From Rhytidiadelphus loreus (taxonomy: Eukaryota; Streptophyta; Bryopsida; Hypnales; Hylocomiaceae): a stretch of 64,000 nucleotides of DNA. The position numbers and the translations under genes are program-made. Every line of letters starts with the position of its first letter. Within the stretch, counting starts at the first letter, position 1. This document shows, piece by piece, positions 1 through 64,000 of the stretch. The notes under the pieces are model-generated. The model ran no database searches. It was not told the origin of the DNA and saw nothing but the letters and a program-made list of their open reading frames with translations. The stretch is taken from assembly GCA_947034895.1 (NCBI GenBank), contig OX344762.1:30856760-30920759 (forward strand). The letters run 5' to 3'.

Positions 1-358
1 ATACAATTATTGGCACCTCACCCATTGCTTAATACAATAAGAGCCCCTATCCAAACTGTCATTAGGCCATTCATGATGTAAGTTATGACTCCTTGACCCT
101 CACCTTCAAAATTCACTCCACTTTTGCCTTTATGCCAAGGCTTTCACATCATAGATGGCCTTAGGGATGATTGAAGCCTCCCACTTTATGTTAAGCTTAG
201 GGCAGTTGGCGTGATTTAATTTTTAGGCTCTTTAATGAAAATTTAATTAGAATTCTATTGTCTGGTGTTAGAAGAGATGCCATCCCACATAAGAAGAACT
301 TCCCACTCTATAATTCAAAGATTTTAGCTCCTCATTAAATGAGTTTTAGCTGTTGTAT
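1..358. other. AT-rich intergenic DNA, no gene seen
   Basis: No reading frame with recognisable protein similarity and no RNA gene is visible here. The stretch ends in the TAT that flanks the CACTA element starting at 359. Confidence 0.6.
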
Positions 359-531
359 CACTAGAAGAAAACTGCGTTGATGTCAACAAAACCAATCTGA
401 CATTTTTTTGCGATTTTTGTTTTCCAACGCAAAATTTGTGTTTCTAAAACACAAATTTTGCGTTGGAAAACAAAAATCGCAAAAAAATGTCAGATTGGTT
501 TTGTTGACATCAACGCAGTTTTCTTCTAGTG
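359..531. mobile_element. CACTA-type MITE, perfect 85-bp hairpin, TSD TAT
   Basis: The element starts CACTAGAAGAAAAC and ends with the exact reverse complement. I checked every pair: the arms 359-443 and 447-531 are complementary without a mismatch and leave a 3-nt loop (CTA). It is flanked on both sides by TAT (356-358 and 532-534), the 3-bp target duplication expected of CACTA (En/Spm, CMC) transposons. There is no coding capacity, so it is a non-autonomous element. The perfect arms suggest a recent insertion. A transcript through it would fold into a long double-stranded RNA. Confidence 0.93.
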
Positions 532-535
532 TATA

Positions 536-768
536 AGGCAGTGAGTTCCTCTATGATCCCAAACTTTGGGAATTCCACAATGCAACCTAGTGACGTGGTC
601 AAGAGATTTCCACGTCAACAAAAATTAAAAAAAAAATTTTGAATTTTTTTTATTTTTTATTTTTAATAGTTTAATTATTTTAATTATTTTTTCCAAATAG
701 CATTGGCTAGTTACTAGCAATGGGAACCAACCTAAAACAGCCCTTCCAAAGGACTAAATCCCGTTTAA
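536..768 (+). repeat. Dispersed repeat family F2, copy 1
   Basis: It shares an ordered set of segments with 43255-43520 (+) and 63030-63320 (-): a GAATTCC-type start, a CTAACGTGG-like block, an AT-rich tract of variable length, then a block reading like GGCTAGTTACTAGCAATGGG followed by CCTAAAACAGCCC. The copies have diverged strongly in the AT-rich middle. The transposon class is unknown; no terminal inverted repeat or target duplication was resolved. Confidence 0.6.
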
Positions 769-1404
769 TGATATGTCCAAGGCCTTTTTGAACTTCTTGG
801 AACTTGCTCTAAATCAAACTAAAGTCAACATTTTGATAGGTTTTATTAGTTTAATAAGAAATTATAACTAGACAAATTCAAACTAGACATGTTAGAGATG
901 ACACAAGAAATGAAAACTCAACAATATCACTTATCAATGGAAAGATAATAAAGTTTGATCATGACGGTGTTAAAACTATGAAATTGATTTGAAGTCTTAA
1001 TTTTAATCCTCTTTTCATATGTCAAATCTAAAAAATTGGTCACCAAAAAAATATGAGTTTAGAGGACATAACATACATAATCCCAATCAATATACGGCTT
1101 CTCAAAATTTACTCTCCAATTTTTTTTAAATGAATTTCTAATGTGATTTTTTCTCCATGACGTAGTGTATTTGCAAGAGCTCCCAACACTAAAAAATCAA
1201 GATTTCCAATGAACACCTTTGCACAAAATCTTGAATAAAAAAATCATAATCATTCATTTTCATAATTGGATTTTTGATGCTAAAACTAAACTTCGAAAAG
1301 AACTTTTCAAAAATATAAACTACTAAAAATAGTAACGTATTTAAGTTTTATTTAACTTCAAAGTATTTTTGACCCCAGAATTTGGTGCCTTGAGCATTTA
1401 CGGG
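769..1404 (-). mobile_element. Old TTAA-family element, about 636 bp
   Basis: Read on the minus strand, it matches the intact element 42111-42747 along its whole length and has nearly the same size. Its ends have decayed: one is TTAA (765-768) followed by TGATATGTCCAAGG, the other is GCATTTACGGG followed by TTAG. A truncated copy of the same old insertion appears in the duplicated segment at about 42820-43110. It was therefore already present before the segmental duplication that links this region with 41.6-43.1 kb. Confidence 0.75.
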
Positions 1405-1409
1405 TTAGC

Positions 1410-1907
1410 AATGGCACCTGGAGCGACCATTTTGAAGCTCTGATTGAGAAAGTGTTTGAAACTGGTCGCGCTTAGCTTGTCGTTGAGAGCTTTGAGGTCC
1501 CGGAAATCATAGCCGGCCAATGTGTCAGTCCACGTCAACCACTCTGACGCCACCTCAGCAAATATGGGACCACGTCATCGGCCACGTCATTCGGACGGAG
1601 CCTTTCGTTCGTCGAGTTTGCCGTCCCGGCTTTCCCTCCAATCACCCTCTCATCTGCTCTTCGATTAAGCTAACAAGCTTCAGTGGCAGTGTTGCACAAC
1701 CAGGAGGAGCATGTCGCCAGAGCTGCATGAGTTCTGATTACGGAGGAGCAGGTTTTATAAAAAATAACTCGCTCGTCTCTTTTTTTTCCCAGGAATTTTG
1801 CATCGCAAGCCCTAGTTGCTTGTTGAGCAGGCAATTGTACTACTGTAGTGACGAGTGCTTGGTAGACAAGGAGGTGAATCGGTAGGGATGAAATTAGGGT
1901 TTGGGAG
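1410..1907 (+). promoter_or_regulatory. Promoter/5'UTR segment of RFWD3-like gene (duplicated at about 41.65-42.1 kb)
   Basis: This stretch ends about 50 bases before the RFWD3-like start codon. It contains three CACGTCA boxes (TGACGTG on the other strand) at 1531, 1571 and 1583, a CCAAT box at 1517 and a TATAAAAAA tract at 1756. An inverted copy of the whole stretch lies upstream of the Ataxin-10-like gene. The TGACGTG boxes and the CCAAT box are retained there, while the TATA-like tract is changed. Such boxes are typical binding sites for plant bZIP factors (TGA/ABF class). The function is inferred from position and motif conservation. Confidence 0.65.
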
Positions 1908-1953
1908 GAGAGAGGATTGGAGGAATGCGTTGTGAAGGAGATTGAGAAAGAGG

Positions 1954-4900
1954 ATGAAGGAGGATGGCGAGATTGCGGGTGATGGCCTGCATTCCTCCAA
2001 GCGCCTCCGCCTCTCCATTCTTCGATCTCAGAACAGGGGGCGTTCTCGTAGTCTCTCTGATTCAGCTGGTCCGTCCCACGGCGCTTCAACGTCTTCAGCT
2101 GCTGCGAATTTGCCTTCAGTTCCCCATTGTAGTGTGCAAGAGGGAGTCAACGTCAATGTCAGGGAGTCCAGCATTGAAGCAGGTACACCTCTAATCTTGA
2201 GCTCAGTCTTTGACTGACCTGAAATCGGGTAGAGGACATGTATTTGGGTCTCGAAAATTTTCAATTGAAAAATAATTAGCATATTTACTGCATCGGAAAT
2301 CCAGGTCAGGTAGGATGCAAGCATGCGGAATTGAGGGGAAATAAGCATTCATGGCTGAGCGTTTTCGTCTGGATTGGAATGAGTGTATGACTATGGAATA
2401 TTCTAGTATGATTTTAGATGTTTTATGCGGTTTGAAACAGCAAACTTGTTCTTGTTTTTCATTGCTGATTATGGCATCACTTTTGGCCTTGAGATCGAGA
2501 ATTGGAATAGGCTATTCTGGCTCTCAAAAGTTCTCAAGGTTGTGAGCTTGCTGGATTTGTATGAGAGCTACTCCGAATTGAAGTGATCACCAGGCATGTG
2601 CTGACGGCATTCTAAAGGTTGACTTGATTAATTAAGAAGACTCAAAGCAAGCGCATATACATGCTACGGAAGAGATTATGGAGATTGACATGATTTGGTT
2701 AATGTGCAGAGCCAACATCACTAAATGATTACTCTTGCAGACACGCCCTACAAAATACCTCCCCTATCGGGACCGTCGATGATTCTGCCCCCGGCAATGA
2801 AGAAAATCTCTCTGGTGTCAGTGACACCCGCCAGCAATCCACTGAGGCAGGCGATGGTTTGCTGCATATGCTCGGCGACGTCCCTGGTGACGGTGCAAAT
2901 CAACAACGGGAACTCCATGGGAGGCAGCTTGAACATGGGTCAATCCACAGCATGGAGAGCATTCCAGCAGAGCCTGGAGTTGAAATATCTGCTGCAATAA
3001 TTGTTGGCCCTGTCGTTCCACCTCATGGACACGATTATCCACTTTCATCGGAAGAAGACGAGGCAGATGATGCATGGCAGGGTGTCGATGTCTCAGGCAA
3101 TTCATTTGGCATTGAATTTTGGTTTCTGACTCGATTTGCTCATATATTGATTTAATTCTATACGGCGTAGTTGCCAAAGACATCAGCACGATCTATGTTT
3201 TGGGAGCAATATGTGTCTGTTTTGTCCTACATTTGGTGGTGTTGCTACTTCCAAGAGTAGGATCTAAAACAGTTTTCGTTTCATTTGCAGGAGATGCCCA
3301 TAGGAACCACCTAGAACAAGAAGTCGACGTTGTAGCATTTCAAGAGATTGAATCAGAAGTGATACCTCTTGGTTCCCAGCAGCAAGATGAGACACTTTCT
3401 CACAATGTGACGACATTTGGTCAATCTGAGACCCTAGCCCTGGGGCGTGAGTATCAACATTTTTTTATCAATCCGAAGCAGAGGTTGTCTTTTGTAAGTT
3501 GGAGGAGTGTAGATATTTCATGTCCTTAATCGTCTTGAAGTTCTTGAACCATTAGCAAGCTGATCCCTTCATTTTTAACAGACACTGACGTATTGGAAAC
3601 GAGTCTCGAGATTGTGGATGCCCATGAGACCGAGAGTGCAATCTTGCATGCTGACGCACGCAACCAAGCCGTTGAGATGATAGAACTTTCTGAAGATGAT
3701 GTGGATGCTGAATCAGCGGATCCAGCGCTTACGGCTTCAGCATTTGCTGAACCTAGGCTGACACCAGAAGATTTTGATGCTTTTGCACCCGATCCTCATC
3801 ATTTTCCTCAGCCTGTGCCCAAAGGTGATGATCAGTCACTTCTTTTTGTTGACTTCTAAGTCGTTGTTCCATTTTATGCTTTCAGGTTGTATAATATTAT
3901 GACAACAGATTCTTGATACCGCAGATTCATCTGCAGAAGCAGGAACCTCCAATCCTGAGCGATCTGGTACCCAGTTGGATTCAGAGGGCACTATATGTCC
4001 TATTTGCATGGAGCCGTGGACGAGCACGGGCAATCACCGCATCTGGTAAGCAGTGCAGGCATCTCGTCATTCACATCAGAATCTTTTGGTTTCTGTTTCT
4101 ATTTCATCACATGTTCGGCATTGAAGTATGAAGGGTACTGGTTAGAACTCTTCGTCGTATGCGTTGTTGCAGCAGATGACTGTCTGGCTTCGCGTAGAAT
4201 CTAGCGCGGTCTATACGAGACCCCAATTCAGTATTTTTGCTAAACAGTGTGCAAAGCGTGTCAACTGCATTAGAGAGAAATGTTAAAGGTTCACCTTTGT
4301 GACTATGATACAGCTCCTTAGCGTGTGGGCACCTGTTCGGGAAGGCTTGCATCAAGCGTTGGCTGAAACTGGCTGGCAGAAAACAGGGCAAGGTCAGTTT
4401 TTCCTATCTTTCCCTAGAGTGTCTACTTGTAATGTAATTGCAGTACCTAGACCTTCAGGATTCAACAAAACTATTTCTTATGCTTTAAGTACCCGTTGGA
4501 TTTTCCAAGATTAGGTTAATTCTGCATTGTTTTTAGTTTTAATCTATGTGATGTTCTCTTTGACAGTGTCCACATTGCAACAAGAGGGCGAGAGCTGAGG
4601 ATCTTCGAACTTTGTACGTTTCTCGTATTGCAGTAGTCGATGGGGAGACTCAGCTGTATATGGAGGTGCCCACTGCTTCTTTCTTTGTTGGTTTTTTGAA
4701 CTTTATCTGCTTCTGCACTAATGAGCTACCCTGACTGAGAAGGTGGTGAGTGGGAGATATAGCTACTGTCCAAGTCTATATGGTAGGCTGTGTTAGCCAT
4801 CGAGAATTACGTCAACATTAAAACGGATATTCACGAAGATTTACAGTAATCGTTGATGGATAGTGGGCAGTCAGTGAAAGGACTCCCTTGCACTGACTTT

Positions 4901-7900
4901 AAACGAATAAATATGTACGAAGAAATTAGCGAAGATGCCAAGCTTTGCCTTTGCTATATTTCTTGATTCGCAAATCACATCACTTTTCCCGTTTGGTTGA
5001 ATTACAGCATTAGCAACCTGGTTATCATAATGTGTTCAATACAAAGCTCTTTAGTTCGAAGGTCTCCATCAGTGCAATTAGTGGGTTATGTCATTGTCTT
5101 AGAAAAAGAGAAGGACGTTTGTCGACGCTACAATTATGTTGGAGCGCAATACCAGCATTTCTGTGGCAGGATCTTCAGATTACATTACACATGATACAGG
5201 CCAATGAGTTTCTTTGTACTCAACTTGCTTGTGTTTTGTTTGTTTTGGGGCTTTAGGAAGCTGGTCTATTGCGCACTGAAAATGAGCAGCTGAAGAAGCA
5301 GGTAACGATTTGGAAATTATTTCTCGACTTTCATTTAGTTTTTGGCAATACGGTTTTGAGTAATTGGATTTTACTGTGTTTAATTGTGCTCGCATGACGT
5401 TTGTTATGCATAATAGTGGTGGAAGTCTGCTCTTGTATGAGCAAGAGTTACGTTGTTCTTTGACCCATCGAGTACAATTATGATTAACATAATCTGATGC
5501 AAGTAAAAATCTGCGAATTGCAATGGTTTTTATTTGATGAGCATTGATTTGACTGTCTGGAAGAACCGTGCACCTTGTTAGATATGAATTGCTTTCAGCT
5601 GTGGTTTATGTTCGATTTGCTTGCTGAAAAAACACACTCGTTTGCCACTCTTACAGGTTGTCGACCTACGAGAAGAAGTTCGTCGCACTCAGGTTTGTGT
5701 CCTGTCTCCCTGTAATCTTTCTGCTGCATTCACAATCGTTGTGAACAAACATACTCTGGAAGAAGTGCCTTTATTAACTTGAGTCAAGTGGTGTGTAAGA
5801 GGAGTTCTATTAATTTCATCTCAAAGAAGATAAATGTATCAAGTCTGTTGAAATAAATTTGCTTTGATGTGGTTAAGTTAACTTGAACTTCATCGATTCT
5901 CAATTGTGCAGACCCTGTTTAGAGCTTTAGCTGGAGATCAGCGTGACGCTTTTAGTATGTTCAGATCTTCAATTCCGAGGCCCCAGGATCAACGAGGTCG
6001 TCATACTTCTGAGAACAGAAGACACAACATAGCTCACCATGCCTCACGTCCAGCCCCTCATGGGAGTATATTAGATGATCATTTCAGTCTTCAAAGTGGA
6101 CGATCGACTAGGGAAAGGCCACAGGTTGGGCACCTCTTATTCGTGAGAAATACAGAAGAGTTCACGTCACGGTCAAATCCACAAGATCAGCAAAACTGGA
6201 GGCGATTCGATAGCAGGAACTCAGAAGAGAGTCGTGGACTTGAAATGGGATTCGTTTTACAGGTGCAGCTGGTCATGCTCGTTCACTGAAGATTGTATCG
6301 ATTTCTATGTCCCCTGATTGTCTTAACATCTGGTTTTATATTTGAATAATGTTCTCATGAGTATACTATGGCAGGATGAAAAGTCATTGAATGGAGCAAA
6401 GGTCTTTGACATGGACGCTCAGAGTCAATTGCTGCTTGTTTCTGGGAGACCACCGGATTGCGAGACCAGCTCTGGTTTAACAAAAGTTTGCACCTCTATT
6501 CCTGGTCATTTATTTCATCATGTTGACGACTTGCAGTTCGCTTTGGTTCAGGGTAGAAAACAATTTTCCTGTCGCCTGGTGGCAGACTAGAATTTTCAAT
6601 TCTCTGCCCATCTGATCAAACTCTTCTCAACTTAATATCATATTTCTAACTGTTAGGGTTTCACTGACGCCTGATGTTGTTTTGCAGATAAATCTATTGG
6701 CTTTAACCGAAGGTGAATGTATAAGTCTTCCTTTTGGGACGGGTGCTATTCGTGACATCCGCATTGCTCCCTCTGGAACAAGAGCTCCAGGAAGACTAGC
6801 TTTGGTCGCTTCCCTAGGCAAGAAGCTCTCTCTGTTTAGGTATTTTTTTCTGCCATGGCCATCTCATTACTATTTTCATGTACTGTAAACAATTCCTTTA
6901 ATGCTCGATGAGTCATCCTTGAAAACGTTCAATGTTATGCTAATGAATCGAACAGTAACTTGAAGTCTCCTTGTTATTGCCTTGGATGCTTTCTATTTTT
7001 GGAGGATTCTAATTTGTGTTGTGGCAGTTTGGAGAGCAATAATGTTGTCACAACATACACACTTCCGGTGGGACATCATTCAATTCGGCTTCTATCAAAC
7101 GTGTTGTCGTTTTTCTTGCTTCGTTCTCACAGTGGAAGTCGTTAGTGTTTCTCCTTCTTTGTTAGGCATATCCTGGTGCTATTGCGTCTACTCAGGTTAC
7201 TTTTGTTCAAACAGAGTTGTGTGTGCTTCGATATGCTAAGGGTCTTAATTTTTTCTTGGATGCAGAGCCCGTCTTGGGCTTGCTCATGGGACCCATGCGA
7301 TCCTAATCGAGTTTACACCGGCTTGCAGGTCTATGCTTGTCCTAATCTCTTTTGTAGGATCAAGACTTCCTATCAGAAATATAGTGATAGATTATTGCTT
7401 TGTTTGAATACCGCTTATTGTGACCATTAATCCTTGTCTGATGTCTTCTTATTGCGTTGACAGAATGGAACATTGCTTACATTTGATATGCGTCAAACCT
7501 CGTCACCACTAGAGACCCTCAGGGGTCCGAACTCCACTCCTATACATACTTTACAATATGTTCCTGAGATTGGAAGGGCTATTACTCATGACGATGGTAC
7601 TAGCGGGAGCAGGGGCGGGGGACTGCTGAGTGCATCTTCCAACACACTTCTGTTCTGGCCTGGCATCGATCAACCACAAGAAAAGAGGTTAGCGACTCGA
7701 GTTTTTTTTCTAGACGACGAAGTTAACAAATCAATCTTTACAAATATGCTTAAATTACTTGTTATCATTTCTCTTGTCACGATTCACTAATGAGGCTAGT
7801 CAGAGCAGAACAGAAGAACTTTGTTGCTAATTACTACTTGTTTTGCAGACCGGTGTGTATATCTCAACCAGGAGGTTCATCCGTCTGCGTATCAGTCTCC

Positions 7901-8479
7901 TACAATGCTGCGGCCGATGTAATGGTCGCATCTTTTAGACCCAAGCCAACCCCGGTGCCCTTGAATGACGGTGCATCTTCATCCACTCCCTCGACGTATT
8001 CACAGACCGACTGGCCAAGTCAATCCACTTCAAGCGTACTTCCTGAGTCCGCTCCTACAACATCTGTTAGTGTTCATGTCCCGACACACTTTTCCTACGT
8101 CCGAACGTCGAGACCTGCAGCAGACAACAGTACAGCGTCAGGAACGAACAGTACTTCATGGGAGCAACATGGTCCAATGGTGGGGCACAAGAGCCAGGCC
8201 GTGCTATCAAGGACTGCAATTGTGAAAGAATGGACAGATGGGCGATCATCACAACTTGAGGCAGGTGATGCTCGTCAGGGATGTCTGTTTGCATCCGGAG
8301 ACGAGGGTAGCAAATCCGTTTGGCTGTGGGATTTGGCCACGCCGACAGCCAAGCAAATGCTCTCATCGCATCCATCGCCTGTGCTGGACGTTCGAACAGC
8401 GCACATTGCAGGCGTGGACCTCTTGGGGTGCATCAGTGAGCGAACGTTGCAGCTCTATAGGAGATCATTATATAGGTAG
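1954..8479 (+). CDS. RFWD3: RFWD3-like RING/WD40 E3 ubiquitin ligase, 16 exons
   Basis: Exons: 1954-2182, 2710-3081 (or 3096), 3291-3446, 3582-3824, 3925-4045, 4314-4392, 4567-4665, 5257-5301, 5657-5692, 5912-6262, 6375-6485, 6688-6839, 7028-7067, 7266-7328, 7464-7687 and 7849-8479. They join in frame to 983 codons (988 with the later exon-2 end). The order is an acidic, Ser-rich N-terminus, then a RING finger split over exons 5-7 (CPICMEPW, CGHLFGKACIKRWL, CPHC), a short coiled coil (exons 8-9), a variable linker (exon 10) and WD40-like blades (exons 11-16, with motifs such as NGTLLTFDMR and KSVWLWD). Animal RFWD3 ubiquitinates RPA and RAD51 at stalled forks and crosslinks. The same nuclear role here is inferred from architecture. 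The start is the ATG at 1954; the upstream in-frame TTG at 1942 was not used. A CACGTCA-rich promoter precedes it. Confidence 0.9.
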
Positions 8480-8734
8480 TTTCGTCTTTGCAGTTGATTG
8501 TAATTATGGAAAGGAACGACCTCAACTCATTACAGCTTTTCTAAAAGAGATTAGTTCAGGCCCACTGGCATATAAACCGGAGTACATAGAAGTCTTATCT
8601 CTTTTTACCGTCTATGATACGAGATCTTTTAAGAGAGCAAGAGTTCAAGCCCTTTGATTATTACACGTAATGGAGTTTCCGGTGATACGGGTGAGTAAGC
8701 CTAGATCTATTGGTATGAAGGCGAAATTCAATTC

Positions 8735-8865
8735 CTACTCCTGGCCATGCTCTCCTACTTTTCTTTTCTATTTTGGTATTACGACATTGACAGCAACTAT
8801 GCAAAAGGAAATTGAAAGAGCAACAGTAGCAGAGCATGGCCAGCAGGACAGGAGTAGGACTTGGA
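8735..8865. repeat. Imperfect foldback, probable MITE remnant
   Basis: The left arm contains CCTACTCCTGGCCATGCTCT. The right arm, read on the other strand, contains CCTACTCCTG, a short insert and GGCCATGCTCT. The arms can be aligned over about 50 bases with gaps. No target duplication was identified. Confidence 0.5.
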
Positions 8866-9312
8866 TTCTTATATAGGTGCTCTTGGATTCTTGTGGAGGA
8901 GCTGTTCTGATCCTAAAGTCTTCGGTGTTCGTTACATTCACGTAAGATTATTCAGCAGTGCTAGGAGGATGTCTTTGGACTTCATACAAAAGAAAATTTT
9001 ATTCGGGAACATGGAGAATTCATGGAAAATCATTACACTGTTGAAGAAGTTAAATTGTGCAAGACACACTGGTTGGTTTATATTCCGTGTTTATTTGTTT
9101 ATTTGCTATTGGAAAAAGGGAGTGTCTTCTTTGCTTTGCCTTGACATTACTACAGTTTTCAAGATGAATTTTTTTGGATGTCCTAACCAAATTTAATGTC
9201 ATGTAATTTATTTCATTCCTACTGCTAATCATAAGATACTTGACACTTGTGTCAAGTATGGTACCAATTCATTTGGAATAGGGCAAATTTGTAGTATTGT
9301 TGTCAAAATATT

Positions 9313-9332
9313 TTAATTAATTAATTAATTAA
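9313..9332. repeat. (TTAA)5 microsatellite
   Basis: Five perfect TTAA units in an AT-rich intergenic stretch. Confidence 0.9.
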
Positions 9333-9697
9333 TAAAAGGTTCAAACACTTTAATTATTTGACATACAAATAGGTATTCACCAACATCCCTTGTGCAATTG
9401 GTTGATAGGGTTTACTGTTCCTCAAAAGTCTAAGAAAGATGGATGATTTGAGCCTAAACTTGGTAGGTTCAAACACTCACAAATTCAAGAGAAACAAATT
9501 CATGTTTACTCCGCCCAAGTTATATGTGATTTCCAAGAATTTCCAATTTCTTTCATTTTCTGGCACTTTACACACATACATTAAAAAAAGCAGAGGACTT
9601 TTTGGAAACTGTTTTCTGCCAAATCTGGGGAAATCATTCTAATCAAGTATTTTAACCTGCACTAATTCAAAATAATGTGGAGATTGGTAAGTTCGAG

Positions 9698-9729
9698 TCA
9701 CCTACACTAAGTTAAATCAGTGTAGGTGA
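9698..9729. repeat. Perfect 11-bp-arm hairpin upstream of the EF-Tu gene
   Basis: TCACCTACACT and AGTGTAGGTGA flank a 10-nt loop, about 350 bp before the EF-Tu start codon. It may be a regulatory palindrome or a relic of a small transposon. No function can be assigned from sequence alone. Confidence 0.6.
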
Positions 9730-10080
9730 GTTTGTAAAGGCAGAGGGGTTTAGGGTTTAAGGCTCAGCGAGCGTTTCTTCGAGCTCATCGCACACTCCTC
9801 AGTTTCTACTGCCCGATCTGTCCTGGCCACATTGCTGGCCCCGCAGAAATTTGGTCGTCTTCGCGTGTGCGATCATCATCGCCTGGATAGTTTCCAGGAT
9901 TACTGCTCTCTGTATGAGCGGTATTTTTCAATTATAGGACCTGGAATGCGGTGGTGAACGATGCATGACGGAGAAGAGGAGGCCTTTGGAACTAAGGCTC
10001 TGCATTAGGGTTTGAGAGGAGCGTTGATTGACTGATTGATTGATTGAAAGAGTGTTTGCAAGAAGCGTTAGAATTTGGCC

Positions 10081-13000
10081 ATGGCAGCGGCGATAGGGCG
10101 CGCGCGGCGGGCGCAGTCGTTGCTGAAGCTCTTATTGCCTCAAAGCAGCTCCTCAGTGTGCTCGTACCACTCGTGCGGGCTTGCCGCTGAGAGTCAGAGT
10201 CGCGCATTGGATTCTCTGTCTGCGAGGTCTCAGGAGCTGAATTTATGGAGGAATTACTTGAAGGGGATGGTGTCCGTGCGCACAATGGCCACCTTCAACC
10301 GAAAGTGCGTTGCGTCAAAACCTTGTTCGATTGCATTTGCTCATCCCTCTCCTTTGCTAGATCCATGAATATGCACCAGATTTTATGTGTCCTAAAATCG
10401 TGTGCAATTGCTGTTTTACCCCTGGAATGGAGTGATTTTCACTATCAACGATGAATTGAGTAGTTACCGATGACATGCATGGTGGCTATTTTAGCTTTCC
10501 ATGACTGTTTGGTGAGGTTTTTGTAAATGCGTATTTGTATTTCGAGACTATCTTCAAGGTCATGTATTAACTTCGGTTTGAACCGGAACGGTGGATATCA
10601 GAGACTCTGGTATAACTAGAGATGATACAATCAATGGTTGAATTGTAATTTCAAATTGAGATTTTGTGTTCGTTTCTGCATCAAGTGTTATGATTGATAT
10701 CTTGATGGAAAGCTGTTGTAATGACGCCTCCTAATTCGAGAAAGAGATTTTAGCAAGCAGTCAAACGTGTGCAACAAATATGACAGCTGGAGCCAACAAG
10801 CAGTTTTTTTTGGTGTTTTCTTGGTCAATCATGTGAATGATACATTGGTGGCCAGTGAATATGCGCTTCTAATGAGCTATAATTCGCCTCCTAACTTGAA
10901 GTATTAAAATCACGATGACTGGCTAGGGTTCACATGACGTTATCAAGGCTTTGTACCCGCTGGTCTAGTTTAATTTTGTATCAGAATTTGAACATTTAGA
11001 ATAACCGACGCAAATCGCCCTGGTTTGCGGTGCTATGAATGTACCTCTGAAGAGGGCATTTTAATCTGTTTCATAAGATGTACTTTACAGGCACGTGCTT
11101 TTCATGCTGGTGTATATCTTGACGGAGCAGGGTTTACTAGGATTCTGAATCTAAATTGTAGGTTCATAGGGATTGGAGTGAGTTCATTTATAGCAAAGTT
11201 TTCTCAATTGGCTGCACAAGTGTAGTCTCATCGTTTGGCCTTTGTTCAAGCCGTCTATTTGTTATCTCAATTTTTTTTTCAAATCCCGAATGTCTTATTG
11301 GTTGATAGTCAATGAACTGTCCCTATTATACTGGCAGGCAAGCATCCTGACGTTTCACTTGATGGTTACACTTGTAGGTTTATAACTCTGTATTCTTGTG
11401 AGCATTTTGCAGTAAGCCGCACATGAACATTGGAACAATTGGACATGTGGATCATGGGAAGACTACTCTTACAGCAGCAATTACCAAGGTTAGTCTGCCT
11501 CGATTTCACTTCGTCCATTGTTTTCTGAGATTGCCACACAAGGTATTGCTAATTTTAGATTGAAATAACTAGAGTTGTGGACAACTTTCGACCGACCCTT
11601 TGTTCATGTTTGTTTTGAGCAGGTTTTGGCTGACGAGGGTATGGCTAAGTCAATTGCGTTCGATGAGATCGACAAAGCTCCAGAGGAAAAGCAGCGGGGT
11701 ATCACCATTGCCACTGTAAGCTCTTCTTAGTTGCATTCTCGAGCATTTGTCCTTGCGAACTCCCAGAGAGTGTTCAAGCTGATCACATAAAGTGCATTCT
11801 GCAACTGTTTATATCAAGACCATTTAGCTCAAGTCTTTATTCTTACTAATTGGTGTTACTTATTTGGTGTAGGCGCATGTTGAGTACGAAACAGAGAAAC
11901 GTCACTATGCCCATGTTGATTGCCCAGGGCACGCTGATTACGTGAAGGTAAGGTTCATGGTTCTATTATTCCAATCCCAGATTTTTCTTTCTTCTTTTTG
12001 GTCACTTGTCTGTAATAGGACTCGCTTGCTTATAGTGGATCTCTTGAAGAGGATGAGGCTGATGTAATACAGTTTGCTTTTGCAGAATATGATTACAGGT
12101 GCTGCACAAATGGATGGTGGAATTCTTGTTGTTTCAGCACCAGATGGACCTATGCCCCAGACTAAAGAGCATATCCTTTTAGCTCGGCAGGTTGGTAGAT
12201 ATTCTCGAACCAAATTTTTAAGGTTGTCATTTTAATGTTGGATGTGTTTTCCCCGTCATAAAGTTATGCAACCATTTCCAATACATGATAGAAGAGTACG
12301 ATGCCTTGAGGTCTCAAGTTTTCACTTCCATGGCAAATACGACAGGTCGGAGTCCCATCATTGGTGGTCTTCTTGAACAAAGTGGATGTTGTGGAAGACG
12401 AGGAGTTGTTGGAGCTTGTGGAGATGGAGTTGCGCGGTAAGCTTATTTGAGCTAGCTTTGAGTATCCATCGAGGATTTCTGGAAATTTTGTGGAAAATTC
12501 TCTGAACTGCGGATGTTTGTGCAGAGTTGCTGTCATTCTACAAGTTTCCAGGCGATGATATTCCTATTGTTAGAGGCTCAGCTCTCGCTGCATTGCAAGG
12601 GACCAATGAAGAGCTTGGAAAGAAGGCGATTTTGAAGTTGATGGAAGCCGTAGACTCGTACATCCCCGAACCCAAGCGCAATCTTGAGAAACCCTTCCTT
12701 ATGCCAATTGAGGATGTATTCTCTATCCAGGTGAGATTAATCATTAGGCTTCAGATTGCAGAGTAGATGCGCAAGTTCCTAGTAGTTTGTCATTTTATCG
12801 TTTTTTGAGTATAGTCGTTTTGGAATGATTGATGGCTAAGGTCGTATTGAGAATCTATATGTTGACGCTGTTTATTTCTAAAACAAAATTAGTGAGATAG
12901 GAAGACTGAACTCTTGCCATCCGACGAGTATATTCATCAGACGAGTTTATTTCTTGTGATCAGGGTCGCGGTACCGTGGTGACAGGACGTGTGGAGCAAG

Positions 13001-14209
13001 GCATAGTCAAAGTGGGCGAGGAAGTTGAAGTTGTTGGACTACGCTTGGTATGCATACTATTCATATTTCTCTCATTTTTATTCACTCGAAATATTTACCC
13101 GTTCAGGCTCTGCCAATGAACTCTCTCTGACTTCCTTCATGTATTGCAGGGGCCCAACCTCAAGACAACTGTCACTGGTGTTGAAATGTTCAAGAAACAA
13201 TTGGATCAAGGCCAGGTCCTGTTTTTATTCTAGCCTTCTCATACCTTGCTCGGTCGTTTTTTGTGGCTGAGATGGGTATAGCAGATCTGTTAATCAGACT
13301 TGAGATGGGTGTCTCCAAAGTATTCTGATTGTAATTTTTTTGCTATTTTGTGTTTAATGAACCGAGTTGTCTTATGAAGGTCTCATATTAGGACTTTTAC
13401 AGCTGAGATCTTTTGGACTGTTATTCCCTCGGTATAAACATCTGTTCGAGCAGGGTTATGTTTTGAGTTCAGTACTGAAATCCAGGGGTTTGCTGATACA
13501 GGCTGGAGACAACGTTGGTCTTCTGATTCGTGGACTTAAGCGAGACGAAGTGCAACGTGGTCAGGTGAGATACTATTTTATCACTGTTCAAAGTGGACAT
13601 TTTCTATGACTCACAGGCGGAACCCCAAATTTTTCCTCAAAATCAACTTGATGGTTTTGCAATCTGATTGTGACATTGCAAGGAATCGAATTTGTTGATA
13701 TCATTTCATTGAATTTTATTTTTTTCTGTTTCCCGTGTATTGGTGGTGTGCAGGTCGTGTGCAAACCTGGTACAGTCAAGACGAGCACAAAGTTCGAAGC
13801 AGAGGTTTACATTCTTACCAAGGAAGAGGGAGGCCGACATACCGCTTTCTTTTCTAACTATAGACCCCAGTTCTACTTACGTACTGCTGATGTCACTGGA
13901 AAGGTAGAGCTTCCAGAGCACATCAAGATGGTCATGCCTGGAGACAATTTGACTGCCCAATTCGAACTAATCATTCCTTGCCCCCTTGAACATGGTAAGT
14001 TTCCATCTCCTTGTGAGGCAGAAACTCACTTCGCGAAGCTGACTCTACATTGTAGCTCACTGTTTTGTTTCCTGGAACTCCTTGTTATCCTGTTTAGTAC
14101 TGTTTATTTTCTTACTCTATATGGAGTTTTGTTTGCAGGACAACGCTTTGCTCTTCGAGAAGGAGGAAGGACAGTCGGTGCTGGGGTTATTTCAAAGCTA
14201 GTGTCTTAA
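10081..14209 (+). CDS. TUFM: Mitochondrial translation elongation factor Tu, 12 exons
   Basis: Exons: 10081-10304, 11413-11488, 11623-11715, 11873-11947, 12086-12190, 12346-12436, 12525-12730, 12964-13047, 13150-13215, 13502-13564, 13754-13994 and 14139-14209. They join in frame to 464 codons. The first about 70 residues form an Arg/Ser-rich presequence typical of mitochondrial import (it starts [15 protein letters not shown]). The GTPase motifs are intact: GHVDHGKT (residues 85-92), DCPGH (147-151) and NKVD (202-205). Domains 2 and 3 follow up to [16 protein letters not shown] near the C-terminus. EF-Tu delivers aminoacyl-tRNA to the mitochondrial ribosome. The segment after NKVD (a [20 protein letters not shown] stretch) and the cleavable leader fit the mitochondrial rather than the plastid form. 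All introns checked are GT-AG. It is an ordinary, apparently functional housekeeping gene. Confidence 0.95.
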
Positions 14210-17200
14210 TCGGATGATTCAGTTGATACGTTAGGAATAGTGCAGTTCTGCAAGAGGATGTGTTAGCAGCGATGTAGGTTTTGGGGACACATCTGGAGCC
14301 ATTTTAGATATAAATTGTTACATCATGAGTTTCATTGTTGGTTTGTCAAGTTTTGCCTTGTCATTGAGGAGCAACAAATTTCGTTGGATGCAGTCAGCAA
14401 CTCTAGGAGCTCAACTTGAAGGCTCACTTGGAGTACGACTTTCATTTTACGATGAGTAATAAACAACTACCGGTAGTTCAATTTTTTGGACATGCCAGCT
14501 ATTTGTCTGTAAAACTCTGTTTTACTTTCAACATGTGGTATACAAGCTGGAGTTGTGCAAGAAAAGATTTGGCTGTTTGATGGATCGATGTGAGTGAGTG
14601 AACGCAAATCTAATGCTTTGCTTTCTTGCACGATGAAAGACTATCCTCAGAACATGGTAGGATTAATAATACTTGCAAGATGTACCAAAACTGCAACTAT
14701 TGATGTGGATTTTGTGGATTTTCTTATAAATTCAAACAAGGGATTAACCTTTCGATATTTGGACATTCAACCTTCAATGTGGATTTTCAAACAAGGGGTT
14801 AACCATTCAATTCTTTGGACATGCCAAAGTTTAGCCTTGGCATATTTGGAAGTTAGTACCCAAGACAACTATAAAATTGTAAACCCTACAAGCACTTGGA
14901 ATGTGTACATGTAGAACAATTTTACCTTTCAAATCCTACATCCTAAATCCTATTTCCAAGGCTACCAATATTGAATCTTCAAATAGTAATATTCTTGCAA
15001 GAATGTATATGTACATGATTGATTTTGGAAATCTTGAATAGTCATCTAAGATTCATACAAACCTTACCTACCACAACAATGTAAACAATTGAGCTCTAGA
15101 CATTAGATTCAGCCCTTCAAGAATAATGCTAATTCATAAAATTATGTGAATTTGCAAAGAGCATTAAAATAGAAGTTTATAGTGTTTTAGATCAATTTAA
15201 TATAATATGGCCTACACTATTTTCATATTAAAATAAAACACTATGATTTTAATCCAATTCTCATCTAAATTTCATCAATGATTTACACTAATTTAATCAC
15301 TTTCATTCATAATAATCCAAAGCAATGTGACTTTGGCTCAGACAATTCAAATTCTTGCACAAATTGAATTAATTTGTGTATTGAACTTGTAGAGTAAATT
15401 TGGTGGTAGATAATCCTAAAAATAGATCCCTAATTTTTTGAATAATTATCTTTAAAATTGAAAAAAATTATATGAGAATTCTTTTTTATATTTGTCAATT
15501 TCTTTTAAAAGAATGGAATATTGGTCATAGTTGTGCCAATCTTGCCTTCCACTTACTTATGGTATAGAATGTATGAATCTCGCTTCAAGAGACCTATCTA
15601 TCAACCAAGCTTTAATTGCCTTTGAAGTCTACAAATATGGTATGTCATTCAAATAGGTCATATTGATTTTGATCACATTGAATATAACAAGAATTGATAA
15701 TTTTTTAACTGCTTTTTGAATTTGTCAATTTAGAGCTCCTTTGCATCTCTTGTGTTATATTTCTAATGTTTAAATTGATTTGAAAATAAATTTTGTAGGG
15801 GTGCAATTAGTCTACAATTGCACATTGTACTTCATTGATTATTAAATACACTAACATAAATGTAGTCTAAGGAAACGCACAATATAAAGCTAGAGTCATT
15901 GCTAAATGCCTAAAGCACGATATTTTGTTGTTGACAAAAATTTGAAGACAAAAAGAATTTGATAGGAATTTTATTTTTATAAATAAAAATATTACTAGAA
16001 AAAGTGCTTGAAGTGTATGATGGCCATTTACTTGAACTAAAGACATCTATAAACAAAATTCCAAAAATATTCTATAGGTAATCAAATGCAAGTATGCCAT
16101 ATATGCAAGCCCAATTGCCCAAATTGTCACTTGAATTTTACTTCTAAATCGCTCCACTACATCCATGAAATGGGCAATTGCTAAAGTTTGTGCATCTATG
16201 ATTGTCACTCCTTCCAAATCTTATCGGCAATTGAAAGAGAGTTCTAATGCACTTGAACATGCATTAATAATATTTGAACACTATATGAATAAGATATGAA
16301 TTTTTCAAAATTTTGTCTAATTAAACCATAAAACTAACTAGACTTTCATGTTTTGAGAAAAATCCAATAGTGATTAGCTTCTATCAAAATAAAATTTTGA
16401 TATGGGTGGCCAATTGTTTGTTTTTTCTTCTAAGTGATATGACCTATAGACTCAAATTTATTCTTTAGATTTTATCTAGAGTTGAGCAAAAAATTCATGT
16501 ATATAGGTATGATTTTACATGTCATGAAGCCAATTCGACACGAAAATGGTCATATATATGAAAATACTTATCACAATAAAATCATGAAAAAAAAATCATC
16601 AATATAATAATTAGTTATAAATCATGAGGATATAGCCTCCACTTTAGTTGAAAGTTCATCCATTTTAGGGTGAGCTAATTTTCAACTCATCATAAGGTGG
16701 GATTTCTTGCCAAAAAAGTCTAATTGTAATCAAACACTATCAAAGCACCAGAGAAAGGTACCTTCCTTATCAAGGTATAGTTCACATAGTTTTGTGGTTT
16801 TGAACCATGCCCTTGCATGATCAACAAAGGCTTTCCAAAGGATTTGTTCAAGTTTTTGGAGTGGCCAAGGGTTGCTATTGTTAAGGGTTGTTGCATTGCA
16901 ATCCAAATCACATTGAAGTCCCTCGTTTCAATCTCCTAGTCAGTTTTTATCCAAGGATACATTGCTACTAGGTGAGTGAAGGCCAACACCCTAAAACTAG
17001 AGGAATTTTCATGGCATAGTAAAGAATAGAAAGTGCATAATTCCATACATGACAAGGGTTTTCACAATGATAAATCTGATGTAGGATAGATTCTTTGAGC
17101 CTAGCGTAAGAACTAGTACAGAGAGTGGAGATGTTTGGGTTGGCTGTACAGTGATGGACTGGCTAGAGGAAACTAAGATAAACTTTGAAGTCGTTTATTT

Positions 17201-20200
17201 AACTCAATTTTCAATATTTTAAAAAAATTAATAAAAAGATTGAATGTAGATTGTTTATTACAACATTACAACATTACAACCATTGGTATTGGCATTTTTC
17301 AATTCCATAACTAAACTTTTAACAATTTAGTATTTTGAATCATTCTCTATTTTTTTCTGCAAACTATTTTTTTCTAATATGTTGAACAATTTCAAATGAT
17401 TTCAATTTTCTTAAACATATAGCCAACTTGCCTTGAATAATGAATCCAAAGAAGCACCACCATTTTAGACATTTCTTCAAACCAGCGTACAACAAGATCC
17501 TTTGGTTACATGTGTCCAAAAATGTTTTTTTTCTATAATTTGGTACTTGCATTAGAAATGGCAGATTTAGAAAATATAGTCAAAAACCTTTAGAAGTTAA
17601 TATAAAAGCTAGAAAATTCCTTTTTGTAAATCTTCTTCATCTATTAGCCAAGAAGTTTTAACAAGCTTCACCCCATTCAATAGGATTGATAAACAACAAA
17701 TGATAGATAATAAAATCAATTATCAATTATAAAAATAATAAGATCAACTATTGATTATAAAAATGACAATGATTAGAAAATATTAATTAAAATATTAAAG
17801 TCAAATCAACAATTTTGTATGGATTAAATTTTTTTTAAATAAAAATATAAAAAATAACTAAGTTAAGAAGTTTAGAGAAAATTTAAAAAATATTGATAGC
17901 TAAATAACTAAAATAAAATATTTTTTAAAAAAACAAGCTAGCAGCACATACTAATCAAAGATCTATAATTAAGAGAAAAAATAATAATGAAATGTAAAAC
18001 AAATAAAGTACAAATAAAGTATAAATAATTTTTCTTTATAAAATTTAGAGCATATTTTCCTAGCCATGGGACTCTAATTTGAAGATCATATTTTAAAGTT
18101 TGTTATTTTGTTTTGAGAATCAAGATTTTTGGCAAGTGTAAAATTTTTAAATCTTTTTAATCCTTGAATTTTCTTTTTGATAGTTATATCTCTTTTGTAA
18201 CTTCTCACGATTCATTTCTTACAATGTTCAAAGTTCACTTCAAAAGCACAAAAACAAGCATTGAATGGGCATTTGAAGGTTAACAATCATCTCTATTAAA
18301 TTCCAAAAATTGCCTACAAAATTCACACTCAAAAGTCACATCAGTTCATTCACTCTTAATATTGAGCAATTTAAAAAAAATACACAATTCAATTATGGAA
18401 ATAGATTTAGCTATTTTCTCACTCATATTCAAAGATTAAATATACAAAGAGAATTAACAGATACTTAATGAAATTTTAAAATTATAGTTCTTAAATTCCT
18501 CCATAATTACACGTAATTTTGAAATAATAAATAAACTTTTCTAATACAAATTTAATCACTTATAGTCAATAACTATAATAATTTATGTATTTTTAAATGA
18601 AAATCTTTATGACAAATTAACTTTTAATATTGAATTTGATTATAAATCTATATAGGCATTAAAATGTTTATATTGATATGTTGAGATATTTTGGTTTACT
18701 GAATTGATATTAGATTATTGATATCAATATTAGAATTACATAATTTATTGCTCTAAATTTATCATAAAATATCTTGCACATGATACTCTAGCTACCAATT
18801 CATATTCCAAATATTTATGTCGAATAAAAATAAATGAAGTATAATGCATATTATTTATTCAAATATAACTTATATTTTGTTTTAGATCATTAGAAGTTTT
18901 TAGTTTTTCTCATCTAAATAATTACTATATTGCTTCATTTGTAATTTTACCTATTAATGGAAAATAAGTATACATATTTTTTTAATATATTAATTGAATT
19001 TTAATGCTATATTGAATCTTTAAAGCATTTGTAAAATTAAAAAATATTGTAGCATTTGATAATCTAATGTAGACATACAAGCATCTATATCAAATTTTCA
19101 ATGTGCTTTAATTGTAACTTCTCATGTCATTGTATTCTGAAAGAATTTTAAATTAGGTTCTTTGTAATCATAATTATATGAATATTTGAAGACTATTCAA
19201 TTATAATATAGAACATTATTTTTAATACAAAAATTATTAAGAAAAATAACTTAGGTTTCTTCAAATTTTAATTCTTCATATTTTATAAATTGAAGTCAAT
19301 TTAGTATGAAATGTTAAATATGAAGGAAAAATAATAATTTTTTAACTATATATTTTTAAATTTCAAACTATACTTATTGTTGAAAATATACTACAATTTA
19401 TTAATTTTAGAATAAATCCTTTTAATTTTAAATCAAGATAAATTTATGTTATTTCAAAAAGATAAATTTTAATTATATAGATTTTAATGAAAAAGCCTTT
19501 AATTACAAAATTGATTACAACATTGAACCCAACAAAAAATTCACATGACAATATCCAAAATTACCATATTTTGCAAAGAATGGTAACAATTTTTTTTGAT
19601 GTAAACAACAATCAAGAAAGAGAGGTCAATTATTTAAAAAAATTTACTCTTGCATAATTTGACATTGAAAAGCAGTCTTTTAAATTTCAGCTGAATTTTT
19701 CTTTGATATTTATAAAAATTATAAATAAAAATAAATGTTCTTAAGAAGAATTTTGTTTATATTCTTAAGTAGAAATCTGATTGTCAAACTTTAAGATTAT
19801 TTTGTGTATATATTTCATCATTGTTTAAATGCATTTTAATATACTAATTTTGAAGAAAATGCTATAAAAGATTTAATAATTCCAAAATCATAATTTTTAA
19901 ATACCTTGACAATATTGATGTAATTACTACTATGTATATAGTGGTGCATTGTTGTACAAACATTGTAATTTTGAAGAATCAAATCTGAAAATGATAAATT
20001 TAATACATGAGATTTTAAAAAATTAATTGTCTTGAATCATTAAAAAATTAAAAAGTAATAGAATTTTTCATGATTAGAATACTTTTTCCATTCTTTATAT
20101 TTCATTTTATTTGTGCTTGATAAATGTAATTCAATGAAACAAATTGTAATTAATGGAAGTCATAAGGGACCTCAAAAAATAAGAATGAAGTAAATTAAAT

Positions 20201-20510
20201 TCATCACATTTTAATTCCTTGATATTATAAGTATTAATATATAAAAAAGGAAAATTTTGATGATATATTATTGAATTTCAAATAATGTACATAGTTACGT
20301 ATCTTATCTTATAGTGTTAATTTTTTTTTAAATTAAAAAAATTTAACATTAAAAATAGTTTAGTCATCAATAAAATTAACAAAAATTTAAAAACAAATTT
20401 TGATGAAAATGAATTAAATGAATTATAGAATTAAAATTATTATTAGAAATCATAATAATAAATTAGGTGTCTTTATAATAATAATGCTATTTTAGATATT
20501 GCTTGAAAAT
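14210..20510. other. AT-rich intergenic region, no gene seen
   Basis: Over 6 kb lack recognisable coding sequence. The first few hundred bases are EF-Tu 3' flank. At about 14700-14830 a segment (GTGGATTTTC, then AAACAAGG and TTAACC, then TTTGGACAT) occurs twice in tandem, with a partial relative near 14475-14500. The remainder is low-GC DNA with short unrelated ORFs. No transposase, reverse transcriptase, tRNA or rRNA was recognised. Confidence 0.6.
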
Positions 20511-23500
20511 ATGAACACAAAATCAATTCATTATACTTCTTCATCGTCAACTTCACTTCTACCTATAGAACAAGTTATACCACCACCAATCCATGCATAT
20601 ATGAATCTTGAAGATTCAAATTTGCATTGTATTGAACATCATTCAAATCTTAATTCATCCTCAAGTCATGAAGAAAAACATGAAATGAGGTTAAATACAA
20701 TGACAAATGAAACAATAGAAAATAATAAAGAGACTCCAAATTCATCAAGAAATTTTATACTTGCAAGTAATACAAATATACCTCGAGAAACAAGTAGTCA
20801 TGTTACGTCATGGCCAAATTCTCATAGAAGAAAAAGAAATCATAATTCAAACCCCTTATATATTACTAAAACTTTGAACAAATCCTTATTTAATGAAGGT
20901 CCGACAAACAAAAGAGCAAAAACTCCTCTTTCTAATTCTCCATCGTCGCCTATCCATCAATCACCAATAGAAACTCGTTCACAATCACCTTTACCAATAC
21001 TACATCAACTCCAAAGTAGCCCTGTTAATGTCTCATATATTAATCAAAGTGAAGATATAATAGATTCAAATGACACATCTTCTATATCTAAAATTACTCT
21101 AAATTTCTCTAATTATGATGAAGACATAAATGACCTTATGGATATTTCAATAGATGATTATGATATTGATGATATATCAATGCAATATACTATGACTACC
21201 CATTCAACATTTCCTCCATTAAATATAGAAGATGTTAACCAATCTTTTAGTGAAGACCTTAATAATGAAAGTAACCTTGAAAATAATTCAATTGAAATGG
21301 GTATTGAGAAAATTGATGAAGTTCAATGGACTTCTTTTGTTGAAATGATGAATGATTCTAGTGAAGGATACACAATTAAAGAAATAAACAATGATGTAGA
21401 AATAACTCAATCAAACTTTGAAGAAACTAACATAATTCAAGGAGATTCCATTGGTACTAAAATGACACACGATGTTATTGAAGAAACAAACAATGAAACT
21501 CCATTGAGTTCTTTACTTGAAATGATGAATGATGATGTGGAACATCCTCCATCTGAAGAAACAAACAATGAAACTCCATTGAATTCTTCAGTTGAAATGA
21601 TGAATGATGACGTAGAACATCCAACATTTGAAGAAACTAATGATAGTACAAAAACAATTCAAAAACATCAAGAAAATTCGTCTAGTCTTCCCAAACAATT
21701 AACAGGTCCCAAACAATTAGTAGGAGTACATCTCAAGAAAAAAAATTGGGTGGCAATATTGCCTAGGTCACTTTATAAGGATGGTAAATATTGGGCCCTT
21801 GGTCAATATGCAACTCCTGAGGCTGCTGCTAGGGTACGAGATTTGGTGGCTCTTAAAATAAAAAAACATGAGGATAACAAATTTGAATTAAACTTTCCTA
21901 TATCTGATTATAGTGATGACTTGAAAGAAATGGAAAAATGGGATCTAAGAGATTATATATGGTCACTTTATAGACAATCGACAGCATTTAAAGCAGGGGA
22001 CACTGGTTTTAAATGTGTTTACCTCATAAAGAATAACAAAAAACCTCAGATGTGGGAAGGAAAAATATGTAATGTTGGTGGAAAATTAAAAGGATACAAA
22101 AATATTGTGCATGTTGATAAAAATCCAAAAAAGGAAATACCCGCTATATTTTGTGATCTTGTAAATTTGCATCTACATGGGTGGGAATATATGACTAATT
22201 ATCGTCCAGGGCTCTATAGTAAATCAGATGTCAAAATTTTTATAGCTTTACTTGAAAAAAAAGAACAAAGTAAAGCATATGAATGGGATCTTATCAAACG
22301 GATATTAGCAGAGCCATTGCCATTTAATAAGTACATAGAGAATCCTACATTTACAAAAGAAAATGAATCTAACATTTCAAGGACTCAAATAGTGCAAGAA
22401 AGTGTTTCTAACGTTGAAATTAATAAAAAAAATCAACACAAATCCATTATTGAAATGAAAAAAGATGCTCGTAAACAAAATGTGAAGAAAACTTTAATCG
22501 GGGTATCCAATGTAAAAAGTAAATATTGGAAAGCGACTATGATTAATCCAAATAGTAGAAACAATGGAAGGTGGACCATTGGACACTATGCAACCATGGA
22601 AGAAGCTGCTAGGGTCCGAGATTTAATAGCTCTAAAATTAAATTATCATAAAAACAACCAAAATTACTATTTTCATTTTCCTATATCTGATTATAATGAT
22701 GACATAAAGGAAATGAAAAATTGGAGTGAGAAGGATTATATTTGGTCATTGAGGAGACAATCTTTGGCCTTTTCTGAAAATGAATCAAGTCTAAGATGTG
22801 TCAAGCCTTCTAATAATGTTAAAGAAAAAAAAAAATATACTGAAAATCTATGGGAAGGATGTGTTATAAACCATGGAGGAAAAGTAAAAGGATTTGAAAG
22901 TACCATAATTATTGGTCCATATGACACTAAAGAAATACCTGCAATATTTTGCGACCTCTTAAATTTGCATATAAAAGGTTGGGATTATTTGACAAATTTC
23001 CGTCCTGGACATTATTCTCAAGCATATGTAGAAAATTTTGTATCCCTTCTTGAAAAACATGAACATGATGAAGCACGTGAATGGAACCTCATCAAACAAA
23101 TATTAGCAGAGCCACTTCCTTTTGTAATTCACATTCAAAATTCTCCAAGTGAAAAGATCATTGAATCAAATACACTCCATTTTGATGACACACAAGCCAA
23201 CAATGATAATATGAATGCACATCTAGTTCAAGATGATGCACATGAAGAAAATAATAATTTGAACCTAGTCATTGACAATTTAACACAAGATAATATGCAA
23301 CCTAAAGAAAATGTGTTGAATATTAGTCTAGATAATTTGAAACAATTTGATAATACTAACCAAAATTTTGTTGCAAAAATGCAACCAAAAGACATAGCTA
23401 AATATTTTATTCAATGTCCATGGGAACAACTTGATGCATTATGGGCATTAGTTAAGAAGCCTATTGATGATTGTGATTTGAACTTTGAAAACTTTCTTCT

Positions 23501-24827
23501 TGGGAAGTATGGAGCTTCAACTTGGTCACCATCTCATATCAAATCCGATGATTTTGAATGCAAACAAAAGAAAGAATACAAGTTCTATTTTCCATGTGTC
23601 ATTGCTACAACTTCCACTGAAGCAAATATACAAAGACGTATTCTTGGCTTAGATTATTTTCAATACAAAATGAATTTGTCTTGTACTTTCATTGAAGATA
23701 TTCAAAAGCAGTGGGTGAATGTTCCAAACATTAGATATTTAGAGATAAGCTTCACTAATATTATTGCCAGTGATGGTGGGCTTCTTGTTGTAAAAGGAAG
23801 AAAACAACCACCTCAATTGAGTGATCAAATGAACCCAATGAATAGTTTGTTAGTATCTAATAACCATTATTGGACAATGAATGATTATATTAAAGCTAAA
23901 AATCAATCTATGATTATTGTGACAAACCCCCTTACTCAAGAAATCAAATTATTACCTCCAATCCCACAAAAAGTATTACATGAAAAAACTGCTCGCTTAA
24001 GCTTCTATGATAGTGAAAGAACAACTTATCGCTTGATTCTGATAGGGGCATGTCATTGTGAGGAAGTGATAGAAGAAAATATAGAAACAATAAAAAGTGT
24101 AGAGCTTGCGTTGGTAGTATATTGCTCTATAAAAAATTCTTGGGTGCATTTTGATAAAGTTTTAAATGCAGCTCCGCCTTCTAAAATATTAGGACGTCCT
24201 AATCTTGTTATTCATAAATATTCTATTTATTATGGTGGTGTACAAATTCACCCACAATTAGGACAAGAACAAATTTCAAAACCAGTTATAATCTATTTCA
24301 ATACACACATTTCTCGAAGACAAAAATTAATCATTGATTTTACTGAAGCAGGAAAGTCTTACTCTGTGAATGTTGTTGAGCCACCCAAACTTGTTCAAAT
24401 AGGCTTCAATGCAAAGATATATGCTGTAACTCGAGAGGCACAATTGCAAAAAGCAACAGACACCTTATTTGTTATTGAAGTTGTTGTAAATACAGATGGT
24501 ACCCCTACAGGTTCTTATAAAGTATTGTCAGAAGGTGTCATGCCCAAGTCAATATACTCATTATTATTTAGAAAGACCAATATAAGTGATGATGAAATCA
24601 CAATGTATAGCAACAACTTGCCTCCATGGGAAGCAATGGGAAGTGCTAGTGATATAGCCATTAAAGTTATTGGCTTTGATCCAATGATTGCTCTATACAA
24701 TGTTCAAGATGGACATTGGAATTATTCTTATTTTCCATATACTGAACCTTTTGAAAAATCCTCCAACTATGAAGCATGGAGATTAATTCCAGGAGTTTAT
24801 GAACCAAGATGGAATGCCATGCCATAG
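20511..24827 (+). CDS. Four AP2-like domains fused to F-box/kelch-like C-terminus, intronless
   Basis: One open frame of 1438 codons runs from the ATG at 20511, twelve bases after an in-frame TTG, to the TAG at 24825. Residues 1-395 are acidic, Asn/Ser-rich and low in complexity, with 25-residue repeats. Two homologous units follow (about 400-610 and 660-870). Each has an AP2 R1-like domain (ATPEAAARVRDLVALK, ATMEEAARVRDLIALK), the ANT/AP2-class linker (NFPISDY, KEM, then SLYRQS or SLRRQS) and an R2-like domain (WEGKICNVGGKLKGY; WEGCVINHGGKVKGF; then AIFCDL, N-L-H and TNYRPGLYS or TNFRPGHYS). The YRG element of R1 is lost, so DNA contacts may differ. Residues about 958-1000 resemble a weak F-box. 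The rest contains kelch/F-box-associated signatures (SDGGLLVVKG, NPLTQEIKLLPPIPQ at 1139). The gene is AT-rich, without introns, and isolated in a gene desert. It could be a DNA-binding ubiquitin-ligase adaptor; that role is inference. Confidence 0.8.
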   Translation: MNTKSIHYTSSSSTSLLPIEQVIPPPIHAYMNLEDSNLHCIEHHSNLNSSSSHEEKHEMRLNTMTNETIENNKETPNSSRNFILASNTNIPRETSSHVTSWPNSHRRKRNHNSNPLYITKTLNKSLFNEGPTNKRAKTPLSNSPSSPIHQSPIETRSQSPLPILHQLQSSPVNVSYINQSEDIIDSNDTSSISKITLNFSNYDEDINDLMDISIDDYDIDDISMQYTMTTHSTFPPLNIEDVNQSFSEDLNNESNLENNSIEMGIEKIDEVQWTSFVEMMNDSSEGYTIKEINNDVEITQSNFEETNIIQGDSIGTKMTHDVIEETNNETPLSSLLEMMNDDVEHPPSEETNNETPLNSSVEMMNDDVEHPTFEETNDSTKTIQKHQENSSSLPKQLTGPKQLVGVHLKKKNWVAILPRSLYKDGKYWALGQYATPEAAARVRDLVALKIKKHEDNKFELNFPISDYSDDLKEMEKWDLRDYIWSLYRQSTAFKAGDTGFKCVYLIKNNKKPQMWEGKICNVGGKLKGYKNIVHVDKNPKKEIPAIFCDLVNLHLHGWEYMTNYRPGLYSKSDVKIFIALLEKKEQSKAYEWDLIKRILAEPLPFNKYIENPTFTKENESNISRTQIVQESVSNVEINKKNQHKSIIEMKKDARKQNVKKTLIGVSNVKSKYWKATMINPNSRNNGRWTIGHYATMEEAARVRDLIALKLNYHKNNQNYYFHFPISDYNDDIKEMKNWSEKDYIWSLRRQSLAFSENESSLRCVKPSNNVKEKKKYTENLWEGCVINHGGKVKGFESTIIIGPYDTKEIPAIFCDLLNLHIKGWDYLTNFRPGHYSQAYVENFVSLLEKHEHDEAREWNLIKQILAEPLPFVIHIQNSPSEKIIESNTLHFDDTQANNDNMNAHLVQDDAHEENNNLNLVIDNLTQDNMQPKENVLNISLDNLKQFDNTNQNFVAKMQPKDIAKYFIQCPWEQLDALWALVKKPIDDCDLNFENFLLGKYGASTWSPSHIKSDDFECKQKKEYKFYFPCVIATTSTEANIQRRILGLDYFQYKMNLSCTFIEDIQKQWVNVPNIRYLEISFTNIIASDGGLLVVKGRKQPPQLSDQMNPMNSLLVSNNHYWTMNDYIKAKNQSMIIVTNPLTQEIKLLPPIPQKVLHEKTARLSFYDSERTTYRLILIGACHCEEVIEENIETIKSVELALVVYCSIKNSWVHFDKVLNAAPPSKILGRPNLVIHKYSIYYGGVQIHPQLGQEQISKPVIIYFNTHISRRQKLIIDFTEAGKSYSVNVVEPPKLVQIGFNAKIYAVTREAQLQKATDTLFVIEVVVNTDGTPTGSYKVLSEGVMPKSIYSLLFRKTNISDDEITMYSNNLPPWEAMGSASDIAIKVIGFDPMIALYNVQDGHWNYSYFPYTEPFEKSSNYEAWRLIPGVYEPRWNAMP
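21480..21629 (+). repeat. 75-bp in-frame tandem repeat inside the AP2 fusion gene
   Basis: Two 75-bp units (21480-21554 and 21555-21629) encode about 25 residues each, starting EETNNETPL and containing EMMNDDVEHP. A third partial unit begins at 21630. The length is a multiple of three, so changes in copy number keep the frame. The encoded segment is acidic and probably disordered. Confidence 0.85.
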
Positions 24828-25866
24828 ATAATAATGGATAACCCCCCAAAGTTCAAACAAAGAAGGAAAAGGGGGGAGACAATGGCCATGACTTTTCTAT
24901 TTCAAAAATTGCTAATTTTCATGGAATAAAAGTCTAATACTAAATTACAACTATAAGATCTACTTGACATTCTTTGTAAGTTCAAAAATTGTCATACACT
25001 CAAAATTAGCAACACAACATTCTTCGAAAACCAAGGGGCATAGAAATTCTTGAAAAAGTTTACACCCCTAATGTATACATAGATTCATAAGTACACAAAT
25101 GATACACATATGGATACAAATTTCCATATACAACCAAACTTCCCTTAATACATGAGAATGGTGGAAAGTAGTTATTAGCTATATGCACATAGAGAAACTC
25201 AAGTGCCAAAGGCCAATTATTTAAACATGCTCATTTTGTACAATAATTGTGTTTGATTGGTTGCTCATCTAAGAAAGTCAATGATATTTGACATAATCAG
25301 CTCCATTGATGGTTTGTGTAATAGACTTTATGCACATAAGGAGTATGCAAATAATGAACTATAGTTAGTTATGCAAGTAGCGAATTTGCATTATAAGAGG
25401 TTTCATTATATATGGATACAAATATGGTTAAATATCTTATATCTTTGGTTGAGCTTTTTTAGTGATCCCTATATATCATCCATGAAAAATTTGGAAAACT
25501 TTTTTAAAGTACATATCCGATTTTTTATTTTAAATTGACCTTTTGTATTTCATTATTTTAGTGACATGTACCCCTCCTTTGGATTTGAAAAATCAACTCT
25601 CATTGGAGAATATTGAGGTCATGAGCTAACTATCCCCTCATATCACTATCATGTATGACTTGTGAGGGTCAAGGTGAGGGGGTTATTTACCGTCGACTAC
25701 AAGTATGTGGAGGTGGGGAGGCTAGTTTGGAAGGTTTGGAGCACTAAATAGGCTTTGGGGGGACTTTTAGACTTTAGGGACTTGACTTTGGGCCTTAGTA
25801 GTACATCTTTTGACACCTCATTTGAACCCCCTAAAGCCCATCCCTTTCATGTATGTCTTTGGAAAC
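24828..25866. other. 3' flank of AP2 fusion gene, no gene seen
   Basis: It begins with a purine-rich tract (24864-24888) and continues as AT-rich DNA. At about 25640-25860 the composition becomes richer in G on this strand, without a recognisable ORF. Confidence 0.5.
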
Positions 25867-25869
25867 TCA

Positions 25870-26086
25870 CACTAAAAGAAACCCGCGTTTTAGGTGATGT
25901 TTTGTAATTTTTTTAAACGGATTTTAGGTGACGTTCATTGCAACAAGCCCATGTTCATATGTCAACAATATGTCCAACATAACATCAATGTTGACATAAA
26001 AACATGGGCTTGTTGCAATGAATGTCACCTAAAATCCGTTTAAAAAAATTACAAAACATCACCTAAAACATGGGTTTCTTATAGTG
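25870..26086. mobile_element. CACTA-type MITE, 217 bp, TSD TCA
   Basis: The termini are CACTAAAAGAAACCC and, on the other strand, CACTATAAGAAACCC. The arms pair almost perfectly for about 100 bp: the TTTTAGGTGATGTTTTG, AAACGGATTTTAGGTGAC and CATTGCAACAAGCCCATG blocks recur on both strands, with a few mismatches. The flanking TCA at 25867-25869 and 26087-26089 is a 3-bp target duplication. It is non-coding and non-autonomous. Confidence 0.92.
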
Positions 26087-26089
26087 TCA

Positions 26090-28046
26090 TCTTTTTTAAG
26101 TTGAATGACTTGAGTGATGGAGTGCGGGGTGTTTATCTCTTAGCTTCATTCTAGCATGTAAACATTCTTTAAGAGGGATGTAGATTTGACTTTGGTATTT
26201 ATAGGAGCTTTTCTTCATCTTTGATTACTTAGAAAAAAGCATACTATGTCCATAGATATAAGTGTAGTTGAAAAATGACATCTTTTGCTTCAAAAACTAG
26301 TTTTTGAGTGTTTTTGGAGCGCTTTTGCAAGCTGGAATTGCAAGGTGAGCTCAAGGTTAGAACACCATAGCCACAAGTTTAGATGTTTTGAACCATGAAA
26401 ATAGGCACCAATCCACAATAGTGAAATAGAGATATTATTTAGCAAAAATTAAGGGCAAAAATTCTATTGCAATTGTTGAAAGGACCAATGGGAGGTTGGA
26501 GTTCTGTGAAAGTCAACAAACAAAAATATCTCAGACTATGCAACCTATGAACCTCAAAATTGGAGAAAAAAAGACTTAGACCTAACTCTATCAAGACAAT
26601 TACTTTCTAAAAAATTCAAGATAAGTTCAAGCGTGACATTGCTCTTCATTTGCAAAGTCTCAAAGATACCGAAGCATCAAATTTTAGCATTTTTGACATT
26701 AAATGTAAATTCCATTAGCACATGTCATTTTAGGGTGGGAGGATGGGAATGTTGTATAATGTATTCCCCCAAGCAAATAGAGTTCATCAACTTTCAAAGT
26801 TATTGTCATATTCTATACACCTAATGTCGCACCAAAAATTGTATCTTTTGCATAAACTTCAAAGATAATTTTTGGAAATTTTGTCACATGCTTAGAGCTT
26901 GAAGGTCTCGGCATCCATTGTGCCCATACATTCCAAATGAACAAAAAATTAGCTAAAATGCACACAACAGGTGTTTACAACCAAGGACTAGTTGTTACTT
27001 TTTCTACAAACTAAAGAAAATCCAAGAAACCAACATAGAAGTTAAGAAAGTGCCATTGAATCTAATGTTATCTCTCTTGTCATACCTTATTAGCCATGAT
27101 GCATATATTCCACTACACTAAAGTAGAGCTTGATTCCTACTAAGGTAGGAGGTCCATCAACTGTCCTTTTAAATCTACTTACCTCATCAATGAAAGTATT
27201 AGATATATCAAGAAACATGTCACTCATTCCTAGATAGGAGACGCATTTAAAACCCAATTAGTTTATCGACCTCCTACCTTAGAATTTGCACAAAAGTATT
27301 AAGAATTCTATCACAAAACATTGATACTACAATTCTTGAACTTCAAAGCTCTTAGTTTGTGTGTAGCAAGAAATTTGAATTTATTTATTACCACCAGTAT
27401 ATAGTAGGTAGGAGGCTAAAAAATTGTTCATCTAAGGGCTAGTCGGCCTATTTCTTGTATTTTCTACAATAGGAATATTTTTAGTTTCTTTTTCAATCAA
27501 AGAAAAATAGTTGTGGAAAGTAACATGAGTGGTTTCATATTTTTTGAAGCATTATGAATTTTTAAACAAGTTGTGTCATAGGCACCTATTTATGACCCTA
27601 GATCTTCTATAAACTATTCCCTTGCAACTTCTAAAGAGAATTGGAGAAAGCAAGGAGAATGATTGGCTCTAGTAAAAAAAAAAAAAAAATTCTTGATCCA
27701 TTCAATGACTACAGAGGTCGATTTAAAGACCATCTTATGTCCATTTTAGAGCTAATTTTAGGGCAATTCTAAATGCCCAAGCAGATTTTGAGCCTCCCAC
27801 CTTATAGCCTATGTAGTTGAGTGAGGGAAAGCAGTTGCCATATCAATGTTCTCTTGAAGAAGCCACCATCACAAATACTAATTATCCTTAGTTGGAAAGT
27901 ACTTAATAAAATGTTAATAAACTCTTTTTTGAAAGACTCCATCCAGATAAGGTGGGCATCTCCAAATGTGCCATTGACCTTAAACCACCATCTTTACTCT
28001 GTGGACATCTCTAAAATTAAATGTTGCCCCCATTACCAAGGTAGTC
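26090..28046. other. Intergenic DNA, no gene seen
   Basis: No supported gene. A small foldback (TAAGGTAGGAGGTC at 27141 and its complement at 27268) and a poly(A) run near 27675 are the only structures noticed. Confidence 0.5.
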
Positions 28047-28049
28047 ACC

Positions 28050-29279
28050 CACTATAAGAAATCCGCGTTTTTTCCTGCGTTTTACTTTAATGCGCGATGT
28101 TTTTTGTGATGTCAACGCGTTTTTTTTGACGTCCACTTGTTTTTCCAAAAACATGAGAAAAAACGTCACGTTTTTGCGTGACATTCATTGTGACGCACTT
28201 ACAAAAAGCAACATCTAGATGAATGTCAGTTCCGATGCGTTGTTCAAAGTTATGTCCAAAACAACATTAGGTCTGTTTTTTGTGACGTCCAAAAAAACAA
28301 AGACTGCCACGTCAGCAAAAAAAATTTGGACTATGGATGAATTAGTGAAATGATTATGGTCAATGCTAAAATGTTGACCAAATTGAAAAGAATTTAAGAA
28401 AAGGGCAGCCATGTGGCATATTTTGAAAAAAAAATAGTGGATGGATGTGCACAATGGATGAAAAAGAGAAGTTCTTTATACTAATGGGGTGGTAGGAGGA
28501 TTGACAAACTATATGGGATAAATAAAAAAGAAGTGTCATCATTGCAAAATGTCAAAAAAAACATCAGTATGTCAAAAACAATGTCCACATGTCAAAAACA
28601 ACATCCACAGTCAAGTGCCTTGTTCAAATTATCCCATATCTTTTGTCACACATTAGACAAACTATGGATTTTAGTATAAATAGATCTTCTCTACCCTTCA
28701 TTTTTACATCCAATGAAGTAATTCATTCATTCGGCCATCAAGATTTTTCTTAAGGTAAATGGGTAAGTTTTCTTTAATTCTTATTGGATTCAGTAATTTT
28801 GTTTGTTCATTTTCATTTTAATTAATTATTGCCAATTGACTTTGTTACAGTATGTTCCAGTTGATGTCCATAAAAACATCAAAATCGATGTCAAAATTGA
28901 TGTTTCAAAAAACATTGTAAAATTTTGAGAAAGTTTTGAAAGTATGCTGACGTGGCATGCCACATCACTTTTCTTCCTAGTCCACGTCAGATTTATAAGG
29001 GGTCCACGTCAAAGGACACGTCATGGATGAAAAGTGATCCTACGTGTCGCTACCCGCTCAAAAATGCTGACATGGCAAGCCCATGCTAAAATTTAGACAT
29101 CAAGTTTGACGCGCGTCAAAAAATGCGTTTTTTGGTTTGACGCTGCGTCAAGCCCACATTCATGGACGCGTTTTTGGCTTGTCCATTTTGACGGATTTTT
29201 TTGCACATCACAGTTGACGTCAATGCGTCAAAAAAAACGTCAACTTTGACATTTTTTTTCCCTGCATTTTCTTATAGTG
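28050..29279. mobile_element. Non-autonomous CACTA element, 1230 bp, TSD ACC
   Basis: It starts CACTATAAGAAATCCGCG and ends with CTTATAGTG. ACC flanks both ends (28047-28049; 29280-29282), the 3-bp target duplication of CACTA transposons. The subterminal regions are dense in short repeats of the type TTTTTTGACGTC, GTCAAAAA and ACATCC in both orientations, which is how CACTA transposase-binding regions look. No transposase frame is present. A TATAAATAG box at 28675 lies upstream of a GTAAGT splice-donor-like site at 28763, probably left over from the promoter and first exon of the parental element. Confidence 0.9.
28675..28683 (+). promoter_or_regulatory. TATA box inside the CACTA element
   Basis: TATAAATAG stands in the middle of the 1230-bp element and is followed after about 85 bases by a splice-donor-like GTAAGT. 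It may be the remnant of the transposase promoter. Confidence 0.4.
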
Positions 29280-29282
29280 ACC

Positions 29283-32188
29283 AAAATGCTCTAATTAATA
29301 GATCAACTAGTGCATTCTTTGTTTTTCTAATGAAAAGTGAAGTTATTCATCAAACAATTTTAGTCCTCAACATCCTTTAAGGGTTAATTATGTACCTAAG
29401 TATGTGGAAGACATTAGTTTAGAACCAAACTTTTAGTTCCTTCATTATTTTTGCATATGGGATCCACATGTTGCATTCTTCGGTGCGTTGGAACCTCCTT
29501 TTAAGTGCCAACTAGAAAACCAATGAAAATTTGACTGGCCTAATAACAATAGCTAGTACAATAGCAAAAAATGGTGGTCTGGAGGCATCCACCTTAGTGA
29601 TTGTCCTCTAGTCATTCAATCATAAGTGTATTCGAAAATTTTCTTTGAAAAAGTCATAAACGGATAGTGATTGTTTCACAACCAACAAGTAAATGGTATG
29701 TGCTAGAATTTCTTTCAATGAATTCATTGTAGGAGGGTGATGGCAAGAAAGACCAGTCCTATGAGGCGTCAGTAAAGTGACAGAGTTGGTTTTGGGCCGT
29801 AACTTTTAGAAATTGAAGCCAATGGACTTGAAATTTTTATAAAAGATTGCTAACTCAGAAAACATGAGATTTTTTATTTTTCAAAAAAAATTGAAAAATA
29901 ATTTTATAATTAAATATCAATTTAGCTAATTTGTCACACTTTGTGGTTTAGGGGTTTTTAGTACTGTGAAGTATCCAAAAAACATGATATTCACTTGACT
30001 TTATTGTGGCCTATTCCCACACTAGATGGACATATGCCCACCAAAAGAAATTAAGAAAAACACAATTCTTTGTCCTCAACATGCATGCAAATAGGGGTCC
30101 CTTGTGCATAGCACTCCACACTTTCATGATGGTTTTAACTTCTAGTTTTTGGTGAAATGTAAGCACTATCAAGTCTTTATAAATGGCCAATTTTTAGTTT
30201 TTTTTTATTCATGATTTTCTAATTTTTATTAATTTATACTTAATTTTATCTACTTTTAGTGACAAACTGTCATTTTTTTTAAGTAGTATTGTTTCAATAT
30301 TATAAAGTACTATTGGCTGTTGATTTTTCAGATCAACGGCTGAGATTGTCCCATTTTATAGTACTCCTAGTATTGGGCAAAAAAAAAACAGTTTTTGACC
30401 AAACGCTACCAAAATTGTTCGGTCTTTCTTGCAATCACCCACAAAATTATTTTTCCCTCCTTAGCTTGTAAGTACTGTACTTTGTTCATGTATTGCCTAA
30501 ATTTGTGATTTAGTCTGCTCCCACTTCTTTTTTGAGGTAATTAAATGTATTTGTAATTATTAAAGCTTGGAAGGACAACGCCTTGTTAATTATCAAGGTA
30601 GTTAATCAAAAAATATTTAGATTTTTGGACGAATGGGTGCATTTGTTATCAAAGGTTTTCAAAGTAATCGTGAAACCGTTCATTAGACATTTGTTGTCCA
30701 AAGTGGGATAAGTAACATAGAGCAAAATGTTTAATATGCCCAAATATAGTACGGTACAATAATCTTACAAAATTTTCTTCTCATATAGGGAGATTTAGCA
30801 AAAAGGATGTGGATTTCAAGATGCTCTTACATGTTCAAAAATGTAAGGATTTTCAAATTGCAAATTGAATTAAAATTGTAGTAAAATATACTTGACTATT
30901 AGACAACAATTTTCAACGAACTAGAAGTAAGCTCATGGTATGGAGTCAATTTGACCTCTAGATTCACTATAGAAAACCTTGGAAGATAGTCAAAGATTTG
31001 TTTTGATACCAAAGCAAAGCTAAAGAACTAGCAAGAAGTGATACAAACAATTCAAGTAATATGAGATCATTTCCAATATGCCCAATAGAATGCAAGCTTT
31101 AATTTCAACGAAGGGTGGTAATACAAGATGATAGATAATGTACAGAAGGAATTCAAAATGTTGTATGATTTTGAATTATGTGTGTATATATTTGTTATGA
31201 TATTCAAGTACACTTTATTACAATTCCAACATAATTTGTAGTATGAAAATCTATGCATTTTTGACCATGTAAGAGCATCTTGAAGTTCATGGACTTTTGG
31301 AATATGTAAGACTATTACAAGTACCTTGTCGTGCATACAAGTTGTATATAGTCTACATTTATAGTGAAGCTAGTTTACCACTTTAGAGATGCATTATTTA
31401 TTCGGATGAAATTCTTTCATTTAACTATTTCATCATTTTCTAAAAACTTCATTGCTAGTTGAAAAATGCATTGAGTCCATGTAACTTCATGTAAAAAGCA
31501 TTGAAAATATCATGGAGATGTAATGAGTTTGTTGCAAGTAGGTCAAAATTTTGATTTTCTTAAAAGTTAATCGTGAAGGTTATTTTCAAATTTTACATTC
31601 TAAAATTAATTATTGGTGAAAGTCATGAAATTTTTGTATATTTTCAAATTTTACATCCTAAAATTAATTACTGATGAATGAGGCAATACAGATCATTGCC
31701 ATTAATTGTATTTATGTGCTTCTTGCAAACAATGTACACTTGGCATCATTGACTTTTCAACTACCCAATTGCATTCTATGGACATTATCTATCATTGAAA
31801 ATAACATAATCAACATTTTACCACTTAATTATTAGTGAAAGCTTGCATATGACCATGATAAACTCAAAATGCACCCAACTTTCATTTCCTTTATTTTTTC
31901 CTTCAAAATGTATTTGTGCAACATCCAAATATTTACCATAGACTTGCAAATCAAGAAGTGGAGAGTGCCACCATTTATGAGACTTCACTTGCCATGTAAA
32001 TATACCTTATAATTGATTTGTCACGTCTATCCCTTGGAAAAAAGTACTTACTCTGTTTCAAAATAAATTCAAGCTTCGAATCTGAATTCTAACAATCTTC
32101 TGAAATCCTTGCTATTCTTCATATATTGAGGGAAGGTAGTCCAATGTCATACATTGTGACATAACTGTATAATACATATGCCTTCTCT
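29283..32188. other. AT-rich intergenic region, no gene seen
   Basis: No reading frame with recognisable similarity. A local direct repeat of about 40 bp lies at 31581-31620 and 31639-31678 (TATTTTCAAATTTTACAT, then CTAAAATTAATTA). Confidence 0.55.
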
Positions 32189-32192
32189 TTAA

Positions 32193-32413
32193 CCCCTTAA
32201 TGCCTCGATCCTTTTTCTAATTTTGGCACATTTTTGCTTATATCTTTCTACTAAAATATCATTTACCACAATTTCATGAAATTGATCACTAAGAAAGGTT
32301 GTCTTTTCAAGATTCAAGTGTTACATTGGATGAATGAAAAGTTAGTTGGACAAAACCGCACCTTGAAACCCTCTGTTCATCATCCAGAAAATGGACGTTG
32401 GAGTGCTTGAGGG
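32193..32413. mobile_element. TTAA-bounded short element, 221 bp
   Basis: It is bounded by TTAA at 32189-32192 and 32414-32417. The left end reads CCCCTTAATGCCTCGATCC and the right end GAGTGCTTGAGGG, an imperfect inverted repeat. The interior (AAAGGTTGTCTTTTCAAG, then GATGAATGAAAAGTTA) matches the reverse complement of 61245-61477. It shares its right TTAA with the next element. Confidence 0.6.
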
Positions 32414-32417
32414 TTAA

Positions 32418-32659
32418 CCCCTGAGCGCCCAAGGGGCCAAAATATGGCCTCTCCATTTTTGAAAGATGTCCTTATTTGACTCTTATAATCTTTTGAATGG
32501 TACGGTCAAAGGACATGTCCCTCTCCATGTATCTTTGGACATGTCTATACTATCAATCGGTACAATCAATTAGTGTAGATCTTTTTTTAGGTGATAGTTT
32601 AATTGAAATGAGTATAGAAAGGTTTGGATTTTTGTGAACATGGGCTAGGCGCTCAGGGG
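32418..32659. mobile_element. TTAA-bounded short element, 242 bp
   Basis: TTAA lies on both sides (32414-32417; 32660-32663). The termini are CCCCTGAGCGCCCA and the complement of GGCGCTCAGGGG. After the terminus comes CCAAAATATGG, as in the 637-bp element at 42111, which places it in the same family. There is no coding capacity. Confidence 0.75.
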
Positions 32660-32663
32660 TTAA

Positions 32664-33287
32664 ACAAGACAAATTCTAAATTTACAGTGACAGCAGATAT
32701 GTCTAGTCAGTTGTGCCATATCGTGTACAGATTTTATAATACCTTTCCATTACCACATAATAGTGCTAAGCAAGATCCAACAATGTGGATTGAGGGTAGT
32801 GCCACAATCATACATATGCAAATTAACCATAAGACCACTATTCTTCAGCGAGCTACATGTTTTTGCCTGTTTCAGTTACACTTACATACTCATTACACTT
32901 GCAAGATATGTGCAATAAGATACATTACTTACAAGGTAGGGTAGGCAGAGCAAAAAAGTAACACGATTAGTCCTTTCGATTGCCTCCCCCCACTTCCCAA
33001 AGCAAACTCTACACCTACCCATTCTAATTGCACTAACTTGGGCAGCAGCACATACGCTTCTCAACTCACTGATGTATGTTACCTAAAAGACTGTCGGGAG
33101 ATCAAGGCAATGCAAATACAGTGTAGTTGAAGTGTACAAAAATTATGGACAATTTAACATCGTTAAGGCTGTGTCCGGCATGATGCCGAAATCTCCTCGC
33201 AGGATATTAGGCATCATTTCCGTAACCTAACATTGGAAGAAGCCTGTCCTGAGTTGGAGTACAAACCCCCAACAGTCATCCATAACA
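32664..33287. other. 3' flank of CSN5
   Basis: This stretch lies between the TTAA element and the CSN5 stop codon. It presumably contains the CSN5 3'UTR (minus strand). No other gene is seen. Confidence 0.5.
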
Positions 33288-36200
33288 CTATGCCTCCATA
33301 GGTTCTGGCCCTGAGTCTGTGCTTACAGAAGATGTATCAGTAGACATTGCAACAGGAACAGTAGCAGATGCCGTCACAGAGTTGAATAACGTATCTTTGA
33401 TGACCTGCAGAAAGCGTCATTCAAACTTCAGTTAGATGGTTCCAGATCTAGAAGAAATTGAGGGAGTGTCCTGGTGAGTAATTCAGAATAGACTTATCAA
33501 AGGAGCATTTTCTTTTATCAACTTGCTGTATAAATTCCCTAGCACATCAAGGTCTAGCAAAGATTTAGCGCTATCATTTTAGAGGATGAATCTCGGAAAT
33601 AGGATATGAAAAAAAGAGTCATATTTCACCTGCGACATGAGCCCGTGCAGCTGCTCCACAGTGATCTTGGAACTGTCACGTGAAATCTTTGCAAGCTGTG
33701 ACTCTTCCTGCAGAGGTGATTCCAGTAAATGTGTTTAGTGTGAAAAGCACATAAAGCATGTGGACAATGAAAGTAATCGAGAAAAAGATCTTACAGTAAA
33801 CTCCAGCCAAGCACAAAAAACCAAATCAATATTCAAATAACAAATGGATGGGGCTCTGGATACGCTTTGACTTGAAAGCATGCATCCACCAAGCCCAAAA
33901 GATTGGGTAATTGAGCACCAATGAGCCATACCTCCTTTTTCTTTTGCACTGGCATGAAGAACCCACCCATGCGCCCTGAATGAGCGAGCTGGCTCTCAGC
34001 CTGCTCCAGTTTCTCAGCTGAAAAACATCACGTTGTCGTGAACGAAAGTTAAAGGAAATTACAAAATGTGGGTCTCAAAGTACATGTCAAGTAATAACAT
34101 TAAAGACAAGTCAGTCACGCAGTAATGACACATGTAAAATATCATCTAAAATTGATGACTCAGCACAGATTTGATTCAAACAACTAGAAGTAACAACAAT
34201 CACACGAATTGTTAGTGCAAATAATCAGTGTCTGTAATTCTTAGATTTCCATGAATGATTGAATCCTTCAATTTGCCACCAAGGAAATGAGTTCTTATCT
34301 GCGGTGAAAGCAAATGATTAGGTTGTGAATATTAACTCTTTATAATTAGGCTCACACGAACTACACGACTACATCAATTGTCGTGTAGTTCACTATGCAC
34401 TACAGAATGAAAATAGTAGCCTTACAGCAACTCACCCAGATCGGCCACTTGTCCAGCCACATATTCCCGATTGCCTAGCAAAGGTGAAGACGAAAGAGTA
34501 TTGACCCAATATTTGTTCCAGAGAAGGTCAAGGAGGTGGGAATCCAATGATGATTTGAAATATGTTATGTCAAGAGAATAATACTGCAATCACAAACAGA
34601 ACCTCCATGGAATAAGTCCCTTCTTCAGGACAACTCTAAATCAAAATGATACTAGAATAAGGCAAAGCGCAAATGATCCAAAGCAGAAAACGATAAGAAC
34701 TGCAACGCTACAAACTGGGTCCAGATAGATACAAACGTCTCACATATATGTGGGGAATAAAGCACGCAAAATGAAATGAATAGTTAAGACTGTCACCGAT
34801 TTATAATGGACACCAAAATCCTCAATTTTGTTTAAAGGGATGGTTTGATACTCAGATGGGGGCTCGTCCGGTGGCTTGTACCCCTGGGGATAGGTGCGGA
34901 ATGCCCCAATTTCAACTTTTCCAGCGGACACAGTGCGTGTTGGATCGATAACCACAGCCAAAAAGGGCTCCTGATAAGTTTGGTTCAGCATCTGGGTAGA
35001 TACATCAATGCCTGAGAGCCAACATCCATAACCAGGATGCGAATGATACCAGCCTACCACATTTTCTAGCCTCCCCACCTGCATGATGTATGTGATGTCA
35101 ATATGCCTTCACCACTCTTGAAGGAAATATTTGTTTTAAAGAGTCATTGCTCCACATGTTCAAAAAAAGACAATGAGAGAGAGAAGAAAATGCATCCAAG
35201 CGAGATGAACCACCTGTTTGTTCGTCTGAGAATACTGAACCATGTACTCATAGGCATCCGCTTGAGCATTCACCCGAGTCTCTGTACCCTCTACTGGCAA
35301 AGCAAATGCATCCATTATTATTATAGTGTCGCCGTCCGTTTTACCCTGCATCAATCCCATCACTTCAATAGTGCCACCTGACCGTGAATGAACCACCATC
35401 TGCGCAGGAGTATACGAGCAAGCCTCAGTATAGTAAACCACGCCTCCTAAAAAGGAATGGTCAAAGCGACATGAACAGAGGACCATTTCAAATCGACGAT
35501 AGTGCAGTTGTCGATGCAGATGCATCACAAATCTGCGTCACAAAATATACTCTTATACTCCCTTTGGATTAATATATTGACGTGAAAAAACGGTTCATGT
35601 ATCCTTTTGTTCCAACTTTCACTTGTTCACAGGACAGGAACCCCCAACCGTGAGTGTCCGCACCTGACCATTTGAACAGCCTTGATATGTAGTTGTATAC
35701 TAAGAAGCTAAAAGTGGGATGCACAAGCTAGAAAGTCACATATTTTCAACTATGGCTAACGAGAAAAAAAAATTTAACTATGCAGGTGTCGCACTAGAAG
35801 AATGAAGCCTATACTCGAAGACTACTAGAACAGTCAGGTACCAGGCGATCAATCCAAATTGCCAATACAGAAAGGCTCTGAAACAGTTTTGCGTGGTCGT
35901 CATAATCAACAGCAACTGATTCTCCTAAATGACAGTTAAAAAAATATTCAAACTACGGATCCAGGAAAAGCAAAGAGCAGCTATCAAAGAAGAGAACACA
36001 CTACCAATTTGGCACGCGCAGCTAGAAGGATATATCATTAACACGCCAGCTAAGGATCCACACTCACATGGACATGTAACCCTAATTAGGGCCACGATTT
36101 CACCTCCAAACCAAAAATCCAGAAAGAGCTAAGGAAAAAAATCTAAACTGCAGAGACACAGAATGAGGATTTACAAATGATGAGCGGGGATCGGACCTTG

Positions 36201-36442
36201 AGCAGCGCGAGGGCGGATATCCTGACGTTCTTGAAAAAGTGAGGATCGCGAGTCCAGGGTTTCTGTTGTTGAACACTGGTCTGCGAATCGGCATCGTACT
36301 CGAAGATGGCATCGGAATCGGAAGCAGCTGCTGCTGTTGCTGCTGCTGCAGAAGAAGCTGGTGAGTCCATGGCGAAGATGTTATTCTCGATCTCCCAGGT
36401 CTGGCGAGCTATCGTCGCAGACGACGACGTCGACGCCTCCAT
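33288..36442 (-). CDS. CSN5: COP9 signalosome subunit 5 (JAMM deneddylase), 7 exons
   Basis: Exons in transcript order: 36442-36197, 35399-35214, 35078-34797, 34583-34436, 34017-33932, 33707-33630 and 33404-33288. They join in frame to 380 codons, close to the usual 350-360 of plant CSN5; the excess is an N-terminal Ala/Ser run encoded by a GCT/GCA repeat. CSN5 is the zinc metalloprotease of the COP9 signalosome. It removes NEDD8/RUB1 from cullins and so recycles cullin-RING ligases in nucleus and cytosol. The MPN+/JAMM site is complete: Glu94 (IEVMGLMQG) and [14 protein letters not shown] with His156, His158 and Asp169. The C-terminal helices ([38 protein letters not shown]) that anchor it in the complex are present. 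The start chosen is MEAS, matching family N-termini; the longer frame upstream is less likely. Confidence 0.96.
36325..36363. repeat. GCT/GCA trinucleotide repeat in CSN5 exon 1
   Basis: Imperfect GCTGCTGCTGTTGCTGCTGC. On the coding strand it specifies the Ala-rich stretch AAAATAAAA near the CSN5 N-terminus, a site prone to length change. Confidence 0.75.
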
Positions 36443-36898
36443 CGCTTTCTTCTTGCGACAGTGCTCTTTCGGAAGCACTCTCTCTTCCGAATTTGCGACA
36501 ATTTCGATGCCGTCTCGCAATCCAATCAAGTCTTCTTTCTTTCTTTCTGGATCGTCCTGTTCTGATTCTGCTAGTTTTGCGAAAAATTTCTTGAACTAAA
36601 GGTAGTCAAGAATTCAAATAAGTTCAAGAACGAGAATCGCGAGAGCAAGGACCTGGAGAGACGATGAGGGGATAATCCAGGTCTAGTCAAACCCTAAGTG
36701 CTCAACCTATAGATAGGAAGTTTCTTTGAAAATTTATGAACTAGAACGGAGACTGTTGCATAACAACAACAACAGGTTTCATGGAGAAATGTTGGGATGT
36801 AATTAGGGTTTAACACAAACAAATGAATGAAAACTGTGCGGATGAAAATGTGATACAGGCTGCATTTAATATAAGAGATAATTGAAACTCCTACATAT
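36443..36898. other. 5' flank of CSN5
   Basis: This is the promoter and 5'UTR side of CSN5 (minus strand). GC-rich near the gene, becoming AT-rich. No TATA box was assigned and no other gene is seen. Confidence 0.5.
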
Positions 36899-36901
36899 CT
36901 A

Positions 36902-37143
36902 AGAACATCCCCACCAATCTATTATGTATCCCGCAGATGGAAATGGGGATATAGAAGCTTGCGCGCACCAGTCTCGAAACAAGATCTCTACCCTAAATTT
37001 ATAGAGAACTTGGTAAAAATTGGGTCCAATTCTCTATATTCAAGCTCATATAGAGAACACGTGAGGTCTCATCCCTATAAAGTCAAGGTTGATTGGATTG
37101 AGGTTCCAAGTTTAGGGAAAGAAAACTCCCTGGTGGGGATGCT
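36902..37143. mobile_element. MITE with GCATCCCCACCA termini, TSD CTA
   Basis: The left end reads AGAACATCCCCACCA and the complement of the right end AGCATCCCCACCA. A 3-bp CTA flanks both sides (36899-36901; 37144-37146). A 3-bp duplication with such termini suggests PIF/Harbinger (Tourist-like), but the class is inferred. The 242 bp are non-coding. Confidence 0.7.
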
Positions 37144-37146
37144 CTA

Positions 37147-37302
37147 AGGTAACTTTGTCTATCACAAGCAAAATGGGAAGGAGACCATCATAGGCAAAAT
37201 TATATTAATGGTGTACATTCCAATTCTAAAATGTACACCATTAGAATAATTTTGCATGTGATGGGCTCCCTCCCATTTTGCTTGTCATAGGTAGAATTAC
37301 CT
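37147..37302. mobile_element. Foldback MITE, 156 bp, TSD TA
   Basis: Nearly the whole element is an inverted repeat: AGGTAA, then AGCAAAATGGGA and AATGGTGTACATT on the left recur on the other strand from the right. TA is duplicated at 37145-37146 and 37303-37304, as in Tc1/mariner (Stowaway-like) elements. A related copy is at about 45077-45255. It abuts the preceding MITE directly. Confidence 0.75.
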
Positions 37303-37304
37303 TA

Positions 37305-39398
37305 TATCATTGATTCATATAGAGTATTCTTGCTTTTTTCCTTTGATATATAAACATGATTTTTCTTCAAGCTTGTTAATAAATATATAATTGGATGAAA
37401 TTCACTTATCACAACATTCATCATCCATGCACTAGATGGTTGAGCACTTACTAGGGGGTAACATACCCTTATCTATTACCACTCAAATTAGCGATGAGAA
37501 TATCTTGGAGAGAATTCTATGAGGCATTTTATTTCTTAAATACATTCATTACATATGTGTTCTTTTTATGTGAACCAAATCCTAGTGGAAATATGTTTTC
37601 TTGATAAGAATTGTAATTTCTATAAATTTAAGCTATTGTAGGAACTACAAAGGTAGGAGCTATGAAAACCCATACACATAACCTTACACCACCAAGCAAC
37701 TCCCTCAAAGCATCTCACTATTGAACGAGGATTTCAATCTAAAATGTTGATTTTGTATTACTCTTCATGAATTACAAAAGCACCATAATTGGTCATGCCT
37801 ACTATCTTTTATTGTAAGGCACCTTAATTGTCTCCCATTTGCATATCTCACCTAATTTTTTTACATTTCAATCTCACTTTGATGATATTGGATTTGAAAA
37901 AAAAAGATGGTCACTCATGATCCAATCCATATGTTGTTCAAATCATTTTCATGAGTGTCAATTCTAAATAGAAAGTTACAAGGCCCTAATTGTTTGGTAA
38001 TAAGGTTTTGGATGAATGAAAATCAATAGGTCCAATACAATCAATAGGTCCATATAATTTAGCTCCAATAGCACTCAAATTGTCTTTTAAATTTTGCTCA
38101 TACAATTAGATAAGTATCATAATTGTACAAAGATGTAATCACTCTTTGGCCCTTGAATTTTGTAATAAAATATATATAGTAGATTAGGCTATCTCCACTT
38201 GCCATCTATCATGCAATTTATCTTTGTTTACATTTTCTCTATATTAATAAATAAGTTTAAAATACATGCATGACAAAACTCCTAGAAATTTATTTAGAAG
38301 CTTGGATTCTTTCTTTTTTTTCTATTTTGTAGTTAAGCTATTTTTAAGCAATTTATAGAGTGCAACCCTTTAAAATGAATTTTCTTCAAGCAATTTTTGA
38401 AATTGAGTTTTAATAATCTAATTTTGTTTTATTCAAATCTTAGTAATCATGAACACTTAGAATCAATCATTAAGTTTGAATGTAAACATTGTATTTGCCA
38501 ACACATGATTTTGGTTTAGTAATATTGAAGAATATATGAAACAATTGATCTTATTTAACATTCCTTTTTTAGAGAATAGAACCCATGTAGATAATCATGT
38601 TCAACATGCTATTGATTTTCTTCAACATCATGGTTAGGAAGAGAGAACTCAAAAGAGGATCAAACTCAACAATTGTTTTTTTTTCTTGTTGATTGTTATA
38701 GTTACAATTGTTTTTTTCTCAAGTGATCTTTCAATACCCAAGCACTAAATTGGCACACAAACACTAAGGTGATTGTGATGTAAGGTAAGCAAACCTAATT
38801 GCATCATATGGAGTGACATATATTCCATCTACATTTTAGAATCTAAATCTATGGCAATCATTCTTCTCTTATTCATGATTCAAAACTCATAAAATAAGTA
38901 AGACTATCTAAGAATTAGGATCTAAAATAAAGAGGTATGCATTGTGATGTAATCAGGTGCCCATCCACATAATGATGACGTTCTCCAAAACAGTGCATTT
39001 CAAGATTTGTGCTATTCATGGCCAAAGCTACAAAGGAACACCAATTTCATTCAATGAAATGAAAATAAAATATAAGTTAATGAATCCCTTGATTCCCTTC
39101 ACCCTGCATATCTCGTCTCAAGTATGTAAAGCAAATGCTAAAGTAAAATTCAACTGTCAAAATTGTCCCCAAATCTGCAGACACCAAAATATGGGGCCAC
39201 CCTTTCTTCAAAGTTACAAAGAGTCCATAGGGGAGCCAGACTTCGCGATTCCTGCTCCACAATTTACAGGAAAATTATCAAACTGGTCACACCGAGATTC
39301 TCCTTTTTCCAAAGTACTAGACCTTGGGAAGGCAATTCTGAAACCGCCTTCTGCAGACCAGCTCCGATAACCCTAGTGAAATTTGAAATGAGAAAAAT
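37305..39398. other. Intergenic DNA and 3' flank of the Ataxin-10-like gene
   Basis: AT-rich and without a recognised gene. An open frame on the plus strand near 38957-39370 runs antisense to the Ataxin-10-like 3'UTR and resembles nothing known to me. Confidence 0.5.
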
Positions 39399-41239
39399 CT
39401 ACATAAACTCATCGCTGGCTGGATTGTCTGTACTAGGTGCGACATTCACAAGCCGTGGCCGTCCAGTCTCTGGGTTGATCTCGACAGTCATACCTGCATC
39501 TCTGAGTCTGGAGTCTGGAACAGCGGACCTGATTTCTAAATCAGCCAATTCACTTTGATTCGCACTATTCCCTTCCAACAGGTTGCGAATGGCCCATAAA
39601 CCCCACTCCCGCAAGAAAGGATTGTTCGTATCAGGTATGCACTGTTGCAAGACCAACAAGAGGCCACCATGTTCTCTAACTGAATCTTGTATTAAGAAGC
39701 TTCTGTGACTGGCATTGGCAATCACAGCAACTATGTCTCGCCGGTATCCTGTGTAGACATCTCTCCTAGGAAAACGTTTGAAATCACTTGATGTTGAAGA
39801 AGATTGCTGCTCTGAATCAGTAGTGCTGGTATCGTTCAAGTGGCTTCTTGAACCGTTCGTGTCGATGTCTTGAGTTGATCTGGGAGTGGTTTTGGTGCTA
39901 TCGGGAGGGCTGAGAGCACGTAGAAGATCCAGCAATAAGGGGATCAAACCACTCGAGGCAAACTTGGGAAGCAGAACTGACCTCTTTTCGTCCAAAACAC
40001 AGAGTATTCTTGCCATTGAGAGCGAGAGACCCAAAACATCAGCCACTGGTGACAGTGTTGGCAGATGCAGAACGCATAGGTTTGTGGAGGCAGCACACTC
40101 AGCAGCAGACCTAATGATGTCAATTAAAAAGGAAGCCGATGTCGAAGGCATAGAGATGTAGCGATGAGGGTCTGCCGATGGGTCATCACTATGCTTTTCT
40201 TCCTCTTGAGTACTTAACGCTGCATTCAAAACGTCAAGTAAGGATGCTTGCTCCTTGGTGAACGATGTCCCCTTTAAGCATGAGCAAACGTCAACGTTGG
40301 CAGGTGTTTGCGAGGAACTATTCCTGTTCGTTCCGGTATCGCCCAGTTCACAGAAAAGAGCAGGGAAACAAGGGGTTGCAAAGCATAGGCGAGGAAGCAG
40401 AAACTCCAACCATTCATTTGGCACAGCATCTACAACAACCCCCGCACCTGAAAGAAGACAAATTTAGAAATTAAATTAGTGGCTTTAGTGTGCAGAAAAT
40501 TTATGCAGGAAACAATGTTGCTGGTCAAAGATATACGGTCACAAAGTTAGAATGTGACTTTACCCCTGTTTAGTAGCCATGCTACGACAGAGGCCCCCTT
40601 GCCTTCTGACAATTCCGTGCACCGGCTGTCGTTGTCTCTACAACAAGTATAGATTACCATGCACAAGGGCCCTTGTACCTTCTCATTTGAAACCTTAGCC
40701 ACAATCTCAAAAACTGACGGAAAGAAACGCTTCCAAATTCTTGCCTGACTCAATTCACCAAGACCCGCTACGTTCCCCAGCAGCTGAAGAACCATCTGCA
40801 AGTTTTCAATCACTGAACTCCGCACAATTGCCTCGGCTGGAGACTCGCCATTCTCAAAAGAGTCACTATGAGGGGCAGAACATTCTTGAGCTAAAATCTC
40901 TAACACTGGAGCAATAGCTTCCACGCCATCCAAAGCTACCAGCGCCTCCTGATTTACGGGATTCCCGGCACACAAATTGCGAAGGATTTTTACGTACAAA
41001 TTGAACGATCTAAAGCTCCAATACGTTTCATACAAATCCTGGCGGGCCCTAGGAAATACAGCACCGGACAAAGAAAGAAGAGTAGGAACTGCCTCCGCTA
41101 GAGCGAGCGTCTGTCTTCCATCACCCGACCTCGCAATGTCTACCAAACATTGAAGCTTCGACTCAAACTCGATCCGATTCGTTACTCGGCCTTCCGAAAC
41201 GAAGCGACTCAGTGTGTGAAGGATCTCCATTTCCACCAT
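39399..41239 (-). CDS. ATXN10: Ataxin-10-like armadillo-repeat protein, 2 exons
   Basis: Exon 1 is 41239-40564 and exon 2 is 40447-39399; joined in frame they give 574 codons. The protein is alpha-helical with armadillo-like repeats. The C-terminus carries the conserved Ataxin-10 domain, with REWGLWAIRNLLEGNSANQ and ending ETGRPRLVNV. Ataxin-10 is a cytosolic scaffold. In animals it is linked to cytokinesis and neuronal survival; in plants its role is poorly defined. The ATG at 41239 was chosen because the longer frame starts with TTG. A further upstream exon cannot be excluded. The middle (about residues 250-350) is Ser/Asn-rich and variable. Its upstream region is an inverted copy of the RFWD3-like promoter segment. 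Confidence 0.9.
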
Positions 41240-41649
41240 GAATTCTGCCCACAACTACCAAAAACCATCAGAATCTCCTCCAACACGGAATGCCACCCTA
41301 AAACCCTAATCGTCTACACATTGCGGAAGGCCTTGTAAGCGGATACAATTTCAATGTAGTCAACGAAAGAGGCAGCTCACATAATCCAAATGTTTGATAC
41401 ACAACTCGGCATATAAACCACCATCTCTGTATTTTAGTTATACCCGTCATCACCCCAGCCCACTCTTCAAGAACATTCTTCCACGTCAAATAAGGAATCA
41501 CCAAACCTCAATCTGAGCCCTAATTCACAAAGAGAACACTCACCTACTGTGCCACTTCAGGCCGCACATGCCCCACATAAATTTTAAAAATGACCGATCC
41601 TCTGTAATTCGCCTTCCACGCGACCTCCACAGCCAATTCGCACACCACT

Positions 41650-42106
41650 GGCCTCCCAAACCCTAATTCCATCCCTACCGATTCACCTCCGTGTCTACCA
41701 CTACTACGGTTCACTCATCACTACAGTAGTACAATTTACTTGCCTGCTGAACAAGCAGCTAGGGCTTGCGATGCAAAATTCCTGGGAGAAAAAAGAGACG
41801 AGCGAGTTATTAATTTTGAAACCTGCTCCTTCGTAATCAGAACTCATGCAGCTCTGGCGACATGCTCCTCCTGGTTGTGCAACACTGCCACTGAAGCTTG
41901 TGAGCTTAATCGAAGAGCAGAAGAGAAGGGAAAGCCGGAACGGCAAACTCGACGAACGAAAGGCTCCGTCCGGATGACGTGGCCGATGACGTGGTCCCAG
42001 TTTTGCTGAGGTGGCGTCAGAGTGGTTGACGTGGACTGACACATTGGCCGGCTATAGCGGACTCTGATTTCCGGGACCTCAAAGAGGCAAAGCTCTCGAC
42101 AACAAG
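41650..42106 (-). promoter_or_regulatory. Promoter segment of Ataxin-10-like gene, inverted copy of 1410-1907
   Basis: Read on the minus strand, this follows 1410-1907 closely with small indels, from the TTAA target site to the motif AATTAGGGTTTGGGAGG. TGACGTG boxes at 41975, 41987 and 42027 and ATTGG (CCAAT) at 42042 are retained. The TATAAAAAA of the other copy is replaced by a different A/T tract. It lies about 400 bp upstream of the Ataxin-10-like start, in the same orientation to its gene as the copy before RFWD3. It contains decayed versions of the same short ORF, so coding is unlikely. Confidence 0.7.
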
Positions 42107-42110
42107 TTAA

Positions 42111-42747
42111 CCCCTAAATGCCCAAGGCACCAAAATATGGTGTTTGCAAAACTTTGAAGTTAAATAAATCCTAGTCAATTTTCTATTTATAATAGTTTAT
42201 ATTTTTTAAATGTTCTTCTTGAAGTCTAGTTTTGCCTCCAGAAGTCCGATCTTGAAAATAAATGACAATGATTTTTCTATAAGAGATTTTGTGGACAGAT
42301 ACCTTGTGCAATCTTGACTTTCCATAGTGTTAAGAGCTCTTGGAAATGAGCCTCAAATACACTAGATCTTGGAGAAAAAATCACATTCTAAATTCATTTA
42401 AAAAAGTTGTAGAGTGAATTTTGAGAAGTCGTAAATTGATTTGGATTCTTCAAGTTAGGCCCGTTAACCTCATATTTTTTTGGTCATCAACTTTTTAGAT
42501 TTGACTTGCAAAAAAGACTTCAATTCCTCTTTGCAATTTTAGCACCTTCATAATCAAACGTTATAATCTTTCACTTCATAAGTGATATTGTTGTGCTTTC
42601 TTTTCCTATGCAATCTCTAACAAGTCTAGTTTGAATTTGTATGGTTACAATTTCAAAAAAATCGAAACATCTTATCAAAATGTTGGCATTTTGTTCAATT
42701 TAGAGCAGTTTTCAGGAAGCTGAAAACATACCTTGGGCATTTAGGGG
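42111..42747. mobile_element. piggyBac-like MITE, 637 bp, TTAA target, 17-bp perfect TIR
   Basis: Termini are CCCCTAAATGCCCAAGG and its exact complement at 42731-42747. TTAA lies on both sides (42107-42110; 42748-42751). The inverted copy of the locus near 1410-1480 shows the site without the insertion: GGTCGCGCTTAGCTTGTCG is continuous there, whereas here the two halves are separated by the element and one TTAA. The TTAA target and CCC-starting termini are features of the piggyBac superfamily. No transposase is present, so the superfamily call rests on ends and target only. Confidence 0.82.
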
Positions 42748-42819
42748 TTAAGCGCGACCAGTTTCAAGCACTTTGAATTCTCAATCAAAGCTTCAAAAGT
42801 GTCCGGTGTCCACAATACT

Positions 42820-43110
42820 TCGAAGTTAAAATAAAACCTAACCAAGTTGCTATTTTCAGTAGTTTATATTTTTGAAAAATTCTTTTTGAAGTCTAGTTTT
42901 GGCATCACAAATCCGATTTTGAAAATAAATGATTATGATTTTTCTATTCAAGATTTTGTGTGAGGGGTGTCCATTGCAATCTTGACTTTTGGTAGAATTG
43001 AGGGCTGTTCGAAATGAGTCTCAAATACACTAGATTTTGGAGAAAAAATCACATTAGAAATTCATTTAAAAAAAGTGTAGAGTAGATTTTGAGAAGCCAT
43101 AAATCAACAG
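42820..43110 (+). mobile_element. Truncated TTAA-family element
   Basis: It matches the first half of 42111-42747 in direct orientation (CTTTTTGAAGTCTAGTTTTG, GATTTTGAAAATAAATGA, TGGAGAAAAAATCACATT). It corresponds to the old element at 769-1404 in the duplicated segment and is cut off at about 43110. Confidence 0.7.
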
Positions 43111-43254
43111 GGGTTATTGTGTGATGGTATTTGGTATATTGTTAAGGAAGCCACAAATCTTTTCAGTTAGTTTAGTGGTGTGTTTATCTAGCTTATAAAT
43201 GAAAGGTAGTTAAAAAAGTATTAAGTAGAAACTATCATTAGATGAGTTTCAAAG

Positions 43255-43520
43255 CTCTGGTGTACATGGTTGTGAATTCCTAAACTCTGGAAACTCTGCC
43301 ATGTAGCAGCCTGCTAACGTGGCATGGCGATTGCCACGTTAGATAATAATAAAAGATTATTTTTAAATTATTTTTTGGAAAAAATAAAAAAATAGAAAAA
43401 ATATACATATATTTTTTAATTTTGTTCAGTAGTGGCTAGTTCCTAGCATAGAGAACGAGCCTAAAATGGCCCTTCAAAGTAGCTAAAAAACATCTAATGA
43501 TTTTATCCTAGCTCCAAGTA
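43255..43520 (+). repeat. Dispersed repeat family F2, copy 2
   Basis: It has the same segment order as the copy at 536-768, including GTGGCTAGTTCCTAGCAT followed by CCTAAAATGGCCC, and a CTAACGTGGCATGGCGATTG block with an internal inverted CCACGTTAG. Confidence 0.6.
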
Positions 43521-45076
43521 CAGGAAATGGATGACTTGATGTAGGCAATTTTTTTTAATTACATTTGATAAGCAAATTTCTTGATCATGTAGGTCTAACT
43601 TTGTTGCTATTAGTCTCTGATTGGACGAAGAGAGTTTTTATATTCTTATGTATTTTTTCCTAACTCTGTTGCTATTAGTCTTTGATTGGACGAGGAGAGT
43701 TTTGAAATATATATATATATTTTTTCAATATAGTTTGACCCTATTTGTGCCAAATTAAAAAATTAAAAACCATTGATTTCCAAAAAACTTCAAAAAAAAA
43801 ATCTATAATTAGTTGGCCAACAAAGAATTCCTCTTGTAATTTGGAACAATTCTTCATTGGCCAATTAGAACCAAAAACCAGAAGAGTAATTTTTTCTCCA
43901 AATTACAAGAAGACTTACAAAAATTCTTGTTGTTGTTTATTTTTGAACAATTCAATGCTTTCCCAAATAGTGCTCCCAATTGATGTTTTCTAGATACTTG
44001 GTGTTTGTTGGAACAACTAACCAATCAAAAATTTTGGAACAACAATCAAACTTTTTGGAGAAAGAAATCCCTTTTTAATTGGACAACCAAGAACTCTATT
44101 TGTCAAAATCTACTACTTAGTCTTTGGGTTAAAAATTGTGGATTAACAATTATAACAACTTGGCTTCAAAGGTGATTTACATATTATGATTCTTTTGAAA
44201 AATAAAAAAATAAAAAAAAGATATGAGGTCATACTTAAGACAAGATTCTATAGTATCCAAAAAATTATTACAAATCACTAAAACAACTAATTATGGTGTT
44301 TAATTTGTTATCTAGTTTGCAATGACAATATATATTGAAATATGTTTATTAAAATGAAGATAGTGACATGGACATAGCATAATTTTTTATTGTAAATCAT
44401 GAATTACAAAATAACTCATAGTTCCTTCTATATAAATTGCACTATTCAAGTAATTATGATTATATACTTCACTATTCATACCAAACTAGGTGTAAAATTA
44501 CATAATTATTTTATCTCAAGAAACTAACATTGATAGGAAAACATGTCTTTTGGCAAGTCTATTCATTTTTTTAAAATTGTAAAATGACTTTTTAACCCCT
44601 TAACCCCGAAAGGGAGTTGAATATATTTTCTTGGTGTAGATTGTGCGGTACACTCTAGGATACAAAAATGTATTTGAAGGTGCAAAAACGTTCCAATTGC
44701 TTTGATTATTTTTGTAAACCTTACAAAGTATCAATGAGAGTGTTGCATAAAATTTGTGATTTCTTTATATTGCTATGCAATTTTCAAAAAATGTTTTATT
44801 TGGAAACAAACAAAAATGGTGCAATTTCAAATATACTATCACTTTATTAAAGTGTGGACGATGGGATGAATTTCCAAATTACTTGCCTATTTTTGAATTG
44901 CATAGGCATATCAACTATGGTCCGAGTGTCTACATTTTTACTTTTATAGTAAAAATTGAGTAAAAATTGAGTAAATTGTTAAAACATGATTGAATTTGAA
45001 ATCATCATCCTTTTGATTTATACAAGAAGAATAGTATTTGCTTACAAATGTCTCTTAATTATGTGTGAAAATAGTG

Positions 45077-45255
45077 ATATCATAGGCAAATGAGCCCATC
45101 ACATGCAAAATGGGAGGAAGCCCATCACAAATAAAAATATACTAATGGTGTACATTCCAATTCTAAAATGTGCACCAGGAATGTGTACCACTAGAATAAT
45201 TTTGTTTGCAATTAGGCTCCTTCCCATTTTGCGTGTCATAGATAGAGCTATGATA
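45077..45255. mobile_element. Foldback MITE, second copy of the 37147 family
   Basis: It shares GCAAAATGGGA, AATGGTGTACATTCCAATTC and AGAATAATTTTG with 37147-37302 and is likewise an inverted repeat. It is more diverged, with a small internal insertion (GTGCACCAGGAATGTGTACC). The target duplication was not resolved. Confidence 0.65.
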
Positions 45256-46377
45256 GATGAAATTTTTATTCTCCAAGTGTGGCATCCATTCACCTTAACT
45301 TGTATTTCATTCCTTAGAGGATGACGTTTATTCTTTGTAGGACATGAAGATAATGAGTTAATCTAGGGATGGAAGTGGTTAGCAGTTAACAAAATGTACA
45401 ATCATGATTACAATCATGCTATGCAAGTCATCATTTAGAAATACTACAACCTTAACTTGTATATGAGTTTATGTCTTGGTATTTACATACACCTAATGTC
45501 ATGTGAATTATATTATATTTGGCCCAAAATGAAAATATAGGCCTATATAATGGGCAATAGAATACATTTCATAGCCCCAAATTTTTTTCCAAAAATTGGA
45601 CAACTAGCATTGATCTATAGTACAACTATTCTTAAATCATGTTGATACCCTATACAAATGTTTTATCTTATCACATATAGGTTCCCACACATTTCAAGGA
45701 CTCTATTGGTTTTCCATCTTCTTTAGGAATTTAAGACCAAAGGTTCAAATTTCAAGCAATGGATGAATGCAAACATATTCCAAGCACACATAATCTTGTT
45801 TTTTGCACGTGGATTTTTGCACTCATTCTCTTAAATTCTATGGTATAGATTTTTAGAACTTTTCTTTGCAAATATTTTATGCATTCTATCCCAATTTTAA
45901 ATTTGTAATCATAGAAAAGGTCTATTCCAAATTAAGAGTCCAAAGTGTGCCTTGCATAGCCTCATGAGCACATTGAACAATGTTTGCATTAGAGCAAACT
46001 CAAAGTAAGTAGGCACTTTTATAGCTCATTCTAGTCAATTTTTTCCTTAGTTGTACATTCTAAAACACTCTCTCTACTTTTTAGAACTATGTTGTTTCAA
46101 TACCTATAAGACAAATGTATTTTAAGGAAACAAACAAAAAAACTAATTTTCAAATCTCAATCCTAAATTCTCAATTTTCATCCCCAAATCCTGAATCTTA
46201 AATTCCACCCCCTAAATGTCAAAAAATTAATGTTTTTTTTTTATCTCATAGACTTTCTTGTAGTAAAACACTTATTTTGGGACATAAAGGAAAATTATTC
46301 AAGAGTTACAAGTATACTTGACTTCAAAAAATTACCTTTCAAAGTCAACATGTACAAACTTTTTTGATGATATTTAC

Positions 46378-46492
46378 CACTATAAAAAAACAATGAAATA
46401 CTACTAGATGTTACATTTGATGTTTTTTTAACATAAAAATGAATGGATGTCACCTAAAATTTCATCACAAAAAACACGGTGCTCTTATAGTG
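46378..46492. mobile_element. Decayed CACTA-type MITE, 115 bp
   Basis: It starts CACTATAAAAAAAC and ends CTTATAGTG. The flanks are TAC and TAT, a target duplication with one mismatch. The interior (GATGTCACCTAAAATTTC) resembles the arms of the element at 25870. Confidence 0.6.
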
Positions 46493-48012
46493 TATATCAA
46501 AGAGGGTTCATGTAGATTGAAATATGAAACTTTTGGTGGGGGTGGCATTGATTTAAAAAAATTAAAAATTAAAAAAAATCATATTTTTGTGTATTTTCGG
46601 TGTATGAGCAATGTATCTTTCTTTATCGATGATGACAAATTTTTTAAAATAAAATAAATAAAAATAATTTCTCTCCTTGCAATACAAACATTGTTGGTTG
46701 TATAGAGCAATGCAAAGCCCTTGTAAATCAAATATAAAAAATTAAATTAGAATTGAGTATGTTGAATTTAAAGAAAAATTATTGTAATTATTGTTGACAA
46801 TCAATTTTAGATGAGGTATTTTCATTTTTTTATTTCAAATTCTATTGAAAACTATTAGTTAGTGCAATAGTAGATTTCACGATATAGATATGATCTATGG
46901 ATCACGATTTACAAATTTTGTTTGAAAACCATCATTAACTTATTATTTTAAGTTTAATTTTTAAAGACCTTAACAATTTTAGAATTCTTAACTATTCCTT
47001 GGTCTTTAAAGGATTCAAATAAAACACCCTCTAAAATCCTTGTGTTTGACCAAATGTTTTTACAAATTAATACACAACCTCAACTAAAGCCACTTTATCA
47101 CTATGAAGCATCATATTGATACTTTATATTTTGCAAGACATGGTCAAAATAAGATCTATTGAACAAGTTTGTTACATTAATATCTTCTATTATTCTTAAA
47201 ATACTACAAAGCACCTTATTGAATGCTATGAATCTAAGATGCAATTTGTAAGAAATCTTAACTCTATAAGAATAGGCCAACGACTATTGAGTTCTAGCAT
47301 CATTGTCCATCACTTTGTTTGCTACCATTTTCCAACTAGATATGAATGAAAAAGTTTATATTTATTTTTCAGAGATGAAATCACATGTCTACTACAAGTT
47401 GAAAAAATATGGAAAAAATTTCAACTTTGTTTGGCTAAAGGTGAAATTACTATGAATTTCTTAAGAAAAAAACGAAGAAAATTCATATCAAATACAAAAT
47501 ATACTCAAAAAATCTGAAATTTTCATATACTATATAGTATCATGGTATAAATACAATGTATAACATCATGGTATAAACCAAAGTTACTACGTCATTCTAT
47601 AATTAGAAAATCAACAAACCATGGTTATAGGTCCAAAGTTCATATTGTTGTAAAATATTTAAATTTAAATATTTTTCAAATTTCCAGTTGGAGTAGAAAT
47701 TGTAGGGGATAATCTTCATTTCATTAGTTGAATTCAAATTCAATAAATACTACTTTTATGGTTGAAATTCACATCAAGCGTAAATAGCAAGAAATGGCCC
47801 AAACACATATAGAGGTGATCCGTGGATTAAGCATCTTCTTCTTTAGAAAAGTCAATAAGATCATAATGAAGGACTTTGCAATAATATTCAGTGAAATATA
47901 CTCAAGTACCTACTAAATAAATTGGATGAAAAAATATTTTTTTCCATCTTCCAGTCTTAGGTGAAGTTAGTCATCATCAAACATTTAAGGTAACAAGCTT
48001 TGAAATTGCATC

Positions 48013-48126
48013 GGCTCTAAAACCACCCACATCTTCAAATGTGCACTATGTGTACATGTTTTTTTTCCGTAGCCTTCAACGATGTACAAACACTGCACAT
48101 TTTAGGAGGTGGGTGATTTTAGAGCC
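48013..48126. mobile_element. Foldback MITE with about 34-bp TIR
   Basis: The left end GGCTCTAAAACCACCCAC, followed by CTTCAAATGTGCA, recurs from the right on the other strand as GGCTCTAAAATCACCCAC and CCTAAAATGTGCA. The target duplication is unclear. G-rich termini of this length suggest hAT or Mutator, unproven. Confidence 0.65.
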
Positions 48127-48921
48127 CTATGCCATTTCAACTTCAAAATTTTATAATTAATTTCACAAAGCTCTAAAGAAATTTGAATTAAACTAGTTTA
48201 GATGCCAATTCCACTTGTCTTTCAAGGAAAATTTACTCAAAATTATTTCAAGAACCTTCGCCTCCCAAAAATTTAGTTTAGCTCTTAGGTGGACGATTTC
48301 TGGACTTGTTATCTTAGTGACAGTAGTAGTGCTACAAGGTTAAATCATTACTATCACTTTATTTTTTAAATATGTAAGTATTAAATTATTAATAAGAGAG
48401 GTGATTTTTCTTATGATTTTCTGTTTTAGAAGAAGCTATAATCTTAGGATATTATCCATTTTAAGTTTTATGTAGAAATACTATTGGAAGCTATAAGAAA
48501 ATAAATGAAAGGTTGCAATTGGCTATTGCTATAATCTCAATCATCTTTATTTTCCTACATATGAATCAAGTTACAACATCATAATGCATTGATCATGTAA
48601 GCAATTGGTGTTATACTTTTAATTTCAATAATAGTCTATATCTTTGCAAATAGCGATATGAAAAATTACTTTTAAGAGTTAGTCCCAAACCAACCAACCA
48701 TGGGCAACATTTCTTTTGTATTCTAACTTTGACAAACTAAGGTACATCTAAGGGAATCAAATATCTATTTTTACTGCTAATGGAATTCATTTATTCTATT
48801 GTCAGTTAAATTTTATTTTATAACTTATTCTTATTAAAATACATCTAATAAACATAAATCTAACTACTATTAAAGCTTCATTATAAACTAATAGTATTTC
48901 TATTATGATTAATATATCAAC

Positions 48922-50002
48922 TTAGTTTGTTTTCTTTGTTTTATCTTTTGAATCATTTGAAAGGTGTTTTTCCTTTTCAACTTCATCTAGTATTCTTGAT
49001 ATTGCTAATTTTAAGTTTTTAATCATATTAGATGCTTGTGAAATATTTTTCGCTGCTTGCATTTTGGATGGCGATGTTTGCTCTTCATTATCGATTTTTG
49101 TAACTTCTGATGCAATACATATCTCACTTGATTCAATTGAAGAAACTATTTGTTCACATTGCTTCAATTGAGCATTTTTGCACAATTTAAATGCTTTGGA
49201 CAAATTTCTAAAAACTTCTTTTTCATCCAAATCTTCTTCAATTTCATTGTCTCCATTAAATGTTGAAATAGGTTGTTGATAGATTTCATCAACTCCAATA
49301 TCTTCTTGTACTTTAGATGTAAAAATTTGTAAAAAAATTCAAATGTTTTAATTCTCGATCAATAGTTGAAGTTTCAACAACCGGATGAGTAATTTGTAAA
49401 CTAACAACATTTTCATTAGCTCCATCCTTCTTCTTCCTCTTCAAATTTGATTTTCCAACAATTACATGAGCATGATTTGATTGTGTTGGTTGAATGGGAA
49501 GGCTTGAATCTATCAAACACTTAATAGAACAATATTTGAATTCTGGAGCTTTTGTTTCTTTTCTTCTACAAGTGTGACATATGTTTTTTTTTGGCTTCTT
49601 TACATTCTGATGGAGGTGCCAAGAAAAAGTGCCAATGATGATTATATGAATAAGTTGACAACTCATGTAAAGCACCATAGAATGGTTTCAAAAGCGGTTC
49701 AACAAGCTTGTTTTTTTCATCCAAACTTTGATAGAAGGCCTCTCTGATGCTTTGTATAAACGAATTTTTTGATGAGTATAATGAGGATTGTGAAGTTCAA
49801 AACATGTAATGCAAAGACAACCTTTATTACAAGTTAAGCAAAAACATTTTGCATAGTATGAAAAATTTAGATTGTCTTTAGGATCTTCCATTCGATCTCT
49901 ATGACCCTCATCACACAAGTGATCAGTGTATTCTAATTTATTGGGTAAGAGACAAAACCATTTAGGAATAATGTCACAAATATTGCCATTTGAATTATCC
50001 AT
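48922..50002 (-). pseudogene. PLATZ-like zinc-binding protein gene, frame broken at homopolymers
   Basis: The first frame (50002-49688) starts at an ATG and carries a PLATZ-type zinc region: HLCDEGH, then CFCLTCNKGCLCITCFELH. PLATZ proteins are plant-specific AT-rich-DNA-binding repressors. The second motif, NICHTC with FKYCSIKCL, lies in 49678-49313. It is in register with the first frame, but an in-frame TGA at 49688 separates them. A second reading frame is open across the gap (about 49,720-49,570) and begins and ends at homopolymers (T7 near 49711, T9 near 49584). A third shift at A7 near 49331 would link the tail to a coiled-coil-like frame ending at 48922. Either this is a decayed gene, a gene with short introns, or the assembly has homopolymer length errors. 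Confidence 0.6.
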
Positions 50003-52763
50003 TGATTTTATTTAACAAAACAACTCACGATATTGAGTCAAAATATATTTTATCAATGAATTTAATGAGAATAGTATACAATAAAATAATGGCAAGCAAT
50101 GTTATTATTTATTTTGTAATTAGTGATGTAAAGTAAAAGCATAAAAGTAAAAGCATAAAAGTTACATAGTATCCATTGTAATGTAAAAATATCTAGGCCA
50201 AAAGTAAAAGAATAAAGGGAAGTCCAAATTATTCAATAGATCTTTTTCATTTGTCAACTTTTGACAACAAGGACAATTCCACATAGGATTCAATGCTTAA
50301 TTCTTGCGACCATGAAGTCAAACTTCCACTATATATCCTCTATTTTGTTGATATTTATGAGTGAAATTTATTTATTTCTATTTTATAGAGATGAATTCAC
50401 ATGTCTAATATATGTCCCAAGTTGGAACTAATTTAGCCAATTTTTTAATGACATTTAGGATTTCTATTTAGACAAATATAGAGTCCATTTTGTGACCATG
50501 GGGGCTATTTGGAGCCACAAATAAAGTGATGGAATGAAATTTAATAATATAATTTGAAGCCACAAAAAATTAATGAAATTTGAACCTACAACAGAAATAA
50601 CGGAAATTTGAAGTTATAGTTATAGTTATAACTACAATTCAATGTCTTTTTAATTAAGGGAGTTGAAAAGCTTAATTTTTGAGGGAAATAATGGAAACCT
50701 TTTAAATTAGTGGAGTTCAATTGTTATATGGAGTTCAAAAATTTTGAATTAAAAAAAATGAGAGAGTTGAAAGGTTTTTGAGGCAACAAATAGGATTTAC
50801 AAAAACAAGTGGAAAGTAGGGTCAACTTTGGAACCATGGTGTCCGGATTCACAAATAATCGAATTGAGAGAGTTGAATTTTTTGGGAAAGAAACAATGGA
50901 AATTTGGAATTTGAACAATTAGTATTAAAACAAAGGTTAGAAAAATTTGGAATTTAAAATTATTTCTCAACCTCTAACTTGAGAACTTTTAACTTTTTTT
51001 AAATGCGCAATTTTAGATATCTTGAAAGTTTTCAAGCATAGTAAAAATAAAACTTTAGAATCTTCATTTTGTTAGTATTGACCAAAAGCAAAAGAAATCA
51101 AATCAAATTTCAAAATCAAATTCTAAGGAAAAAGGTCCATAATAATGAAAATATATTATATAGGTACATCATTAAAAAAAAATTTAACATAACTTCAATG
51201 ACTTTATTCTAACTCAATGATGTAGATGCAACATTACAAAATATTGGATAAAAATCACTGTTAATCAATATAAATAAAGATTGTTTGACCATCTAAAGGA
51301 CACTTTCAGTTTCTAGCATCTTTCATAATTAAGTTCCCATAATTTATTTATTATTTGCTTAAAGCATCTGTAAATCATCATTATTTTTTTTATCACAATT
51401 ATTTTTATGTTTGATATTACACCCAAAAATACTTTTAATAACATTGATTTCATGACAATATTTTAGTACAAGCAAAGCTAGTTTTTTTGGTTATTTAAAA
51501 AGATTTTTTTTCTCTAATTTCAGTTTTTATTTTATGTAGAAGTATTTTATAAATTATTCAAAATCATACTTTTCACTTTTCTTTTCATTTTATTTTTAAA
51601 TATTAAATTCAATCTTCTTTATTTTATTTTTATATTCATAAATAGATTTTCATTCATAAACATGCACTATTGATGCTTTCTAAAGTGGTTATTCAACATG
51701 AAAAATTGTTGTTTGGTATTTGATTATATACTAAGAATATGACTTATTATATATCTTTCTTCTATTGAACAAAAAAATAGCATTTAGAGTTGAAAGTTTA
51801 AGATTCATTTTCAAATCTTCTTTAGCTAAGATTCTTTATCAGAACTATTACATATAGAATTTAAAGCTCAAGTCTATGATTGTAGAAAATTATAGGACTG
51901 ATTTACAAACACACTAGCAATTGCAAATCTCTCTTACTCAAAAGAGAAATACGTAATTTTAATATGCCAATTTCTATTAGTAAATAGTTTAGGGCAAGTG
52001 AAGGATGCAACTTCATCAAATTTTGATGTGGTTTTTGCATGTTTGATAAATATAAAGTTTGATATGATTCTTACATGTTTGATAAATATAAAGTTTGATG
52101 TGATTTTATTATGTTAATGTTAACTTAAAATATATTCTTTTGTTTTCAAACATTATCTACTTGAAAAAGATAGAAAGTAAATTCAATTTTTGTATGAGTT
52201 TGGTAGTCAAGGTAAAAAAATATATATACCTCAAAGTATATTCCAAAGTTTATGGTAAATTATATATTCAAAAATAGTTGTACAAAAAAACCCCATGGAA
52301 AATAAGTATATTTCAAATATCTATCAAACTTTATGTTGTAAAGAAAAAAATAAGTGTTTGGCAAGAAATTCTAATCCAAACTACCAAGTACAATAATCAA
52401 TTCAAATTTGACATTTTTTTTCTTAACATATCTTCTAATTCATAATATTGTCAATGCAAAGCTCCTTCACAAATAAAACATCTTAAATTTTTATTATAAA
52501 GAGTTTGGATTAAAATTTAACTACTTCCTAAAATCATATAATTATACTTGCAATCATTGCCATTACAAACATGTAATAAACAATTCTACTAAATAATATA
52601 AAAAGGTGGAAGAAGTTACTTAAATAGCATTATTTTTATTTTATTAACATTTTAGTACAATAAAAAAATGTGGTTGAATGATAAATTAGTAGAATTTGAA
52701 TAAATTCAAAAGAGTAAACCATTTACTAATGAAAACCTTATTTAAATTCTAAAAATATTTGAA
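50003..52763. other. AT-rich intergenic region, no gene seen
   Basis: No gene recognised. A 36-bp direct repeat (TTTGATGTGG, then CATGTTTGATAAATATAAAG) occurs about 2.5 times at 52022-52110. Confidence 0.55.
52022..52110. repeat. 36-bp tandem repeat, about 2.5 copies
   Basis: Units start at 52022, 52058 and 52094 and differ by a few substitutions. The stretch is non-coding. Confidence 0.8.
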
Positions 52764-53057
52764 TTACTCAAAAAAGCCATAATAGCCAAAATCATAGGAT
52801 AATTCATTGCAACTAGTGCATTTGATGTTGTTGTCACAATTATAACATTTTTTTTCTCTATCAATGGTTTTTCTTTTTTCTTTTTTCAAATTTAAGATGA
52901 AATTTGTTGAAGGCACAAATGCCCAATATATTTTGTTCCATGTATTAGAATAACATGACACTTGTATTGTCCACCTTCCTTCACCAAGGCCGGACTTTTC
53001 AACATTACCAAGGCATGCAAGACAAGTTGATCTAGTGGTGGTGATTTTATTTGTCAT
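52764..53057 (-). CDS. Cys-rich small ORF, hypothetical
   Basis: 97 codons with ATG and stop. It contains CLAC near the N-terminus and KKCYNCDNNIKCTSC near the C-terminus, i.e. three CxxC pairs that could bind zinc, and a basic stretch (KKEKRKTIDREKK) between them. I do not recognise a family. It lies about 2.8 kb upstream of the PLATZ-like gene on the same strand and might be an isolated exon, a gene fragment or chance. The case for coding is the spaced Cys pairs; there is no other evidence. Confidence 0.3.
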   Translation of the reverse strand: MTNKITTTRSTCLACLGNVEKSGLGEGRWTIQVSCYSNTWNKIYWAFVPSTNFILNLKKEKRKTIDREKKCYNCDNNIKCTSCNELSYDFGYYGFFE

Positions 53058-53063
53058 AACAGA

Positions 53064-53102
53064 AAAAAATAAAAATAAAAATAAAAATAAAAATAAAAAT
53101 AA
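53064..53102. repeat. (AAAAT)n microsatellite
   Basis: About seven units of AAAAT/AAATA just upstream of the Cys-rich ORF. Confidence 0.9.
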
Positions 53103-53629
53103 ACTTAACTCCTAAAGTTTCAATACCATATTTTATAAGAAACACCCTAAAATTGCTATTTCCAATGCAAAAAACTACAATGAAAGAAAAATACATTTTT
53201 GCATATTCAAATGTAGGATCTTGCAGTAGACTTATTTGAAAATGAATGGAATTTTTTTCTAGAAAATTTGACCAAGTAGATTGTAAGACATTAGTGTGAA
53301 AAGCTTAAAACAAAGGTTTTTTTGTACCTTGCTATACTAGATTTTTAGACTTTACATCCTCCTAAATTAATTTTTATGTATTTCAAAGTATAGAGATTTA
53401 AATCTTTATGGTTTTGAATTGAAGGAAAACCTAAAAAAAATTATTTGAAAGAAAATTTATTTGAAAGAAAATTCATTTTCATTCTTTAAGAAACTGTTAA
53501 GGAAATATAGATACAAGATAGAAGCAAAAATTAAATCCTTAATAGTCTACAATGAAATTGGAACAAATCAACCCTCACATTCCTTTTTCAAAGTTACTTG
53601 CTTGTTCTTTTATACATGTTAGGCCCTCC

Positions 53630-53921
53630 AACCTCATATTTTTTTGGTGACCAACTTTTTAGATTTAACATGTGAAAAGAGGATTGAAAGACTTCAAATC
53701 ACTTTTGCGATTTTAACACACTCATGATCAAACATTATAATTTTTCAATCCATGAGTAATATTGTTGTGTTTTCTTTTTCTATGTGATCTCTACCATGTC
53801 TAGTTTGAATTTGTATGGTTATAAAAAAAAATTTAATTGATATAACTTATCAAACTATTGGCTTTTTGTTCAATTTAGAGCAAACTCCAAGAAGTTCAAA
53901 AAAAACCTTGGGCATTTAGGG
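53630..53921 (+). mobile_element. Half copy of the 637-bp TTAA-family element
   Basis: It matches the right half of 42111-42747 (TTTTTTTGGTGACCAACTTT, GTCTAGTTTGAATTTGTATG) and ends CCTTGGGCATTTAGGG. The final bases and the TTAA are replaced by CCTTC. It is truncated on the left. Confidence 0.75.
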
Positions 53922-55402
53922 CCTTCTTGTAAATTCACTATTTTCATCAATTTAAACATTGGAAATATAGAATGAGTAAGAAAAATGGAGGTTGGAAGTT
54001 GAATAGGAGTTCTATGAGAAAGATAGTGAAATATATCTTTTAGATTAGTAGCAAGCTTACAAATTCAAATGCAAAGAAGAGAATGAGACAAATAATTCCA
54101 ACTACTCCAAGTAGTTGGTACATATGAAGAGTCTATTTGCTTAATTAAGGTTCTACATTTGAAATGGGTGTAAGTTGTTCCTTGAGACTAAAGATGCCCA
54201 TAATTGTTGGCCTTATACAAAACTCATATAACTATCTTATTAATTCATGAACAAATCTTGAGGAAAAACAATGAAAAGGTGAATTATTTTATAGGCAAAA
54301 AAGGACAACTACAAAATTTTATGTATGTATACCTAAAATCCCTAGCTCCATATTGACAATTATTGTGCATGCAAGGCCAACTCCAAAATTCTCACTTTGT
54401 TGGATAAATTTAAATGTTTTTTCCCTCCAAATTAATTCAAGGTTGGTAAATTTTGAAAGGTGGCAAATTTGGAGTCATCTCCACCCTTATAAGCAATATA
54501 GAGGTAGGGTCTAAAAAATAAGATGAATGTATAAAGATTGACATTCCAATCCATGAGATATTTTATATTGACCAACTCTAAAAAAACAATGAACAAGCCA
54601 AACCACATTGATCTTGTTGAATTTTCCCCGCAGGACGAAATGCAAGATTTTATTTATTTACCCCGGATGATAAATTTTGAAAATTTTAAATTCTTATGTG
54701 GAATCAAGGAATTCCTAAGTGTTAAGTAATACATGAATTACAAAATTAACCGCTCTGCAATAGGGGTAGTTTTTTTTCGTACGTTCACCTGGTGAATGAA
54801 TTTTTTGGGAGTTTTTTCATCTGTGGATGATAACTTCCATCCATCCAACCTTCCTTGGTAGTCTGCTGGCACGTTAAAGGCGCATGGTGGAGACGAGTTG
54901 CTCGGAGCTTCTTTGCAAGCAACTGCAAATTGTTCACCGCATTCCGGTTCGAAATTTTTGTTGTTACAACAGGTATTGAATAGCGAGATGGTGCGAGAAA
55001 CTGCGCGTTTTCTTTTTCTTTTTTGCAGCTGGATGTCGTGTAGTTGCATATGATTGCTCGCGGGAATTGTTGCATTCGGTACAATCATCGCAAGGTACGT
55101 CGGCGTTTGCCATATCTGGGATCCATTAGAGGGAGAGTTCGTTTGTTTCATGCTCAGCTAATAATTTATTTGTTCTTTTTTGCTATTTGGTTTCGGAAGA
55201 ATTCTTTCCTCTTTTTTTTGGCTTTTTTTTTGGCTATAATCTGCCCTGGTCTATTATGATTTTGGCTGCGCCTCTTTGAATTGAGTGCTTGTCTCTTTGT
55301 TGACGTGCTCAAATGGACGGGTACTAGTGTTGCAGTTAATACAGGCATTGGAAAAACTAATAGTCGTAGAGGACCTCCAGCTCTGAGGCACTGTGGAAGT
55401 TC
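53922..55402. other. Intergenic DNA; GC-richer 5' region of the dynamin pseudogene
   Basis: AT-rich to about 54740, then distinctly richer in GC, as expected of an old promoter/5'UTR. The minus-strand open frame 55151-54738 has no recognisable similarity. Confidence 0.45.
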
Positions 55403-58400
55403 AGACCAAGATTGGACAACGTGATTGGGCTTGTGAACAGGATTCAGCGGGCGTGTACTGCCCTTGGTGACTATGGAGGTGAAGGTGCAGTCACTAGTCT
55501 TTGGGAGGCCAGGTGTGAAAATTCATAAGCTTTCTTGCTTTTTGATTTTGACTTCATGTTGGCCCACCTGCCTTGGGTAGTGATGGCTTAGCACGTGATG
55601 ATTTAAACTCATGACATAAATTCTTACAATCACTGGGGGTTTAGTACAAGGCTGAAGCATCTGTATGTAATGTTTGAATTTACCCCAAAATTAGCCCCAG
55701 TTACATGTCAAAATCGTCCTCATCAACTTCTGCATTATTTTTAGAAAATTCATCCAGACCTCTTTAAATCTCACAGCCTAGGAGCCCAAGATGCATGCGA
55801 TTATTAATGGAGTTCTGGAACATTGTGAAATTCACGAGGGTTGCATGTAAGAGTGAGATTAAGGAAGTGATTGGGGTTGTTAGGAGAAGTTAGGAAGGTG
55901 GATGGAGCCCTTTTCACACTTGTTTAATTCCCTATCATCACGTTTGTATGCGACTTCTTGTGACACAGCAAAGGGTGACAGTGAGAGTATAAATTGAGTT
56001 TGAAGCCAATTTGCATCGTTCCAAGAGGCATTGGTAGAAATTCCACCCTCTGAGGTATTCTACAACATCTAACCACAGTTGGCAGGATTTATGCTAGAAT
56101 CCGCCTTGCATGGCGTTACGGTTCACCGTAGTTGAGTTTCTGAAAACCTCTGAGGGGGGGCTCCTACTAGTGACTTTACTTCTGGTTAGTAGCAGATGGT
56201 CCATATAGACATTTGAGGTGTATGCCGATGGAAAGATTGTTGAGTAACTTCCATGCGTGCTGTGCAGCTGCTGTACGTAAGGAAAGAGATATCAAACGAG
56301 ACAGACCGCATCATAGGGCGCTCCAAGCAGATATTTGTTGTACCAACCCATCTAAGTGTTTATTCTCCTAATGTTAAACTCTATTTTTAGCTTCCCACAT
56401 ATTAAACCCATTCCCCCTGCGTTGGTTAGTGCCATTGTATCTTAGAGTTGTAACTGATATTATCCTGAAATGAGAATGTCGGGAGATTCATTCATGTCTA
56501 TTGCAAGAACCAAGCACTGACTTTCGCATTTCTTACATTGCAGTTGTGAATTTGACTAGTATCGATCTTCTCGGTCTTACCAAAACTGCCGTTAGTGAGA
56601 GTTGCTGCAATGATACCAATGATTGTAGTCAGATCACTTCATTTTTTCTTATTGAATTTGCTACGCAATAAGCATATGTTCTTTTCCAGACAACTTCAAA
56701 GTACTGGTGATAATTTCAATAAAAATTTGATCGGGAAGGACGTCTGATCTCCTGAAGGATGTGTTCTTGGATGTATCCTGAAGGATGTGCAGATGGTCAA
56801 TCCGATGATACCATGCCTGACATCAAGAACATGGTCCGTTCTTATATTGAGAAGGTGCTCACTGTCTAACCCCTGCGTGATCTCATGTTTAGTAAGTGTT
56901 GTCATCACAGAGTTAGTATTGTTGCCCAGAAGCTGTATACATGAGTGATCGTTGGTCTTTGATGGTTTTTGCAGGTGAAACATTGACTTCTTCTCTTGTG
57001 GATCTGACCTTGTGATATTGAATGTTTCTTTTCGCTATTGCAGCCAAGTTCGATCATTCTTGCTGTATCTCCAGCGAATCAAGATAGCCAGACTGAAACT
57101 TGAAGCCCAGTTGAACCTCACATCTGTTCTTGTCGTAGATTTTATAATTTATGGATTCATTTGGCCACCTCAAAGCCCATCTGAGCATGTGCATATCCTA
57201 GTTACCAGATTTATAGGTACTGGGAAGTACTAGCTTTCGAAGTTTTGAGCCTTTGAATGCCCCCTTTCTGGGAATCTTTGAATCTGTCATTTTAACTAAA
57301 TATAACCACATTTTCAGTGTGTAGAGTTTGCCACAATTAATACTGTTGTTCATGGCGTTAACATTTATTTTCTTGATATACATGCTGCAACATTTGGAAG
57401 CCGTCATCAGGCCGTGCATTCCTTGTATACAAGCTATGATTAACAAGAGCAATGACGAGATTGAGGCTGAGCTGAACCAAATTGGCAGACCTCTTGCAAA
57501 TAATGCGGGGGTAAGAGAACGATGCTCTTGATTATAGCCTAATCTTACCCTATGTATAGGTCACTATTTAGATTTGCATAGAAACTTACATTGGTTATTT
57601 GACAATCAACTGCGTGGTTTTGCATGCACACTTACACCTTGAGATTGGATTGGTGTTCAGGCTCAGCTGGTAGTTGATTGTCAAATACGCCGTATATTTC
57701 CTCTCCACCGGACCGTCTGAAGGACGCATCAAATATCACCAGTGTCCAAAAGTCATAAATACCATTCTTTAGCAATTAAAGCATCATTCTATTTGCGAAG
57801 ATAATGCACTTGTTCTAGCTTGGTTCTACAACCCCTAATATGTCCAATGACCATTTGACAATCAACTACCCTGGACAAGCATTTTTTTCAGCAGAATGTG
57901 CAAAGAATTGTGTCCGAGGCTGATGTTTACCAGCCTCATCTAATTGCCCCTGAGCAAGCTACAGGCGCCCCATAGAAAGCTCGCTTCAATAGTTCAAGGG
58001 CCCATCAGAAGCAGTTGTTGATACTGTAAGCCATCTTGTGATAATATATTTACTCTTGCATATCAGTCCCTCTCTTGTTGCTTTCGTCACCTCATGGTGT
58101 ATCGTGGTTGGAAAAGAGGATGCTGCTTTCATTGCCGCGTGGCTCATTGTAACCCCCACATCTTGTCTCTCGCAATTTTATTCCTTGTCCTCAACTTGAG
58201 AACATTTTTTCCCCTCCAGGTTGTAAAGGAGTTAAATTCCAAGTCACTGACCCTAACCCCTAATTCATTGTTTTGGTGGATATTTCAGGTTCATTTCATT
58301 CTTAGGGATCTTGTTCGGAAATATATTGGAGAGTGTTCGGTAAGTGCATGCTACGTCGCCACTTCATGCATTTCATGGCTGGGAATAATCACTATTCTCA

Positions 58401-59250
58401 GCCACTGATTTTTTTGTATTTTGATACCCATCATGTGTACGGTTGTCCATGAATAATGACCAATGGCAACACCGTACGATATTGATGCAAATGATCGGAT
58501 TTTTCTACGGTAAAGTGTACACGATTTGTTGCTTTAGACTTTCATTTTTGCAGAATTCGATCTAAACAAGAAAACCCTTCTGTCCTGTTGACAGCAACGT
58601 TTCCTTTGAGCAGGAGTTGAAGACGTTTCCGTCACTCCAAAGAAGAGCTTGCGCATGCAGATATTGAGAAGGATAAGAGACGATAGTAAGAAGACTATTC
58701 TGAGATTGGTAGAAATAGAAGCCAGCTACTTGGCGGTAGATTCCTTCCTCAAACTTCTCCAAGAGATTGAAAAAAGGGTGGAAACTTATATGCAACAGCT
58801 CATGATCGTCATTCTGACGGTCACCTGCGACGCGTTGGAAATGTCACATTTCGAATACTTCTTCCTTGTGATGTGACAACGGAAGTGATACTAAATATTA
58901 CCGAGTGACTGCTCAATGCCTTTCAACAAAAATTTCGGTAAATTAGACTATTTTACAATTTTTTTTAGACAACATCTTCAAGAGAATCTTCACCACAATT
59001 TATGAAGAGACCTCCCTATGGCCAGAGTTCAGGTGCGAGCATGGGCATCATTCCTCCATTTCCTAGTCTAACTTAAATCTGGGCATGGTGATATTTCTGG
59101 GCCGCAGGTTCCAATGGTACAGTACGAGGACAACTGAGAAAATCTTTGCCCAAAAGTTGAAGTTGTTCATTGCGAAGTTCGAGAAGCGGTCGTTATTTCT
59201 GGACCAATTTACACTCAAATCAGCAAGCGGGAGGTGAGTCCCATAATGCT
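55403..59250 (+). pseudogene. DRP1-type dynamin-related GTPase, unprocessed pseudogene
   Basis: Fragments appear in the order of the DRP1 family: the N-terminus VIGLVNRIQRACTALGDYGG (55420-55515); [16 protein letters not shown] and [10 protein letters not shown] (56278-56375); VNLTSIDLLGLTK (56546); DIKNMVRSYIEK (about 56815); IILAVSPANQD (57050); VIRPCIPCIQAMINKSNDEI with ELNQIGRP (57403-57495); RIVSEADVYQPHLIAPEQ (57903); HFILRDLVRKYI (58291); ELKTFPSLQ and DDSKKTILRLVEIEASYL (58614-58730); VVHCEVREA with IYTQISKRE (59162-59235). DRP1 proteins act in plant endocytosis and cell-plate formation. This copy cannot work: no start codon in frame, no P-loop exon (GGQSSGKS type), DLPG changed to DLLG, no TKLD motif, and stops and frameshifts. 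Introns with GT/AG borders remain, so it arose by DNA duplication, not retroposition. Confidence 0.88.
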
Positions 59251-61240
59251 GAGTCTGGCGCGTCAAGGCCACTTTTGTCAGTGTCTTCGTGGCTAATGAG
59301 TGGAGAATAATTATCTAAGCTTTACCTTGAGTATTGCACTCGCTAGTCTACGGCTTCAGTTGCTTGGCTGCATATCACTCAGGCCGAGCGCTGAGCTACG
59401 AAAGGCTGTAGGGACATGTGTCCACCATAGGCCGTAGCCCACCTCATGCTGTACTCAATGTAACATAGCCACCTACGAAAATAGCAACAATTGCAAACGA
59501 GTGGGCTTTGGGTGGAACTGAAGTCAAAGGACATAACTTAAGCTAAGGATGGACCTCATACGCTCCTAAGAAAGGAGTTAGTGGACAGTTAAGGTAGCCG
59601 ACCTCATTCCGACCACTTAAGTAATTTACTAGGAAAAATCCGCCTTTGGAGAAATAGATTTGAGGAGATTCTAGAATTTGTTCCTTTTTTCTCTCAAAAA
59701 CAAAATAATTATGATGTTTTTTTGGTAAAGATTCCATTCTACCCATTCTTATCATATAGGTCACTGCATTTCCAACCATAGGCTAATTACAAAATTGACC
59801 ATGCGTCAATGTAGGTAATAATTGTGGCTTTCAATGTATAGTAAACTTGCCAATCACCGCACGGACAAAATTCAAACCCTTTTCCACATAAATATAGAGA
59901 TTTATATGTTTTGAAATTTGGTGTGATTATTAAATGTCATGATTAGATTCACCTTCAACAAACGAAATGCAAAAAGATTTCTTCATACAAATTTTATTGC
60001 AATTAAAAGGTGATGAAGTTGAAAACTAATTAAAAATTTCTTGCACCCCTTGACCGCACGGTGTGCGGTCATTGGACGGTGATACAAAATTATGCTTCCA
60101 TCCCAAGTGAATTGGTAGTTGCATCGTGCGGTTGGTGCGCGGTTGGCGTGTGGTAATTGGCAACTATTGTTGTGTGGTTATTGGATGTGTGCGGTGAATG
60201 ACAAGTTTATTCTACATCTTGTGATCATTGTATGCTTTCAATGTACACCTTTGCGACATTTGTGTTGTGTGAGTTGTCACCTAACCATGTGAGTTGTCAC
60301 CCTAAACCACAATTGATTGGAAACAAAGTAGTCTAACTAGCGAAAATAGGTAGTGGTCAAAAAGAGGTTGGCTACATTATATCTGATAATCTTGTTCCTC
60401 AATTTAATTTTGTAGATCTACCTAAAATTGCATATATAGCTAGAACCTCTTTTTAGTGCATAGTGCCAAGACTATGTACTAAGAGAGATGTAATAATGGC
60501 CACCCAATAGATGTCGGCTTGAACTACACTACTTTTCAAAAAAAATGCTTGAAATTGGGCCACCCAATAACTACATAAGTGACAGTTATATATTAAGAAA
60601 ACTTCTACATGTAGTACATATCTACACTAAGTATTGTAATTAGGTTGCCTAAATAATTAGCTTACTTTATCCTAAGAAAGTTACTTTAAAAGCTATCAAA
60701 GCCAATAGATTTTTCTATAAATATTTTTGTTTGAACATAGAGATTTATGAGTCTCAATTACAACAATACCTAATTTAAAAGTAGTGCACTCTTGTACAAT
60801 AATAGTGAATATTTATATGGTGTCAAATGTTGAGAAATTTGTGTAGGTGGGACAGTTTAATTTCACTATTTTGTGTAGACATTTTTGAGCACATAGAACA
60901 ACTTGGTCAAATAGTACTATGAGCTCTCAAGCATTACCTAGCTTGACTATAATGCCCATGTCAGTGTCCAACTAGGATTACATTAGTTGAAAAAGCTACA
61001 AGACATTTTTGTTGGATATGAAGTAGGGCCAATCACAATACACCAATTCATTCATTTGGGCCTCATTTAGGATGCGTAGAGGTTGTCATAGTACATATTG
61101 ATGTCCATTTATTTACAAAATTTATGTAAATGGTTCTTTACCACCTTGATTAGTCAAGATTGTTAAAGAATTGAAAGGATTTTGGTTACATGTGTACCTC
61201 AATATTCTTCTTTGGATTTTTGTTCACAAGTATCCTAGTC
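59251..61240. other. Intergenic DNA, no gene seen
   Basis: A GC-richer patch at 59300-59480 follows the pseudogene. At 60040-60200 the words GCGGT/ACCGC and GTGCGG recur many times in a degenerate way. Otherwise AT-rich without a recognised gene. Confidence 0.5.
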
Positions 61241-61244
61241 TTAA

Positions 61245-61477
61245 CCTCTTGATGCCTAAAGGGTTTTTTTTAGTAAAATATAGATGTACTATAATATGTG
61301 ACATTCTCAAGATTTTTGAAGTTTACATTGATTTGAAAGCTCTCTAAAGTCCATATTTTGGATGCTAAATAATGCATTAAAGTAATGTTTTGTCCATATT
61401 ACTTTTCATTCATTCAAATCAATGCTTGAATCTTTAAAATACAACCTTTTTATATGACCAATAAGAGGAAATTGAGG
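61245..61477. mobile_element. TTAA-bounded short element, 233 bp
   Basis: TTAA at 61241-61244 and 61478-61481; the ends are CCTCTTGATGCC and AATTGAGG. The interior, read on the other strand, matches 32193-32413 (AAAAGGTTGTATTTTAAAG, then GAATGAATGAAAAGTAA). The terminal repeat is weak, so this is an old copy. Confidence 0.55.
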
Positions 61478-61481
61478 TTAA

Positions 61482-63029
61482 ATACTATAATTGTACAAAA
61501 ATAAAGCAAAGAGATGTATAAATTCAAAAAATATATATTTAAAATATATTTAAAAGAAATGTTTGGATATATAAAAGAAAAGATGTTAGACATTATGTTT
61601 AATGATTATTTGTATGGTCAAATTATTTTAAATCTTCATTGATTTAAATTATATAATTCAATCTAGAAGCATTTAATTTCAAAATTGCCCCCAATTAAAA
61701 TAGGCTAAATCTCCAAGTTTATCAACATTGTACAATTTGAACAACAAATTTCTTAATGTTTATGTTCAAAGTATTATAACTTTCTACTATTGTAACGTAT
61801 TACTCCTATTTCTAGAAAGGACCCATGTTTTCTTTGTATTTTACAAAGGAAGTACAAGTCTTTTTCAAAAACAAGAGGTAACATTTAACAAGAATAGACT
61901 CTTCATATATACCAATTACTTAGAGTGGTTGAAGTTCTTTGTCTCCATCCTATTTAACTTTAACAAAGGCAAATTTCTGATCTTATGTTGAAACCATCAA
62001 CATTCAATTATGATAGATAATTTCTTTGTGGAACCAAGAAATGTCCATTGTCACCTCTATAGAAGCTTCTAATTTGATGAAAAATGACTTTGAAGAGATT
62101 CAATGCCATAATTATATAAGTTTGTATTTACATAGAGCATGACATTAAGAAGGTTTAAAGTATTGATTGAAATTTTATCTCTAATAATTAATAGACTGAT
62201 TGATCTGTGTCAAATTTTGTAGCATTTGGTCAATATTTACAATATGGTTATTTTATTGTTGGGACTCACTTAAGGAACTTATTTTGAAATTCATGTTTCC
62301 ATCATTATGAAATTATTGTAAGCTTCCACCAAAATGAAAAGTTATGTTTTTCAACACTCTTATGATTTAGACATTTTATTTGTCATTTTGAGGAGATTTT
62401 ATACTAGTGGAGAAATGAAAATGATTAATAATGAAAAACATCAATTCTAAAGTGACAAACAAAACTTGTATAAAAGCTCTAGTGGTTGATAGAGCTAGCT
62501 CCAATTCTATTGTCACTTCTAATACAACAAATTTCCTATTTTGAAATTTTGAAATCATAAAATTCTGAAATATAGAAACAAATACATTAAAATTTTGAAA
62601 CTTGTAATTTATTACTTTGTAAATCTTAAGTTCAAATTTTATAGTTTTTAAATTTGTAAAGTATATATTTGAAAGTGTACATGAATTTTAAAATATTTTA
62701 AATTTTGAATTTTAAAATATATTATATATTATATACATTTAAATTTATTATAAAAAATTGGTTATATAAACATATAGTATTTTATAAATTTTCTATTATT
62801 ACAAAAGAAAAGGATCTCAACTAATATAACAAACTTCAAATGGCTTACAATATATTTTGTATTATTGCTACAATTGCCACTTCTATTGTGCAAGTTGTGT
62901 TGTATAAATATATATTATACACACCAATCCTACTTATAAGATTCGATTTAGAACAAGGATTATGATTCAATTTGGGTTAGGTTTAAATTTTATCTTATAT
63001 CACTAATATAAGACACCTATAACATTCAT
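61482..63029. other. AT-rich intergenic region, no gene seen
   Basis: No reading frame with recognisable similarity. Short ORFs occur at the rate expected in DNA of this composition. Confidence 0.55.
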
Positions 63030-63320
63030 TAGGGCCTTAGGAGAAATTTTAGGTCCTTGGGAGATTGTTTTAGAGTTGTTCCCATTGCTAGGAACCAGCC
63101 TTGAATATAATAATAATATTAAAATAATAATAATAATAATAATAATCAAAATTAAACTTTTAATATTAAAATTATTTTTTATAAAAATGTATTAGAAAAT
63201 ATATTAAGTAACTATAATATCTAACGTGGTAGTCACCTAGCCACATTAGATGGCTTCTATGCAACATTCCTTCAGCGTTTCCAAAGTTCCCACTGTCCGG
63301 GAACTCACAATCTCTCCGGA
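63030..63320 (-). repeat. Dispersed repeat family F2, copy 3
   Basis: On the minus strand it repeats the order seen at 536-768 and 43255-43520: a GAGTTCCCGG-like start, CTAATGTGGCTAGGTGACTA with CCACGTTAG, an AT-rich middle containing (AAT)n (63124-63145), then GGCTGGTTCCTAGCAATGGG. Confidence 0.65.
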
Positions 63321-64000
63321 ACATTGAAATCTCTTCTAAAGATTTAGTAGAAATTGAAAGTCTCTTTTAAAGCCATTGAAGCTTATAGTTAATCTTATTA
63401 ATTTGACACAAGACAAATCTCCATGTACACTAAATAGTGAAATTAAGTTGCCCCACACTAATTTCTCAACATTTGACACTATATACTATTTACTATTATT
63501 GTATAAATATTTACTACTTTTGAATTAGGCATTGTTCAAATTAAGGCTCATGAACCTCCATGTGTACAAATGAAAATATTTGTAGAAATATTTGTTGACT
63601 TTGATGGTTTGAAAATAACTTTGTTAAAATAAGGCAACCTAATTTCACTACTTAGTGAAGTTAGCTAGTGATTTATTTGTAAGTTGCATTCTTAAATACA
63701 TCTTCATAATTTTGGAATCTACCTCCCTCAATCTTTACGAGGCAAAATTAATGTCTTCATATTTATTTCTTGACTCCTAATTATTTGTGACTTACTTATG
63801 TTATTGAGTCAAAGTTAGCAATTGCTACCAACATTGTAACTTACACATATTTAGAAGTAGTTTACATAAAGACGTAACCTTGCTTCAACATACAAGGCCA
63901 TTGGAAATCTTAGAGAGGTGGTTTGCCAAAAATAAACTATAGTCTAAATTAAATTTAAACTTAAGCCAAAGACCATGCTATTTTCTATGGATTTGTTAAA
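63321..64000. other. AT-rich intergenic DNA, no gene seen
   Basis: Nothing recognisable up to the window end. Confidence 0.5.

Follow-up and report, generated by a model that had tools for sequence, protein, structure and literature searches.

The window, that is, the whole 64-kb stretch of DNA that was analysed, carries a gene that very probably joins an AP2 pair to a beta-propeller; as judged from alignments and structural models, other proteins share this join, and the pair was later duplicated within the gene, giving four AP2 domains in one polypeptide. The parts are known, while the join of an AP2 pair to a propeller is apparently undescribed. Indeed, no description of it was found in the open-licence literature, among the matches listed. 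This agrees with the statement, made in an earlier note on this DNA, that no described protein with four AP2 domains joined to an F-box/kelch region is known. Proteins with more than two AP2 domains have already been reported. In particular, excerpts of three sources put the AP2 count at two to four or at one to four for rhubarb, bean and apicomplexan proteins, which resemble the window protein in having up to four, and these excerpts mention neither kelch nor F-box (PMC13158899, PMC6525893, PMC6631176). Thus, the novelty does not lie in the AP2 count by itself. In the part of a further source that deals with NLR fusions, kelch and AP2 stand in different rows (PMC4759884).

The open frame and its surroundings

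The frame proposed in the earlier note is present, with 1438 codons running from an ATG to the stop at 20511-24827 on the forward strand. Its length is also, as claimed, far above chance: in 30 simulated 64-kb sequences with the same trinucleotide composition as this ORF, the longest stop-free run was at most 187 codons, with a mean of 145. The GC content at codon positions 1, 2 and 3 (0.42, 0.32 and 0.21, respectively) fits a gene that lies in AT-rich DNA. An intron-free frame is shown for the window gene alone. The features of the locus are the following:

20511..24827, +, whole open frame, 1438 aa, intron-free
20850..21008, +, N-terminal motif with KRAK and SP/TP sites (residues 114-166), 21 of 53 positions invariant
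21479..21628, +, 75-nt tandem duplication, two copies 89% alike, in the disordered, acidic N-terminal part
21711..21911, +, unit 1 AP2 R1-like domain (residues 401-467), the cut unit matching Pfam AP2 at E 0.02
21912..22001, +, unit 1 R1-R2 linker (residues 468-497), aligned without gaps to the cotton double-AP2 linker
22002..22217, +, unit 1 AP2 R2-like domain (residues 498-569), then a conserved tail to residue 605
22488..22694, +, unit 2 AP2 R1-like domain (residues 660-728), Pfam AP2 at 664-711 and model
22695..22784, +, unit 2 R1-R2 linker (residues 729-758)
22785..23015, +, unit 2 AP2 R2-like domain (residues 759-835), with a conserved tail that ends at residue 871
23376..23540, +, helical stretch before the propeller (residues 956-1010), low-confidence helices at the expected F-box place
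23691..24824, +, beta-propeller part (residues ~1061-1438), from models of the window C half and of a relative
24925..24930, +, AATAAA, possible polyadenylation signal

No further copy of the gene was found by tblastn outside the locus within the 64-kb window at E up to 0.1, one chance match having an E of 0.66. Searches of the window against Rfam and of its protein against NCBIfam gave no match. The surroundings of the gene are very AT-rich, and a G-rich purine run 3' of the stop (~24866-24880) resembled a polypurine tract; carriage by an LTR element was rejected, as a repeat search of 12000-34000 found no long direct-repeat pair.

A 99-nt inverted repeat (25869-26087, 94% complementary, 21-nt spacer), perhaps a small hairpin element, lies some 1 kb downstream. 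The ORFs at 1520-1885 (+) and 41704-42042 (-) have a stretch of translation in common, which suggests a dispersed repeat. Four neighbouring frames match protein families and are plant-like: 7790-8479 (RFWD3 WD40, below cut-off), 13670-14209 (EF-Tu domain 3), 34740-35084 (JAB/MPN) and 39399-40424 (ataxin-10).

The AP2 units and the N-terminal part

Two homologous units had been claimed, each with an R1-like domain, a linker and an R2-like domain, and alignments confirm this arrangement: units 1 (residues ~401-605) and 2 (~660-871) are identical at 108 of 218 aligned columns (E 1e-76), and the linker in each contains FPISDY / EM / DYIWSL.RQS.AF. Two R1-R2 pairs (four AP2-type domains) and a propeller half are indeed contained in one frame, as was proposed. 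The Pfam AP2 model matches the window protein in two stretches at an E of 2.9e-05, but its score of 24.7 bits is below the curated cut-off of 33.3; this was the outcome of the profile comparison suggested in the earlier note. The structure prediction suggested there returned an AP2 fold for unit 2. The two AP2 folds with their conserved linker are assigned in unit 2 from the model, with the linker and R2 also from profiles, and in unit 1 the AP2 fold is assigned by 50% identity to unit 2.

R1, a linker of equal length, R2 and the fold are common to the window units and the ANT/AIL/WRI1-class double-AP2 factors (WRINKLED1, PDB 7wq5; cotton P0005), from which the window gene differs by an R1 without YRG, two pairs, a propeller half after them and an intron-free frame. 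The YRG arginine is important for AP2 domains. The absence of this element, as claimed, holds for R1, where the position reads LVG in unit 1 and LIG in unit 2 and the arginine is lost, but not for R2, where a basic residue is kept (FKC and LRC, respectively). DNA binding may be gone because of the loss in R1.

The best-conserved block of the protein, absent from the earlier note, is the N-terminal motif at residues 114-166, which has its 21 identical positions across the four full-length members of the family and no match in Pfam or PDB. The remaining N-terminus is poorly invariant in the same members (5 of 113 and 6 of 228 positions).

Relatives and the history of the join

With residues 395-1438 as query, three proteins were found among 6029 candidates, each with the N-terminal motif, one AP2 pair, the tail after the pair and the C half:

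P0002, 1106 aa, 42% identity over 76%
P0003, 1218 aa, 40% identity over 74%
P0004, 1186 aa, 31% identity over 74%

A profile of the C half recovered four more among 3925 candidates:

P0006, 88% identity over 62%, on a 1138-base JGI contig
P0007, 48% identity over 99%, on a 2.3-kb contig
P0008, 36% identity over 85%, no AP2 part in the sequence recovered
P0009, hypothetical protein M758_11G121600 of the moss Ceratodon purpureus, 475 aa, 29% over 99%

The absence of relatives, named in the earlier note as counting against its reading, was thus not found: the AP2 pair and the same C half recur in P0002, P0003 and P0004, and since these carry the same AP2-propeller join, a real gene family, apparently undescribed, is indicated. 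Ordinary annotation can miss it: Pfam matches nothing in P0002 or P0003 and scores both P0004 and the window protein under the AP2 cut-off, although the precomputed label of P0004 is AP2. P0007 is also a join, as its start lies inside AP2 R2 on its contig, while neither P0006 nor P0007 is long enough to tell one AP2 pair from two. P0009 is homologous to the whole C half, and a Pfam search of it found no AP2 part; its moss origin is the ground on which the window gene is assigned to a moss. P0006 leaves the window frame near 24635 (compared with window 24612-24660) and ends early, its last residues being those of the window's second frame at that place, a pattern that points to a short deletion in P0006, the closest copy, either genuine or introduced by assembly. 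A profile of the whole alignment retrieved only P0003 and cotton P0005 (7985 candidates scored), and no relatives were found among 58 pattern stretches in viral contigs and 82 in prokaryote contigs.

The join apparently preceded the duplication, because P0002, P0003 and P0004 combine one AP2 pair with the same C half. A FastTree tree of the units, built from 6 rows including cotton and 215 columns, separates both window units from all others (support 0.864). The corresponding tree of the C half, with 8 rows (P0006 being partial) and 471 columns, sets the joined proteins apart from P0008 and P0009 (support 0.987). These topologies fit one join followed by duplication of the pair on the window's branch, although P0008 and P0009 may instead have lost an AP2 part. 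The second AP2 pair arose by duplication inside the gene and has been seen so far only in the window gene. The proposal that a duplicated AP2 gene joined a kelch gene is thus retained for the duplication and not for its order, as the relatives have single pairs. P0002, P0003 and P0004 agree at 53 positions, of which 47 are retained in unit 1 and a similar number, 45, in unit 2. Unit 2 has 44 of 230 positions invariant in the four full-length members, a count in which unit 1 scores 0 because the single units of the relatives were aligned to unit 2.

The propeller half and the possible role of the protein

The motifs NPLTQEIKLLPP and SDGGLL, on which a kelch-like half had been proposed, are both present in the window protein, and structure prediction likewise agreed with a propeller, the fold being modelled with middling confidence in the window C half and in P0009. 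The model of the window protein has a mean pLDDT of 60.6 and a pTM of 0.45, with low to middling confidence in the C half. The propeller part has 92 of 378 positions invariant in the four full-length members. It is probably of the kelch kind, a type near-tied with other propellers in fold comparison of the P0009 model. This model matches the propeller fold of KBTBD4, KLHL7, Keap1 and plant ESP and TFP, the last two of which we take to be kelch proteins; the window protein differs from them in that it has no Pfam kelch match and no BTB domain was matched. Among the models that the earlier note proposed for comparison, those of the kelch, FBA and F-box families in Pfam did not match this protein even at an E of 10, and the best PDB sequence match of the C half was at chance level (E 0.27).

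The F-box itself was not confirmed, as no Pfam model or solved PDB F-box matched the window protein or its relatives at E up to 10. A very degenerate F-box may still be present. The helical stretch at its expected place shows little conservation, with 6 of 55 positions shared by all four full-length members, and its best PDB match (E 0.24) was to irrelevant proteins; fold searches, which barely covered this stretch, yielded no recognised F-box chain, which is not evidence against one. Relatives weakly match the F-box/propeller families KIB1-4 (PF03478) and At3g26010-like (PF24750), all below curated cut-offs (0.0096 for P0004, 0.0024 for one of four C halves, 0.061 for P0009), whereas the window protein itself has no such match and no F-box was found in it.

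The favoured reading, which we hold at about even odds, is that this nuclear gene of a land plant, most likely a moss, in which an ANT/WRI1-type AP2 pair is joined to a beta-propeller, encodes a nuclear adaptor. Such a protein would reside in the nucleus, where the AP2 units, with R1 lacking the YRG arginine and R2 having the basic residue, would place it on DNA or on AP2-type partners; the propeller would bind another protein and bring it to the place chosen by AP2, and the conserved KRAK and SP/TP motif may serve nuclear entry or kinase control. It is somewhat doubtful that the AP2 folds and the propeller serve protein contacts only, in a DNA-silent scaffold that would, for example, pair or compete with AP2 factors: the YRG loss in R1 of both units, the AP2 matches under the Pfam cut-off and the R2 insertions of the window units relative to cotton would fit it, but the AP2 fold and linker are retained and the basic residue at the R2 YRG position is present in all five units aligned.

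An adaptor that aims a ubiquitin ligase at chromatin, binding SKP1 through a degenerate F-box before the propeller and choosing its target by the AP2 pairs or by the propeller, seems unlikely. The helices before the propeller and the weak matches of relatives to plant F-box families speak for it, yet the failed F-box searches in Pfam and PDB and the poor conservation of the helical stretch argue against it. Very unlikely, in our view, is a decaying or non-functional copy whose frame happens to be still open; the early, frame-shifted end of P0006 and the AT-rich surroundings would agree with decay, but the frame is complete in the window gene, three distant relatives have kept the architecture open and both units retain most of the family-invariant residues. 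To return to the nuclear adaptor, a broader version would be distinctly improbable, in which moss-lineage adaptors select DNA sites with one or two AP2 pairs while the propeller, helped perhaps by a cryptic F-box, brings a ubiquitin ligase or other effector to them; if true, a single polypeptide would read DNA and recruit destruction machinery.

The ANT/WRI1 plan, joined in a conserved way to a beta-propeller and later enlarged by a second AP2 pair, would represent a land-plant domain architecture that is new. It would also provide a natural setting in which to test how DNA-binding domains turn into adaptors and whether their DNA binding survives.
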